From positions 310,001 through 374,000 of the forward strand of contig NZ_CP023668.1 in assembly GCF_002441935.1 (NCBI RefSeq): DNA of 64,000 bases, given 5' to 3'. Position 1 is the stretch's first letter, and every line of letters begins with the position of its first letter. A program made the translations under genes and the position numbers. Under the pieces are notes generated by a model. It did no database searches. It saw only the letters and a list, made by a program, of their open reading frames with translations, and had not been told where the DNA came from. Of this stretch, positions 1-64,000 are shown one piece after another. The DNA is from Mesoplasma lactucae ATCC 49193. Its GTDB lineage: Bacteria > Bacillota_I > Bacilli_A > Mycoplasmatales > Mycoplasmataceae.

Positions 1-1388
1 CTAATTCCTAAAGCTTTTCCAATTGACCCAAGAGTATTTCCGAAATTAGGATCATTTGCTAATGTTAGTAAGGTTTGAATTGTAGCTATGAATTTTCCAC
101 CAACTTCGTCAGCTGAGGCCCCAGCTGCAGCACCGGTATTACCAAACAATGAATATCCTTTAACAACTTTGTTGTCTGAACTCATTGGTAAGTTTGCAGC
201 TGTTGGAATTACATATTCAGTTGCATCATCTAAAGTTGGAGTAATTTGTTCGTTTGCACCAATCGCAGCACGAATTACAGCACCTTTATAAGAAATTTTT
301 GCTCCACCTTGTGAGACAAGAGTTGAATTCACTAAGGCTGGAATCGATTTAATAACTACTCCATCAAGTACACTTGAAGCAGTATTTAAGATATATCCGA
401 AAATAAAGTTTCTTTCGAATGTAGTTCAAATATCTAATGGTTTCATTGAATTAACCAAATCATTTAAAGCTTGATCTGAATCACTTGGACTTGTCATCAT
501 AGCTCCTAAATATGAAGTTAATTTTTCCATATAACCATCAGGAATATTAAATTGAACGTAATATTTAGTTCCTTGTCATTGTTTTTCAATTTCTTTAGGA
601 TCATTTACATATTTTACGTTTGTTAACTGTTTTCCATCAGCTCCCATTGATGAGAACTTATAGTCAGTATCTTTTTTATTCGGATCTGTTTTTGGTTCAA
701 ATCCTTTTTTCATCATGTCTCAACCACTAGCAACTTTTAAGCTAAAAGTTGGGTTAGTGTTGTCATATTGGAAACGTTGTTTTTCTTGTTTATCATTTTC
801 AGTTGTTAAGACAATATCAGGAGCACCCTTGGTTGCTTCTTCATTTAATAAACGATTTAATGTTGCTTCAACACCAGCTACAGCAGCTTCTGTTTCTAGA
901 AGTTGTGATGGGATTACTCAAGAACCCATTTCAGAATAATGAATTGGATAATTATCAGTATCATATCCACCATATTCTGGTTTTCTTAATTCTTCATTTA
1001 ATCTTTCAGGAGTAATTACCTGGCTATTGGTTGTTGTTTTAACAATTTTGTTCAACGGCCCATAGGCATAATTATCTTTATTATTATTTGTTGTTTTTGA
1101 TGGGTTTTCTTTTGATGACTGTACTAAAATAATGCTATTTTCATTATTTAAGACAACAGTTGGTGCCTTTCCTAATTCGTCAATTGGATTTCAGAAGGCT
1201 ATTACACAAAGAACCCCATAAATAATTGGGATACAAGAGATCCCAATAAATTTAATAATACGTTTTCAGCTTCTAAAGATTCTGTCTTCTAACTCAACTA
1301 CATAAGAGTCTCAAGTTAGTTTACATCATTCTCCAGTACGCTTAAAAAAACTTTTTTTGGGTTCTTTTGGGTTTTTATTTTTTTTCAT
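1..1388 (-). CDS. YhgE/Pip domain protein, N-terminal part
   Basis: The gene runs off the left edge, so only about 462 N-terminal residues are visible. A basic cytosolic start (MKKNKNPKEPKKS) is followed by one TM helix at about residues 40-65 ending IAFWNPIDELGKAPTVVLNN, which matches the N-terminal signature of the YhgE/Pip (phage infection protein) family: helix, then 'FWDPYG.L..LPVAVVN'. A long extracytoplasmic region follows. Family members have an ABC-2-like membrane block at the C-terminus, outside this window. Start ATG at 1388 has a GGAAGG Shine-Dalgarno. Role probably export or a surface function, not determined. Monocistronic as far as visible. Confidence 0.75.
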
Positions 1389-1638
1389 TTTTAAACCTTC
1401 CTCTTCGTTATTTTTAAAATATAAAAAATAAAAACTTCTATATTCTCTATTTACCTAAAAAGTATAAAGCTTTGAAGTTATTTTATCACCTTTAAGTGTG
1501 GATATGCTTTTATAGCTTTGTAATTTATAGATTATTTTTCTATCTATAAAAATGTTACAAGTGCTTCTTTGATTATATTTAAGGGTAAAAAGAAAGTAAA
1601 CCTTTTTATAGTCAGAAATCAACTTTAAGGTTTACTTT
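1389..1638. other. Intergenic region with inverted repeat
   Basis: AT-rich spacer between the YhgE/Pip gene and the next minus-strand gene. It holds the leader of the YhgE/Pip gene and, at its right end, a long inverted repeat that ends the upstream operon. I see no ORF with a ribosome site. Confidence 0.5.
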
Positions 1639-1640
1639 TT
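1587..1640. terminator. Bidirectional hairpin terminator
   Basis: The arm AAGTAAACCTT near 1594-1604 pairs with AAGGTTTACTT near 1627-1637, followed by T-runs on both sides. It directly follows the 113-aa gene on the minus strand, whose stop codon lies inside the distal arm. It closes the two-gene hypothetical operon. Confidence 0.6.
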
Positions 1641-1980
1641 AATTATTATTGTTTTGTTTAATTAATTGTTCTTGGCGTCTTCTAATAAAAGCATCTTGAA
1701 CTTCACATTCAGCAATATGAGTTTTAATTAAAGTTAATTGCATAGCAACATTTTCGTTGTTTAAAACTTTTGATTTAACACTAAAATAAATCACTCAACC
1801 AAAAACTGGAATTGCTCATAGTCATTTGTATTTATTTAAAACACGTTTGTAGGTAGCTTTTAATTGTTCATTATAGCTATCACGTTTCGCATTGTTTTTA
1901 ATGATTAGTTCATCTAATTCGGTTTGGTCCATATTAGCAGGATCAATTAAATCATATTTTGATTTTTTAACTGTAGCCAT
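1639..1980 (-). CDS. Hypothetical membrane-anchored protein, 113 aa
   Basis: Not recognised. The product has a charged N-terminal half, one predicted TM segment at about residues 50-67 (KWLWAIPVFGWVIYFSV) and a charged C-terminus ending in an Asn run. Trp codons are UGA. The ATG lies 2 nt after the stop of the upstream 239-aa gene, so the two are almost certainly one transcript and probably work together. The stop is within a terminator hairpin. Confidence 0.75.
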
Positions 1981-1982
1981 TA

Positions 1983-2702
1983 TTATCCAGCAACCTTATC
2001 AACTGCTTTAATTACATGTTCAACTAAAATATCAATTGATTGAAGAATGATTTTAAATTGTGAAAGTTGAGCTAAGAAAGCTTCTTTTGAAGGATCATTT
2101 GGTTCTGTAAAACTAATGTTTAATTCTTTATATAGTTTTTGTGGATCTGAAAGATAGTTAATTAAGTCTTCAACATCTTGAATTTTAGTAATAAAGTCTT
2201 TTTGTTCTAAACCTTTATTTAAGTATTCTTTTAATTCTTTATCAACAGTTTTACTTCAATCTTTAACATCATAAATTTGTAAACCTTTTTTTAAATTTTC
2301 ATAATATAAGTTAATTTGTTCTGAAAAGAAAGGAACAAAAATTGCTTGAAAGATTTCAGCAGTATTATGTCCGTTAATCATGTTTGCTGAGAAATTACCA
2401 CTAAATTGGTCATAATCAGCAATAGTTTGTAAGAAGAAAGTATAACGTTGTAAGAATTGTTGAGTTAAGATTGCTAAATCTAAATCATTATCAGAAGCTA
2501 AATGATCAAATAGTTTTCCAAGTTCACCAACCACTTCATTTAAGTCAGTTGAATCTTTAATTAGACTTAAAGTTTTGTCAAAATAACTTGGTTTTTCAAC
2601 CTTATTAATTTCAATAATTTTTTCAAAGTTTTTTAAATCATCTTTTAAAATATCTAAAACAATATCATTTAAATTGATGACTTCGTTTAATTTTTTATCC
2701 AT
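1983..2702 (-). CDS. Hypothetical acidic helical protein, 239 aa
   Basis: Not recognised. A soluble, acidic protein predicted almost entirely helical, without signal peptide or TM segment. One internal UGA codes Trp (context DWSKTVD) near residue 150. First gene of a two-gene operon with the 113-aa membrane protein 2 nt downstream. The pairing of a soluble acidic partner with a small membrane anchor suggests a peripheral membrane complex, but this is inference only. A TATAAT -10 lies about 50 nt upstream on this strand (2752-2757). Confidence 0.75.
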
Positions 2703-2739
2703 ATTTCTTAATTCCTTTATGTTTGTGCTCTATTTAATT

Positions 2740-2757
2740 TATAATAACATTATTATA
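2740..2757. promoter_or_regulatory. Back-to-back -10 boxes of a divergent promoter pair
   Basis: TATAAT on plus at 2740-2745 faces plsY, and TATAAT on minus at 2757-2752 faces the 239-aa gene. Each is about 50 nt from its start codon. The -35 regions are not clear, as is common in mollicutes. Confidence 0.5.
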
Positions 2758-2797
2758 AGTCATTAATAAATGTCTAAGAAAAAAGGAATGATAAGAT

Positions 2798-3847
2798 TTG
2801 CATTACTTAGGGATAATCCTTGCATCAATTATCGCTTACTTTATTGGTTCAATCTCTTGATCGACAATTATTGTAAAACGAGTTGCTGGGGTTGACATTA
2901 GAACAGTTGGATCTGGGAACCCTGGAGCTACTAATACTGTTCGGGTACTAGGAAAAGGTTGAGGATTTCTAGCAGCCTTACTTGATGGATTAAAAACAGT
3001 TGTAGCTGGTTTAGTAGCTGTATTGTTTTCTTTAATTCCAAGTTATTTATTTAGTGAAACAAGTTACTTTATCCCTGCTTTATTTGCTTTAATTGGTCAC
3101 TGTTGACCAATTTATTACAAATTTAAAGGTGGAAAAGCAGTTTCTTGTTTCTTAGGATTAATTTTTATTTCAAACATTTGATACTTATTAATCTTTTTAG
3201 TAGTTTGATTTATCGCTGCTGCTATTTCAAGAAGAGTTAGTGTAGCTTCAATTGCTGGAGCTGTAACTGTTGGAATTGTTATTTGATTACCATGATTAAA
3301 TGGTTTAAATTCATTCATTTGAGAATGAAATGGATATCAAACTTGAGTTGATCAAGCTTGAAATAATGCTTGAACTAGATTTGCTTGAATGAACTACTTA
3401 CATATGCCAATTTATGAAAATATTACAAGTGGACATAGTGGTGTAAAATATGGATTTGCATCAGGAATGTTAGAAATTCAAATTGTTAATATTGTTGGAG
3501 GATTAATTTTATTAGTTCGTCATAAACCAAACATTTTAAGATTATGACATCATCAAGAACCAGAAACTTTCCCAAGATTAACTCCAGAAGAAAGACAAAA
3601 ATTATGATACCTACGTCTTTTAAAAAGACCAAATCATGATGAAAGAAAAGAATTACGTCGCTTAAAGAAAATTGAAAAATTAGAAAAGAAAGCTGCACGT
3701 ATGAATGAACGTTATGAAGCAAAATCTGGTAAAGTAAATCAAAAGATTGAAAAATTAGATAATTCTAAAAATAATGAAAAATCAAAAACAGAAACCGAAG
3801 TTAAAATCACTGTTAAAGAAGAACCAAGCAAAAAAAATAGGAAATAA
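2798..3847 (+). CDS. plsY: Acyl-phosphate:glycerol-3-phosphate acyltransferase PlsY with long C-terminal tail
   Basis: PlsY moves an acyl group from acyl-phosphate to glycerol-3-phosphate, the first step of phospholipid synthesis, in the membrane. Seen: [15 protein letters not shown] near residue 37, [15 protein letters not shown] near residue 107 (the conserved GGK motif), and several TM helices. The protein is 349 aa, whereas most PlsY are about 200 aa. The extra length is a Trp-rich insert and a Lys/Glu-rich cytosolic tail of roughly 100 residues. I chose TTG at 2798: an in-frame stop lies at 2792 and AAGGA sits 9 nt upstream. The ATG at 2770 is in another frame. Confidence 0.88.
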
Positions 3848-3861
3848 CTTCCTATTTTTTT
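3833..3861. terminator. Bidirectional terminator between plsY and MATE gene
   Basis: AAATAGGAA pairs with TTCCTATTT around 3836-3858, with A-run before and T-run after. It overlaps the plsY stop codon and serves both convergent genes. Confidence 0.75.
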
Positions 3862-3867
3862 ATTATC

Positions 3868-5337
3868 TTAAATCTTTTTAGCATATTTCATTCATTTTTT
3901 ACTACGCCACATGTAGATATAAATTCCAGCTCTTGTGACTGAATCAATACAGTTCATTAGGTAAATCAAGATTAATGAAACCCCAGGATCTCCTTTATAA
4001 GTTACTGCAACAACTCAAGGCAATCCACCATAAGCAATTGACATTGTCACTAGACTAACAATTAAGGGAACTCATAAGTCTCCAGCAGTTCATAATGATC
4101 TTAATAAGGTCATATTAACTGTATCTCCTAAATCAATGACGATTAAGATTAACCATAATCAAAAAGCATATTTAGTAATTAAAAACTTATCAATATTAAA
4201 TGCTAATAATAAAGGATATAGTAAAGCTAAAACAATTAAACAAATGATAAATTGACCATATAAAGCTAATCTTCAAGTATTGATTCCGTCTTTATAAGCT
4301 TGATTAGTATCACCTTTACCAATACTTGAAGCAACCATTATTGAAGCAGCTGTTCCAATTGCTTGAAGATAAGTTCCACAATATTGGTTAATTGAACTCA
4401 TAACCCTATTTAAATCGATTAACTCATTAATTTGTTCATCTGATCCATGAATATGAGCAATTGCCCCTTGTGAAACGAAATGGAAAGTAAAGAAAGTTGC
4501 CATTTCAGCAGTCATTGGAACCCCAATTTTGATTTCTTCCTTAGCAAATTTACCATTAATTCATTTATCAGAAGGAAGTTTTTTAAACCCAATATCTTTT
4601 TTAACAATTAGTCACATATAAACTAATTGGAAAAGGTTGGCAGCAGGAATTGCAATACTTGTAAAAATTGGATTTGCTTTTCATCAATAAAGAATACTTG
4701 CAGTAATAAACACATCAACTACATTAGACATCACAGCACCAATCATAATGTGTTTTTGTTTTCTAACAACTTGTAAGCCAGAAATAAAAACTTGAGTAAA
4801 ACTCATAATAAATAATTGAGAAATTTGAATTCTAAAGTACTTTGTTACTCAATCTAATTCTGAATTAGTCGGATACATAGCACCAATAATTGGTTCATCT
4901 TTAGCACCAACGAATTTTAATAGATAAGGACTTACTCCTTCAAGAATTGCTACAATTATTAAACAAATTAATCCATTAACTAATAATCCAGTCATTAAAA
5001 CAACTGGTAATTCGTTTTTACGACCTTGACCATATAAATTTCCACCAACAACCAAGGCTCCTGAAGCAATTAAACTTGGAATAAATTGAACTGCATTAAA
5101 TAAAATTGTTACTTTATTTACAGCTGGAAAATAAGATTTGTTGTCATATCAACTATAAAGCATGATGTTGATTTGTGAAATCAAAACCGCAAAGAATAAT
5201 TGAAAGAATAAAACCAAAGTAATTTTCATAATTTCTTTATGATCTTCAGGATAGAAAATCATATGCAATTTATGTTTTAAAGATGGTTTAAACTCCTGCT
5301 CTGGATCTTCTTTTAATTTTGTCTTTTCAGTGGACAA
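3868..5337 (-). CDS. MATE family efflux transporter
   Basis: A polytopic protein of 489 aa, close to the usual MATE length of about 450-480, with some 12 TM helices after a charged N-terminus of about 35 residues. Typical internal features include GALVVGGNLYGQGR near residue 93 and the second-half repeat with AIGTAASIMVASSIGKGD. MATE proteins exchange Na+ or H+ for drugs or metabolites; the substrate here cannot be told. The start is TTG at 5337, preceded by GGAGGG; no ATG lies nearby in frame. It follows yneF behind a hairpin, so it is probably transcribed on its own. Confidence 0.85.
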
Positions 5338-5361
5338 ACTAGATTCCCTCCCTTTTTTAAA

Positions 5362-5394
5362 AAATAAAAAAACTACTAATAACTTAGTAGTTTT
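5362..5394 (-). terminator. Terminator after yneF
   Basis: AAAACTACTAA (5369-5379) pairs with TTAGTAGTTTT (5384-5394), loop of 4, T-run on the minus strand. It separates yneF from the MATE gene. Confidence 0.75.
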
Positions 5395-5403
5395 AATTAT
5401 ATA

Positions 5404-5637
5404 TTATTTAGCACGTTTAATAGCGTTCATTGTTTTTTTAATGTCAGCTTCAGAAGGTTTTCTTCCCATGCTTAAGTACATTGCGCGAATTTGGTTTTCT
5501 GTAATTGGCGGGTTTTCTTTTAATTGTTTACGTACAACTGCACGTGTAATAAAGAATCCGATTAATCCACCAATTAATAGTGAACCGATAATTACTCCAA
5601 CTAGCATTCCTGCTAATGCTCCTCCACTCATATTCAT
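5404..5637 (-). CDS. yneF: YneF family (UPF0154) small membrane protein
   Basis: The product is 77 aa. One N-terminal TM helix rich in Gly (LAGMLVGVIIGSLLIGGLIGFF) is followed by the conserved cytosolic block KENPPITENQIRAMYLSMGRKPSE, the signature of the UPF0154/YneF family found in Firmicutes and mollicutes. Its function is not known. As in Bacillus, it sits next to the transketolase gene, here 26 nt downstream of tkt. The ribosome site AAGGGGG lies just before ATG. The conserved tkt-yneF order supports the call. Confidence 0.9.
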   Translation of the reverse strand: MNMSGGALAGMLVGVIIGSLLIGGLIGFFITRAVVRKQLKENPPITENQIRAMYLSMGRKPSEADIKKTMNAIKRAK

Positions 5638-5663
5638 ACCCCCTTAATTTATTTTGTCTTTTA

Positions 5664-7637
5664 TTATTTTAGCAATTTAATAATTTCATTGCTGATATTT
5701 TCTGGTGTAAATCCATATTCTGAAATTACAGTGTTTCCTGGTGCTGATGCACCGAATTTATCAATTCCAAAGTTCATACCATTATCACCAGTGTATTTTT
5801 GTCATCCAAAAGTAGTTTCCATTTCAATTGAAACTCTTAAAGTGTTCTTATCAATTACTTCATCTTGGTATGCTTTTGGTTGTTGATTAAATAATTCCAT
5901 TGATGGCATTGAAACAACTCTTGTAGCAATTTTATTATTTTCTAATAATTTTGCTGTTTGTTCTGCTAGAGAAACTTCACTACCTGTAGCAATTAAAGTT
6001 ACTTGTGGATTTTTTGCATCAACTAAGATGTAAGCTCCTTTGTTTACTTCGTCAAAAATGTTTTTATCATGTTTTAATTCTGGTAAATCTTGTCTAGTAG
6101 CAATGATTGCTGAAGGATTATTTAATCCTTTATTTACAGCTCAATTATATGCTGCTACAGTTTCTTGATAATCAGCTGGTCTGAAAGTTACTAAATTAGG
6201 AATTGTTCTTAACATAGCTAATTGTTCAATTGGTTGATGGGTTGGTCCGTCTTCTCCAACAGCAATACTATCATGTGTGAAAATGTATAGTTCTTGTTGT
6301 TTCATTTGAGCAGCTAATCTAATAGCTGGTTTTAAATAATCTGAGAAAACGAAGAATGTTGATGAGAATGGTAGAATTGCTCCATGACAAGCCATTCCAT
6401 TGCAAATAGCTCCCATTGCAAATTCTCTAACACCGAACATAATGTTTCTTCCGGTTGGATTTTCTGTTGAGAATTTTCCATCAGGTCCAACAGCTTTTGT
6501 TGATCCACCTAAATCAGCAGATCCACCAATCATTGTTGGAATTTGTTTTGTTAAGGTATTTAAAACAGTTCCTGATGAAACTCTTGTTGCTTGAGGTTTA
6601 GTTGGAATATTTTCTAATAATGGATTTAAGTCATCGTTTCATTTGTGATTAATTGCATCAACCAATTCTTTGTAGTCATTTGGATATGCTTTAGCATATT
6701 CTGCAAATAGAGCATCTCAAGTTTTTGAAGCTTGTTCTCCTCTTTTTAAGGTTGTTTCTTTGTAGAAATCATAAACTGAAGCTGGAATATCAAATTCAGG
6801 ATAACCTCAACCTAAATTTTTTCTAACCGTATCTGAATCTTTTCCAATTGGTGCACCATGAACAGCTGGAGTTCCTTGTTGAGAAGCTCCATAACCAATA
6901 ACAGTTTTAACTTCAATATAAGTTGGTTTGTCTGATTTTTGAGCTTGAAGAATAGCTTTTGTAATTGCTTCAGTATCTTCACCATCTTCAACTTTAATAG
7001 TGTTTCAGTTTTCAGCTTCAAATCTTTCTGCAAAGTTTTCGGCTTGAGCCGCTTCAATATAATCATCTAATTGAACATCATTAGAATCGTGGAGAAGAAT
7101 TAATTTATGTAATTGGTTTTTACCAGCAAATGAAATCGCTTCTTGAGCAACACCTTCTTGTAAATCACCATCACCACAAATTACATATGTAAAATGATCA
7201 ATAATATCAAATTTAGGTTTATTGAATTTGGCTGCTAAGAATTTTTCAGCAGAAGCCATTCCAACTCCCATTGCAATTCCTTGGCCTAATGGTCCAGTTG
7301 TTGCTTCAATTCCATCTAATTCAAATTCAGGGTGACCTGGGGTCTTACTTTTTCATTGTCTAAATTGTTTTAAATCATTGATTGAAAAATCAAAACCTGT
7401 TAAATGTAGGATTGAATATAGTAAGGCACTCCCATGTCCTGCTGATAAAATAAAGCGATCTCTATTAAATCACTTAGGATCTTTAGGATTTATATTCATT
7501 ACATTTGCATATAATGAATAAATCATTGGGGCTGCATCTAAAACAATTCCAGGGTGTCCTGAATTTGCTTTATTAATCATATCTACTCCTAAAATACGAA
7601 TCGCATTTAAATTATCATTATTTTTATTGTTAACCAT
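5664..7637 (-). CDS. tkt: Transketolase
   Basis: A thiamine-diphosphate enzyme that moves two-carbon units between sugar phosphates in the non-oxidative pentose pathway, giving ribose-5-P and erythrose-4-P. It is 657 aa, the usual length. Seen: GHPG near residue 28, the ThDP motif GDGDLQEG near residue 153, [14 protein letters not shown], the DLGGSTK segment and [15 protein letters not shown] in the pyrimidine-binding domain, then the C-terminal domain with IATGSE. A GAGGT ribosome site precedes ATG 7637. Co-directional with yneF. Confidence 0.96.
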
Positions 7638-7704
7638 TCTTTATACCTCAAATATTTCTTATGTTTTAATTATACATTTTTAGAAAGAACTTCAAAAACG
7701 CAAA

Positions 7705-7743
7705 AAAGAGAAAAAGTTGTTTTACCCTTTCTTTTTCTCTTTT
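7705..7743 (-). terminator. Terminator overlapping the DUF896 stop codon
   Basis: AAAGAGAAAAAG and CTTTTTCTCTTT form a long stem, with TTTTTT after it on the minus strand. The Lys-rich C-terminus of the DUF896 protein is encoded by the 5' arm. Confidence 0.7.
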
Positions 7744-7988
7744 TCATCTTTTAATTTTTGTGGAGTGACATCGTTTCCTTTTTCATCAACCACTTTTACA
7801 GATTGCAATTGGGTTCTTAAACCTTCGCGAAAGTTATTAATAAACTTGTCGCGTAATTGTTTTTGATAAGCTTTTTGTTCTGGAGTTAAAGTTTCTCCAT
7901 TTTTAGTCATTTTAGTTAATTTATTAATTTCTTTAACTAATTCATCTTCTTGTAAGTCATTAACATTTTTAATTTTAATTTCAGACAT
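7722..7988 (-). CDS. DUF896 (UPF0291, YnzC-like) protein
   Basis: The product is 88 aa. The block TPEQKAYQKQLRDKFINNFREGLRTQLQ followed by VKVVDEKGNDVTPQKLK matches the YnzC/UPF0291 family, a two-helix protein of unknown role (in Bacillus linked to the SOS operon). I start at ATG 7988 rather than at an upstream in-frame Met because this ATG overlaps the glucokinase stop by one base (TAATG), the usual sign of translational coupling. The tail is DEKEKKKG. Confidence 0.85.
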   Translation of the reverse strand: MSEIKIKNVNDLQEDELVKEINKLTKMTKNGETLTPEQKAYQKQLRDKFINNFREGLRTQLQSVKVVDEKGNDVTPQKLKDEKEKKKG

Positions 7989-8962
7989 TAGATAGTTCAA
8001 TTCCAATCATTAATTGCATAGTAAGCTGCTCCAACAATACCTGCATCATTTCCTAATTCAGCAATTGAAATAACAACATCTTTTTTATACATATCTACAA
8101 CGATATCGCTTAATCCTTCTCAAATAATATCGATTAAGTTTTGGCCCATTTTTGAACCACCACCACCAAGGATAATTGCTTTTACATCTAAAGCGTAAAT
8201 CATTAATGACATGTGTGTTAATAATGGTCTATAGATTTCTAACATTAAAGCTTTTAATTGTGGGTCTTTAGTTGCGTCATAAACTTCAGAAATATCACGC
8301 ATTTCTAATTTATCAATTTCAACACCATTATCTTCAAATAATTTTCTTACTGGGTGTTTTGGATCATCATTAAATAATTTGCGCATTACTTTAGCCATAC
8401 CAATAGCTGATGATACTGGTTCTAAACATTCAGTTAAACCACAGTTACAGTCAAACACTTTTTGCATATGTCCACCGTGACCAAATTCTCCGGCAAATCC
8501 ATGTTCACCAGTTACTAATTTACCATCTAAAACGATAGCTCCTCCAACTCCTGTTCCTAGAGTATAGAAGATTTCTGAGTTGTATTTTGAAGCTGCTCCA
8601 GTTCAAAATTCACCTAAAGCTGCAGCGTTTGCATCATTTAATACGTACACAGGCTTCCCGTGGAATAATTCTTCTAATTCTGATTTTAAATCGAAATCAA
8701 ATCAATTTAAGTTACCAGCAATTTTAACGATTCCATCCTTGTGATCGATAAATCCAGGCGCATCAAAACCGATTCTTTCGATATCGGTTTTGTAGTCATA
8801 CCCTCATTTGTCTAGTTCTTCTAAAATTTTATCAACTAGGTTTGGTAATAGATTGTCTTTGTCGTTTTTGATTTCGGTTTTGTGTTCGATTTCTCCATAT
8901 TGGTTAACAACTCCAACTTTTGCTGAGGTTCCACCAAGATCAATACCTAAAACTTTTTTCAT
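7988..8962 (-). CDS. glk: ROK family glucokinase
   Basis: The product is 324 aa. It phosphorylates glucose (or a related hexose) with ATP in the cytosol, which would serve sugar released inside the cell since PTS sugars arrive phosphorylated. Seen: phosphate-binding loop IDLGGTSAK at residue 7, [10 protein letters not shown] near residue 108, GTGVGGAIV, the ExGH sugar-binding segment (GHGGH), and the ROK zinc motif [12 protein letters not shown] near residue 170. GAGGG lies before ATG 8962. Translationally coupled to the DUF896 gene. Other ROK sugar kinases remain possible. Confidence 0.87.
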
Positions 8963-9032
8963 ATATTAACCCTCATTCTTTTTCTTACTTTAATTATAAA
9001 TATTTATCTGCTTTATTACTATCAATAACGCA

Positions 9033-10127
9033 CTAAATTAACGAATTTCTAAGTTCTACTAATGGCTTGATTGTGTTTTTTGGTAAAAAGTAACTTACTT
9101 TGTCATCTCGTTTTAAATTAAAACTAGCTCAACCAAGGTCTTGAATAAATACATCAACTTTACGACCAATTAAGTCGTCATCAATGGTTATAAAGATTTC
9201 TTCATACTCAGTTTCTTCAATTAAACTTGGATGTAATTCATCAAAATTTTTAAGAATATAATCTCTGAAATTATCACTTTTTGTTCTATGAAAATCAACA
9301 GTTGGATTGACATAGAAATGAACATCGCGTTCACCGCTTAATTCAAGATTTAACCCAAAAATATTTCCATAAGCAAATGATTGTTTTTTATCAATTCGAT
9401 ATGAAAGTTGTTTTACTTCTTTTTTAAAAAATAAATATTTCAAATCTTTTTGTTCAACAATATCAGAAAATGAATTAGTTTCTGCAATTCCTGGTGTGTC
9501 AATAATTTTCATATTTTCACTATATTGAATTTCAATTGTATCAATTGTTGTATTTAAAAAATATGATTCAACAATTTTTGGTGTTTCACCAACACTTTTT
9601 AAAATACTATTAATAATTGAAGATTTACCAACATTAGTTTTTCCAATGAAATAGTTATTTTCTTGATCTTCTAAACTTTCAACAAGTTCGTCAATTCCTC
9701 AGTTTTTAACTGAAGAAAACAACACGATTTCAACATCTTTTAAATCTCCAAAGTTAAACATTTCTTCAACGTATTCTAAAATTTTTCCATAATTTGTTGA
9801 TTTTGGTAATAAGTCAACTTTGTTAACAACAATTGTTGTGTCTTCAGCCGAAAGAATTCGTTCCAAACTACGAATTCTTGAAGCATCTAAATTAAAAACA
9901 TCAAGAATGTAGAAAAAACGGTTTTGTTTTTTGTTTTCTAAGATTAATTGAGAAATATTCTTTTCGAATTGTGATTCTTCAATATCATCGATTTGCACTA
10001 AATCATTATAGTTTTTAATTCTAAAACAACGATAGCAATAATCATTGTCCAAATTAACAACATAACCTAGTTTTTTCTTGTTGGTGTTTTGCAATTCTCT
10101 ACCACACCCAATGCAATATTTTTTCAT
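9033..10127 (-). CDS. yqeH: YqeH, circularly permuted GTPase of 30S assembly
   Basis: The product is 364 aa (366 in Bacillus). An N-terminal zinc finger CIGCGRELQ ... DYCYRCFR is followed by GTPase motifs in permuted order: G4 NKVDLL near residue 114, then G1 GKTNVGKSSIIN near residue 176, then G3 DTPG near residue 220. YqeH is needed for small-subunit maturation. The start overlaps the end of the upstream exonuclease-like gene by 29 nt in another frame. There are no riboswitches or hairpins between them, so the pair is one transcript. Confidence 0.93.
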
Positions 10128-11076
10128 AATTTTTGTTGTTTCCACTTTCTTTGGCTTGGTCGTTTGATAAAACACCAAACACATACATAAAGTTAATTAG
10201 ATAAAGAAGTTTTAAAACATCATTTCGACAATGTTTTCTAACTTCTCTAATAACCTCGATTCCTTCTTGGAATTGTTTTTCTGATGCAAAACTATCAGTA
10301 GAGTAGAAAGTTAATGCATCTTTACATAATTCATAAATTCCGTTTTTTTCTTCAAATTTATCTTTGTAATATTCTTTAAAATAATCAAAAAATAATTTTA
10401 AACTTGGAATTTGAATTGTGTTTTCACCCATAATTCCTTTTTTAAGGTTTTTTGGATTATAAAATTCTTCTCCTTCGGTTGTGAAGTCAGAAAAACTAAA
10501 ACCTTTTTCTAAGGTTTTATAGATATCAAAAGTATTGATTTCTAGTTGTCTGGTTTGTTTGTTTCTTGTAAACAGTTCTTGTTTTTTGTTGTTCAATAAG
10601 TTTGAATGATTGTTAATTCAATTTGTCAGAATCTTTACATCATTGCTTTCACCAGCAAAGACTAAAGTTCTAATGTTTTTTGCAATACAAATGTTGACGA
10701 ATGTGGTTAACATTCGATCCATTTCTTTTTTAAAATTAAAATCGGCTTTATTCATTTTTCTACGAACATAAAGTGTAGAAATAGACTTTTTATTTTTACG
10801 ATTTGCTAAATCCATATAGCTGTTTGCAATTGAATAACACAATGTGTAAATCATTGATGGTTCATCATCACTATATAATTTCTTCCCAGAATCATTTGGT
10901 TTTGGATCATGTGACCTATTAAAAAATTCAGTATCCATTATTAATACTGGGAATTTGATTTCACGAAGTAAGTCTTGTTCGACTGCATCTTCATCAACAT
11001 AAAACGATTGATATTTGTTTAAAACATATTTTCCGTCTTCAAACTTAACGGTGGGTTTTTTCATCATTGGCCCCAT
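10099..11076 (-). CDS. Probable DEDD-type 3'-5' exonuclease-like protein
   Basis: The product is 325 aa, of a mollicute family without an established name. Three spaced acidic motifs fit the DnaQ/RNase T fold: LIMDTEFF near residue 47 (ExoI, D-x-E), AGESNDVKIL near residue 145 (ExoII), and KHCRNDVLKLL near residue 295 (ExoIII, H-x3-D). The likely target is RNA or DNA ends; which one cannot be said. The final residues overlap the yqeH start by 29 nt. The start is either ATG 11076 or the double ATG at 11067/11064, which has GGGG closer to the proper spacing. Confidence 0.6.
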
Positions 11077-11148
11077 TTCTAATTATTCCAACGAACTACT
11101 CAATTAGTTTATAATATCATTATACAAGAAGTGAGGTTGATTTATATC

Positions 11149-11961
11149 ATGAAAACGTTTAAGAATGTTATCGATGAATCATCAGTAAAATGAATTCAAG
11201 ATATCACTAAAAAAGAGACAGAAAATATTAGAGAAGAATTTGGGGACATTGAAAACATGAACCTACCTATTAGCTTACCTGGGATGAGTATTGATAAAAG
11301 TGATTTAAATAAAGAAATCAACAAATTATCAACTGAAATTGGTTATTTAAATAACTTTTCAGATGTTGTTGCTTTCACAAACACACAAAAAATTGATTTT
11401 AAAAATTCTGATGGGCAAATATCAATGGGAGAATTGCAAAAGTTATTAGGTGGGGCTAACTTAATGACTGGTGATGCATCACTTGCAAAAATCCTTGTAA
11501 AGATTCAAATCGGAAGAACTTTTAAAGAAGTTGAATCAGTTTTAAGTTTTATTAGAGAGATACAAAATAAAATTGGTAAAACAACAGAACTTAGTGAAGT
11601 TAATGAAGATGATGTTCTTTACTTACTAAACAAAGGAATTAAGGAAGATACTGAGAAATTAGAAAAACAAGTTGAAGCTTCTGAAGATGCGCAAAGAGAA
11701 ATTGGAGAAGAAGCTGCAATTATTTGTAGCGCTAATTCAAAATGATCTGATAAAAATAACGCTAAAGAAGTCATTAATATTTATCTTGATAAAAATTATC
11801 ACAAATTATTAAGTGATGATATGACTGTTGAACAATTACAAAGTGGAAATACAAAAGAATTTCCAGAATGACTAAAAATCAACCAAACCTTAGCTGGTTT
11901 AGGGATGAAAATTGATTTTGGTCAATACCTATTAAAAGCATTAGAACAAGATAAGAAATAA
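11149..11961 (+). CDS. Hypothetical protein, 270 aa
   Basis: Not recognised. A soluble, helical, mildly acidic protein, Lys/Glu-rich with no TM segment. Residues about 40-85 contain DFKNSDGQISMGELQKLLGG, which resembles a degenerate EF-hand-like acidic loop (D-x-N/S-x-D-G-x-I); this is only a resemblance. TATAAT at 11110-11115 and GAGG before ATG 11149 fit a stand-alone gene. It stands alone on plus, converging with ruvAB and ended by a shared hairpin. Confidence 0.7.
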
Positions 11962-11965
11962 TCTT

Positions 11966-11991
11966 AAGCTGAGTTAAATCTCAGCTTTTTT
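11966..11991. terminator. Bidirectional terminator (hypothetical gene / ruvB)
   Basis: AAGCTGAG (11966-11973) pairs with CTCAGCTT (11980-11987), followed by a T-run on plus. The ruvB stop codon lies within the loop. Confidence 0.8.
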
Positions 11992-12906
11992 TAATGCCAT
12001 TCTGCCTTTTTCAGTAATACTTCTACCTTTAATAGTTCTTAAAACATAGCCTTCTGAAATTAATAAAGGTTCAATTACGTTTGAAATAATTCTTATTGGC
12101 ATATTAAGAATTTGAGCTAAATTATCTAAACCAACAACTTTGTGATTAGCAATGGCTTTTAAATAATCTAAATCACTTTTAGTTAACCCATTTTCATAAA
12201 CATCAATTTGCTCTAAAGCCATTTTAATATCATGGCGATTATCAAGATTTTCAATTCTTGAAGTTAAGTAGAAATCATTAATTCTTTTTGTTAAGTTAAT
12301 GGCAGTTCTTGGCGTATTTCTAGCAAACTTACCAATATATTCACCAATCCCATTATTCAACGGCAAATTAATGCTTTTAGCATAATTTGTGATGATTTCA
12401 CCCATTTCTTTCTCATTATAAGGCTGAAGAGTAAAGTAAATTGGGAAACGGTTGAAAAATGGAGTTGGTAATTTATCTAGTTCAGTTGTGGCTGCAATCA
12501 AAGTAAATGGTGGTAAAGAAATATTGATGCTTTTAGAGTTATATTCTTTACCGATAATGATATTAATTTCGCCTTCTTCAATTGCTGGATATAAAACTTC
12601 AGTAACCTCTTTTGAAATCGCATGAACTTCATCAATAAAAATAATTTCATTATCTTTAATATTAGTTAAAACTGAAATAATATCACTTGGTTTTTGTAAA
12701 CTTGGTCCGTTTAAAACATGAACCTTAACTTTCATTACACTTCCAATTAAATAAGCTAAAGTTGTTTTTCCCATTCCACTATTTCCATAAATTAAAATAT
12801 GATCTAATGGTTTTTTTAAAATTAAACTAGCTTCAACATACATTTTAAGATTAGCAATGATATTTTCTTGACCAATATAGTCTTCTCAACAAGTAATTTT
12901 AGCCAT
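11974..12906 (-). CDS. ruvB: Holliday junction branch migration ATPase RuvB
   Basis: The product is 310 aa, the usual core length. Hexameric AAA+ motor that drives branch migration with RuvA. Seen: QENIIANLKMYVEA, Walker A GNSGMGKTTL near residue 46, Walker B IIFIDEVHAI near residue 95, sensor AATTELDKLPTPFFNRF near residue 147, arginine-finger region and a winged-helix C-terminus. The start ATG 12906 overlaps the ruvA stop by 8 nt, so translation is coupled. No ruvC is seen in the window. Confidence 0.95.
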
Positions 12907-13462
12907 GAACTTGCTTTTGTTCCCCTAATCGTTCTAATAAAACCTTTAAGAATTTATCATCACTTAGTTTACTATCAACAGTTTTAATCGTTTTTAAAAC
13001 CAATTGACATGGATAACCAAGTTTTGTTACTGCTAAAATCATCTTTTCTTCTTTTGATGTATATGAAACATCAAATAAAGTTTTATGTAAACTTTCAATA
13101 ATTGTTTTAGCACTAATTACACCAAAACCTTTGATTGCTGTTAGTTTCTCATAATCAAATTCTTTAACCATCAGAATTATTTCTTCATAAGAAAAAGTTT
13201 CTAAAATTGTTTTAGCATGTTTTAAACCAATTGAATTAATTGTTAATAGTGTTTTAAATAAATCCCTTATTTTTTCATCATAAAAACCATAACTATAGGT
13301 TTTGTATTCATCTTGATAAAAGTAGAGAAAGAATTTATCAGTTTTAAGCATTTCTTTATATTCTAATAATTCGTATTTATAAACTTGATCATTTAATAAA
13401 AAGAATAAAGACCTTTCTTTTAAATAATGATTAGTGGTTTTTAAGATTAATGAATCTAGCAT
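12899..13462 (-). CDS. ruvA: Holliday junction DNA-binding protein RuvA
   Basis: The product is 187 aa. An N-terminal OB-like domain precedes the tandem helix-hairpin-helix region (INSIGLKHAKTILETFS and AIKGFGVISAKTIIESL near residues 73-120) and the small C-terminal RuvB-binding domain. The open frame extends upstream to 13531, but ATG 13462 has GAGGTGAT at good spacing and begins like RuvA (MLDSLILKTTNHY), so I use it. Overlaps ruvB. Confidence 0.93.
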   Translation of the reverse strand: MLDSLILKTTNHYLKERSLFFLLNDQVYKYELLEYKEMLKTDKFFLYFYQDEYKTYSYGFYDEKIRDLFKTLLTINSIGLKHAKTILETFSYEEIILMVKEFDYEKLTAIKGFGVISAKTIIESLHKTLFDVSYTSKEEKMILAVTKLGYPCQLVLKTIKTVDSKLSDDKFLKVLLERLGEQKQVHG

Positions 13463-13517
13463 TTCTATCACCTCAAATAGGTATAAGAAAAAAATTTTGA
13501 TTTTGTCCCAGAAAATT

Positions 13518-13548
13518 AAAAAAAGTAGCATTATGCCTGCTACTTTTT
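13518..13548 (-). terminator. Terminator after rpsU
   Basis: AAAAAGTAGCA and TGCTACTTTTT around a 7-nt loop, with a T-run on the minus strand. It separates rpsU from ruvAB. Confidence 0.85.
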
Positions 13549-13568
13549 GAAAATATTCATTAATATCC

Positions 13569-13733
13569 CTATTTGAATCTACGGTTTTGTTTTTGTTTGT
13601 AGATACGTTTTTCTTTTTTGCTTAGGTGATATTCACGTTTTCTAGCTTCAGCTTTGTTAGCTGAGGCAACCTTTTGAAAGCGTTTTAAAGCTTTATCAAT
13701 TGGTTCACCATCGTGTACAATAACGCTTGCCAT
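13569..13733 (-). CDS. rpsU: Small ribosomal subunit protein bS21
   Basis: The product is 54 aa and very basic: MASVIVHDGEPIDKALKRF at the start, then KVASANKAEARKREYHLSKK and a KQKQNRRFK end. This is a typical short bS21, which sits on the 30S platform near the 16S 3' end and helps initiation. GGAGTTGA precedes ATG 13733. It is flanked by terminators on both sides, so it is a single-gene transcript. Confidence 0.95.
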   Translation of the reverse strand: MASVIVHDGEPIDKALKRFQKVASANKAEARKREYHLSKKEKRIYKQKQNRRFK

Positions 13734-13812
13734 GATATTTCAACTCCAATTCATTACTTTTTTATTTTACATTAATTAATTAGTAATTGAAAATTAATAA
13801 AAAGAAATAAAA

Positions 13813-13836
13813 TAAAAAGCGGTAAAACCGCTTTTT
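13813..13836 (-). terminator. Terminator after first peroxiredoxin gene
   Basis: AAAAAGCGGT and ACCGCTTTTT around a short AAA-type loop. T-run on the minus strand. Confidence 0.85.
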
Positions 13837-13869
13837 GAACACTTTAAAATGTGATTTTTAAAGGATTTT

Positions 13870-14301
13870 TTATTTTTTAATACCTTCGATTGCTTTAATT
13901 ACATCAGTTGCAGCTGTAATTGGTTGCACATCTTTTAAAGTTACTTGAATATTTCCATCTTTATCAAGAATATATGTTGTTCTTTCTGCGATGGGAATAT
14001 GTTTTCCATCAATATCAAATGCTCCTAAATCATTGAATTTTTTAGTTACTTTTTGATCGTGATCTGCTACTAAATCGTAGTTTAATCCTTCTTTTTTAGC
14101 GAATTCTTCATTAGTTTTAACGTCATCTAAACTAACTCCAACAACGTTGTATCCTAATGCTTGAATATCTGGTAATTTATGATTGAATACGTTTACTTCA
14201 ATTGAACAAGGTCCTGCATTTGCTCTTGGGTAGAAGAAAACTACTAATCCGTTTGTTCCACTTAATTCTTTTACATTTAAGTCTGTTAATACTTTTGCCA
14301 T
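13870..14301 (-). CDS. Peroxiredoxin, Bcp/PrxQ type (copy A)
   Basis: The product is 143 aa. It should reduce hydroperoxides through a peroxidatic cysteine. Seen: FFYPRANAGPCSIEVN with Cys32 as the candidate, GVSLDD near residue 76, RTTYILDKDG near residue 108. The N-terminus is shortened against Bcp, which normally has about 15 more residues. The conserved Thr/Ser three residues before the cysteine (P-x3-T/S-x2-C) is Ala29, so activity may be weakened. A paralogue lies two genes upstream. Confidence 0.85.
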   Translation of the reverse strand: MAKVLTDLNVKELSGTNGLVVFFYPRANAGPCSIEVNVFNHKLPDIQALGYNVVGVSLDDVKTNEEFAKKEGLNYDLVADHDQKVTKKFNDLGAFDIDGKHIPIAERTTYILDKDGNIQVTLKDVQPITAATDVIKAIEGIKK

Positions 14302-14327
14302 AATTTTATATTTCCTTTTTCTTTTGT

Positions 14328-14747
14328 TTATTTAACTACTCTTTGTAGTTGGTTTGTGAAGAATTCTAACCCGTAAGGTTCAATGTACGAAGCTTTATAT
14401 AGCGCCATTAATTCTTCACTTGTAATTTTGTTATCTAAAGAACTATCATTTTTTAAAAGAATATTGATAAATTCTAAACTTGCATTTAAGAAGTTTTTAT
14501 CTAAATCTGTTGTTTGTTCTTTTGCGATTACTTGATTGAATGACATCATTGCTAAATGTTCAAATAAATCAAATAAGATTGTGTCAGTGATTTTATTTTC
14601 TTTGTATAAAACAACTAACTGTTCATTGTTATTAGCTTGTTTTAATGATAAGAAATAGGCTTTAACACCCTCTCATGAGTTAGCAAACATTGATGTGTGC
14701 ATTTTAACATTCATCATTGCTTGTTGTTGTACTTTTTGATTAATCAT
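14328..14747 (-). CDS. Hypothetical protein between two peroxiredoxins, 139 aa
   Basis: Not recognised. A soluble, mostly helical protein with no TM segment and one UGA-coded Trp (FANSWEGVKAY). It begins 7 nt after the stop of peroxiredoxin B and is followed by peroxiredoxin A after 26 nt, so all three form one operon. A role as partner of the peroxidases is possible, but the sequence gives no direct sign of it. Confidence 0.75.
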
Positions 14748-14753
14748 AAGCTC

Positions 14754-15188
14754 TTAACTTTCTTGTAATTCTTTAATTTTATTAATTGTATCACTAGCAG
14801 CTGTGATTGCATTCACATCTGGTAATGTTGCTAAGATTTTGCCACTAGGATCAACAAGATAAGTAGTTCTTAAAGCTCTTTCTATTTCTTTTCCATCACG
14901 AATAACAGTTGTTAGATCGTTGAATTGTTTAGTGATTGTTTTGTGTTCATCACTAATTAATGGATAATTTAAATCATGAGCTTTAGCAAATTCTTCATTT
15001 GCTTCTTTTTTATCAGTACTTATCCCAACAACATTGAAACCAAGGTTCTGAATGTCTTTTAATTTGTGGTTAAAAACTTCAATCTCAATACTGCAATCTG
15101 CTGATTTTGCTCTTGGGAAAAAGAAGATTACTAATCCGTTTTTCCCAGTCAATTCTTTAATATTATAGTTATCTAAAACTTGAGTCAT
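14754..15188 (-). CDS. Peroxiredoxin, Bcp/PrxQ type (copy B)
   Basis: The product is 144 aa and a close paralogue of copy A. It keeps the full active-site spacing P25-x3-S29-x2-C32 (FFFPRAKSADCSIE), unlike copy A. RTTYLVDPSG is near residue 109. Start ATG 15188 is preceded by GGGGGAA, and a TATAAT box lies on the minus strand at 15214-15219. First gene of the three-gene peroxiredoxin operon. Confidence 0.87.
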   Translation of the reverse strand: MTQVLDNYNIKELTGKNGLVIFFFPRAKSADCSIEIEVFNHKLKDIQNLGFNVVGISTDKKEANEEFAKAHDLNYPLISDEHKTITKQFNDLTTVIRDGKEIERALRTTYLVDPSGKILATLPDVNAITAASDTINKIKELQES

Positions 15189-15271
15189 AACTGAATTCCC
15201 CCTAACTACCTTGATTATAGTCTGCTCAATTTCAAAATACTAACACTTTCTAAAAGTTAGTGCGATAAATA

Positions 15272-15304
15272 ATAAAAAAGATACAACTTTCGTTATATCT
15301 TTTC
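15272..15304 (-). terminator. Terminator after the PTS gene
   Basis: AAAAGATATAAC - GAAA - GTTGTATCTTTT read on the minus strand, followed by TT. It lies just past the PTS stop codon at 15320 and ahead of the peroxiredoxin promoter. Confidence 0.8.
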
Positions 15305-15319
15305 TAAAAATTAGATTTT

Positions 15320-18226
15320 TTACGCTTTTTTGACTTTAGATTTTTTTGAATCTTTTGCTTTTGCTTTTTTAGCAGCTTCTTTTTTCTTAGCTTCAATTCT
15401 CGCAGATTTAGGTTCTTGAGATTTTGCTAGTTTAGCAGCATTTTCTTCAGCTTTTTTCTTATCTTTAGCTTTTCTAGCTTTTAATTTAGCTTCGAATTTT
15501 TCATTTTGTTTAGCGTATTTTTGAGCTAATTTGTCAGCTTTTTTAGGGTCTGATTTTCTTAACTCTTCAACTTTTTTGTTTTGTTTTGCAATTTTTGCTT
15601 TTTGTTCAGCTTTGGCACTATCAGTTTTTCCAATTGCACGGTTACGTTTGTAATCGATTTTCTTTTGAGCTTTCATTTGTTTCATTGATGCTTTGAAGTC
15701 GGCTTTTGCTTTTTTCATAGCTTCTTTTTCAGGTTTTAAGCTAGCCATTTTTGCTTTGTAATTTGTTTTAATAGCTTCTTTAGCTTTAGCTCCTGATGCT
15801 AATGACATTGATAGTTTGTAATCAGCTCTAGCTAATTCACGTTCTTTTTTGTGTGATTTAGCTCATTTATCAACTGTGTAGTTGTATTTCAACATATCAG
15901 CTGGAGTTGAATTTTTTAGCTTATCTTGTTTGATTTCTCATTTAGCTTCAATTTTGTTTACAGCTTGTGTATGTTTGTATTTAGCTTTAAAGATCTTGTA
16001 TTCTTCTCTAGCTTCATTTCTCATGCGAATTGCAGCTTTTTTACCTTGAGTTTTTCTAGTTTCTTTAATGTTTGCTTTAAATTGTTTCTTAGCATTCTTT
16101 AAGTATTCACGTTCTTGTTTTGAGTGAGTTCTTAAGTTAACCATTGTAACAACCATTCTTAGATATTCCATACCTTCATCATTTTTAGCTAAAGTGATTG
16201 TGTATTTATTATCTTTTTGAGTAGCTGTATTTAATTTATCTGCAGTAAAGGCATTATTTACAACTGATTCTGGTGAAGCAACTGTAATTTCTGCTTGGGT
16301 TCCTGAGATAATTTTTGCTGACTTAATATTTGCTAATCCACCAAAGTAGTTTAGTAATCCATCATAGTCCGCTTTAACTTTATCGTATTTAGAAGCTGAT
16401 ACTCCTTCACCAGTTTCAGCAGCTTTTGATCCTGGTGCAGCAAATTCAAATTTAATGAAGATTGATCTGAATAGAGGGAATGCAACAGCAGCTCCACCTA
16501 ATCCGATAACGATTGGTACTCATAAGTTAGTTTGTGCAACAGCATCTTCTTTTCTTGTAACTGTTGGAATAATTCCGTTTACTACGTAGTCTAATAAACC
16601 TTGTGAGAATGTTGATGATAATCTTACTTGGAATAAGTTAGATAGTAATTGTAATACCCCAAAGAATGGTGCATAGAATCCGAAGTAAATGATTGGCGCA
16701 GTAAATGCGAACATAAATTCAATTGGTTCAGTGATTCCTAATGAGAAACAAGTTACGATTGCTCCCATGTAGTAACCAAATTTTTTGTTTCTAGTTTCTT
16801 TGTCTAATGTTGATCACATTGCTAATCCAACTGCTGGTAATGCGAACATTAAATCAGCATATCCACCAGAAATGAAACGAGTAACTTTTAAGTTAACGGC
16901 TCATGTATCACGGATATCAAATCCTGGGTTGTTATTTAATAACTCTAAAGCCATTAATTGGTCCCCATTAGTATCTCATTTAATATTTGCGTATGTATCT
17001 GTAAATAGAGTTTCTAATTGTTTTCTTTGATCAACAGTTCCACCCATTGCTTTATCAATAGCAGCTAACATTTCTCCGTTTTTAAAAATGTCATTGCTTG
17101 GTGCACCTGTTGTTGGAATGTAGTGTTTAATAACTTCTAAAGCATTTCCACCAGGAGCATTTGTTAAGAATGGTGTAATAGTATTTTCGAAGAATTTAGC
17201 TTCTTGTCCAATACCTGGAGTGTAACCTCCATAAATTCTAGCTACAGCAGCAGCAACAATTTTGTATTCATTTGCTGATAATTGTCCCCCTGCTGAAGTT
17301 CATCATAATGGTCCATAGAAAGCTGGGTGAGCTTCAAATGGTAATAATAAACGTGTGATAAATCCGTAGAAGAATGAATCAATACCATAAGGCAAGTAAC
17401 TTAATCCAACTCCAACGTATCCTAATCCCATGTTAATTGCTGGTCAGATAATAATGAATAACGCAGCAACAACTGGAGCAATTGCGATTCCTAATAAGGC
17501 AACGAATTTTTCTCCTTCAAAGAAGGCAAAAGCAGTAGGTAATTTAAGATCTTTAAATCTGTTATACATTCATGTATAAACGAATCCTAAAGCGATTCCT
17601 CCTAAAACTCCTGTGTTAAGAGCTTCAATTCCTTGTCATGAGTTATGGGCAAATTGTGTGCTTTTAATGTTTAGCGGTGAAATTGGACCCATACCTAATC
17701 CAAGTACTTTTGTTAATTGAGTTGTTGAGTCTAAGTTTTTTCAGAATCATAAATCGAATTTTCCTGAAATAACACCAAATCCATTATCAATAGTTGCATC
17801 TGGTGCTCATCTGATAAATGGCACTGAGAAAGCAACAAACGCGATATATGCAATTAATCCTGAATAAACGGCCATTCCCTTATTGCCAGTAAATCCAATA
17901 ATAATTGCTAACATAAATAGTAAACCTAAGTTTGAAAGAACAGTTTGCCCCATTCCACTTAAGACAACTCCGAAAGTATAAACACCGTCGTTACCAGCAA
18001 AGTTCATTACGACTCCACCAATCGCAGCTAGTAATCCAGCTAATGGTAAAGTAACAACAACTAATCCTAATGAGTTTCCAAGTTTGTGAAAGAAGCTCTT
18101 AGTTTGAGTTTTGTTGTATGACTTAACTAAGAAGTCTTCTTTTGACATTGCAACTTGATCTACACTATGTGACCCTGTGAAACCATTGATCTCGTCAGGG
18201 TTTGACTTGTTTGTATTGTCTGTCAT
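15320..18226 (-). CDS. ptsG: Glucose-type PTS permease EIIC with degenerate EIIB domain and long basic tail
   Basis: The product is 968 aa. Residues about 45-590 are an EIIC of the glucose/GlcNAc superfamily with many TM helices and the sugar-site motif GITEPIEFMF near residue 495. Residues about 625-700 look like an EIIB fold (YFGGLANIKSAKIISGTQ), but the CITRLR phosphorylation site is gone and no Cys replaces it. From about 700 to the end is a roughly 270-residue Lys/Ala/Glu-rich, coiled-coil-like tail ending KKSKVKKA. EIIC moves the sugar; phosphate would need an EIIB elsewhere. All pieces are one frame with UGA as Trp. Confidence 0.87.
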
Positions 18227-18240
18227 ATATATTCCTTTCT

Positions 18241-18285
18241 ATAAAAAATGACAAAAATAAATCTTGTCTTTTATATTGTCATTAC
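18241..18285 (-). promoter_or_regulatory. Possible attenuator in the PTS leader
   Basis: On the minus strand AATGACAA (18283-18276) pairs with TTGTCATT (18254-18247) and is followed by TTTTTTAT, a terminator form just upstream of the ribosome site. A second segment, AAAGACAA, competes for the same 3' arm. No classic LicT/SacT RAT sequence is recognised. Confidence 0.35.
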
Positions 18286-18432
18286 CAAGATTTTTACGAA
18301 AAAAAACCGGAAAGCTATCTAGGCAATTTCATATTTATATTTTATTTCTCTTTTCCAAATAAAACATAAAAAATAGAATTTTTTCCTAAGTATTTTTTCC
18401 AATTTGTTTTCCAAAATTAAAATTTAAGGTTT
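18286..18432. other. Short intergenic region
   Basis: AT-rich spacer between the 442-aa gene and the PTS leader. It should hold the PTS promoter, but no convincing -35/-10 pair is visible. Confidence 0.3.
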
Positions 18433-19761
18433 TTAGTCTTCATCAGACTCATCAAAAGTATCATCAACATCTTCAATATCTTCACGATCGATTCATTTTT
18501 CTTGTTCAGAATCGTTTAAACTACGTACTTTTAAACGGTGAGCAAATTCATTAGTTCTTGCATTGTACATTTCAACAATATCAATAACTTCTCATTCACT
18601 ATTTTCATAAGCTACAATATCACCAATTTGAACATCTGATTGAGTTACATCTTGCGTTGGTTCGAAGTCAGTTAAATCTCTTTCGCCTTCTTCATCATAA
18701 ATAGCAGTTGTTGGAGCTCCATTTTCAACAGCTCCTAAATCAATATCTTCATCATCTCTTAAAGTATCTACTTCATCATCAAAATCAGTTAATTGACTAT
18801 CATCAGTTAAAGTGTCTTCTTCATTAATGATGATATTTTTAGCATCATTAATATCTAAGTTTCTACTGAATTCGTCAGGACTTTTTTGCATGTTTTTTCT
18901 TACCTGTTCAGTAATTTCTTTATAAGTACGAGTTTCGATGATATCTAAACGATCGGTTACGTCAGAAAGTTTTTCACTAACTTCATCATAAGCATCTTGG
19001 AATTGATTTAAAGCAGCATTAATTGAACGTAACATTCCTTTAATTTCATCTTCAGCATTATCGTTATAAAGGTTTCTAATGTGTGTTGAGTCTTTTAAAT
19101 CATTTACCACACGAATAACTTCAGTTAAAACATCACCAACAGTAACATCTTGTCCTTCAACACGTTCTTTTTTAGGTGTCTTAATTACATTTGTGAAGTC
19201 ATCATCATTAAACAAAGCTGGTAAAGCATTAATTGTTTCTTCATCAGCAGTTTCATTAGGGTCAAAAGTAATTCCAGCATTAATAGTTACTTCATCTTCA
19301 TCGTTTTCATCACCAGTCATTGTTTCAACATCTGAAATAATTCCAGCATCACGTTGTAATAAACTAATGATTTCATCATATTTTTGACGGTCTTTTGCTC
19401 TTGAAGCTAAATCATCTTGAATTGTTTGTTCAACTTTTTCTTCTTTTTTAATAGTTTTTTCAGCTTCTTTGGCAATAATTTTTGTATCTTCTTCAACGTC
19501 TTCAGAAAAACGTTCTTCCATTTTATCAATGAATTTTTCAAAAGCACGATCAAATGATTTTTCGTGTTTCTTTAAATGTTCTAAATATTTAGCATAATTA
19601 TAAGTAATTTTCTTCATGCGATGATCAAAATCAATGGTAAACGACACAATATCATCCATAGCTTCTCTAGCGCTCATTCCACGAACCAGCACATCTTCAT
19701 TTATTCTTTCTTGAAGGCTTGGGGTCAGATTATCAATAATCTCTTCACGAATTTTAGACAT
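18433..19761 (-). CDS. Hypothetical acidic protein, 442 aa
   Basis: Not recognised. Strongly acidic and soluble. The N-terminal 130 residues are helical and coiled-coil-like (REEIIDNLTPSLQERINED ... KKEEKVEQ), the middle has low-complexity Asp/Glu/Thr stretches, a second coiled coil lies at about 230-300, and the C-terminus ends VDDTFDESDED. A segment GDIVAYENSEWEVIDIVEMY near residue 385 could be a small beta domain of the kind found in KOW/SH3 folds; this is weak. Single gene with its own start at 19761. Confidence 0.75.
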
Positions 19762-19887
19762 GGCACAACTTCCTTACTTTCTAAATTTTAACTACTTTGA
19801 ATGTAGGCATATAAACTAATTATAACTTTCTTTTATCCTATTTTGTTCCTTTTCTCTTATTTTGCTACTTTTAAGAGAATTAAGAGA

Positions 19888-19920
19888 AAAACACCAAATT
19901 GTATACAATCTGGTGTTTTA
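19888..19920 (-). terminator. ldh terminator
   Basis: AACACCA and TGGTGTT stems enclose an inner palindrome ATTGTATACAAT, so the whole element is a perfect-looking long hairpin, with T-run on minus. The inner palindrome resembles the operator-like site at dhaK. Confidence 0.8.
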
Positions 19921-19942
19921 AATTATTTATTTAAACTTTTTA

Positions 19943-20899
19943 TTATTTAATAGCTGCTCTAGCTTTTGCGATTGATTCAGTTAAAGTTTCACAAGATTTG
20001 TTAAATTGAGCTTGTTCATCTTTTGTTAAATCTCATTCAATAATGTAGTCTCATCCGTTACGTGAGATAACTGCTGGTACACCAGTGTATAGGTCTTTGT
20101 TTCCGTATTCACCATTTAATTTAGCACCAACCATTAAAGTTGATTTTTCATCGTTTAATACAGCTTTAACAATTCTTGTTAAACATGCACCAATTCCGTA
20201 GAATGTAGCACGTTTTAATTCAATAATTTTGTAAGCCATGTTAATTGCATCAGTTCTGAATTGGTCTAATTCAGCTTCAGTAATTTTTCCTTCTTCAACG
20301 AATTTTGAGATTGGTTGTCCCATAACAGTTGCATGTGATCATGCAGCTACTGATGAATCCCCGTGTTCTCCCATTAAGAAAGTTTCAACTGAAGTAGGAG
20401 CAATTCCTAATTTTTCTCCAACTAATCTTCTTAAACGAGCTGAGTCTAAAGTTGTTCCTGAACCGATAACTTTGTGAGCATCAAATCCAGTTACTTCTTG
20501 ATAAACTAATGTTAAAACGTCAACTGGGTTTGAGGCAATAATTGTAATTCCGTCAAATCCTGATTTTTTAACTTCTTCAGCGATTGATTTCATGATTTGT
20601 GCATTTCCAGCAACCATGTCTAATCTAGTTTCTCCTGGTTGTTGAGGACGTCCAGCTGTAATAACAACAACATCTGCATCTTTACAATCTGAGTAATCCC
20701 CAGCTTTGATATTTGCGAATGGTGTTGGTAAAACTGCTGCTGTGTCAGCTAAGTCTAAAGCGTTTCCTTTAGCAGCATTTGGGAATGCGTCGATTAATAC
20801 GTAATCAGATGCGATTCCTTGGTTGATTGCTGAGTATAAGAATGAAGTTCCTACTGCTCCAGCACCAATTAATACTACTTTGTTTGCTGTGTTTTTCAT
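19943..20899 (-). CDS. ldh: L-lactate dehydrogenase
   Basis: The product is 318 aa, the usual length. It reduces pyruvate to lactate with NADH, restoring NAD+ for glycolysis, the main energy route of mollicutes. Seen: Rossmann VLIGAGAVGTSF at residue 9, the active-site loop with Gln (GRPQQPGETR near residue 83, where Gln marks lactate rather than malate specificity), ASNPVDVLT near residue 121, and the catalytic His in MGEHGDSS near residue 175. It is flanked by its own hairpin. Confidence 0.96.
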
Positions 20900-21002
20900 A
20901 TTATGTAATCTCCTATAAATCTACTTTATTTATGTACATTTCAATTATACAACGACAAGTTTTAATTACTAAGTTCTTTAAGTAATTTTAGCCAAAAGAA
21001 TT

Positions 21003-22343
21003 TTATTTTCTTTTTTTAGTTTCTCCATAGTATGAAGCCAGGATGGTTTCTTTTCTTTTTTCAAGTTCTCTTTTTCCATCTGGTGAATGTCATTTTTCTG
21101 TTGAAACAAAATAATGATTTCACTTTGGAAATAAATCACGAACAACAGCATGAACAGTTAATCAAGAAAAGTATCAAGCAGGTCCTAATCAGAAGCAAGT
21201 TCAAGCAATATCACTTCACCAGTGACTTAATGAAACTTGCAAGGCAAACATCATTTCTAAACAATAAAGCACACCAATTACAAACCCAATTCTTTTTCCA
21301 ATTCGATAAGCTTTTTGTCTAGAACCTTTGTTAGCAAAAATATAACAAGTTGCTACCATTCCAAAAGCAGCTCCCATGTGTCCTGATGGGAAAGCTTTTT
21401 CAACAGCTAAACTTGAGGCTGGTAAACTAGGTTTTCCAAAAGCAAATCATCCATAAGGCTTTCATCAAGCAAAGTTAGCATCCATTGGTGCATTGAAAAT
21501 GAACTTATTTTTTGAAGTTTCTCCATTTCAAAACCCATAATCAAATCCGTTCATTAATGAATTTCCTTCTAATTTAGCATCGGTTGGATTAAATCCATAA
21601 TTATATTTAGTTTGATTCATATAATGATTAAAACGGTCAGGATCTTCAGTTTGAATTCTTTTTAAGATATCACCTCAAGTAATGTTGTAGTAATATTGAC
21701 GACCAAAACCTGGTTTAAAAACTAAAACTGGAATATAAATATAACCAATAAAAATTAAAGCTACACAAGCACGTTTTCAATATTCAGCTTCTAAAAAATC
21801 ATCACGTTTAGCCAAACGATAATGAACAAAGTAAGTTGCTAATCATAAATAAGTTAATTGAATCACTAATGAAACACAAAAAGCTGGAATCATAAATCTT
21901 CATCCAGTTTGAAATTCAACATTATATCCTCAACCAAACCCAGTATCACCTAAGAAAATAAAAATATCTTCAATTACAATTCCAACAGTTCAAAGACTTG
22001 CAAGAGTCATATAAGGTCAAGCATTTGAGGCATGATGAGCAAACCAACCATGTGGGCGAACTTTTCTCATATATAAAAACAAAGCTTCTAAAATTACAAA
22101 GATCATTGGAAAAATAAAGGTCACAACACCTTCATATCCATCTTGAATTACAAAAGCAGTTCACCCACGAATGAAATCATATTTCATTCCCTTGTTAAAA
22201 ACTTGTGATAATTTAACATCGTTTTGATATCAACCAGTCACAATTAAATTAACAACTCCAAATAACACAAAAAGAGCCACAACACTAATTGCTACGACTG
22301 CTTCTCAATTATTAAAAACCTTCTTTTTAGTTTTCAATTCCAT
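21003..22343 (-). CDS. PAP2 family phosphatase, polytopic membrane protein
   Basis: The product is 446 aa with many UGA-coded Trp. The core has the PAP2 motifs AFPSGHMGAAFG near residue 312 and LSHWWSDIAW near residue 373, holding the two catalytic His. Helices before and between them make 7-8 TM segments. It probably removes phosphate from a lipid such as phosphatidic acid or PGP. The N-terminal half, about 250 residues with TM helices, is an extension of the family core. The GGGGTG ribosome site precedes ATG 22343. The first PAP2 motif (KxxxxxxRP) is not clear. Confidence 0.82.
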
Positions 22344-22390
22344 AAACACCCCATAAGTTTTTATTCTTAAAAATTTTATCATGTAGGAAA

Positions 22391-22417
22391 GAAAAACTTG
22401 GTCATAGCCAAGTTTTT
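22391..22417. terminator. Terminator after the nagA operon
   Basis: AAAACTTGG and CCAAGTTTT around a short loop. T-runs on both strands; by position it ends the recD2-nagA-221-aa gene operon on minus. Confidence 0.75.
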
Positions 22418-22432
22418 TCTCTAAATTATTTC

Positions 22433-23098
22433 TTAATCTTTAATCTCATCTTTATCAGATTCATTTAAAGCATCTTGTAATTGTTGTTGTAATTCTTCGT
22501 CAACATCAATATTTTTCTTTTTTGGTTTAGATTCATCTTTTGCAAGCATTTCAGCAGCAGCATCAGTTCTTTTAACACCAGAAGTAGAATATTTTTTCTT
22601 TTCTGTTTTTGAAGCTTTAGCTTGTTTTTCAACATGTTCATTTTCTAATTCAGCTAAATAAACTTGTTCTTGTAAACGAGACATGCTTTCAAAAATAGAA
22701 GCAGCTACTAATGAAACAAATTCAATCACATACATTGGTGCAAAAGTAATCATCATTCCAGTTCTGTGCCCTTTAATTGCAATTACTAAGATTACATAAA
22801 TAAATGAAAGAATGATTCCTAAAGTATATAAACCAAATGAAGCCATTAAATAAGGTCTGTCTTTTTTAGTATGCGTAAAAGTTGTCTTTTTAAAATAACT
22901 TCATCTTAAAAACATATAAAAGACAATTAACACTACTCCGATAATTTCTAAAGCTAAAGTGACTCCAGCTAAAGTTCCACGATTATCTTTAAAGATATCT
23001 TTTCATTCTGAAAGAAAAGATAACAATGGAGCTGTAAATAACAATACAGCTCCAATTGTAGCTATATATTTTGTTAAGTTATAAGTCTTAGTGTTCAT
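22433..23098 (-). CDS. Hypothetical four-TM protein, 221 aa
   Basis: Not recognised. Four TM helices lie in the first 140 residues (ending MMITFAPMYVIEFVSLVAASIF), followed by a charged, helical cytosolic tail that ends KDEIKD. The ATG at 23098 overlaps the nagA stop by 11 nt, so translation is coupled to nagA. Possibly linked to GlcNAc use, but this rests on position alone. Confidence 0.75.
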
Positions 23099-24248
23099 TT
23101 CTTTTTTCATAACAAATTTTCCCATCTACAATAGTTTTTAAAACTTTTAAATCTTTATCTAAGCAAACTAAGTCTGCTTGTTTATTTATTTCGATTGAAC
23201 CAGTTTTATCAAAAATATTCAATTGTTTTGCAATATTAATTGATGTCATTTTAATAAGTTCAGTCATTGGAATATCACAAGTTTTTTGATAAAAACGGAC
23301 ATTGTGATCATATGGAGCTGCACTTGCAGCTAAATTATCGCCATGTTGTAAACGAACTTCAATTCCTTTTTTATAAACTGGTAGTTCACCAAGAATATAG
23401 TTTCCATCAGGCATTCCTTTTGCTAACATTCCATCTGTAACAATACAAATTGAATCAGCACTTTTACAATCATAAATCATTTTTAAAACTTCTGGTTGAA
23501 TATGAACACCATCAGAAATTACTTCAGCTAAGATATCATCATGAGTTAAAGCAAAAACTGCTAGCCCTGGGTTATGATGATCAACTTCACTCATTTGGTT
23601 AAACAAATGAGTAACATGTCTCACACCAAGTCTATAGTCATTTTTTTCAAATTCTATAGCGCTAACATTTGAATGACCAGCACTTGGTAAAATCTTGTTT
23701 TGAATTAATCAAGTTGTATATTCTCCGTTTTGTTCTTCTGGAGCATAAGTTACGATTCTTAAAGTTCCATTTGCTAAATCATTTCAACGTTTAGTTAATT
23801 CAATACTTGGTTTTTTAATTAGTTTCGGATCATGAGCACCTTTTTTTAGTGGTGAAATAAAAGGACCTTCCATGTGAGCTCCAAAACATTTTGCTTGTAG
23901 TCCGTGATTTTCATTAACCATAAATTTTCCAAACTCAGAATAGTATTTATCGTTATCAGCATCACTATTTGTAACAGAAGTAAAGCAATAACCAGTTACA
24001 CCTTCTATAGTAGTTTTCTTAGCATATTCTTTATAAGCTTCAACGCTACCAGATTCAAAACTAATTCCATAACCACCGTGAACGTGACAGTCGATAAACC
24101 CTGGTAGCAATCAATTTCCTTCTAAGTCTACAGCATCACTACCACTATAGTCACCTTGTTTAATATCAATAATTTTGTCATCAGTAATTTCAACATAACC
24201 ATTAATAATTTCGTTTTCTAAAACAATTTTTGCATTTTTTAAAATCAT
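23088..24248 (-). CDS. nagA: N-acetylglucosamine-6-phosphate deacetylase
   Basis: The product is 386 aa. It deacetylates GlcNAc-6-P to glucosamine-6-P, which needs nagB to enter glycolysis (not in this window). Amidohydrolase motifs are present: LPGFIDCHVHGG near residue 46, GAHMEGPFIS near residue 120 with the metal-binding Glu, SAGHSNVS near residue 189, HLFNQMS near residue 209 and the catalytic Asp in IVTDGM near residue 268. It starts 19 nt after the recD2-like gene and overlaps the following gene. Confidence 0.94.
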
Positions 24249-24267
24249 AGTTTTAAACTCCTAAAGC

Positions 24268-26532
24268 TTAATTAAATAAGTCTTCTATTTTTTCTACTAA
24301 AGTAGTTTTTCTTGGTATACCACTTCTATTAATTCCTTTATAGAAGGTATTAAAATCTCCAACAATAGTTAAGTTCTTTTTAGCTCTTGTAATTGCTGTA
24401 TAGATTATTTTATTGTTAATAAAATGTTCATTAACGCCTTTTTCTAAAACTAGAATAACGTTCTTATATTCAGAACCTTGAGTTTTGTGAACACTACATG
24501 CATAACTTAAAGTTGAATAATTAAAGTTATCAGCATAGAAGGTTTTTGTTTCACCATTAAATAAAACTTTAGCTTGATTGATCTTTCCATTGTGTTGTGA
24601 TATTTCTGAAATAATTCCAACATCTCCATTGTTTAAACCAGTTTCTGTTTCATTAACTAAATACATAATTTTGTCATCAACTATATATTTATATTCTCGT
24701 CTTTCAAAAGTTTGCTCATTTAAAGTCTTATCATCTTTTTTCAAAATTTCTTTTTGGTAAGTTTGTTGTAGCATTTTATTCAAACTATTAATTCCTAAAA
24801 TCCCTTTATAGAATGGAGCAATAATCTGTAAATCTAAAAGCGAATTTTCAACTTCTGGTTCAACTTCTTTTGAAAAGATTTTATCAATTGATTCAAGTTT
24901 ATCTTCAACATTCCCATCAAAAACAACATTAACATTATTCATATTTTTTAAATCTTCTTCAGAAGTAATTTCACGATTTAAAACTTTATAAGCTAAATCA
25001 ACAATATCATTTCCATTTTCTTGTCTATGAGGTTGTTTTAAATTAACCTTAGTAATTTGCTCAACGTCTAAAAGGTTAGCAAATAATTCTCCATATCCAA
25101 CAGAAGAAAGTTGATTTCTATCCCCAACTAAAATAATCTTTTGAATATCTTTTGCAGCATCAACAACTCTTGCAAATAAGAAGTTTTCAATCATTGATGA
25201 TTCATCTAAAATTAATAAATTATATTCTAATGGATTTGAATTATTGAATCTAAAGAATCCATTTTCTTCAGCACCAAGCATTTTATGAATAGTTGTCGCA
25301 TTTAATTCTTGATCAATTTCATTTAATCTTGCAGCAGCTCTTCCGGTTGGTGCTGCTACTTTAATATTTTGTTTATCTCAGTTATTTACATATTTAGCTA
25401 ATTTATAAATTCCTTTAATAACTGTAGATTTTCCAGTTCCAGGTCCACCAGTTAATAGCATAAAGTTGCTATTAATTGATTTTCTTAAAGCATCACGTTG
25501 TTCATTATCGTATTTAAAGTTTTGAATCTCTAGTTCAAATGCTAGTTCTTCTTCAACTTTTTCTATTAATGTTTCAATTAAGTTTTGATCATAAACATTC
25601 TTATCTTCAGCAACTGTTTTTTGATGAACAAATTTAGCAATTTCATTTTCATCATTTCAAGAAACATCAGAATAAATTCGATGATTTACAAAGTAAAGAA
25701 TTTTTAATTCCTTGGCTTTTAACAATCCTTTTTCTAAGGTCTTAGCATCAAAGATTTTTAAATAAGTTTGTAAATTCTTAGTAACTTTGGCAATGTTTGT
25801 ATAAGTATCACCAGTGGTTCAAAGAATGTCATTAACAACTTTGTTAGCAGTTCAAGCAATTCTGATCGGGTCATCTGGTTGTAACTTTTGAAAGTACATA
25901 GCAACCTTTTCAACTTCTTCAAATGGTTCTAGGTGATGGTCTTTAGCATAACGATAGAAATCTTTTTCTAAAATATCAGTTAATTCAACTTCTGAATCAG
26001 TATGTTCTTTTAAATAATTATAGAAATCGATTTTTAATTTATTTTCATAGAAGGTCTTTGTGTATTTATTTTCATTAACAACTTCTTTTAAAACGTGTTT
26101 AATAATATCAGCCTTTGGTTTTGCTAACTCTGGGATATCATATAAAGAATCTGGGTTAATCATGATTTTATCAACAATCTCAGTTTCATAATAATCAGCA
26201 ATAACTTGCGCTGCTTGTTTTCCAATTCCTGGGAAAAGTGAACTTGAAAGATAACTAACTGCTTGTTGTTTGGTTTCTCCAACACTAAGTTTAGATTCTA
26301 AAACATTAAAACTTTTCCCATATTTAGTATTGTCTTCAAACTCACCTAACAGTTCGTAATTAACATGTGGTTGTAATTGACCAATTTGGCCTTTAATTTT
26401 TAAAGAAGCATTTTCTTGTTTGTCACTTTTAAATAAAGCAACTCCTCAACCAGATTGGTTTTGAAAAAGAAATTTGGTGATAGTTCCAGTAATCGAAATT
26501 AATTCAGGTTTTTCTCTGTTTTGTTCTGTCAT
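24268..26532 (-). CDS. recD2: RecD2-like SF1 DNA helicase
   Basis: The product is 754 aa. N-terminal region with an OB-like start and a helix-hairpin-helix (LFPGIGKQAAQVIA near residue 90), then SF1B motifs: I GGPGTGKSTV near residue 360, Ia APTGRAAARL near residue 388, II LLILDESSMI near residue 430, III VGDRNQLSSVG near residue 455, V/VI near SYACSVHKTQGSEYKNV and YTAITRAKK near the C-terminus. RecD2 unwinds DNA 5'-3' without RecBC. GAGGTGAAGGG precedes ATG 26532. First gene of the operon with nagA. Confidence 0.93.
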
Positions 26533-26597
26533 TAACCCTTCACCTCACGTATCTATTTTATCAAATTTAACCCCTATTATTTTAAGGAGAAAAGAAA

Positions 26598-26628
26598 AAA
26601 CCAAGCTATTGAATTAATAGCTTGGTTT
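26598..26628 (-). terminator. Hairpin between the RNA region and recD2
   Basis: AAACCAAGCTATT (26598-26610) pairs perfectly with AATAGCTTGGTTT (26616-26628). The T-run is on the minus strand, so it ends some leftward transcript that reaches it from the gene-free region. Confidence 0.7.
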
Positions 26629-26674
26629 AGACAATAAAAGTGATTTTTTGTCTTATTAGATTATATTATAGTTG

Positions 26675-28264
26675 GTCAGACGTAAACCGCCTAGAAATGA
26701 GATTTAACCGACCAGTTAAAAAATTTAAAGAGATAAGTTTTTAAAGTTTAGATTAGAAAATAAGCATTGTAAAAGTCTTGAGAGAAAATAATATTTTTAC
26801 AATAAAGTTTCTAATTGATAAATAAGGATTTTATTTTTGATAAGAAATGATTCTTCATAATCCATAACCTTAAAAAAGAACAGAGAGAAGTAAAACTTTG
26901 AGAGAGAGCGTCTTAAAGGTCTCTGTTTCATATTATTTTTGGAATTTTTTAATAAATACTAACAATTATTTTTTTAAGAAAATAGTCTAACAATTAACTT
27001 AAGATTAGAGAGAAATATCTAAAGTTTGTTTTAATGAAACATTGAGGATCACGGCAACTATCAACGTTTAGGTACATCTTTTCAAAACCTCTCGACCGAA
27101 TTTTTAATTGGCATAATCATAAAAAACGGGATTTCTAAATTAAAGAGAGAAGTAAATTTAGAAATAGGGTTTTGAAATTCTGTAATATAGAGATCACCAG
27201 AGAGCAATCCTGAGAATGAGAAATAAGACTAAGAGCAGAAAGTTTTGAGAGAAAATAATATTTCTGGATAAGTCTTTTTCAAATTAAATAAGAATTAAAT
27301 TGAGAAACATTTGAAGAATTAAATTAACTAAGCAAGCATCACTAAGTCTACAAATTGTAGAAAGGAGAAAATTGTAGTCTTAGCTTATAGATATCATTTT
27401 ATTTAAGAGAAAATGTAATAAAACAATTTATATGCTGACTATAATCATTAATTTAATTTTCAAAGAATAATTCATTAAAGTCTTTTTTGACTATAGTTTT
27501 TGAGAGAGAAATAACAGATAATTTGCGTCCTCAGGCATAAGGACTGATTTACTATCATATTTCATAAACTTTAATTATCTGTAGTATAGCCAAAGTTGAC
27601 TTAAATTATAAGTTACAAGTTTTTAAAAACGAGTGACTGTGTATAAAATTTTGTGTTTTTTGTAGAGAGAAATAAATAACCTAAATTATTGCTATACCAA
27701 TCGATTTGCTTCGGGCAAGAGAGTAAATCGATTGTTTGAGAGATTTATAGCTATAGGGTATTTGTGGCATAACTTTTTTAAGCAAAGACCATAGAGAGAG
27801 TCGGTCTTTTAAGAAAGCAAGATGAGTTATAAACATCTTTTATGTAGAGAAAAGTTTTTCGTAGTTCAGAATTAGAGAGAGTTTCTGAACATTATTAAAC
27901 AAATATTTTTTATATTTGGACGAAAAATATAAAAATAAATTAACTAATTTTATAGATACCATGAGTATCTATTTTGTCTTCATATCTATACAGGCTATAG
28001 GTATAAAAACAATAATTTATCTAATAAGATAAATCTTTCCATATAACAACATCCATTTTTAAAACCAAATATCATAGCGAGAACTAAAAATATTAAGTTC
28101 GATTTTATGCATATTTGCACTTTTCGGATGGATGATTGATTTTTATTAATCACCGTCTATAACTATAGAAATACAAATAAAAAACTTGAACTTTATAGCC
28201 ATAGGCAGCGATCTGAAAATTAATCATTTTCATTGTTGCAAATGAGCCGAGTTCAAGTTTTTTT
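26675..28264 (+). ncRNA. Candidate large structured non-coding RNA
   Basis: About 1.6 kb with no ORF of note but many nested, often perfect stems: 26752-26815 around 26766-26803, 26996-27026, 27131-27165, 27236-27266, 27514-27582, 27698-27734, 27784-27810, 27864-27890, 27952-27972, 28015-28034. Most loops carry GAGAGAAA or AGAGAGAG; the 19-mer TTGAGAGAAAATAATATTT occurs at 26778 and 27245. Plus is favoured because a C(UUCGG)-type loop (27706-27718) and purine loops would then lie in RNA, and a hairpin with T7 ends it. A TATATTAT -10 is at 26662-26669. The size recalls ornate bacterial RNAs such as ROOL, GOLLD or OLE; I cannot assign a class. Confidence 0.65.
28181..28264. terminator. Bidirectional long-loop terminator
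   Basis: AAAACTTGAAC (28181-28191) pairs with GTTCAAGTTTT (28251-28261), 11 bp, with T-run on both strands. The 59-nt loop has its own inner stem (GAAAAT/ATTTTC). It would end the large RNA on plus and any transcript coming from 28.5 kb on minus. Confidence 0.65.
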
Positions 28265-28571
28265 GTTAACTATTCCCCTAATTACTTGCTAATGTAAGTA
28301 TCGCACTTTCTAGCACAAAAAACATTAAAAAACTAGCAAAAGTTGAAATATGAGAAAGTTATAATTATTAGATTGTTTATTTATGGGACTTTTTGAGAGT
28401 TTTCCACATAGCAAAAACAATAATAAAATTTTCCATTTTATTGTTACATTTTGGAACTTTTGGAAAAGCGCTATTTTCGGCCACTTAAAAAGAGGATTGT
28501 ATACAATCTGCAACTATCTTATAGTTAGTTAGCTTGAAGAAAATCGCAATATTTTTGAGAGCTTTACGAAT
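28265..28571. other. Gene-free region with operator-like palindrome
   Basis: No supported gene. Holds an AU-only hairpin (about 28414-28443), a TTTTCCACA resembling a DnaA box, a small hairpin AACTAT/ATAGTT (28512-28526), and a 14-bp palindrome. A minus-strand transcript starting near 28510 and ending at the 28181-28264 hairpin is possible; a TATAAG box lies just upstream of the palindrome on that strand. Confidence 0.4.
28495..28508. promoter_or_regulatory. Palindrome GATTGTATACAATC, operator-like
   Basis: Perfect 14-bp dyad with core TTGTATACAA, the same core as the site at the dhaK promoter. It resembles GntR-family operators (core TTGT-x2-ACAA). It lies just downstream of a weak TATAAG box on minus. 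Confidence 0.45.
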
Positions 28572-28600
28572 AAAAAATTAGGAAATTTCATTCCTAATTT
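28572..28600 (-). terminator. Terminator of the membrane paralogue array, distal gene
   Basis: AAATTAGGAA (28575-28584) pairs with TTCCTAATTT (28591-28600); T-run on minus. Follows the last gene of the five-paralogue array. Confidence 0.8.
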
Positions 28601-28607
28601 CTCCCTT

Positions 28608-29105
28608 TTATCTTGATACTCTTTTAGCAGTTCTAAAGTAACCTCATCCAGCACCAACTCCAGCAATGATTCATCCAGCAATAACTAGAACAAAATCACC
28701 TGCAATTGATCCTTTAGAATAGAATTCTTTTGGACTTTTATATCATGGATATCCAATTTCTGTTGTAGTCATAAAGATAGCAAACGAAGCAATCATTAAA
28801 CCCATTCCAACAGTTGAAAGGAAGATACTAATTCCTCCTAAAGCACTGTTTAAACGAGGCATCTTTCCAAAAAAGAATCCTACGATTGGTAGAATGATTG
28901 CAGCAGTTGATATAGCTCATCCTGATACTGCTAACATTCAAATTGTATTGACTCTATCACTTGATCTTTTATCGATTAAATCACTTAGCAATTGTGTTTC
29001 TTGACCATCAAGTTTAAATCCGATTACTTCAAAAGCAATTACAGACATAACAGCAAATAAAGCAACACCAAGTAATGGTCACAACATACGGAAATTAATT
29101 TTCAT
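28608..29105 (-). CDS. Four-TM paralogous membrane protein 1, 165 aa
   Basis: Member of a local family of five tandem genes; family not recognised. Shared plan: short MKIN start, TM1 with IAFEVIGF, TM2 beginning LAVSGWAIS, TM3 with LMIASFAIF, TM4 with GSIAGDFVLVIAGWI and a short basic tail (RTAKRVSR). This is the most divergent of the short copies. A CTCC/GGAG ribosome site precedes ATG 29105. Each gene in the array has its own hairpin, suggesting separate control. Confidence 0.8.
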
Positions 29106-29197
29106 ATTTTTTTCTCCTTAAAACGAAAGTCTTTTAGACTTCTTTCTACTATTATAGTTGTTTATTTAGCACAGTTGTAAAAGTTCGTAAAAGAAAA

Positions 29198-29222
29198 GAA
29201 AAATCACGTAAAACGTGATTAA
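29198..29222 (-). terminator. Terminator after paralogue 2
   Basis: AATCACGT and ACGTGATT around AAA, T-run on minus. Confidence 0.8.
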
Positions 29223-29228
29223 CATCTT

Positions 29229-29768
29229 CTATTTAGCTTTAGTTTTCTTTTCTTTAGTTTTAGCAACTAAATCAACTCTTGCAGCACCAATCCCTGAAAG
29301 TGCTAAAATTCCACCAACAATAATTAAGACTGATTGTCCAATGACTGCGCATTTAACTAGTCTATAAGTTTTATTTTTAATTTGTTGTTCTGATAGATGT
29401 AATGCAGTTTTATAGTTTGCATCAAACATTGATACTGAAGCAATTAATAAAACAAGCGCTAGAACTTCTAGGAAAGTTGTTGATCAAAAGATGATTCTAC
29501 TAATTTGTTTATTATTTTTGTAGAATAATCCAAATGTAGGAATCAATAATCCTACTCAAGCAAAAACTAATCCAGCAACTGCTAAACCATATGTGCTTTT
29601 CATTTTATCATCGCCAAATGTGTCTAATAAATTATTCAATTTAATAATTGTTATTTCATCATTGGGACCTTTATATCTAAAGCCAACTGCTTCAAAAGCA
29701 ATTATGGCAAAGATTCCAAAGAACAAAATGCCACCAATTGCTCAAAAATATTTTTTATTTATTTTCAT
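29229..29768 (-). CDS. Four-TM paralogous membrane protein 2, 179 aa
   Basis: Second gene of the array. Start MKINKKYFWAIGGILFFG is nearly the same as copy 3. TM1 holds FAIIAFEAVGFR, TM2 YGLAVAGLVFAWVGLLIP, TM3 LVLLIASVSMF, TM4 GQSVLIIVGGILALSGI, then a Lys-rich tail (KTKEKKTKAK). The TM1-TM2 loop is predicted outside and is the most variable part between copies, a pattern seen in surface-exposed paralogues; the biological reason is not known. Confidence 0.82.
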
Positions 29769-29831
29769 AACTTTTCTCTCTTCTTTGTTTTAATTGTAAC
29801 CCTTATAAGTGAATTAAAGAATAATAAATAC

Positions 29832-29855
29832 AAAAAACACGTTTAAAACGTGTTT
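29832..29855 (-). terminator. Terminator after paralogue 3
   Basis: AAACACGTTT and AAACGTGTTT, T-run on minus. Its stem resembles the hairpin after copy 2, as if duplicated with the gene. Confidence 0.8.
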
Positions 29856-29857
29856 AA

Positions 29858-30430
29858 TTAGTTAGCTTTAATAACAGTTTCTTTAACTTTAATAGTTAAG
29901 TTGTTTCTTGCGGCAATAATTCCTGCATCAGCAATTAAACCACCAACAATAATTAAGATAAATTGTCCAGCAACTGCACCTTTATTAATTGATACAGTTT
30001 CATTGTAATCATCAGTTGTATATAAATCTTCTAATGTTTTTAATAATGATTTAAAGTCAGCATCATAAACTGCAACTGAAGCAATCATCAATACCATTGC
30101 TAAAACTTCTACAAATAAAGTAGTTCAAAAGATTATTGCAGTATATTTAGCTTCTTTTTGATAAAGTAATCCAAATAATGGAATTAAAACTCCAACTCAA
30201 GCAAAAACTAATCCAGCAACTGCTAAACCGTAAATGTCTTGAATTTCTGAATAATTAGTTCCTTTTTCAAAATCATTTAATTTAATAGTTATAGATTGAG
30301 TGATTGTTCCATTTATACTTGTTAAAGTATCTTTCATTCTGAATCCAACAGCTTCAAAGGCAATAATAGCAAATACTCCAAAAAGTAAAATTGCACCAAT
30401 TGCTCAAAAATATTTTTTGTTAATTTTCAT
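29858..30430 (-). CDS. Four-TM paralogous membrane protein 3, 190 aa
   Basis: Closest to copy 2: same MKINKKYFWAIG start, FAIIAFEAVGFRMKD, YGLAVAGLVFAWVGVLIPLFGL, VLMIASVAVYD and GAVAGQFILIIVGGLIADAG. The loop between TM3 and TM4 is longer and acidic (LYTTDDYNETVS). Ends with IKVKETVIKAN. Its spacing and its own hairpin repeat the plan of the neighbours. Confidence 0.82.
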
Positions 30431-30494
30431 ATTTTCTCTCTTTTCCACTATCAATTCTAACTCTTAAATTCTAGTAAATAAATATTTTAAAAAA

Positions 30495-30520
30495 TAAAAA
30501 TGCATCACAAGGATGCATCA
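30495..30520 (-). terminator. Terminator after paralogue 4
   Basis: ATGCATC and GATGCAT around a 5-nt loop, T-run on minus. Confidence 0.8.
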
Positions 30521-30534
30521 ATTGTTTTTGGTTA

Positions 30535-30972
30535 TTAATCTCTAAAGTATGAGAAGTAGATTCCAGCACCAGCTGCTCCTGCTCCAACAAATACCATTAA
30601 GAATTGTCCAAATACAGCTCCACCATTTACATCTAAACCGTGGAATTTACTTGCGAATAATGAAATTGAAGCAATGAATAAAATCAATGATAATGCTTCC
30701 ATTCCAATTAATGTTCATAAAGTATATTTAGAATCTGTTTTATCTCAAAACATGTTCATTAATGGGATGATTAATCCTAATCAAGAGAACACTAATGCAG
30801 ATACTCCTAATCCGTAAATATTTCTTGAAACTTCGCTACTTGTATTAAATTGGTGTAAAGAAATAACTTCTCCACTTGCTCTATAACCAATAGCTTCTAA
30901 AGCAATAATTCCGAAAACTCCATAAATTAGAATCGCAATTGTTGCTCATAAGTATTTTTTATTAAAACTCAT
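30535..30972 (-). CDS. Four-TM paralogous membrane protein 4, 145 aa
   Basis: Shortest member. MSFNKKYLWATIAILIYG, then FGIIALEAIGYR, YGLGVSALVFSWLGLIIPL, LILFIASISLF and GGAVFGQFLMVFVGAGAAGAG. It ends in YFSYFRD with no long tail. Same gene plan and own terminator. Family not recognised. Confidence 0.82.
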
Positions 30973-31043
30973 ATATTTTCTCCCTATCTATATTCTTAAT
31001 TAATTATAAACGAGATATGAGTTATAACACTTATAAATTAACT

Positions 31044-31919
31044 CTATAAGGTATCTTCTTTTTCTTCAGTATCGTTTAGTTCGTCTTTAACAACGCGTTC
31101 AACTGGTACATCTTTTGTGGTTGTAGTAGATTTATCTGTGATAGTTTCTTTTTCATCATGTGAAAAAGGATCGTGTTTAACTTTTGTAGTTTCCACATTT
31201 TGATTAACGATAACTTTTTGAGTTCTTTCGCTATTTTCAGGTGTTTCAACAGGCATTACAGTAGTAGTTGTTTTTTCTTCTACTGATTTGTTGTTGTCTG
31301 ATTTTTTGTTGTCTTTGTTTTTGCTACCTTTGAATTTAAAAGTTCTTAAGTTAAATCCGTAGAATCCACGAACAACTCCAGCTAATCCAATTAAGAATCC
31401 AACTAAAACAATAATTACAATACCAGTGATTGCTCCACCGTTAATTGAATCTGCAGGTACAATTCCAGCAAATTTGTGGAAATCACGGCAGAATAATCCG
31501 ATTCCAGCAAACATTAATGCTGCTGCTAAAAGTACCATAACGACAGGAATAATTCCTAATCATTTAGTTAATTTTTTTGATGGACTTCAGAACATCATTG
31601 CAAATGGAACGATTACAGCACAAAATGCAATTACGATTCCAGAAATTGTTGCTCCATAAGTTGGGTTTTCACCGCTTAATTTTCCAACAGGAATTAAAGC
31701 ACTTCATCCGTTACCTTTAACAGATTGAACGCTTACTCCAAATCCCATACTTACAAATGCGATGCATCCTAATACACCAAATACAAGAATGGCTAAGATT
31801 GGTCAAATCATTGTTCAATCTACTTTGTATTTTTTCTTTTCTTTTTTAGGTTTACCATTTTTGCCGACCATGTCTTGATTTACAGGTGCGACATCTTGGT
31901 TTTTTTTATTTTTTTTCAT
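31044..31919 (-). CDS. Four-TM paralogous membrane protein 5 with long charged tail, 291 aa
   Basis: First-transcribed and longest member of the array. A Lys/Asn-rich N-terminus of about 30 residues precedes the four-TM core (VFGVLGCIAFVSMGFG, ATISGIVIAFCAVIVPF, LMFAGIGLF, GAITGIVIIVLVGFLIGLAG), which aligns with the other copies. A Thr/Glu/Lys-rich tail of about 110 residues (VEEKTTTTVMPVETPENSE ...) follows. The tail is probably cytosolic and disordered. Function unknown. Confidence 0.8.
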
Positions 31920-32010
31920 AGTTATAAAATTTCCTTTTCTTTCTATTAAATCTACACTTCTATTATAAAGTGTTTTAGGTGAAAATGTTGTTAAGCAATT
32001 GAGGGTTATT

Positions 32011-32038
32011 AAAAAAAGAGAACCTTAATGTTCTCTTT
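32011..32038 (-). terminator. parC terminator
   Basis: AAAGAGAA and TTCTCTTT stem with T-run on minus, directly after the parC stop codon. Confidence 0.85.
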
Positions 32039-32043
32039 GATAA

Positions 32044-34764
32044 TTAATCATCTAATAAGTCATCAAAACTTAATTGGGTATCTTCACCATCAAGATCTTC
32101 ATCTTTATTTTTATTGTTTTTAGTTGGTAAATCAAAATCAAAATCTGAAAGTAATGATGAACCCATAGTATTTAATTTACTATCAACTGTTTTTTTAACT
32201 TCATCATTTGTTTTAACTTTTTTAGAATCACTAACCTTTTTTGTAGCACTAATATTTGGGTTAAATGTCATAGTCATAGTTGAATCATCATCACTATTTT
32301 TGTCATCTAAATAAGTATCAGAACCATTTGCGATATCATTTGGAGTAATGATATTGTCACAATTGATCATTGCAGCAGTAATATCATGAACTCCAGATGA
32401 TGATAGATTGTCTTTTAAAGTTGAAGTTTTTAAACGGTTTAAATTAATTTCTTTAATTTCGTCTTCAGCAGTTAAAAGTTCTAAAACATCATCATTTTTA
32501 ATAGCAAATCCAAAAGTTAAAAGTTCTTTTCCTCTTTTACGTTCAGGGAATAAACGAACTCCTTTTTTCGGACGAACATATAATGGTAAGTCATCTTGTG
32601 AGAATTTCTTTAAGTTATCTTTATCAGTTAAGAATAAAATTTCGTTTTGATTTTCTAACGGAATAATTGAAGCAATATCATCTGATTTTGAACTTGCTTT
32701 AACTCCTTTAGAGTTAGTTCCTTGTAAAGGAATGTCTTCAAGATCATATCTCACACCATAACCAGTTGAAGTTAAAACTCCAACAGCATTTGTTCTTGAG
32801 TTAACTAAGAAAGCAGAAACTAGTTCATCATCTTTTCCTAATTTAATTAATCTAAATCCTTTATTAAAGGTTTTAGTTTCTAATTCAGAAATAATAATTC
32901 TTTTAGTTAGACCTTTTTTAGTTCCTAATAATAATTGGTTTTTAGCAGTTGAAAAATCTTTAACAACAAAAGCATTAATGATTTTTTCTTCACCACTCAT
33001 AGTTACAAATTGATTAACATGAGTTCCAGAATCTTTTCATTTATTATTTGGTAATTTAAATAATGGAATTGAATAATAATCTCCACTTGATGAGATCATA
33101 ATTAAATGATCCATGTTGGAAACTTCTTGTTCCATAATTCATAAATCACCAGGTTTTCTTCCAAAAGTTTCTGGTTGGTTTTTACTTTTAACATCGTTTG
33201 TAATCGCTTTTAAATAACCATCTTTTGAAACATATAAAGTAAAGCTCTTTTCAACAATAGTTTCTTTAAGTTCAACATCAAGTGATTCAACTTCATCTTC
33301 AATAATACTGCGACGTTTCTTGCTATATTCTTCTTTAACTTCTAATAAGTTATTAATAATATCTTCATGTTGCGCTTCTTTATCATTTAATAAATGTTGA
33401 TATTCTTTGATTGAAGCTTCTAAATCTTGTTTTTCATTTTTTAATTTTGAAACATCAGTTGAACTTAAACGATATAGTTGCATATCAACAATTGCTTCTG
33501 CTTGAGTTTGTGAAAATTGAAATTCAGCAATTAAATTACTAATTGCGTTTCCACGGTTTTCACTACGACGAATTGTAGCAATTACATGATCTAAAATTGA
33601 CATCGCTTTGATTAAACCATCAACGATTTCTAATCTTTTTAAAGCTTTATCTAAGTTAAATTGGGTTTTTCTAGTGTGAACATCAACATAATGGTTCACA
33701 TAAGATTCAATAATTTCTAATAAACCGACCTGTTTTGGTTGCTTATCAATAATTACAACATTGTTGTAATTATAAGAAATTGATAATGGTGTTTGTTTGA
33801 ATAAATATTTTCTCACAACTTCCATATTAGCTTTTGGTTGAAGATGAATTGCAATACGAACTAAATGTTCTCGTCCTGATTCATCAATAATTTCTTTAAC
33901 CCCAAGTCCAGGATTATTATCAACAACTTCACCAATTTTTTTCACTAAATCAGTTTTAACAACTTCGTATGGGATTTCATCAATAACAATTGTTTCTTTT
34001 TCTTCATGTCATTTAGAATTAAGAATAATTCTTCCCTTACCAGTTTTAAAAGCTTCTTTAATTCCATCAACACCTTGAATGATTCCTCCAGTTGGAAAAT
34101 CTGGTCCTTTGATGTATTTCATAGCCTGACTTAAAGTTAAGTCAGGGTTTTTAATATAAGCTACAACAACATCAATCACTTCTTTTAAGTTGTGAGGTGG
34201 CATATTTGTAGCATATCCAGCAGCAATTCCGGTTGAACCATTTACTAAAATGTTTGGAAAGTATGCTGGTAAAACAGTTGGTTCTTTTAATTTGTCATCA
34301 TAGTTTGGTGCAAATTCAACAGTATTTTTATCTAAATCTCTTAATAAAAGTTCAGAGATTTTTTCTAATTTTGCTTCAGTATAACGATAAGCAGCAGCAC
34401 TATCACCATCAATAGATCCGTTATTTCCTTGCATACGAACAAGAGTTGAACCCATTTTTCAATCTTGTGACATTCTGACCATTGCTTCATAAATTGAACT
34501 ATCACCATGAGGGTGATATTTTCCCATAACATCCCCAACAATTCTTGCTGATTTTAATGTTGGTTTGTTATAAGAAAGTTTTAGTTCGTTCATCCCATAT
34601 AAAATTCTTCTTTGAACTGGTTTTAACCCGTCACGAACATCGGGTAAAGCACGTTCTTGGATAACATATTTAGCATAACGACCAAATCTGTCCTCCATTA
34701 ATTCACCTAAGGGAAAGGAAATTATTTCACTATTAGCTTCTAAGCTATTTTTTTTATTAGCCAT
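32044..34764 (-). CDS. parC: DNA topoisomerase IV subunit A (ParC)
   Basis: The product is 906 aa. It breaks and rejoins DNA to separate daughter chromosomes. Seen: [22 protein letters not shown] near residue 37, [15 protein letters not shown] near residue 81, and catalytic Tyr in [12 protein letters not shown] near residue 120, then coiled coil and a beta-pinwheel C-terminal domain. After that is an acidic, low-complexity tail of about 110 residues ending SFDDLLDD. I use ATG 34764 (MANKK); ATG 34773 has the Shine-Dalgarno abutting it. ParC rather than GyrA is judged from pairing with parE and lack of a clear GyrA box. Confidence 0.88.
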
Positions 34765-34795
34765 TCTTGGCATCTTCCTTTCGAATAATTTATTT

Positions 34796-35686
34796 TTATT
34801 TTAAGTTATAAACTTTTTTAATATATGTTGTTAAATCAATTGCTCTATTAACTTCACTACCAGCAGTAGTTAATGATTGCTTTTTAGCAAACAATTTTGA
34901 TGTATATAAGTTTGGATGACTTATTGCAACAACGTTTTGGTAGTATTTCAAGGTATTTAAAATAATTCTTGTAGTTTGTGAAAACTTAACTAATGTATCG
35001 TATAGAGTTTGAAGATTAGTTGTTTCATAATTTACACTTCCATCAAAGATAATGACATCATCTAGTTTAACCATTGCTTCAAAAACCATATCGTTTGGTT
35101 TATTTTGATCATCATTGTTATTTTTAATTGAATAACTTGGTGATAATTCAAAAAAGTTAATACGATAAATTGCATCAGAAATAGTTTTAATTTCTTGTTG
35201 TAATTTAGCTTTGATTGCAGGTTTATTTTCTTTGGCTTTTGGTTGCACCATTCCTTGTAAATCTGTGTTTTTAAAAGCACTTAATAAGTCAAATAAATCG
35301 ATTGCTACGATTTCAGTTTGTAAACTTAATTTTTGTTTTTTAAACTCATGTTTATCTTTAATAACATATTTTTTGTTTTCTAAACCATAAACATTAGCGT
35401 TTTTAAGATTAGTTAAAACAGTGTTATATAGATTAGTTTGAGCAATGATTGTTTCTAAAAATCATTGCTTGTCAGTTTCATCATTTTTATTAATAGCATA
35501 AGTGTTGTTTTTAGCACTAGTTAAATCTTGATTAGTTGAAACAACTTCAATAACAGTTTGTGAAGCATCATCTTTATCAATTAAGTAACGATAAGGTCAT
35601 ACTTCTTCATATTGTGAAAGTGTGGTTGCAACTTGATTTAAGTTATCAAGTGCTTTAGTAATTTCTTGTTCTACATTTTTAGGCAT
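34796..35686 (-). CDS. Hypothetical protein between parE and parC, 296 aa
   Basis: Not recognised. A soluble protein, mostly helical, without TM segment or signal. It sits within the parE-parC operon, where these two genes are usually adjacent or overlapping. The start ATG 35686 follows the parE stop by 33 nt and is preceded by GGAGGATAT. Contents such as [26 protein letters not shown] give no clear motif. The position suggests a role connected with topoisomerase IV or chromosome segregation, by inference only. Confidence 0.75.
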
Positions 35687-35719
35687 AATTTTATATCCTC
35701 CTTGAATTGTGTCTAACAA

Positions 35720-37654
<1,935 letters not shown>

Positions 37655-37684
37655 TTAATAACCCCATTTTCTAATAACTAATAA

Positions 37685-38215
37685 TTATTGATTGTCATAG
37701 ATTGTATCTAAGATATAACCTTGTGTATCAATTAAATCAGCTCTTAAATCATCATTTAAGAACGGATTTTCTTTATCCCTACTTAATAGTTTCATAACGA
37801 TTTCTAATAAATCATCAATTAACATTTCATAACAGAAAATAACATCTTTAAAATCTTTTTTACTGATTTCATAAACATTAACTCCTGTTTGATTATCATC
37901 ATCATACATTTGATCTAAATTAGTGATTTTTTTAACCTTCATTGGTTTATCCTTCATTTTGTCAAAATATTGTAGAAGATATTTTGTTCAATATCAGGTT
38001 GCATCTTCATTCTTTTCAGATTGTAAATCACCTTGTAGATATGATTTAGCTTCTTTTGAATCTAAATCAACTGTATGGAAGGGAACTAAATATAATTCAT
38101 CTTTAATTGTAGAAATTAAAAATAACCCGGTTAGTTCATTTCCGTGTTGATAAATATAAAAATTTCTAATTAATGGTGTGTGTTTTTCATCAATTGTCTT
38201 GTAGTCTAATTTCAT
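37685..38215 (-). CDS. Hypothetical protein upstream of parE, 176 aa
   Basis: Not recognised. One continuous frame with UGA as Trp (ATWYWTKYLL), which would look like two short ORFs under the standard code. A soluble protein with a beta-rich first half (GNELTGLFLISTIKDELYLVPFHTVDLD) and helical second half. GAGGTTAT lies before ATG 38215. It ends 31 nt upstream of parE and is likely in the same operon. Confidence 0.75.
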
Positions 38216-38278
38216 TTTCTTATAACCTCAATACTAATAATAACATTGTTAAATCATTTACTTTTCACCCGATAGAAA

Positions 38279-38342
38279 AAACCATTCCAAAAAATGAAAA
38301 TAACTTTAATTGTGAAGTTATTTATTTTTGAAATGGTTTTAA
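38279..38342 (-). terminator. Long hairpin terminator after the ferritin-like gene
   Basis: Arms AACCATTCCAAAAA and TTTTTGAAATGGTT enclose a second stem AAATAACTT/AAGTTATTT. T-run on the minus strand past the ferritin-like stop. Confidence 0.75.
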
Positions 38343-38348
38343 TTTATC

Positions 38349-38885
38349 TTAGTCAGCTTTGAATCCAGCCATTGGGTGAATCACATCTTCTGGGTTAATT
38401 TCTTCTCTTTTTCCCATACGACGATCTAGTCCAGCTAAAGTAGTTCCATTCATTTCGATTCTGTCTAAAATATCTTTATTTTCATCAATTTCAGTTCAGT
38501 AGTCTTTAATGAATCATGAGTAGAATTCTGCTGTTAAATAATCATTTTTCGCAATTGCGTTTTGTTTAATTTTTAAAGCAAAATCTAAAGTCTTTTGTCT
38601 CATGTTGATGTAGAAAGTAACTGCATCTTTTGGATTTTGAATTGTAAAGGTTTTAAAGTCTGGAGATTTAATTTCATAATCTTCAGCTCCAGTTGTTCCT
38701 TGTAAGTAATTAATAATTCTTCTTTGGTGCATAAATTCATCTTCTGATTGCACTTGATAGAATCAAGAAAAACCTGGGAATCCATTTAAGCTAAGTTGTT
38801 GTGAAAGTCACATACATTCTAGTTGTGTTTGAATGTGTAAATTTAAGAAATCTACAACATCTTGTTTTACGTCTTTGTTTATCAT
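38349..38885 (-). CDS. ftn: Ferritin-like four-helix protein with half ferroxidase site
   Basis: The product is 178 aa, the length of bacterial ferritins. Helix A (NLHIQTQLECMWLSQQL) and helix B (EDEFMHQRRIINYL) match FtnA and keep Glu23, Glu50 and His53 of the first iron site. Helix C (MRQKTLDFALK) and helix D (KDYWTEIDENKD) lack the Glu/Gln ligands of the second site, so di-iron oxidation may be altered. It would store iron or shield DNA from oxidation. Single-gene transcript with its own hairpin. Confidence 0.72.
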
Positions 38886-38949
38886 TGTTAATTAACTCCT
38901 TTTTTATTTTTAATATCATAGCATAAGTTAATGATTATTAATGATTTTT

Positions 38950-40455
38950 TTAAAGTTTAAGGCCGTATTTATCATTGATTTTTTTATCTACTAAATAAGT
39001 AATATCTTCTCCTAGATGTTCCAGCGAAATTTGATTAATTGTTTCAAATGATGCCATATTATCTTTATCATTAAGACATTCCTTCTCACAATATTTCGCA
39101 AGAACTTCAGCAGTTAAAGCAACGATAGATTTACCTTCAATATCCAATCTGTTACCTTTTGAAAATCTTGGCGATACAACAATGCAATATTTTGAAGCGT
39201 TAAGAGATATGTGTCGTTCAAGTCTTGAGGGATTTAAGTCAACATATGATTTTCTTGATTTAGCTTCCACATTAATTTTATATGTTCCATCATCAAATGA
39301 ATTCTCAAAGGCGCATAGTAAATCAGTATTACCCGAACCGCTAATAATTTCCACATTTAAATTTTCTCTAAATAATTCAAAGACAGGTTTTAATGATTGC
39401 TCAAAAGATTTTCCATCTTTGGTTCCGTATTTTGCTTCTTGTGTCATATGGTTAACCATTGATACAATTTCATTCACTCTTTCGGAGTCTTTAAATATTG
39501 TTGAGTAATAATTTAAAAAATCAATTTCATATAATTCTTCTTTTCAATCATCTTTTGAAAATATGTTAGGATCTTTTAATGATATTGGAATTTCTCAGCA
39601 AGGAAATTTTTTAAGTAATTCTTTTGAAGGCTCAATTAAATCATCAGCTAATTTGATATAACCAGGGAAATTCCCTTTTTTATTTTTTATTTTTACTCCA
39701 TCATTTCTAAATGTCTTAGTATTACCATGTTGGAATTTGAAAATGTGTCCTTCATTGTGTAAAGGATCGCCACATATTTCTAAAACATTAAACTCAGAAA
39801 ATAATCTAGAAAAATAATTTTTTACTTCATGTAGGCAATTTGCAAAAATAGACTCATAATTCGGAACATCAATAAATTTTTGTTTTTTGTTTTGATATGA
39901 AAGTTTTCTATAATCAAGCAAAACATCAATCAGTTCGTAATAATCATTCTCATTAATACTTGTTATGAAATTTAGTATGTATATAAATTCATCAAAATAA
40001 ATTCTATTGTTCAGTTTTTCTTCAGTTAACAGACTGATTATCAATCTTCCAAAATAAATTTCAAAATCCAAATCAGTCTTGCTATATGGATGAGGATATT
40101 GCATTGAAAAAAGATTAATAAGTACATTTTTTGATTCTTCTATGGTTCCTCTTACAATATTTGATGTGCTTATAGTAGGGATAAAATATTCTTCCTTGGT
40201 TTTGAGATTTTTTTGTGAATATCCAAACATGTAAAAAGCTAACTGACTTTTTCTAACTCCCATTGTAGAAGCTGAACCTTTTTTACTACGGCCTTTATAA
40301 GCTCCAGTATTAAAAAGCTCTTGTTTTATATCGTTATTATTAATAGATTTAGTTTTGTCGGAAATTGCATCAAGAAATGGGACAACGTGATCTCTAGAAC
40401 TAATATTTTTTTGTAAAATTCATCTATGTTCTTTAGTTCTTTTTAATTTTTCCAT
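38950..40455 (-). CDS. Type II restriction endonuclease, PD-(D/E)xK fold
   Basis: The product is 501 aa. The C-terminal third holds a nuclease-like core: SGSGNTDLLCAFENSF with the acidic D, then INVEAKSRKSY (E-A-K) near residue 380, matching D-x(n)-E-x-K. The N-terminal 300 residues would recognise DNA. No closer homology can be stated; AlwI-like size and layout is a guess. Its start overlaps the methyltransferase gene by 23 nt in another frame, so it is translated with it and after the protecting enzymes, the order that avoids self-cutting. Confidence 0.75.
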
Positions 40456-41509
40456 TGGAATTAATACCTCTCAAAATGTTTTCACTGAAACGTGGTGGAA
40501 TAGCCTCTCCTATCACAGTTCTAATTAGAGTTTCCGAACATCAATCAGGTAAGTCTAAATCAGGATTTAATGAAGATACAATGAAAGTTTCTCTCAGTGT
40601 TAATGCGCGAGCATCGCTATATGTGCCATCTTTATTTTTTCTTCCTGGATGAACATTATTGTGTCCACCCATACTTCCATTGTTAATAGCTCTAGCTGGG
40701 GAAGGTTCATTTCACTTCATTCGTTTATATGTGTTATGAAAACCTTTAATTTTTTCACCATTAGGTTTTCTAGGATAATAAAAATCGTTTGCCATAGCAG
40801 ATTTTCCTTCTGGAGTATGTGACATAGCCAAAATTTCACGGTCATTATGAACTTTTGCCTTATGTCATTTTATTCCACTATCTTGTCCCGATTCTAAAGA
40901 TGGAAGATCACCAATAGCTTCTTCTAAAGTTATTCTTTTTTTTGGAATCGGGTCTGCTCATTTTAAGTTATTTTTGAACATTTTTATGAAGCCTCTAGGG
41001 CGGCTTTGAGGAACACCATAATCCGCAGCATTTAATACAAAGGAATCAATATTATATTTATCAGAAAATTCAATATGCATAATATCAGTAAGTTTTTTTA
41101 ACTCACCTTTATATGGAAAAAATAATTTTAAAAATTTTGGAACATTTTCTATTAATATGTAGTCGAAATCATTGTCTTTTATCATATCTATTACATAAAA
41201 TATTAAATAATTTCTTTTATCAGTTGAATATTCTTTTTTTCCCATTGTGCTCATACCTTGGCATGGAGGGGTGGCAATTAAAAATTTACAATCATTTTTT
41301 TTAACTTGTTCATCAAACTTTTTAAATACTTGCTCATCGGTAATATCACCGCAAATCATTTCAGTTTCTGGATGAAAAAAACTATATAGAGCTGCTCTTT
41401 TACTTAAAAGTTCGTTCGCTACTTTGATGTCAATCCCAATTTCATCAAAGTAAGTTTCAGCGATTCCTGCGCTAGAAAACATAGATGCGCCTTTTATATT
41501 TTTAGTCAT
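40433..41509 (-). CDS. C5-cytosine DNA methyltransferase 1
   Basis: The product is 358 aa. It places a methyl on carbon 5 of cytosine in one strand of the site. Seen: motif [17 protein letters not shown], motif IV with catalytic Cys ATPPCQGMS near residue 82, motif VI LIENV near residue 122, motif VIII QSRPRG near residue 175, and motif X IGEAIPP. Paralogue of the neighbouring enzyme over its whole length; the target-recognition part (after SPARAINNG) differs. Overlaps the second methyltransferase by 8 nt upstream and the nuclease downstream. Confidence 0.9.
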
Positions 41510-42575
41510 TTTTCTTAAGCCCTTTCAATAATGAATTAATTAATTTTGGAGGGACAGCTTCACCAATCATTTGTCTTATTTGTATATCAGAAGAAAAATT
41601 AGGGATATCCATGTCAGGGTTTAAAGAAGATAAAATAAACAATTCTCTTAATGACAAAACTCTAGCATCAGAATAAGTTCCATCAGGTCTTTTTCTACCT
41701 GGATGGACATTACTTTGTGATGAAATACAATCATTTCTCATTGTGATTGTTGGTGCTGGTTCATCTCAAGACATTCTTTTATATGATGCTGCATACCCTT
41801 TAACTCTTTCACCAGTTTTTTTATTTTTTGGGTAGTAAATTTCATTTTCAAAAGCAGAATGCCCAGAAGGTGTGTGAGAAAGAATCTCAATATGCTCAGG
41901 AGTGTGCTTTCGAGCATTATGATTTTTTATATTAGATGTTTCATTTGATTCTAGAGATGGTAGATCGCCAATTGCCTCTCTTAACGTAATTGGTTTATGC
42001 TTTTTAGGTTCTTCTCAATCATTACCATCTTTTCACATTCTGATAATTGAACGTTCTCTATGTTGAGGCACTCCATAATATTGAGCATCAAATATTTCAA
42101 AGGAAAGATTATATTTGTCACTATATTTATTTCTCACTATTTCCTCAATTGATTTCAAAGAACCATTGCTAGGATATTTAATTTTAAAAAAACGAGCTAC
42201 ATTTTCTATCATTACGTATTCAGGATCTAATTCATCAATGATATCAAAAACATCAAAAATTAAGTAATTTCTATCATCAGATAACATTTGATCATTAGAC
42301 TTGTTTTTTCCAATTAAACTAACTCCTTGACAAGGAGGAGTTGCAAAAATGAAATTAACCTTCTTCTTTTTTGCTTCGTTAATTATTTTGTCTTTTATGC
42401 TTTTTTCTGTAATATCTCCGCAAATCATTTCAGTTTTTGGATGTCAAAATTGGTGAGTTTTTGCCCTTATAGGCAATAATTCAGAAGACAATACAACCTT
42501 CGAATCAGTCCCATCAAAGCCAAATTCTGCAATTCCGGCACTAGAAAAAAGAGATAAAACTCTATTCTTTCCCAT
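41502..42575 (-). CDS. C5-cytosine DNA methyltransferase 2
   Basis: The product is 357 aa, first gene of the restriction-modification operon. Motif [16 protein letters not shown], motif IV FATPPCQGVS near residue 83, motif VI MIENV near residue 125, motif VIII QHRERS near residue 180, motif X IGEAVPP. Two different C5 enzymes in tandem are what is expected when the site is asymmetric and each strand needs its own enzyme. GGGGAAAA precedes ATG 42575. Confidence 0.9.
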
Positions 42576-42710
42576 ATTTTTTCCCCTTTTCAATTGAATA
42601 TTAAAAAATAAATAAAATTGAATTTTTATTCACTTATGATATTTTTACAATACTAAATTATTCAATTTCGATTATATCAAACAGAAACAAGTTTAGTGGG
42701 GGTAATGAAA
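42576..42710. other. Promoter region of the restriction-modification operon
   Basis: AT-rich spacer. On minus a TATAAT box lies near 42671-42676, about 95 nt before the methyltransferase start; no clear -35. Confidence 0.4.
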
Positions 42711-42744
42711 AAATAGTTGAGTTTTGAGATAGTCAACTATTTTA
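42711..42744 (-). terminator. Terminator of the 43 kb operon
   Basis: AAATAGTTGA and TCAACTATTT around a 12-nt loop, T-run on minus. It overlaps the stop codon of the 156-aa gene. Confidence 0.8.
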
Positions 42745-43207
42745 AAAATTCAATGTTTTCCAAGAATTGCTTGTAGGTTAAAGAGCCTAGACCATATTTT
42801 CCAATTTTAAAACCAGTTATTTGTCAATAACTATTTAATTTTCCGTTATCAGTTAATTTGTCATAAAGTTCTCCAGAATCTAGCTCATCTCAATCTGTAA
42901 AGTATTTGTAGTCAATATATAGTGAACAATTTGAAATCAACGTTTCACCATTTTCATCAGTACAATAACCTTCAATTTTTAAATTAGAATTTAAAATAAT
43001 ATCAGTTTGGTTTTCTTCATTATAAGCAAAAACAAAATCAAACATTTCTTCTAAATTAGTTTTGTTGCCTTTATATTCATATGTTTTGTGTAATCAAGAA
43101 TAAAAAATATGTGCCAAATAAGATAGTTGAATAATCATATAAGTATTTAACAAATTCTCATTCATATCTTGGTGCACATATTTTTCATCTAATAAATTAT
43201 TAGTCAT
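42737..43207 (-). CDS. Hypothetical protein, 156 aa
   Basis: Not recognised. A soluble acidic protein with many aromatic residues and UGA-coded Trp. It starts directly after the stop of uridine kinase copy A (no gap), so translation is likely coupled. The segment LTYKQFLENIEFLK ends the protein. No motif supports a function. Confidence 0.75.
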
Positions 43208-43858
43208 CTAATTATTATTGTCTTCAATTAAAGCAGCAATCTTTGTAGCTACCATATCAACAGCTACATCATTTCCTTCATAATAAGGAACAATTAAATC
43301 AGCATAATCAATACTTGGTTCAACGAACATTTGGTGCATTGGACGAACAACATTTAAATATTGATCGACAACTGATTCTAAACTTCTTCCACGTTTTTCA
43401 ACATCACGTTGTAAACGACGAATAAAACGAACATCATCAGCTGTTTTGATAAATAATTTAATATCTCCCATTTCACGGATTTCTTTTAAATGTAGAGCAA
43501 AGATTCCGTCAAGGATAATTACATCAGCTGGACCAATGGTTTTAGTTTCTTTAGTTCTGTTACTTGTCACAAAGTCATATTGTGGAATTTCAACTGCATG
43601 TCTCTCTTTTAGTTCATTTAAGTCATGAACTAACAAGTCAGTATCAATTGCATCGGGATGATCAAAGTTAACTTTTTTTCGTTCTTCTTCATTTAGATGT
43701 GACAAATCTTTGTAATAATTATCCATTGAAATATAGTCAACAGATTTATCACCAAGAATTTGATTTGCGATTTTTTTAGCAACAGTTGATTTACCAGAAC
43801 CAGAGCAACCAGCAATAATAACAATTGTTACAGGTTTTTTAGTTTGTACGTTTTCCAT
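43208..43858 (-). CDS. udk: Uridine kinase (copy A)
   Basis: The product is 216 aa, the usual length. It phosphorylates uridine and cytidine to UMP and CMP in pyrimidine salvage. Seen: P-loop IIAGCSGSGKSTVAK near residue 16, SMDNYYKDLS near residue 46, NFDHPDAID near residue 67, VIILDGIFAL near residue 115 and PYYEGNDVAVDM near the end. Paralogue of the next upstream gene. Which of the two prefers uridine cannot be told from sequence. Confidence 0.92.
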   Translation of the reverse strand: MENVQTKKPVTIVIIAGCSGSGKSTVAKKIANQILGDKSVDYISMDNYYKDLSHLNEEERKKVNFDHPDAIDTDLLVHDLNELKERHAVEIPQYDFVTSNRTKETKTIGPADVIILDGIFALHLKEIREMGDIKLFIKTADDVRFIRRLQRDVEKRGRSLESVVDQYLNVVRPMHQMFVEPSIDYADLIVPYYEGNDVAVDMVATKIAALIEDNNN

Positions 43859-43957
43859 TTTTTATCTTCTCCCAAGTTTTTAATTAATTTGATTTTACAA
43901 TTATTTGTTCTATTTTGAAACAATTAACATCAATAAAAGATTTATATATTTTATTAT

Positions 43958-43987
43958 AAAAAATGAACGCAAAAAATAGCGTTCATG
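43958..43987 (-). terminator. Terminator after uridine kinase copy B
   Basis: ATGAACGC and GCGTTCAT around a 9-nt loop, T-run on minus. Separates the two paralogues. Confidence 0.8.
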
Positions 43988-43989
43988 AA

Positions 43990-44646
43990 TTACTTGTTGT
44001 TTTCTTCAACTAAAGCAGCAATTTTTGTAGCAACTAAGTCAACAGCGACATCGTTTCCTTCATAATAAGGCACGATTAAATCAGCATTATCTATACTTGG
44101 TTCAACAAAGTATTGGTGCATTGGACGAACAGTGTTTAAGTATTGGTCGATTACTGAATCAATACTTCTTCCACGTTCTTTAACATCACGTTCTAAACGG
44201 CGAATGAATCTTACATCATCAGCAGTTTTAATAAATAATTTAATATCTCCAAAATCACGAATTTTTTCGATATGTAGAGCCAAAATCCCATCAAGAATAA
44301 TAACATCAGCTGGACCCATAATTTTTGGTTCAGCTTTTCTTGTATGACTAACGAAATCATATTGCGGAACAGGAATTGCTTCTCTGTTCTTTAATTTTCC
44401 TAATTGTTCAACTAACAAATCAACGTCGATTGCGTTTGGGTGATCAAAGTTAACAGCTTCTCTCTCATCTTCAGTTAATCCAGATAAGTCTTTATAGTAA
44501 TTATCCATTGAAATGTATTCAACAGATTTATCTCCTAAAATTTGGTCTGAAATTTTTTTAGCTACAGTTGTTTTTCCAGAACCAGATCCACCAGCAATAA
44601 TGATGATTGTTACTGGTTTTTTGTTTTGTGTTTGTGTTTTCTCCAT
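43990..44646 (-). CDS. udk: Uridine kinase (copy B)
   Basis: The product is 218 aa and shares most of its sequence with copy A: P-loop IIAGGSGSGKTTVAK, SMDNYYKDLS, NFDHPNAID, VIILDGILAL and PYYEGNDVAVDL. P-loop has GG where copy A has GC. Behaves like an older tandem duplication with separate transcription, since a hairpin lies between. First gene of the unit, after a divergent spacer with the plus-strand gene. Confidence 0.92.
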   Translation of the reverse strand: MEKTQTQNKKPVTIIIIAGGSGSGKTTVAKKISDQILGDKSVEYISMDNYYKDLSGLTEDEREAVNFDHPNAIDVDLLVEQLGKLKNREAIPVPQYDFVSHTRKAEPKIMGPADVIILDGILALHIEKIRDFGDIKLFIKTADDVRFIRRLERDVKERGRSIDSVIDQYLNTVRPMHQYFVEPSIDNADLIVPYYEGNDVAVDLVATKIAALVEENNK

Positions 44647-44801
44647 TACAAATACCTCAACTTAAAATTATAGGCACTTAGTTGCGGTTATGCAATCTTA
44701 TTATGCTTTGTTTTTTATTTATTCCTTCAGCTCGTTGAAATTTGTTTTTTATTATCATTTAAAAGTGTATATTTTTAATAAAAAGAAGGGTCGAAAAAGT
44801 T
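44647..44801. other. Divergent spacer between udk and the plus-strand gene
   Basis: AT-rich. Contains leaders of both genes; AGAAGGG ribosome site for the plus-strand gene near 44783. No clear -35/-10 pair. Confidence 0.4.
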
Positions 44802-45629
44802 ATGGAATTAAATAACGAAAATCAAATTGAAAATTTATGAACTTTAAATGATGAATTGGTAAAAACAATCGAATATTTAAAGCTGGAAACAAAAACCAAA
44901 TATGAAGGTCTAGTTGAAATTTGAAATAATGAAGAATATTTATTTTTCTACAATAGAAAAACTATAGATGAAACTTATCGATATGTACATGAAAGTTTGA
45001 ATTTACTCAACTCAATTAAGACAAAGTCTCGTTTTAATATAGAAATATTGGTTAATATTTTGAAAAAGGATAACTGAAGCCCTCTTGAAAAGAATGGACT
45101 CATACTTCATCTAGACAATCTATTTCAATGCGTAAAATATATTTATGTTTATCAAGTTTATGGAATGCCAAATAAAATTGATGTTTATACTGAAGGAACT
45201 ACCAATTGAGATTCTTTAAAGCCAAAATATCTTTCCAAAAATAAAAAAGAATCTCTAAAAAATCAATTTATTCAATTATCAAATAACACATCATTATTTT
45301 ATGAATACATGGAACTTGTTAAGGGAATAAGAAATCTAATTGCCCATCCTTTTAGCGTGTATGAGCGACCAGACATAGGGATTATGTGAAAAACAAATGA
45401 TTTATTTTATGATTTGTCTGAAGAAGAAGGAAAAAAGGATGGAATGGACATGTTTTTTACCACACAAATACCCAATCCGTCTATAAAAACTGTGTTGGAA
45501 AATGAACCAATTGGTCAGATTAGAGGGTTTAATTCTAAATTGGTTCTACATAACTGCTTAATTGAATTGATAAGTTGAATTGATAACTTTCAAAATCAAA
45601 GACAAAAACTGCAACGTTATTACATTTAA
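44802..45629 (+). CDS. Hypothetical protein with HEPN-like RX4H motif, 275 aa
   Basis: Not named. A soluble protein, helical by composition. Near residue 179 it holds GIRNLIAHPFSVY, which contains R-x4-H, the catalytic signature of HEPN ribonucleases, in a helical context as expected. It has several UGA-coded Trp. A single gene on plus, 2.2 kb from the restriction-modification operon, with its own hairpin. It may be a defence or toxin RNase; no antitoxin gene is visible beside it. The motif alone can arise by chance. Confidence 0.6.
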
Positions 45630-45659
45630 TAGTTTCATTATGAAACTATATAGACAAAG

Positions 45660-45686
45660 AAAAAGACATTTACATGTCTTTTTTTA
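45660..45686. terminator. Bidirectional terminator (HEPN-like gene / dhaM)
   Basis: AAAAGACAT and ATGTCTTTT around TTAC, with T-run on plus and A-run before. Confidence 0.8.
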
Positions 45687-45690
45687 TTAT

Positions 45691-46095
45691 TTATTTCTTT
45701 CAATTTATAACTGTCTCTAAACCAACGTCCATTAAAGAATTCACAGTTTCGTTTTCATCGTTAACAACAACCATTGCTAACAATCCTTCTAAAAACGGTC
45801 CGTTAAATACTTTAATATATTCAGAAGCATCATTGCCATTTTCAGCACTAAGCAGATTTATAGCCGCTCTGGCATTCAAAATAGAAGAACCAATATCAGG
45901 AACGATAATAACACCATCACCTTGGTCGATTTCTTTTATTTTATTCTTAATTTCAATAGCATTGGTTCCTAATCTTCTGTCATGATCTCCTCCAATATAA
46001 TCAAGGATAAAATCACTATTCTTCATCTCTTTTATCAGATCCACTGTTGATTTTGCCAAATCATGGGAATGCGAAACAACTAAAATAGATACCAT
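45691..46095 (-). CDS. dhaM: PTS-dependent dihydroxyacetone kinase, phosphotransferase subunit DhaM
   Basis: The product is 134 aa: only the EIIA-like domain, as in Gram-positives. VSILVVSHSHDLAKS near the start holds the phospho-His; IGGDHDRRLGTNAIEI and the GVIIVPDIGSSI segment follow. DhaM takes phosphate from HPr and passes it to ADP bound to DhaL. Start ATG 46095 lies 5 nt after the dhaL stop; a TTG at 46110 is an alternative, but without a better ribosome site. Confidence 0.88.
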
Positions 46096-46100
46096 TGTTT

Positions 46101-46730
46101 TTAGTGACAAGAGATTTCTACTTGGTTAATACTTTTTCATAACAAGTAGATTGTGACACTACCAGGATCGATGTGTCCAATACTACGTTTACCAAGGTAG
46201 GCTGCTCTTCCTTTCTTTGCTTCTAAATCTTTAGTATCCTCCATTGCTTTTTTAGCAGTTACTTCTGCTTCTTTAATCGCTTTATGAGGATCATTGATGT
46301 TTTTTTCTAAAGTTTCTAAACTTGGAATTAAGACATCAACCATGGTTTTATCTCCCAATTGTGCTTTACCTAAAACTTGAACTCCATCAATTCCTGATTG
46401 AATTGCTTTAATTCATTGATCAAGATAAGTTCTTTCAGTATCATCTAAACCATTTGACATTTGTAATGCTAAAGTTCCAAATAAAGGACCAGAACTTCCA
46501 CCAATCTTAGACATTAAAATCATCGCAACATCTTTTAATGTTTGTTTTGGAGTTAAATCATCAAAGTTTCCTTTATTAATTTCTTCTTGAATTGCTTCAA
46601 ACCCGCGCACAACATTAGTTCCGTGATCTCCATCTCCAATTGCTGCATCAAGTTGGTTTAAGTATTCTTTATTTTCATGTAATTCTTTATTAATTTCTTC
46701 TAATAACTTAATAAGTTGTCTATTGTTCAT
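46101..46730 (-). CDS. dhaL: Dihydroxyacetone kinase, ADP-binding subunit DhaL
   Basis: The product is 209 aa. NQLDAAIGDGDHGTN near residue 25 holds the Asp residues that bind Mg-ADP; SKIGGSSGPLFGTL near residue 77 is the lid region; AYLGKRSIGHIDPGS near residue 180 closes the fold. DhaL carries ADP that DhaM re-phosphorylates and passes phosphate to Dha on DhaK. Starts just after dhaK. Confidence 0.92.
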
Positions 46731-46731
46731 T

Positions 46732-47733
46732 TTAAACTACCTTCAATCCTATTGTATTTGCTCTTTGTTGCATTAATTTAGCCATTTCATCATCTAGTTT
46801 CATTAAAGAAATACTAAACCCTGGCATATCAATACTGGTAAAGTAATTACCAACAAAAGCTTTTTCTAAAATTATGCCTTCATCATTTAACATTAAGATT
46901 GCTTTTCTAGCAACAATAAAGAATTCTGATTGAGGAGTTCCTCCTAAACCATTAACTAGTAAAGCTACTTTATCACCTTTTTTAAGGTCAAGTTTCGCAA
47001 TTAGTTTTGGCATAATTTCTTGAACGTGAACATCGGCTGTTTGAATTGGTTCTTGACGAACCCCACGTTCTCCATGAGCTCCAACTCCATATTCAACTGT
47101 AAAATCATCAAGTTCAAAACCTTTAAATCCAGCTGTCGGAATTGTTGTTCCGTTTGCAGCAATTCCAATCGTTGCTGTATTTTTATTGGCACGAACACCA
47201 ATTTCTTTTAGTTCTTCTAAACTAGCGTTTTGTTCAGCTTTAGCACCAATTATCTTTGTAACCAATACTCCTCCAGCTAAACCTCTTTTAATCATCTTAT
47301 CTTCTGATATTTCTTCTGTGGCGATATCATCGCTAATAACTACAAAATCAATTTTTACTCCTAGTTGTTGAGCTGCTTGGAGAGCCATTCGGAAGTTAAT
47401 TCGGTCTCCAGTATAATTATAAAGCACTAATAAAACCCCGTTTTTAGTCGGGACATTCTCAATTGCTTTTAAAATTTGATCTGGGGTTGGGGAAGTAAAA
47501 ACTTCACCAACCACTCCAGCATCCAACATTCCTTCTCCAACATAACTGTTTGGTGCTGGTTCATGACCAGTTCCACATCCAGATATAATTGAAACTTTGT
47601 TTGGATTTTTAAACTCTTTTCTTGTGATTACGTAACTATTTGGGATTAATCGCACTATATCAGGGTAGGCTAAAGCAAGCCCTTCTAAGATATTAGAAAC
47701 GATATCTTCAATATCGTTCATAAATTTCTTCAT
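46732..47733 (-). CDS. dhaK: Dihydroxyacetone kinase, substrate-binding subunit DhaK
   Basis: The product is 333 aa. It binds dihydroxyacetone through a His (GAHGERGVRQEP near residue 215) and holds GCGTGHEPAPNSYVGEGML near residue 47. With DhaL and DhaM it makes DHAP from dihydroxyacetone using PTS phosphate. An upstream in-frame TTG-type start exists at 47757, but ATG 47733 has GAGGTAA at good spacing. The promoter and an operator-like palindrome lie just upstream. Confidence 0.93.
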   Translation of the reverse strand: MKKFMNDIEDIVSNILEGLALAYPDIVRLIPNSYVITRKEFKNPNKVSIISGCGTGHEPAPNSYVGEGMLDAGVVGEVFTSPTPDQILKAIENVPTKNGVLLVLYNYTGDRINFRMALQAAQQLGVKIDFVVISDDIATEEISEDKMIKRGLAGGVLVTKIIGAKAEQNASLEELKEIGVRANKNTATIGIAANGTTIPTAGFKGFELDDFTVEYGVGAHGERGVRQEPIQTADVHVQEIMPKLIAKLDLKKGDKVALLVNGLGGTPQSEFFIVARKAILMLNDEGIILEKAFVGNYFTSIDMPGFSISLMKLDDEMAKLMQQRANTIGLKVV

Positions 47734-47747
47734 AGTGTTTACCTCTT

Positions 47748-47757
47748 TTGTATACAA
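47748..47757. promoter_or_regulatory. Operator-like palindrome at dhaK
   Basis: Perfect TTGTATACAA between the -10 box and the ribosome site, where a bound repressor would block transcription. The core TTGT-x2-ACAA fits GntR-family operators. The same core is found at 28497-28506 and inside the ldh hairpin. Confidence 0.55.
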
Positions 47758-47762
47758 TTTTG

Positions 47763-47791
47763 ATTATAATTTCATTTTGAGAGAAAGCCAA
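47763..47791 (-). promoter_or_regulatory. dhaKLM promoter
   Basis: On minus: -35 TTGGCT (47791-47786), 17-nt spacer, -10 TATAAT (47768-47763). The start site falls about 30 nt before dhaK ATG, next to the palindrome. Confidence 0.75.
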
Positions 47792-47805
47792 GGATTTTTA
47801 ACAAA

Positions 47806-48027
47806 TAAAAAAGGAAGCCTATTATAGGTAGCTTCCTGGTGAATTATAAATATAATTGTTAGTTAAACTATATTAATATGCAATATATAAAATACATGTT
47901 GTTATATGGGATTGTTTTTAGTTATTAGTTAATTTTATTTTATATTTTTGCAAACCAATAACAGGACCTCTACTTTCCTGTTATTGACCTTGATCTTTTA
48001 TTGTTTGTTAATTAATTACAATTAACT
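47806..48027 (-). ncRNA. Candidate small RNA upstream of dhaK
   Basis: A transcript of about 220 nt is framed by a good promoter (-35 TTGTAT at 48061-48056, 17-nt spacer, -10 TAGAAT at 48038-48033) and a strong terminator (GGAAGC/GCTTCC stem at 47813-47836 with T6). No ORF longer than about 10 codons begins with a ribosome site. It contains the stem CAATAACAGG/CCTGTTATTG. A long leader of dhaK is excluded by the terminator, unless read-through is controlled. Function not known. Confidence 0.55.
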
Positions 48028-48061
48028 CTTTCATTCTAGCCTATATTTCAAAAAAATACAA

Positions 48062-48469
48062 TTAAAAAAATCACAAAAATTACGTTTTTCACGATTTTTG
48101 TGGCTATGAATATTTTTCTAATCACAAAAATGCGATTAGTGATTATTTTAAACTAATTTTGACAACTAATTTGTTAATTATTAACTTAATTTAAGCAAGC
48201 TAATTAAACGAGGTAGCTATTGTTAAATAAATACCTTTTTATTTTACTTCACACCTATTTTAAGTCAAGAAAAACCTTTGATTTCTTCAAGGTTTTTAGC
48301 TCCATATTCTGCTTTGAAAAAATCAAAAAAGAATTAAAAAAGCATTATTTTCGAGTGATTGTTTTAGTCTAGAACGATAATGCATACAAAATTTAACTAA
48401 TATTCTTTTTTTAGAACATTATAAAAGTTATAATTTAAATAACAATAGAAAGGAGAAAAGAAAAATATC
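48062..48469. other. Intergenic region with several dyads
   Basis: About 400 bp without a gene. Holds the hairpin AATCAC/GTGATT (48118-48144), a TTGACA (48159-48164), the stem AAAAACCTT/AAGGTTTTT (about 48269-48297) and the inverted repeat GCATTAT/ATAATGC (about 48340-48384). A plus-strand transcript from 48190 to about 48300 is possible. TATAAT at 48429-48434 is the likely promoter of the next gene. Confidence 0.35.
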
Positions 48470-49207
48470 ATGGAAACTACTAAAATTTTAACTGACTTTT
48501 ATAATTCATTTAAAGATTATAAAACTCTAGATGGTTCTTTAAATATCAACCCAACAAACTCAAACTTCGACTTAATTAAATGAGTTGATGATTTAAGAGA
48601 CGAACTATATAAAGATGATTTTGCTTTAGCTGAGCATGTTATGGATAAAATAGAAGATATTATTCCTTATATGGAATTCAAGTATTCTTGACAGTATCTA
48701 AGAACTGAACTAATCAAAGAAAAAGAGCATATGACCTTCCGAGATCAAGTCAATGCTACCCAAGCTGATTATTATGAACTACAAACTATGTTTACGTTCA
48801 TCTTTTCGCTTTTAAACCGTTTAACAATGCTTCATTACATTAGTACTAATGAAGATTATTTTTATAACTTAATTCTCGAAGAACAAGAAAAGAACCCAGA
48901 ACATCCAAACGTTGATGCGATTTTGATGCAGAAATTAAAACGTGTTACTTTTAATAACTGAAGGTATAATACGAAAATTACTCAATATGAGAATTCTTTC
49001 TTATGAAGTCAATTTTTAAAGAACGCACGTAACGTTGATGAACACTACGGAGTTTTATTTAAAATTGAAGATCCCCAACGTTTTAAAGAAAGCACTTTTA
49101 ATTTCTATATTGAAATCATGCTTTCAGTTTATCTATTCTTATATTATCTTGATGATTATAAAGCCGAATTTGAACAAAACGGCGGAGGTGAAGATTTCTT
49201 CTTATAG
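48470..49207 (+). CDS. Hypothetical protein, 245 aa
   Basis: Not recognised. A soluble acidic protein, helical, rich in Phe/Tyr/Asp, with several UGA-coded Trp. AAGGAG lies ahead of ATG 48470, with a longer than usual gap, and TATAAT sits at 48429-48434. It converges with the J-domain gene 15 bp away. C-terminus FEQNGGGEDFFL. No motif found that points to a role. Confidence 0.75.
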
Positions 49208-49222
49208 AGGAAATCTTTTTTA

Positions 49223-50137
49223 TCACTTATTTTTTAAAAAGTTATATGCAGTTGTAATCATCTGCATCTTTTTTTCTGCAATCGGATTATCTTTATTTAA
49301 ATCAGGGTGATATTGTTTAGCTAGTTTTTTATATGCTTGTTTAATTTCTTTAATAGTTACTGGTGAAGTTAACCCAAGCATCATTAAAGCTTGTTGTTCA
49401 TCATCAAAGTTAGTATCAAATACTAAGTTTTCTTCATCAAAGTCGCTAAAAGCGGCTTTTTTCTTAGTTTGTGAACTCATTCTAGCTTTATCTAAATCAA
49501 TCGCAAAGACACTGTAAAATTGTTCAAAACTATGTTTTAAAAGGTTAGCTGATTTGTTGCTCATTTCTTGAATAAAAACATATTCATCATTTTCTAATTT
49601 TTTAAATAAGTATTCATGATCACTTGTTTCATTAAATAAAGTTAGATATGTTGTTAAAACTTTTGGTAGATAATCTGAAGCTAAGTTATTTCTCACTAAT
49701 TCTAAAAAGTCTTCATAGTATTTTTCACAAACTTCTTCAAATTCAACTTGAATTTCATCAACTTTACCAATAACTTTTTCTTTAACATCATTTAAAGCTT
49801 CAAATCCACCTTTTAAAATAGTTTCTAAGTATTTATTTACTGGTTTTAAGTGTTCAGTTCATACTTGATCGGCAATTTCTTCATTACAAGCAAATTTTAA
49901 ATAACTTCTCGTATTAAAAAATTGTGAAGTTATTAGTTCACTAATTTCTTCTTGATATTCAAATCCTCTGATGAAGAAATCTTTTTTGCTCACAATAAAA
50001 CTTGTTAATAAAAAATTATATTCACCTGAAGCTTGTAACTTATTAATTGTTAAAGTTCTTAAATCACTATATTGTTTTTGATTTTCTTTTTCAAAAGCTT
50101 TGATTTTATCGATTTTAAGCTTATATTCTTGATTCAT
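49223..50137 (-). CDS. Protein with a C-terminal J domain
   Basis: The product is 304 aa. The last 70 residues are a J domain with the HPD motif: LGLTSPVTIKEIKQAYKKL followed by YHPDLNKDN. The first 230 residues are helical and unlike DnaJ, without Gly/Phe region or zinc fingers. So this is not DnaJ but a co-chaperone of the class that places the J domain at the C-terminus; it would stimulate DnaK at a specific client or complex. N-terminal part not recognised. Confidence 0.8.
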
Positions 50138-50169
50138 TTTAAAAATTCCTGATTCCTTTCTTAAATAAT

Positions 50170-50199
50170 AAAATAAAACCTTTAAAAAAGGTTTTATTT
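50170..50199 (-). terminator. Terminator of the deoxynucleoside kinase gene
   Basis: AAATAAAACC and GGTTTTATTT around an A-rich loop; overlaps the stop codon; T-run on minus. Confidence 0.75.
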
Positions 50200-50811
50200 A
50201 CTCTTAATATAATTAACGACTTCTCTAGCTAATTCACTAGAATTGTCTTTATCACCATCTAAAACATAAAAAGGAACTTTATCTTTTAATTGGTTATATC
50301 ATTTATCATAAGTTTGATTTAAACGGTTTCAGAATTTAGGATCGACTTCTTGTTCTTCTTTAATTCCACGTTGTTTAATTCGATTGGTTGAAGTTTCATC
50401 ACTTACTCTTAAATAAATTACTAAATCATAAGCTGGTCTAGTCTTTGTAAATAAGGAAGGGACCATTGAAACTTCAAAATAATCACTATACACTCCTCAA
50501 TCACGATCATCAATTTTCCCAAGTTGATGATTCGTATCCGCAAAAACGATGGTATCCATCACTCCACGATCAAAAAGTGTGTTTTTCTTTCCATATGATT
50601 CTTTTAATTGGCGCATACGCGCTGCTAACATTCAGATTTCCATTTTATATGTAATATCTTGAACTTGTTCTTTAGTGGTGTAAAGCTGACTAAAGTACGG
50701 GTTTTTTTGTAACGGTTCTCAAAATATTTCATAATCGGGTTCTAGAGCGTGAATGTTTTGAATTAGAGTTGTTTTTCCAGCACCAACTGTGCCAAAAATT
50801 GCTATTCTCAT
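50194..50811 (-). CDS. Deoxynucleoside kinase (dGK/dAK family)
   Basis: The product is 205 aa. It phosphorylates deoxynucleosides with ATP in DNA precursor salvage. P-loop IFGTVGAGKTTL at residue 5, FWEPLQKNPYF near residue 30 with the base-binding Glu, FDRGVMDTIVFA near residue 85 (DRS-like motif, here DRG), and the lid RIKQRGIKEEQE near residue 145. ATG 50811 is chosen over ATG 50817 because GGGGG is 8 nt ahead of it rather than 2. Which base it prefers is not clear. Confidence 0.88.
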
Positions 50812-50850
50812 TTTCATAACCCCCATATAACATACAAACTAATTCTAACA

Positions 50851-50877
50851 AAAAAAGACTCTAGCAAGAGTCTTTTA
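50851..50877 (-). terminator. Terminator after mtnN
   Basis: AAAAGACTCT and AGAGTCTTTT around a 4-nt loop, T-run on minus. It ends the rdgB to mtnN operon. Confidence 0.85.
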
Positions 50878-50885
50878 TTCTAATC

Positions 50886-51581
50886 TTAGCGAACTAATTT
50901 TTGAAGAACTTCACTAAGTTCTTTTGCAGCTTTTGGTAAAAAGGCATCAAATTGATCCCCATTTTCTTCTTCAGTTGCTAAAACATCAGAAACAATTTTT
51001 AAAGCACCAATTTTTTGATTAAAAATATAGGCAGTTTGGAAAAAAGCAGCACATTCCATTTCAGCAATTAAGATTGGTTCATTTAAACGGTTAATATAAA
51101 CATCAACTTGTTCTTGATTAGAAAAGAAAACATCACTTGTTGCAGTTGAACCAACCACAACATGTTTTTGTTTATCTTCTTGAATTGCTTTTGCTAAGTT
51201 AGCTTCAATTTCAACATCAGCTTGATATGAAATTGGCATTTGAGGAACTTGTCCATATTTATAACCAATTGCAGTCGCATCAGCTGTTGAATAATAAGCA
51301 CTATCAACAATCACAAAATCATTTTGTTTTAATTTAGCATTAACACCACAAGCGGTTCCGGCATTAATAACAAATTCAATGTTATTTGTATTATTGTATT
51401 TTGCTAATAAATAACTAAGTCCAGTTGAGGCATTACTAATCCCAATTCCCACTCAAGCAACAATTGTATCTAATTCTTCTGAATAGTATTCGTTAATGAT
51501 TGAATCATTAACTGGTTTTGCATTAATGTCTTTAACAAAGGTTGAAAGTTCTTCTTCCATTGCTCCAATAATAATTTTCAT
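50886..51581 (-). CDS. mtnN: 5'-methylthioadenosine/S-adenosylhomocysteine nucleosidase
   Basis: The product is 231 aa, the usual Pfs length. It cleaves MTA and SAH to adenine and a thiosugar, recycling products of SAM use. Seen: IIIGAMEEEL at the start, GIGISNASTGLSYLL near residue 45, NAGTACGVN near residue 70, IAEMECAAFFQTAYI near residue 173 (base-binding and catalytic Glu), KIVSDVLA near residue 199 with catalytic Asp. ATG 51581 is 3 nt after the nadD/yqeK stop. Confidence 0.93.
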
Positions 51582-51584
51582 AAT

Positions 51585-52703
51585 TTATTCGTTCCCTTCT
51601 GTGATGTAGTAATCATAAGTGTTTTTAAGCATTGCACCAATTCCATCATTTCCGTTCTTTTCTAAAGCACGGTCATATTGCATTTTTAACAATGCTTTAA
51701 ATCCTTGGTTTAAATCTTTATAAACTAATTTTCTGTATTCTTCAACCCCAGGATAGTCTCTTTCCTTTGAAACTTTATCAGCACAAAAAACAATTTTGTC
51801 CAATAATCCCATATTTGGTGCTCCAACTGTATGATTAAAAACAGCTTGAAGAATTTCTTGATCTTTAATTAGTCAGTCATTTTGTAAGTGAAGATATCCT
51901 GTAAAAGAATGTCAAACAGGATATGGTTCTTGTTCTAATTCTGGTAATCATTTTTGTAAATAGCTTAAAGACTTTTCTTCACTTCAACGTTTAGTAATAT
52001 CGTGTAAAGTACCGGCAACCAAAGCTTTTTGGGTGTCTGCTCCATGAATGGTTGCAAGTTCTTTTGCCATCACACCAACATTAATAGAATGAATATATCT
52101 TTTTTCATCCATTTGACTTTTAACTCTTTCATTTAAATATAAAAGGTTATAGTTTACATAATCATTAATTGCTGGAATTTGGAGTCAAAGTTTTTCTAAA
52201 TGTCTAATTTCAGTTGAAGATAAACCAACTCTATCAAAGTCAAAAACTTCTAGATGATATTTATCAACAATTTCATGATTATAGTCGTCACTTCTTTTGA
52301 AGACTTTAAAATCAATCATTTTGATTAGTTCATCAAAATGATTTCATTCTTCAAAATGATCTAGTTGATCACTTCCCATAACAAAACAAAATTCGAAGTC
52401 TTCATTTTTATAATAATTTTTAATATATTCAACCGTTTGATAAGTATAGCTTGGTTTTGTTTTCATAATTTCATATTGGTTAATTTTAATAAAACTATGT
52501 TCTTTTTCTAAGATTCTTAGCATAGCTAAACGATCTTCAACAGTTGAATTTTGTTCAGTTTTAAAAGGATTTAAATAAGTTGGAATCATTCAAACTTCAT
52601 CAAAACCAAGTTTGTCATGACAAGCAATTGCGATGTTGCAATGATCGGTATGAACTGGGTCAAAAGTTCCTCCAAATAAGGCGATTTTCTTTTTAGTACT
52701 CAT
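51585..52703 (-). CDS. nadD: NadD-YqeK fusion: nicotinate-nucleotide adenylyltransferase plus HD hydrolase
   Basis: The product is 372 aa. Residues 1-190: adenylyltransferase with FGGTFDPVHTDHC near residue 11, SYTYQTVEYIKNYY, and VGLSSTEIRH near residue 160; it makes NaAD for NAD. Residues 191-372: HD hydrolase of the YqeK type, RYIHSINVGVMAKELA and LVAGTLHDITKRW with the HD pair; Bacillus YqeK acts on Ap4A and lies next to nadD as a separate gene. Here the two are one chain, as known from other mollicutes. Overlaps the previous gene by 11 nt. Confidence 0.93.
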
Positions 52704-53550
52704 TTTTCATAATGTTTTCTAATTGACGCCCAACACCATTATTATCAACAGATTCAACTACTTTAAAAGCAACTTCTTTTAAAGCTTCAACTGCATTTCC
52801 AACTGCATAGCCATGTTTAACTTCTTTTAACATGGCTATGTCATTATAGTTATCACCAAAACAAACAACATAAGGAACATTAGTTTTCACAATTTCACAT
52901 CATTTGTTTAAACCATACCCTTTGTTAATTCCTTTTTTTAAGACATTAGTCATAAAGGCTAATGATTGCACATAATCAATTTGATCACTAAATTGATTGA
53001 ATAATTCAACCATTCTTGTTTTTTGATCTTGGTTTTCAAAAGTACAAACTAATTCAACTGGTTTAAATTCTTCATCAGCGATTGCTGTTGCTATATCATC
53101 TAAATTCGGATAAGTTGTAATTTTAAATTGATGTTTTGGTTTTTGTTTATCACGATAAGTTCTTCAAGCAATCACACGATTAGAATTAGGAGTTCCAACA
53201 ATTGCATCAGGAGTATACGCAACAATATCTAAACCTTCTTTGGCTGCTTGGCGAAAAATTTTAACACAAGTTGTTTTATCTAAATAATCAACACTTAAGA
53301 TTTTTCCTTTATTATCAGTGATTAAAGCACCATTACAAGAAACAATTGGAAGTTGAATTTTTAATTCATCAGCAATTTTTTTATTTACAATAACATTTCT
53401 TCCAGTAATGAAAGAAAAACGATATCCAGATTTCTTTTGATAGTTTAAAACAGATTTAATTGTGTTTTCTGGAATGATTAAATCAGCTAAAGCTAAAGTT
53501 CCATCAACATCACTTAAAACAAAAGGTAATTCTTTTTCAAATAAACTCAT
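52693..53550 (-). CDS. Cof-type HAD family hydrolase
   Basis: The product is 285 aa. HAD motifs: I LSDVDGTLALAD near residue 14, II FITGRN near residue 49, III in the KKGINKGYGL segment and IV CFGDNYNDIAMLKEV near residue 230. The Cof-type C2 cap lies between. Probable sugar-phosphate or FMN phosphatase; the substrate is not predictable. Ends inside the nadD start. Confidence 0.92.
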
Positions 53551-53563
53551 TTTCTATCAATTC

Positions 53564-54097
53564 CTATTCTTTTTCTCAGCGACGACTAAGAATATAGTCA
53601 GCTCCACGTTGAGTTTCTTTCTTTTCTAATCCTGGATAATCTCATTGTCTTAAAACTTCAGCACTAGCAATTCCAACCGTATTTGCAATATTAATACTTC
53701 TAGCATCTTTAACCATTGGAATTCTAAAAGTAGTATCAAAGTGGTTATATAAAATTTCTTTATCAATCCCAGTTGATTCTCTCCCGAACATTAAATAAAC
53801 TTCATCTTCAATTTCAGTAAAGTTAAAATCACTAATTGGTTTTTGACCATAACGGCTTAAACAATATAAAGGTGTGTTTGGGTGTTTCTTTTCAAAATCA
53901 GCTCAATTATCATATCTAATCATGTCAACTTTTTTATATTCATTAGCACTTCCACGACTCATGTTATGCTCATTTAAAATGAACCCTAATGGTTCAATGA
54001 TGTGTAAACGCATATCAAAAGCAACACAAGTACGCATAATAGCTGCGGTATTATTAGCAATTTCTGGTTCAAATAAAACGATATTTACCTTACGCAT
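53564..54097 (-). CDS. trmL: tRNA (cytidine/uridine-34-2'-O)-methyltransferase TrmL
   Basis: The product is 177 aa from ATG 54097 (179 from 54103). A SPOUT enzyme that methylates the ribose at the wobble base of some Leu tRNAs. Seen: VNIVLFEPEIANNTAAIMRT at the start, LIIEPLGF-like HIIEPLGFIL, MFGRESTGIDKEIL near residue 105, and RIPMVKDARSINIANTVGIASAE near the knot. ATG 54097 has AAGG at 9 nt, better than the 3 nt for ATG 54103. Overlaps the end of rdgB. Confidence 0.92.
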
Positions 54098-54710
54098 TCC
54101 CATCAGCCTTGCTATCTAAAAATTCTTTTAATTTTTTTAAAGCTTTTGAACGGTGTGAAAAGTCGTTTTTGTTTTCAACTTGTTCTGCAACAGTTCTATC
54201 AGTATCATTTGGAATGAAAATTTCATCATATCCAAATCCACCATTACCTTTAGCTTCTGGTGCGATATAACCATTTAAAACTCCTTGAAATCCTCTTTGG
54301 AAATTATTTTCAGGATCAAAGTAAACTAAGTAAGTTACCATTTTAGCTTTTCTTTGTTGTTTTGCTGTTAAGTGTTTTTCTTGTAACACAGCTAATAGTT
54401 TTTGATTAATTTCTTTTGGATCTGTGATTGGTAATGCTCAGCGTTTAGAACGAACTCCAGGGAAGTTATGCATTTCTTCAATTTCAATCCCACTATCATC
54501 ACCAATAGTTGGTTTATGAATTACTTTTGCTAAAGCCATTGCTTTAATTAAAGCGTTTTGTTCAAAAGTTTCACCATTTTCTTCAATGTCTAATTTTTCT
54601 GGTAAGTCTAATAATGATTTAACATCATAGTCGTTACCTAACATTTGTTTAAATTCTTGAATCTTACCTTCATTTTCAGTAGCAATTCAAATTTCTTCTT
54701 TATTTGTCAT
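54090..54710 (-). CDS. rdgB: dITP/XTP pyrophosphatase RdgB (Ham1 family)
   Basis: The product is 206 aa. It removes ITP, dITP and XTP from the nucleotide pool. Seen: IATENEGKIQEFK near residue 9, IGDDSGIEIEEM near residue 70 with the metal-binding Asp, GNGGFGYDEIFI near residue 155 and SHRSKALKKL near the C-terminus. First gene of the rdgB-trmL-cof-nadD/yqeK-mtnN operon. Confidence 0.95.
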
Positions 54711-54807
54711 AGTCTTTTTTTAATTCCTTTCAGTTTAATATCACTAATTTTGGTTTAATATTAACTTAATTATTCTTAATTCTATTTTAAAGGAAAAAGG
54801 TGAAAAT

Positions 54808-55602
54808 ATGAAAACCCCTCAAGGTTTAACCAACGAAATTAGTTTAAAAAATAACATAATGACTAAAACTTCTAATAAATATGTTGATTATTTTTTAAAC
54901 AGAAAAGCTGAAGCTAGTTTATATGAACAATTAAAAAGTAAGAAAAATCTTGATTTTATCCTTCACCCAATCAAGTGAGGGTTTAATCCTGATAAAACCT
55001 TTTATAGCGAATGAATTTATTATTCTAATGCTTATACTTTTGTTGATAAACCAGCAATGTTACAAGATGATGAAGTTTTAAAAAAGGTTATTACAACCAT
55101 TGAAAAATATCATGAAATTGAAGTTGATATGCCAATGTTTCAACCTCATGATTATTTAGAAAAATTTAGAAGTAAAATTAAAAATCCTCTAATTGATTTA
55201 TCAAGTTATGAATCAAAATTAAATGAAGTTATTTCCCGTTTCTTTGATGGTGATTTTAAAATTGTCCTTTCACATAACGATATGGTGCCTGGAAACTTTT
55301 TATTTGTTGATAATGAATTAAAGTTTATTGATTTTGAATATTCTTTAAAAAACATTTATCTTTTTGATTTTGGTGGGTTTATTACTGAAACTTTACCAGT
55401 TAATAAATTTAATGATTTTATGAACTTATTAAACTTAAATCAAAAAGAAAAAGACAAGTTATCACAACTTGTCTTCTACCAATATATTTTATGAATTAAC
55501 TGATCAACATACATGTATGAAACATCAAACAAAGATGTTTATCGTCAGTTAGCTTATTTAATGAAAGAAAAGTTAGATAACTTTAATAACTTAACTTTTT
55601 AA
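54808..55602 (+). CDS. LicA/choline kinase-like phosphotransferase
   Basis: The product is 264 aa with a protein-kinase-like fold of the APH/choline kinase class. Catalytic block LSHNDMVPGNFLFVDNELKFIDFEYS near residue 158 holds HND...N and the DFE metal site; the N-terminal lobe is present but its Lys is not clear. It may phosphorylate choline, ethanolamine or a related small alcohol for lipid or surface use. It stands alone on plus; its stop overlaps the convergent gene by 4 bp. Confidence 0.8.
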
Positions 55603-56420
55603 GAATCCTTTTCTGGATTCTTTTTTTTCATTTTTTCTTCGTATTTTAAACGTTGCTTCATTTCTTTAGCATCAAGCTTTTCTTTTTTCTTTAAATCTTT
55701 ATTTTCTTTTTTAAGAACTTTTTTTGATTTATCAAAATCAGTTAATAAACGACGATCTAAATCAGCTTTAAATTCTTCTAACTCTGCTAATTCTTTTTCA
55801 CGCTTTATTCTAGTTTGTTCAGCTCTTTGAATTCTGAATTGTTCTTTTGTTGGAATTGCTTCACCACTTCTATAAGCTTGAAGAATTGCTTCATCTTCAT
55901 CTTCAGTTTTATAAGTATAGTTTCTAGCAAAATTAGTAATTAAAACTCCAATTAGCATTGCTGGAATCGCTGAAAATAAACAAATCAAGAAACGCACAAC
56001 AATTTTGACACTATTGCTCATTTTGGTAGGATCAATTTCAATTAATCAACATCCATTCATAACTAGCGCAAAAAAGATAATTGAAAAAGTCAAAGTAAAG
56101 GTAAATGAATCTGCTTTTTGTCATTTTAAAAAGAAAGTTAAGGTTTGACCACCTCAAGCTCAAATTAAATAACCAACCATAATTAAAGCTAATCAACCTG
56201 CATGATTATTTCCTAAATCATCATACTTATTAAAACTACTATTATGAAAGTCTGCTCCTAAGAAAACTCAAATTAAAACAAAGGGAATAATTGTTAAGAT
56301 TAACTGTCATAACACTGAAATTCAAAATGGTGTTCTTGACATATCAAAAGAACGAATTTTATCTCAATAAGATTGGTGATCTTCTTTTTTATCGTCTTTT
56401 GTTGTTTGTTCTTTTGCCAT
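55599..56420 (-). CDS. Hypothetical membrane protein with basic coiled-coil tail, 273 aa
   Basis: Not recognised. A charged N-terminus of about 35 residues, then four TM helices up to about residue 165 (VLWQLILTIIPFVLIWVF; WLALIMVGYLIWAW; FTLTFSIIFFALVM; IVVRFLICLFSAIPAML), then a Lys/Glu-rich helical tail of about 100 residues. UGA-coded Trp are common in TM segments. Its stop codon overlaps the plus-strand kinase stop by 4 bp, so both share the hairpin. Confidence 0.78.
55601..55628. terminator. Terminator between the LicA-like kinase and the membrane gene
   Basis: AAGAATCC and GGATTCTT around TTTTCT, then T8 on plus. It lies inside the 3' end of the minus-strand gene. Confidence 0.85.
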
Positions 56421-56477
56421 TTTTTACTTCTCCCCTTTTCACTATTAAAATTATAACTTAGTTTTATTTTTCAAAAT

Positions 56478-56508
56478 AAAAAAATAGCCACGTTTTATCG
56501 TGGCTATC
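56478..56508 (-). terminator. Terminator of tRNA-Gly copy 1
   Basis: ATAGCCACG (56484-56492) pairs with CGTGGCTAT (56499-56507); T-run on minus. Confidence 0.85.
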
Positions 56509-56522
56509 ATTATGTTTTCTTA

Positions 56523-56683
56523 AATGGAGCAGGTGAAGGGAATCGAACCCTCACAGTCAGCTTGGAAGGCTGAAGTTCTACCATTAAACTACACCTGCGT
56601 TTAACACTTCCTTATAATACCTTATTCTCAATATTTGTGTCAACGGTTTTTCTTTAAAAAGTTGTCAAAATGATTAAATTTCT
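56523..56683. repeat. 161-bp direct repeat, copy 1
   Basis: Identical to 57061-57221 over 161 bp. It spans the tRNA-Gly gene and about 85 bp of its promoter region, offset 538 bp. Confidence 0.93.
56525..56598 (-). tRNA. tRNA-Gly (UCC), copy 1
   Basis: 74 nt including encoded CCA. Acceptor GCAGGTG/CACCTGC, anticodon loop CTTCCAA reading UCC, T-loop GGTTCGATTCC. On minus the promoter is TTGACA, 18-nt spacer, TATTAT, some 10-15 nt ahead. It reads GGA (and, by wobble in mollicutes, likely all GGN). Confidence 0.97.
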
Positions 56684-56703
56684 TAATTTTTAGAAAAGAA
56701 AAA

Positions 56704-56724
56704 GCATCCATAAAGGATGCTAGC
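56704..56724 (-). terminator. Terminator-like hairpin
   Basis: GCATCC and GGATGC stem with T-run on minus, between the sRNA candidate and tRNA copy 1. Confidence 0.7.
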
Positions 56725-56774
56725 AAAGATTACTTTTTCATAATTATTATATCCCTAAAATTTCATTTTAAAAT

Positions 56775-56913
56775 AAAAATCTGATGCTTTATAGCACCAG
56801 ATTAAAGGGGCGATGTGCCTTCCATAGAAAAAGTTTTTTGTTTTTAGTTTAAGAGGTTTAGAATTTTGCTTAACAAAACTTCCACTGTAGTTTAATTAAA
56901 CATATCCGCTTAA
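56775..56913 (-). ncRNA. Candidate small RNA between the tRNA-Gly genes
   Basis: About 140 nt, framed by -35 TTGAAA (56946-56941), 16-nt spacer, -10 TAGAAT (56924-56919) and a hairpin terminator AATCTG-TGCT/AGCA-CAGATT (56779-56803) with T5. No ORF with a ribosome site. It lies between two identical tRNAs, and a hairpin downstream of each tRNA isolates it. I do not recognise the class; it lacks the conserved SRP RNA and RNase P segments. Confidence 0.55.
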
Positions 56914-56954
56914 TTAATATTCTATGCTTTAACTTCTATTTTTCAAGATGAAAA

Positions 56955-56983
56955 TAAAAAAATAGCCCTTGAAAGGAACTATT
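56955..56983 (-). terminator. Hairpin upstream of the sRNA candidate
   Basis: AATAG-CCTT and AAGG-CTATT stem with T7 on minus; second barrier after tRNA copy 2's own terminator. Confidence 0.6.
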
Positions 56984-57017
56984 AGTTTTCATGATCCATT
57001 ACTCTCTTCAAAACAAA

Positions 57018-57046
57018 TAAAAAGGGCAACTCCGCTTAGTTGCCCT
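57018..57046 (-). terminator. Terminator of tRNA-Gly copy 2
   Basis: GGGCAACT (57024-57031) pairs with AGTTGCCC (57038-57045); T-run on minus. Confidence 0.85.
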
Positions 57047-57060
57047 GATATAAATTTCTT

Positions 57061-57221
57061 AATGGAGCAGGTGAAGGGAATCGAACCCTCACAGTCAGCT
57101 TGGAAGGCTGAAGTTCTACCATTAAACTACACCTGCGTTTAACACTTCCTTATAATACCTTATTCTCAATATTTGTGTCAACGGTTTTTCTTTAAAAAGT
57201 TGTCAAAATGATTAAATTTCT
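57061..57221. repeat. 161-bp direct repeat, copy 2
   Basis: Identical to 56523-56683, covering the second tRNA-Gly and its promoter. Confidence 0.93.
57063..57136 (-). tRNA. tRNA-Gly (UCC), copy 2
   Basis: Identical to copy 1, 74 nt with CCA. Same TTGACA/TATTAT promoter on minus inside the repeat. Different terminator downstream, which shows the duplication stopped at the gene end. Confidence 0.97.
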
Positions 57222-57380
57222 CTGATTTTGAAAAACATAAGGGAAAAACTGAAAAAAATCCCAAATTATTTTAAATTTCTTTTTCATTTTTTCTAAATAA
57301 AAATGCGAGAAATAAAGGATTTTATCATATAGAATGATTAATGGTGTTTCACTACCACTGTGCTGATTCGCCTGAAAGAA

Positions 57381-57399
57381 AAAACGGGCATTCATTCTT
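57381..57399. repeat. 19-nt direct repeat, leader copy
   Basis: AAAACGGGCATTCATTCTT, identical to 57640-57658. As the two RNAs run in opposite directions, the repeat gives the antisense RNA a 19-nt stretch complementary to the mRNA leader. Confidence 0.9.
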
Positions 57400-57429
57400 T
57401 AAAATGTCAATTTTTCTTTCATATTGTGA

Positions 57430-57444
57430 GGAGGTGAAACCTCC
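57430..57444 (+). promoter_or_regulatory. Hairpin that hides the toxin ribosome site
   Basis: GGAGG and CCTCC around TGAAA. The full AGGAGGTGA Shine-Dalgarno is buried in this stem, just ahead of ATG 57447. Confidence 0.75.
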
Positions 57445-57446
57445 AA

Positions 57447-57527
57447 ATGGAAGTAAAATTTACGAAAACTTTAAGTTTAGTTGTAAGTCTAATAACAGTT
57501 ATTATAATTGTTATTATCTTGTCATAA
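57447..57527 (+). CDS. Putative 26-aa hydrophobic peptide toxin
   Basis: ATG 57447 to TAA 57527. Short basic/polar start MEVKFTKTLS and then one TM-like helix of about 16 residues, mostly Val/Ile/Leu, ending IILS. Size and make-up fit type I toxins of the Fst/Ldr/TxpA sort, which insert in the membrane, although the sequence itself is not the Fst family. The strong but sequestered ribosome site and the flanking antisense elements support a real gene. Too short for usual gene finders. Confidence 0.62.
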   Translation: MEVKFTKTLSLVVSLITVIIIVIILS

Positions 57528-57584
57528 AGCAAGACAATTAAATAAAAATTTTGAGTACGCGGCAGTGGTAACGCGTACTTTTTT

Positions 57585-57660
57585 AAATAAAAAAGAATCC
57601 TTTCGGATTCTTTTGATGTGTTTACGCTTCTAACGAAGCAAAACGGGCATTCATTCTTCT
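57585..57660 (-). ncRNA. Putative antitoxin RNA (RNA II)
   Basis: About 75 nt, converging on the toxin mRNA. Promoter on minus: -35 TTGTAA (57693-57688), 16-nt spacer, -10 TAAAAT (57671-57666). It starts near the second repeat copy, so its 5' end is complementary to the toxin leader. Then a hairpin GCTTC/GAAGC and a terminator AAAAGAATCC/GGATTCTTTT (57591-57614). Its end lies near the mRNA terminator. The 3' parts barely overlap, so pairing would be through the repeat. Confidence 0.6.
57640..57658. repeat. 19-nt direct repeat, antisense copy
   Basis: Identical to 57381-57399. At the 5' end of the putative antisense RNA. Confidence 0.9.
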
Positions 57661-57806
57661 TTACTATTTTATAATGAATTATGATTTTTACAATAGATTT
57701 TTAAAAGAAAATAATAATCTAATGATATTGTTTTTATCTCTTTTCTCCAGTTTCCTAGAGTATTAACGTCTTCACATTTTTATTCTACTTTTATTTTGAA
57801 AACATT

Positions 57807-57835
57807 CAACAAGATATTACTAAAATATCTTGTTG
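57807..57835. repeat. Perfect 11-bp inverted repeat
   Basis: CAACAAGATAT and ATATCTTGTTG separated by 7 bp. No T-run follows at once on either strand, so it may be a protein site or an extra hairpin beyond the rpsO terminator. Confidence 0.6.
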
Positions 57836-57856
57836 ATAAATAAAACAATGCAAATA

Positions 57857-57883
57857 AAAAACCTACCAAATTTGGTAGGTTTT
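57857..57883. terminator. rpsO terminator
   Basis: ACCTACCAAA and TTTGGTAGGT form a continuous palindrome; T-run on minus after it. A-run and T-run on both sides. Confidence 0.8.
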
Positions 57884-57902
57884 CATGGTTTATAGGCTTA
57901 AA

Positions 57903-58169
57903 TTATTTTCTTAATCCTAATTGTTCAATAACGTCTTTGTAACGGTTAACATCTTTTCTAGTTAGATAATCTAGTAAGTGTCTTCTTTGTGCTACTTTTT
58001 TTAATAAAGATCTACGAGTAGGAACGTCTTTTTTGTGAGTTCTTAAGTGATCAGTCATGTTGTTGATATCTTCTGTTAAGATAGCAATTTGCACTTCTGG
58101 TCTCCCTGTATCTTTATTTGATCCACCGAATTGTTGAATTAATTCTGCTTTTCTTTCTTTTGTTACCAT
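57903..58169 (-). CDS. rpsO: Small ribosomal subunit protein uS15
   Basis: The product is 88 aa, the standard length. [20 protein letters not shown], then [29 protein letters not shown] and [17 protein letters not shown] are the classic uS15 blocks; it binds the 16S central domain. Leader of about 100 nt with one hairpin. Last gene of the truB-ribF-rpsO group. Confidence 0.97.
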
Positions 58170-58220
58170 AATGTAATTTCCCTTTCTCTTGTGTTTTTCT
58201 CAAATGTCTTAACAAAGTAA

Positions 58221-58240
58221 GGATTCTAAGGGAAGAATCT
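58221..58240 (-). promoter_or_regulatory. rpsO leader hairpin
   Basis: GATTC and GAATC around a short loop, lacking a T-run. uS15 in other bacteria binds leader structures to limit its own synthesis; whether this one does so is open. Confidence 0.3.
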
Positions 58241-58280
58241 AAACTTCGTAAAAACAATCACTTAGATATATTAACATAAA

Positions 58281-59051
58281 TTATTTAGTTGGTTTACTAA
58301 TTTTCTTCTCTAAAATTGCATAAATTACTGGTTCTTCAATTTCACCAGTTTTACTAATTAAAATGGCTGCTTTATTATCAATTCTTAAAACTGCATTAAC
58401 TTTATCATTCAATTTTGCTTGATAATATCCTTCTTTAATTTTGATGTTTGGATAAATAATCTCACGACTTCTTTTACCCTCAGTTGCAAAATAGATTTTA
58501 AAAGGTGAATATAAAAGTTTATTGGCTTTATCAACTTTCCCATCAGCTATTAATTTTCTAATTTTAGTTGATGAAGTTGTTAAGTTTTTTCGTCTCATGA
58601 CATAAACATTATCATCACCAAAGAATTCTTTTAATTCTTTAACAGTGCCTTTTGAATTAGTTCCAAAAGTAAAATCAGAACCTTCAGCTACCATTTGACA
58701 TTTTAAAGTCTTTTTCATTCATTCCATAAATTGTTTTGGTTGATAAGATTTTAAGTTTTCGTTAACTTCTAGTTCAATATAGTAATCAATTGCAAAAAAG
58801 CCATCCATAATTTCAATCTTTTCTTCTTTTTTTAAAATACGGTCGTCTTCTTGATTGAACAAAGTTCTTCAACTACGGTCAAAAGAAACTAAGACAAGTT
58901 GTAAGTCATTTTTAATGGCTAGTTCTTGTGCTTTTCTTAATAGTTTTTCATGGTGTGTATGAATTCCATCAAAATTACCAACTACAACAATTGATTTTTT
59001 TAAACCTGGAATTTTTTGAATATCATTGATATCCCCGTTAATAATTACCAT
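58281..59051 (-). CDS. ribF: FAD synthetase RibF with degenerate riboflavin kinase domain
   Basis: The product is 256 aa, while bifunctional RibF is about 310. Residues 1-170: FMN adenylyltransferase with VVVGNFDGIHTHHEKLL near residue 22 and TSSTKIRKLI near residue 150. The C-terminal part (FATEGKRSREIIYPNIKIKEGYY ...) aligns with the kinase domain but lacks the GxPTAN metal/ATP motif and the later catalytic Glu block, so it probably makes FAD from FMN only. FMN would need to come from another kinase or from outside. Confidence 0.88.
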
Positions 59052-59082
59052 TATTTATTTCCCCTTTTAATTTGGTTTTAGT

Positions 59083-59952
59083 TTAAACACTAAAACCTCC
59101 TTTTAAACTACGATAATAATCATTTTCTTTACCATATAAAGCAATGATTTCATTGTTATAACTTAAAAAGACTCTCTCTTTTTCTAAATCTAATTTGATT
59201 TTTTTACCCTTAATAACATCATCAAATTCTTCTTTGTTTAATTCATAAATTTGATATTCGTTTTGTTTAACTGCATCATAATTTGAAATTAAATCTTTTA
59301 ATTCTAAATCATCTAAAGTTTTTGCTTGGTTAATATCAAAAACACCTGATTTTAACCTTCTTAATTCAGTTACATGAGCTAAAGTATTTAAATCATGTGC
59401 GATATCAACAACTAAACTACGAATATAAGTTCCTTTACTTGCTTCAACTCTTAATTCGAAAATTCCCATTTCTTCATCAAAGCTTAAAAGCTCAACTTTT
59501 TTAATATGAACTTTTCTTGGTTGAATCGCAACATCACTAACCCCGCATCTAGCATATTCATATAACTTTTTGCCTTGAACTTTAATTGCACTAAAGATTG
59601 GTGGAATTTGTTCATATTCATAATCATTATATTTATCGATTACTTGTTCTAATTGTTTTAAAGTAACATGTGATGTTTCATCAGTTTCAGTGATGTTTCC
59701 ATCAGAATCAAAACTATCAGTTGCAGTATATAATTGTCCTTTTACTTGATAAATTTTTTCTTGATTTAAAAAGTAATCTGAAAGTTTAGTTCCACTATTT
59801 ACTAAAACAATCACAACTCCAGTTGCTAATGGATCTAAAGTTCCAGCATGACCAACTTTTTTCAAGTTTAGTTTTCTTTTAACTTGTTGGATTAGTTTAT
59901 TAGTTGTAATCCCTTGAGGTTTATCAACTATAAAAATTCCTGAATTGTTCAT
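59083..59952 (-). CDS. truB: tRNA pseudouridine-55 synthase TruB
   Basis: The product is 289 aa. It makes the pseudouridine of the T-loop in tRNAs. Seen: GIFIVDKPQGITTNKLI near residue 4, the catalytic Asp in VGHAGTLDPLATGV near residue 38, KIYQVKGQLYTATDSFDSDG, AIKVQGKKLYEYAR and SKGTYIRSLVVDIAHDL near residue 178. It precedes ribF by 31 nt, the conserved order. Confidence 0.96.
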   Translation of the reverse strand: MNNSGIFIVDKPQGITTNKLIQQVKRKLNLKKVGHAGTLDPLATGVVIVLVNSGTKLSDYFLNQEKIYQVKGQLYTATDSFDSDGNITETDETSHVTLKQLEQVIDKYNDYEYEQIPPIFSAIKVQGKKLYEYARCGVSDVAIQPRKVHIKKVELLSFDEEMGIFELRVEASKGTYIRSLVVDIAHDLNTLAHVTELRRLKSGVFDINQAKTLDDLELKDLISNYDAVKQNEYQIYELNKEEFDDVIKGKKIKLDLEKERVFLSYNNEIIALYGKENDYYRSLKGGFSV

Positions 59953-60013
59953 AATTTATTTCCCTCAATTCTTAACTCTACTTATTTTATCAAGGATTAA
60001 TTATTTATAGAAA

Positions 60014-60544
60014 TTAGTTCATTCCGTTCACAAAAGTTAACACTAATTTATTTTCTTGAATCATTCCACCATCAGTTGTGAAAGCAAAAACTAATGTATC
60101 ACCTTTTTTAACTTTAAAGTTTCCAGCTAATTTGAAATTCATTAAAACAGTTCCGTTATATTCGTTAAAAGAACCAATTAAATTTAAGTAATCTTTTGAA
60201 CCATATGGCTTATTGTTATTGGTTCAATTGTTAGTTTCTGCTCTTCTATTTATTCAAGAATTACCTTTAAAATAAGCTGTTTCTAATCTATCAGGTTTAC
60301 CAGCTTCTCTCACTATACGATTGCCTTTATAAGAAAGGCCTAATAACCTTGCTTCATCGAATGATAAGGTTTCAGTTTTATAATAAATATTTTTCTTTAC
60401 AACGTTATATCCTAGTCAATTATCCTTAGGATCTTGTCCAATTGCATCTTTTTTGACACTGCTCATTTCACCACAACTAACAACAGTTGTTGTGGTTGTT
60501 GAAAGTAAAGCAATCGAACTTAAAAACCCTAATCATTTTTTCAT
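60014..60544 (-). CDS. Putative surface lipoprotein, 176 aa
   Basis: Not named. N-terminal signal MKKWLGFLSSIALLSTTTTTVVSCG with a lipobox VVSC, so Cys24 would be acylated and the protein anchored on the outer face of the membrane. The mature part is polar, beta-like, without a known motif. It lies between rbfA and truB, interrupting the usual infB-rbfA-truB order. Confidence 0.85.
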
Positions 60545-60622
60545 TTTTATTTCACCTTAATTTATTTAAATATATTTTATCAAGTAATGAAAAACAATGA
60601 GAATAATCTAAGTTAGAGAATA

Positions 60623-60649
60623 AAAAAAGCTCCTTTTTAGGAGCTTTGA
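60623..60649 (-). terminator. Terminator after rbfA
   Basis: AAAGCTCCT and AGGAGCTTT, T-run on minus. Ends the nusA to rbfA operon. Confidence 0.85.
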
Positions 60650-60653
60650 TATA

Positions 60654-61004
60654 TTATTTAGTTTCGTTTAAGATTTCGTTAATGCGGTTAGCATTTTCTA
60701 ATGATTCATCGAAAATGAATTCTAATTCAGGAACTCTTCTCATATCAACTTTACTTGCTAACATCATACGAATTTTCTTTTCATTTTCTTCTAAATGACG
60801 TGCAACAACTTCGCGGTTAATATCTTGTCCTGAGAATTTAATAAATGAATAATAAACTTTAGCAACTTCATTATCATGAACTAAACGTACTTCTGAAATC
60901 GAAACAGATTTCAAGATTGGATCTTCTAATTTTTGCGTAATAATAATTGTTAATTCACGCGCAATTAAAGATTCTTTTCTTCCTTGGATTTTTGGATTTT
61001 TCAT
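60654..61004 (-). CDS. rbfA: Ribosome-binding factor A
   Basis: The product is 116 aa. It matures the 5' end of 16S rRNA on the 30S. KH-like fold with LEDPILKSVSISEVRLVHDNEVAKVYYSF and RVPELEFIFDESLENANRINEIL. Starts 31 nt after infB. Confidence 0.95.
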   Translation of the reverse strand: MKNPKIQGRKESLIARELTIIITQKLEDPILKSVSISEVRLVHDNEVAKVYYSFIKFSGQDINREVVARHLEENEKKIRMMLASKVDMRRVPELEFIFDESLENANRINEILNETK

Positions 61005-61035
61005 AGTTTAAAATCTCCTTTTAATCTATATATCC

Positions 61036-62934
61036 TTATTTTACTTCAACTTCTTCGATTTTATATGCTTCAATGACATCGCCAACTTTAATATCGTTAA
61101 AGTTTTTAATAGTGATTCCACATTCAGCACCTTTTTTAGCTTCTTTGATGTCGTCTTTTTCGTGTTTTAATCCAGCAATTTCCCCATCATAAATCACAAC
61201 TCCGTTTCTGATTAAACGAACTTTGTCTTTTCTATGAATAGTTCCATCAATAATTTGACATCCAGCAATTGTTCCCACAGCTGAGTGTTTAAAAGTTGCT
61301 CTAACTTCAGCATCCCCTTCAATTTTTTCAACCATTTCTGGATCTAATAATCCTTTTGCTGCTTGTTCTAATTCTTCAATTACTTTGTAAATGATGTTGT
61401 GTAAACGTAAATCAACTCCACGTTCATCAATTAATTGACGAACTTCACTACTTGGGCGAACGTTAAATCCGTAAAGTAATGCGTTAGCAGTTTGTGCTAA
61501 GGTTACATCAGTGTTAGTAATCGCTCCAACTCCAGAACGAATAATATCAATTGTTACTCCCGGAATTTCTAATTTCATTAATGAAGATTTCAAGGCTTCA
61601 ACACTACCTTGAGTGTCAGCTTTAACAATAATGTTTAAGTTTTTTAAATCTCCTTCTTCAATTTGAGATTTAATTGAATCTAAAGTTACAATTTTAGATC
61701 CTTGCATTGCATCACGAGCAATTTTTTGAGCTTGTGCTTCAGCAATATCGCGAGCAATTTTTTCATCATTTAAAACTAAGAATTTATCTCCTGGTTGAGG
61801 AACTTCATTTAATCCAACAATTTGGACAGGAGTTGATGGTCCTGCCTGAGTAATTGCTTTATTTTTATCATCACGGATATCTCTGATTGTTCCATGAGTT
61901 CCACCAGCTACAAGAATGTCTCTTAATCTTAAAGTTCCTTGTTGAACTAAGATTGAAGCAACAGGTCCTCTTGCTTTATCTAGGTGAGCTTCAATTACAA
62001 CTCCAGAAGCAAATTTATTAGGGTTTGCTTTTAAGTCTTCAACTTCAGCTACTAGTAAAATAGTATCTAATAAATCATCTAAACCGATGTTTTCACGAGC
62101 TGAACCTTCAATGAAAGGAATGTCTCCTCCTCATTCTTCAGTTACAATTCCACGTTCCATTAATTCAGATTTAACTCTATCTGGGTTTGCATCTGGTTTG
62201 TCCATTTTATTGATAAACACAATAATTGGTACTCCAGCATTTTTAGCATGATCGATGGCTTCTTCTGTTTGAGGCATCACCCCATCATCAGCAGCCACAA
62301 CTAAAATAATGATGTCAGTGGCATTAGCACCACGTGAACGCATTTCAGTAAACGCTTCGTGACCTGGAGTATCGATGAAAGTAATTTTTTTCTTACTTCT
62401 TGGTGCTATTGCTTGATAAGCACCAATTGCTTGAGTAATTCCTCCAGCTTCACCTTTAGTTACGTTTGTATGTCTTAATGCATCTAATAAAGTAGTTTTC
62501 CCATGATCAACGTGACCCATAATAGTCACAATTGGTGCACGTTCTACTAAAGATTCAGGTGTATCTTCAACTTCAAATGTTTCTAATAAGTTTTCTTTTG
62601 TTACAGAATTTTCTTTTTTAAAGTCATATCCGTATTCTAATGCTAATTCCCCAATTTGGTCTTCATTTAAAATGAAGTTTTGGTTTAGCATCATTCCTTT
62701 TTTGAAGAAATATTTAACAATTTCAGTTACTGGTTTATTAATTTTGTTTGCAAATTCAGCAATTGTTAAAGGCCCTGTATAAACAAAAACACCATCAACT
62801 AATCCTGTAGTTTTTTCTTCTTTTAATTTATTTTTAATCGCTTTTGCATGTCTATCGTTTCTTTGACGTTCAATTTCACGTTTAGACTTGTTAGCTTTGT
62901 TATCTTTATTGATATCTTTTTTGGTTTTAGCCAT
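61036..62934 (-). CDS. infB: Translation initiation factor IF-2
   Basis: The product is 632 aa, the short form usual in mollicutes with a brief N-terminal domain. It brings initiator tRNA to the 30S. Seen: basic start, IF2_N ([21 protein letters not shown] near residue 57), G1 [14 protein letters not shown] near residue 141, G2 [11 protein letters not shown]3 DTPGHEAF near residue 188, G4 NKMDKPDA near residue 242, then domains II-IV. In the operon nusA-ylxR-ylxQ-infB-rbfA. Confidence 0.97.
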
Positions 62935-62951
62935 ACTCTACATCTCCTTTA

Positions 62952-63263
62952 TTATTCATAAGATTTGATGAGATTTGCCAAGTTCTTATCCGTAATTCCA
63001 ATCGCAGAAATTTCAAACTCTTTATCTTTATTTAATAACTTGTTTAATTCTGGTTTTGAAATTAACTCATCTAATACTTCTATTTTGTAGAAACTAGCTT
63101 TATTAAGTAGTTTCTTTTTTTGGGTAGTTCCCATGTCATCTGCAATAATGACTACATAAACTTGATCTTTTGTGATTTTTTCTAATAGTCTTTGACCATA
63201 AACTACTTGATTAGCTCTGATTGCTAGTCCAATCGCATTTAACAATTTTTCTTTATTAGTCAT
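62952..63263 (-). CDS. ylxQ: YlxQ, L7Ae/L30e family RNA-binding protein
   Basis: The product is 103 aa. L7Ae-like fold: LNAIGLAIRANQVVYGQRLL, VVIIADDMGTTQKKKLLNKASFYKIEVL, AIGITDKNLANLI. A K-turn-binding protein of unclear role, conserved here. Start is ATG 63263, which overlaps the ylxR stop by one base (TAATG). Confidence 0.92.
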   Translation of the reverse strand: MTNKEKLLNAIGLAIRANQVVYGQRLLEKITKDQVYVVIIADDMGTTQKKKLLNKASFYKIEVLDELISKPELNKLLNKDKEFEISAIGITDKNLANLIKSYE

Positions 63264-63535
63264 TAATCTCAATTCTCATTGATTTCAACAATTAATTGGT
63301 CATAAACTTCACTAGGAATCTTAGTTTTTAAACTACGTTCTAGAAGTTTTTTTTGTTTTGCAGTTTGGATTGCTTCTGGTTTTGGTTGAATATAAACACC
63401 ACGTCCATTAGCTTTTTTATCAGAGTCCACAAAAACATTACCATCATTTGTTTTGACCACTCTAATTAATTCATTTGCTGGTAGTAATTTACCACTAACA
63501 ATTTCTTTTCTTAAAATTGGTTGTTTTTGTTTCAT
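63263..63535 (-). CDS. ylxR: YlxR (DUF448) nucleic-acid-binding protein
   Basis: The product is 90 aa, with UGA-coded Trp at position 89 (...NENWD). RKEIVSGKLLPANELIRVV, GNVFVDSDKKANGRGVYI and KIPSEVYDQL are the family blocks; the usual Cys of RKC is Glu. YlxR binds RNA and, in some species, affects RNase P or transcription. Coupled to ylxQ. Confidence 0.92.
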
Positions 63536-63541
63536 TAAAAA

Positions 63542-64000
63542 TTATTTTTCATCATAGTATGAATCGAAGTCTTCATCATCGAAGTCTTCATCTTCATCTT
63601 CTTCATCATCAGAAGTAATTTCTTCGAAAGCTTTTAAGTTTTCTTGAATTTCATCTAAGTTAGTTTCAACTTCTTTGATGTCTTCTTCTATTTTTTCTTC
63701 TTCATGATTAACTTGTTCTTGTGCAAATTTTTGTTCTTGTTTTTGTTCATGAGTTTCGTTTTCTTTTGCTAATTCAGCTTGGAAACGTTCAAGTTCTTGT
63801 TCAAGATCTGCAATTGGATCATAGTTAGCACGTTGTGAAGTTTTATTATTTTTAAAGTTTGGTTTTGATGGTTGATTAGTTTTATTTTTACGACGATTAG
63901 TTGCATCTAAGAAGTCTTTTGAAGTTAGTTCTTCTTCTGTAATGTTTCCATTTCATTGCACAGGAATTCCTAATTCTTGTGCTTGAGAAACTGAAAGAAT
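63542..64000 (-). CDS. nusA: Transcription factor NusA, C-terminal part
   Basis: Only the last 152 codons lie in the window. ILSVSQAQELGIPVQWNGNITEEELTSKDFLD matches mollicute NusA ends; then a long Asp/Glu-rich low-complexity tail ending DSYYDEK. The name rests mostly on operon order (nusA-ylxR-ylxQ-infB). It follows ylxR by 6 nt. Confidence 0.85.

Follow-up and report, generated by a model that had tools for sequence, protein, structure and literature searches.

Bacteria rarely encode long structured RNAs; CsrB has a length of approximately 370 nt. CsrB carries GGA motifs in repeated elements and titrates CsrA (PMC7652899). LhrC of Listeria monocytogenes is G-poor, contains three redundant CU-rich sites and blocks a Shine-Dalgarno sequence (PMC4132741). 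In the ornate RNAs, loops bridge chains (PMC12286853). Here we describe a locus of Mesoplasma lactucae that can be compared with all three.

Results

A candidate RNA gene between recD2 and a membrane-protein array

We analyzed positions 310001-374000 of the M. lactucae genome (a single contig of 837,471 bp). All coordinates refer to this 64-kb window, in which the G+C content is 29.4% and genes use TGA as a tryptophan codon. A gap of approximately 2 kb separates recD2 (start at 26532, minus strand) from the last gene of an array encoding membrane proteins (28608-29105, minus strand). A first-pass annotation, made from the letters alone, had proposed that 26675-28264 holds no credible protein gene and instead encodes a non-coding RNA that is large, structured and modular and whose loops repeat one motif. 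As proposed, coding capacity is lacking: with TGA read as tryptophan, no ORF of at least 80 amino acids lies within 26604-28608 on either strand, the longest ATG ORF inside the proposed RNA gene is 51 amino acids, and no reading frame that uses UGA as tryptophan accounts for the region. The extent of the region now appears wider, at about 26595-28290. For comparison, we used the only other genome of the same genus examined, G001 (~800 kb; G+C 32% at the corresponding locus, L027). The elements that delimit the gene are as follows.

26595-28290, minus strand: proposed non-coding RNA gene of ~1.7 kb, 5′ end ~28290 and 3′ end ~26595, the ends placed from promoter-like and terminator elements positioned alike in G001; no ORF; fold z -9.6 over 26641-28270
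28281-28420, minus strand: conserved upstream block with the proposed promoter; over 140 columns it is 70% identical to its G001 counterpart (E 1.7e-9), and no other DNA match between the loci is as strong
28297-28302, minus strand: -10-like GATACT after TGC, aligned with TGT AATACT in G001
26598-26628, minus strand: intrinsic terminator of the RNA, a 13-bp stem then TTTCTTTTC; the sole terminator-like site called in 26300-28800
26555-26560, minus strand: -10-like TAAAAT of recD2 itself, lying downstream of the terminator of the RNA; TTTGATAAAAT precedes recD2 in G001 too
28576-28599, minus strand: hairpin of the membrane array's terminator, then a T run, read by eye; a terminator-like hairpin follows the array in G001 too
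28400-28408, plus strand: DnaA-box-like TTTTCCACA; no other TTWTCCACA occurs in the window, where chance predicts 2.6; TGTGGAAAACT is identical in G001 (L027 near 8690)

In M. florum, promoters combine a -10 box with a partial EXT element and a degenerate -35 (PMC7745072). Judged by its sequence, the conserved block at the 5′ end fits this Mesoplasma pattern, and ATTAGCAA comes after TGC-GATACT or TGT-AATACT in both species. The G001 terminator (L027 10256-10281) matches in strand and position, lying where the gap meets recD2, with an unrelated stem sequence. Because the array terminator comes before the conserved block, and the RNA terminator is followed by a separate TTTGATAAAAT for recD2, the RNA looks like a free-standing gene. 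The locus has the sequence features of an independent gene: a terminator called in both species, a promoter-like block conserved at the sequence level and no ORF.

Several neighboring features were also recorded. The single DnaA-box-like TTTTCCACA, conserved in G001, sits some 100 bases upstream of the promoter proposed for the RNA. The RNA might have a link to replication. The array (28608-31919, minus strand) encodes five related small membrane proteins and extends from the RNA gene to gyrA; searches of its proteins with four Pfam families gave nothing above the cut-off, and its G001 equivalent has two such genes only. Elsewhere in the window, at 38950-42593 (minus strand), two adjacent cytosine DNA methyltransferase-like genes (40433-42593) adjoin a restriction-like gene (38950-40485), as read from translations only. 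Two tRNA genes at 56528-56598 and 57066-57136 (minus strand), approximately 540 bases apart, have equal scores and identical aligned sequence.

A repeated CU motif is exposed in the loops of a minus-strand RNA

The stems of the region are more stable than those of dinucleotide shuffles, in line with a large structured RNA. The first-pass annotation had placed it on the plus strand with GAGAGAAA loops; instead, fold z scores, G-U pairs, motif accessibility and the placement of promoter and terminator agree, in both species, that the RNA is encoded on the minus strand, where the loops are CUCUC. Over the whole region, the fold z was -9.6 on the minus strand versus -5.4 on the plus strand in M. 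lactucae, and -5.0 versus -1.8 in G001.

The enrichment of the motif, which the first-pass annotation had noticed as plus-strand GAGAG, is real. In 26675-28264 there are 18 of the window's 23 plus-strand copies of GAGAG and a single CTCTC; over the whole RNA gene, the 18 copies (overlapping, in 13 independent runs) compare with an expectation of 0.14 based on the remainder of the window. The 8-mer TAGAGAGA, related to GAGAG, is clustered genome-wide at the RNA locus only. The repeat is also genuine, with 25-nt copies at 26772 and 27239 (24/25 identical). Read on the minus strand, the exposed element has the rough consensus (U/G)CUCUCU(A/C)A. The RNA is G-poor (11% G), with a G+C content of about 26-29% in the region. 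The following hairpins and loops carry the motif; probabilities are those of CUCUC being unpaired.

27864-27890, minus strand: CU hairpin, GUUCAGAA with loop ACUCUCUCUAA; unpaired 1.00
27784-27809, minus strand: CU hairpin, AAAGACC with loop GACUCUCUCUAU; unpaired 0.96-0.99
27236-27266, minus strand: CU hairpin, CAGAAA with loop UAUUAUUUUCUCUCAAAAC, copy 1 of the 25-nt repeat; unpaired 1.00
26767-26802, minus strand: CU hairpin, UUGUAAAA with loop AUAUUAUUUUCUCUCAAGAC, copy 2 of the 25-nt repeat; unpaired 0.95
27132-27164, minus strand: CU hairpin, UUUCUAAAUU with loop UACUUCUCUCUUUA; unpaired 1.00
26999-27023, minus strand: CU hairpin with loop AUUUCUCUCUA; unpaired 0.76
26896-26918, minus strand: CU internal or apical loop GCUCUCUCUC; unpaired 0.99-1.00
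27698-27734, minus strand: long hairpin, CAAUCGAUUU with ACUCUCUUGCCCGAAGC; a strong stem whose CUCUC is only 0.32 unpaired
27658-27669, minus strand: CU element CUCUCUACAAAA, with sequence conserved in G001 (L027 9434)

Redundant, exposed CU sites, as in LhrC, were found in both species: the mean unpaired probability of CUCUC on the minus strand was 0.84 across 13 runs in M. lactucae and 0.90 across six runs in G001, versus 0.41 and 0.39 overall, and no circular shift scored as high. For GAGAG on the plus strand, the values were 0.61 in M. lactucae and 0.45 in G001 (0.43 overall, shift p 0.42). The complement of the motif is nearly missing from the RNA, as GAGAG occurs once in M. lactucae and not at all in G001. 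Since CUCUC is open and its complement is nearly absent, a partner in trans is suggested. A long-range closing helix (26647-26661 with 28019-28033) is probably due to chance, and on the minus strand its second arm forms part of a local hairpin.

Two hairpins covary between M. lactucae and a diverged homologue

M. lactucae and G001 share the gene order recD2, a 1.9-kb gap, a membrane-array gene and gyrA. The computational comparison of these two genomes, on which the whole analysis is based, identifies a diverged homologue of ~1.5 kb in G001 versus ~1.7 kb in M. lactucae. The two gaps have in common the promoter-like block, TTTTGTAGAGAGAA and two hairpin loops, and have otherwise diverged beyond BLAST detection. 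Upstream of recD2 in G001, eight CTCTC copies lie within 620 bases, and the CU hairpins are modular, with a number (13 versus six runs) and place that vary between the species. The two invariant loops belong to the hairpins listed next.

27972-28013, minus strand: hairpin A, in which the loop AGCCUGUA (27989-27996) is invariant; both species retain all 14 pairs, of which 7 differ on both sides
27905-27937, minus strand: hairpin B, in which the loop UUCGUCC (27918-27924) is invariant; both species retain all 10 pairs, of which 5 differ on both sides

Together, 12 of the 24 pairs changed on both sides with pairing at 100%, a result that none of 500 shuffles equaled; these counts come from two hairpins in two sequences, aligned by hand after removing a 3-nt bulge of G001 and trimming 8 nt of M. 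lactucae linker. Sliding the partners lowered pairing to 38-50%. These are the compensatory base-pair changes that characterize a structured RNA under selection, and the covariation by which the first-pass annotation could be checked is thus present in the homologue. The minus strand pairs all 48 cells, using G-U in three; read on the plus strand, those three turn into A-C, leaving 45/48 paired.

We searched for relatives in several ways. In six other genera sampled, the recD2 flank has no large gap on the RNA side, and a recD2-anchored scan of named genomes yielded only M. seiffertii, of the same family. Searches with blastn against phages, plasmids and family genomes gave no convincing DNA match to the RNA locus. 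A covariance model of hairpins A and B scored 80 bits in M. lactucae and 98 bits in G001, both by construction, and found nothing beyond noise in other genera among 60 family and 148 order genomes, under strict filters that very diverged relatives could escape. The pattern GGACGAA..ACAGGC, sought in 60 family and 395 class genomes, occurred beyond chance only in M. lactucae and G001. One match, in G034, was rejected as it reads as ParA-like coding sequence, and the class-genome matches were rejected as their frequency was close to the control rate. More than 120 viral-contig matches to the same kind of pattern, none with a comparable CUCUC cluster, were judged to be chance, and two viral matches to TTCTCTCTACAAAAWACA lacked the other motifs.

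Possible partners of the CU loops

We tentatively favor, at somewhat less than an even chance, a multivalent trans-acting regulatory RNA whose CU loops would most likely dock on purine-rich translation starts. Transcription from a free-standing minus-strand gene (about 28290 to 26595), which we infer from the flanking elements, would yield a chain of mostly local hairpins that would hold ~13 redundant CUCUC stretches open in loops. Every CU loop would be an equivalent docking site, so that one RNA could occupy many partner copies. If the likeliest partner is a purine-rich translation-start sequence, ribosome binding would be blocked or titrated, as by LhrC but on a much larger scale. Both the regulatory role and the identity of the partner are proposed from loop anatomy and pairing scores.

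Loop pairing energies were -5.0 kcal/mol for translation starts versus -2.5 kcal/mol for coding sequence. At translation starts outside the array, however, the loops had no advantage over shuffled loops (z -1.0), nor did true starts have one over reversed starts. As these controls score alike, the general preference for starts reflects only composition, and we rejected general Shine-Dalgarno targeting. The loops far outscored shuffled loops at three array genes adjoining the RNA in M. lactucae (29229, 29858 and 30535; z -10.4, -8.3 and -7.7), a fit noticed after the fact among paralogues; three other genes in the window score z -5 to -6.5, and G001 has no comparable loop fit to its array genes. 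GAGAG precedes the start codon of two of the 42 genes in the window, both in the membrane array. The Shine-Dalgarno regions of 29229-29768 and 29858-30430 (minus strand) are GAGAGAAAA, a perfect complement of the UUUUCUCUC loops (9-10 bp) that is not conserved in G001. Among genes preceded by AGAGAGA, none was recognized as common to M. lactucae and G001, and comparison of the two genomes gave no conserved mRNA target of the RNA. Hfq was not found in the M. lactucae genome. The UCCC motif of Gram-positive Shine-Dalgarno-binding small RNAs is not repeated, occurring once in the M. lactucae RNA and nowhere in that of G001.

Because the loop fit is post hoc, involves paralogous genes, is accompanied by other high scorers and has no counterpart in G001, pairing with RNA stays a tentative preference, and a second explanation, rather unlikely but to be taken seriously, is that the same RNA gene acts as a sponge for a pyrimidine-binding protein, with one copy bound per CUCUC loop, in the manner of CsrB and RsmZ. 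Many near-identical short motifs in hairpin loops, in numbers that vary by species (13 versus six runs), and the lack of a conserved mRNA target in our comparison are what this explanation would lead one to expect. Against it, CsrA and Hfq are missing from the genome (the CsrA/RsmA family, PF02599, was absent from M. lactucae and present in 3 of 14 control genomes), and we identified no candidate CU-binding protein. GGA is also rare: the 1696 nt contain six GGA and three ANGGA versus 13 CUCUC runs, which is not the motif repetition of CsrB and RsmZ. As there is neither CsrA nor Hfq, and neither GGA nor UCCC is repeated like the CU motif, the RNA is in neither the LhrC nor the CsrB family.

Other explanations of the locus

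It is improbable that the locus encodes an architectural, self-assembling ornate RNA of the ROOL, GOLLD or OLE type, in which AGCCUGUA, UUCGUCC and the CU loops would make tertiary or inter-molecular contacts. The RNA is large, with many hairpins, and two invariant loops cap freely varying stems, as where loops bridge chains (PMC12286853). However, with almost no complement of CUCUC within the RNA, the CU loops cannot kiss each other; the hairpins are mostly isolated and weak at the low G+C content; and the setting is not that of a phage. At the gathering score, none of 4227 Rfam families matched the M. lactucae region or the G001 locus. ROOL, GOLLD, OLE, HEARO and raiA gave no match even at E values up to 10 or 5, and at high E both loci gave only chance matches. 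The first-pass view that no class can be assigned therefore holds, and the likeness to ROOL, GOLLD and OLE that it raised does not amount to membership, for which a covariance-model match is lacking.

Still less probable is that the region serves recD2 as a 5′ leader or attenuator of great length and is not a free RNA. The RNA is on the same strand, directly upstream, and its terminator lies ~65 nt before the recD2 start. Between the terminator and recD2, however, both species have the promoter-like element TTTGATAAAAT, which speaks against a leader of recD2, and we know of no leader so long with a dozen identical loops.

We consider a plus-strand RNA with GAGAG loops, as in the first-pass annotation, highly improbable: its fold also exceeds chance in M. 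lactucae (z -5.4) and T runs flank one hairpin, near 28179-28263, in both directions, but the G001 fold is weak (z -1.8), GAGAG in G001 is unpaired at about the average level (0.45 versus 0.43, shift p 0.42), the conserved hairpins acquire three A-C mismatches, and no plus-strand terminator was found at the matching place in G001. There is equally little chance that the locus is non-functional, whether a degenerate repeat, a mobile-element remnant with inverted repeats or a DNA-level structure only, since, despite weak primary conservation, 12 of 24 pairs carry compensatory changes around invariant loops, the motif is enriched and accessible in both species, and it clusters nowhere else in the genome.

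Discussion

A literature search of open papers gave no account of such an RNA in Mollicutes. We regard as possible, though doubtful, a giant multivalent RNA of a new class, in which a 1.7-kb transcript would present a docking array of at least a dozen identical pyrimidine loops, replacing the CsrA- or Hfq-type control that is absent from a near-minimal genome, with a number of sites that changes fast between species. In a genome of 837 kb from which most regulators have been lost, such a gene would occupy 0.2% of the sequence. If true, this would be a large RNA class outside Rfam with a simple, testable anatomy (one loop motif in many copies), in a host that is culturable and related to the model Mesoplasma florum.

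Comparison with known systems

Like ROOL, GOLLD and OLE, whose function is not known, the RNA belongs to a large size class and has many stems and conserved loops on covarying stems (PMC12286853); it differs in having no covariance-model match, no phage or tRNA-island setting and a single loop motif repeated many times. With CsrB/CsrC and RsmY/RsmZ it shares one short motif presented many times in hairpin loops, as if for many partner copies (PMC7652899). Unlike in CsrB, the motif is CUCUC rather than GGA, the genome lacks CsrA and the RNA is several times longer. LhrC resembles it in being G-poor, in carrying redundant CU-rich sites in loops or single-stranded parts and, as proposed here, in having purine-rich start targets (PMC4132741). 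LhrC has three sites with UCCC, whereas the present RNA is ~1.7 kb long with 13 CUCUC sites, no UCCC repeat, a genome without Hfq and targets that are proposed only. Large structured RNAs and multi-site regulatory RNAs are each already known; as far as we can tell, their combination at such a scale in a near-minimal genome is new.
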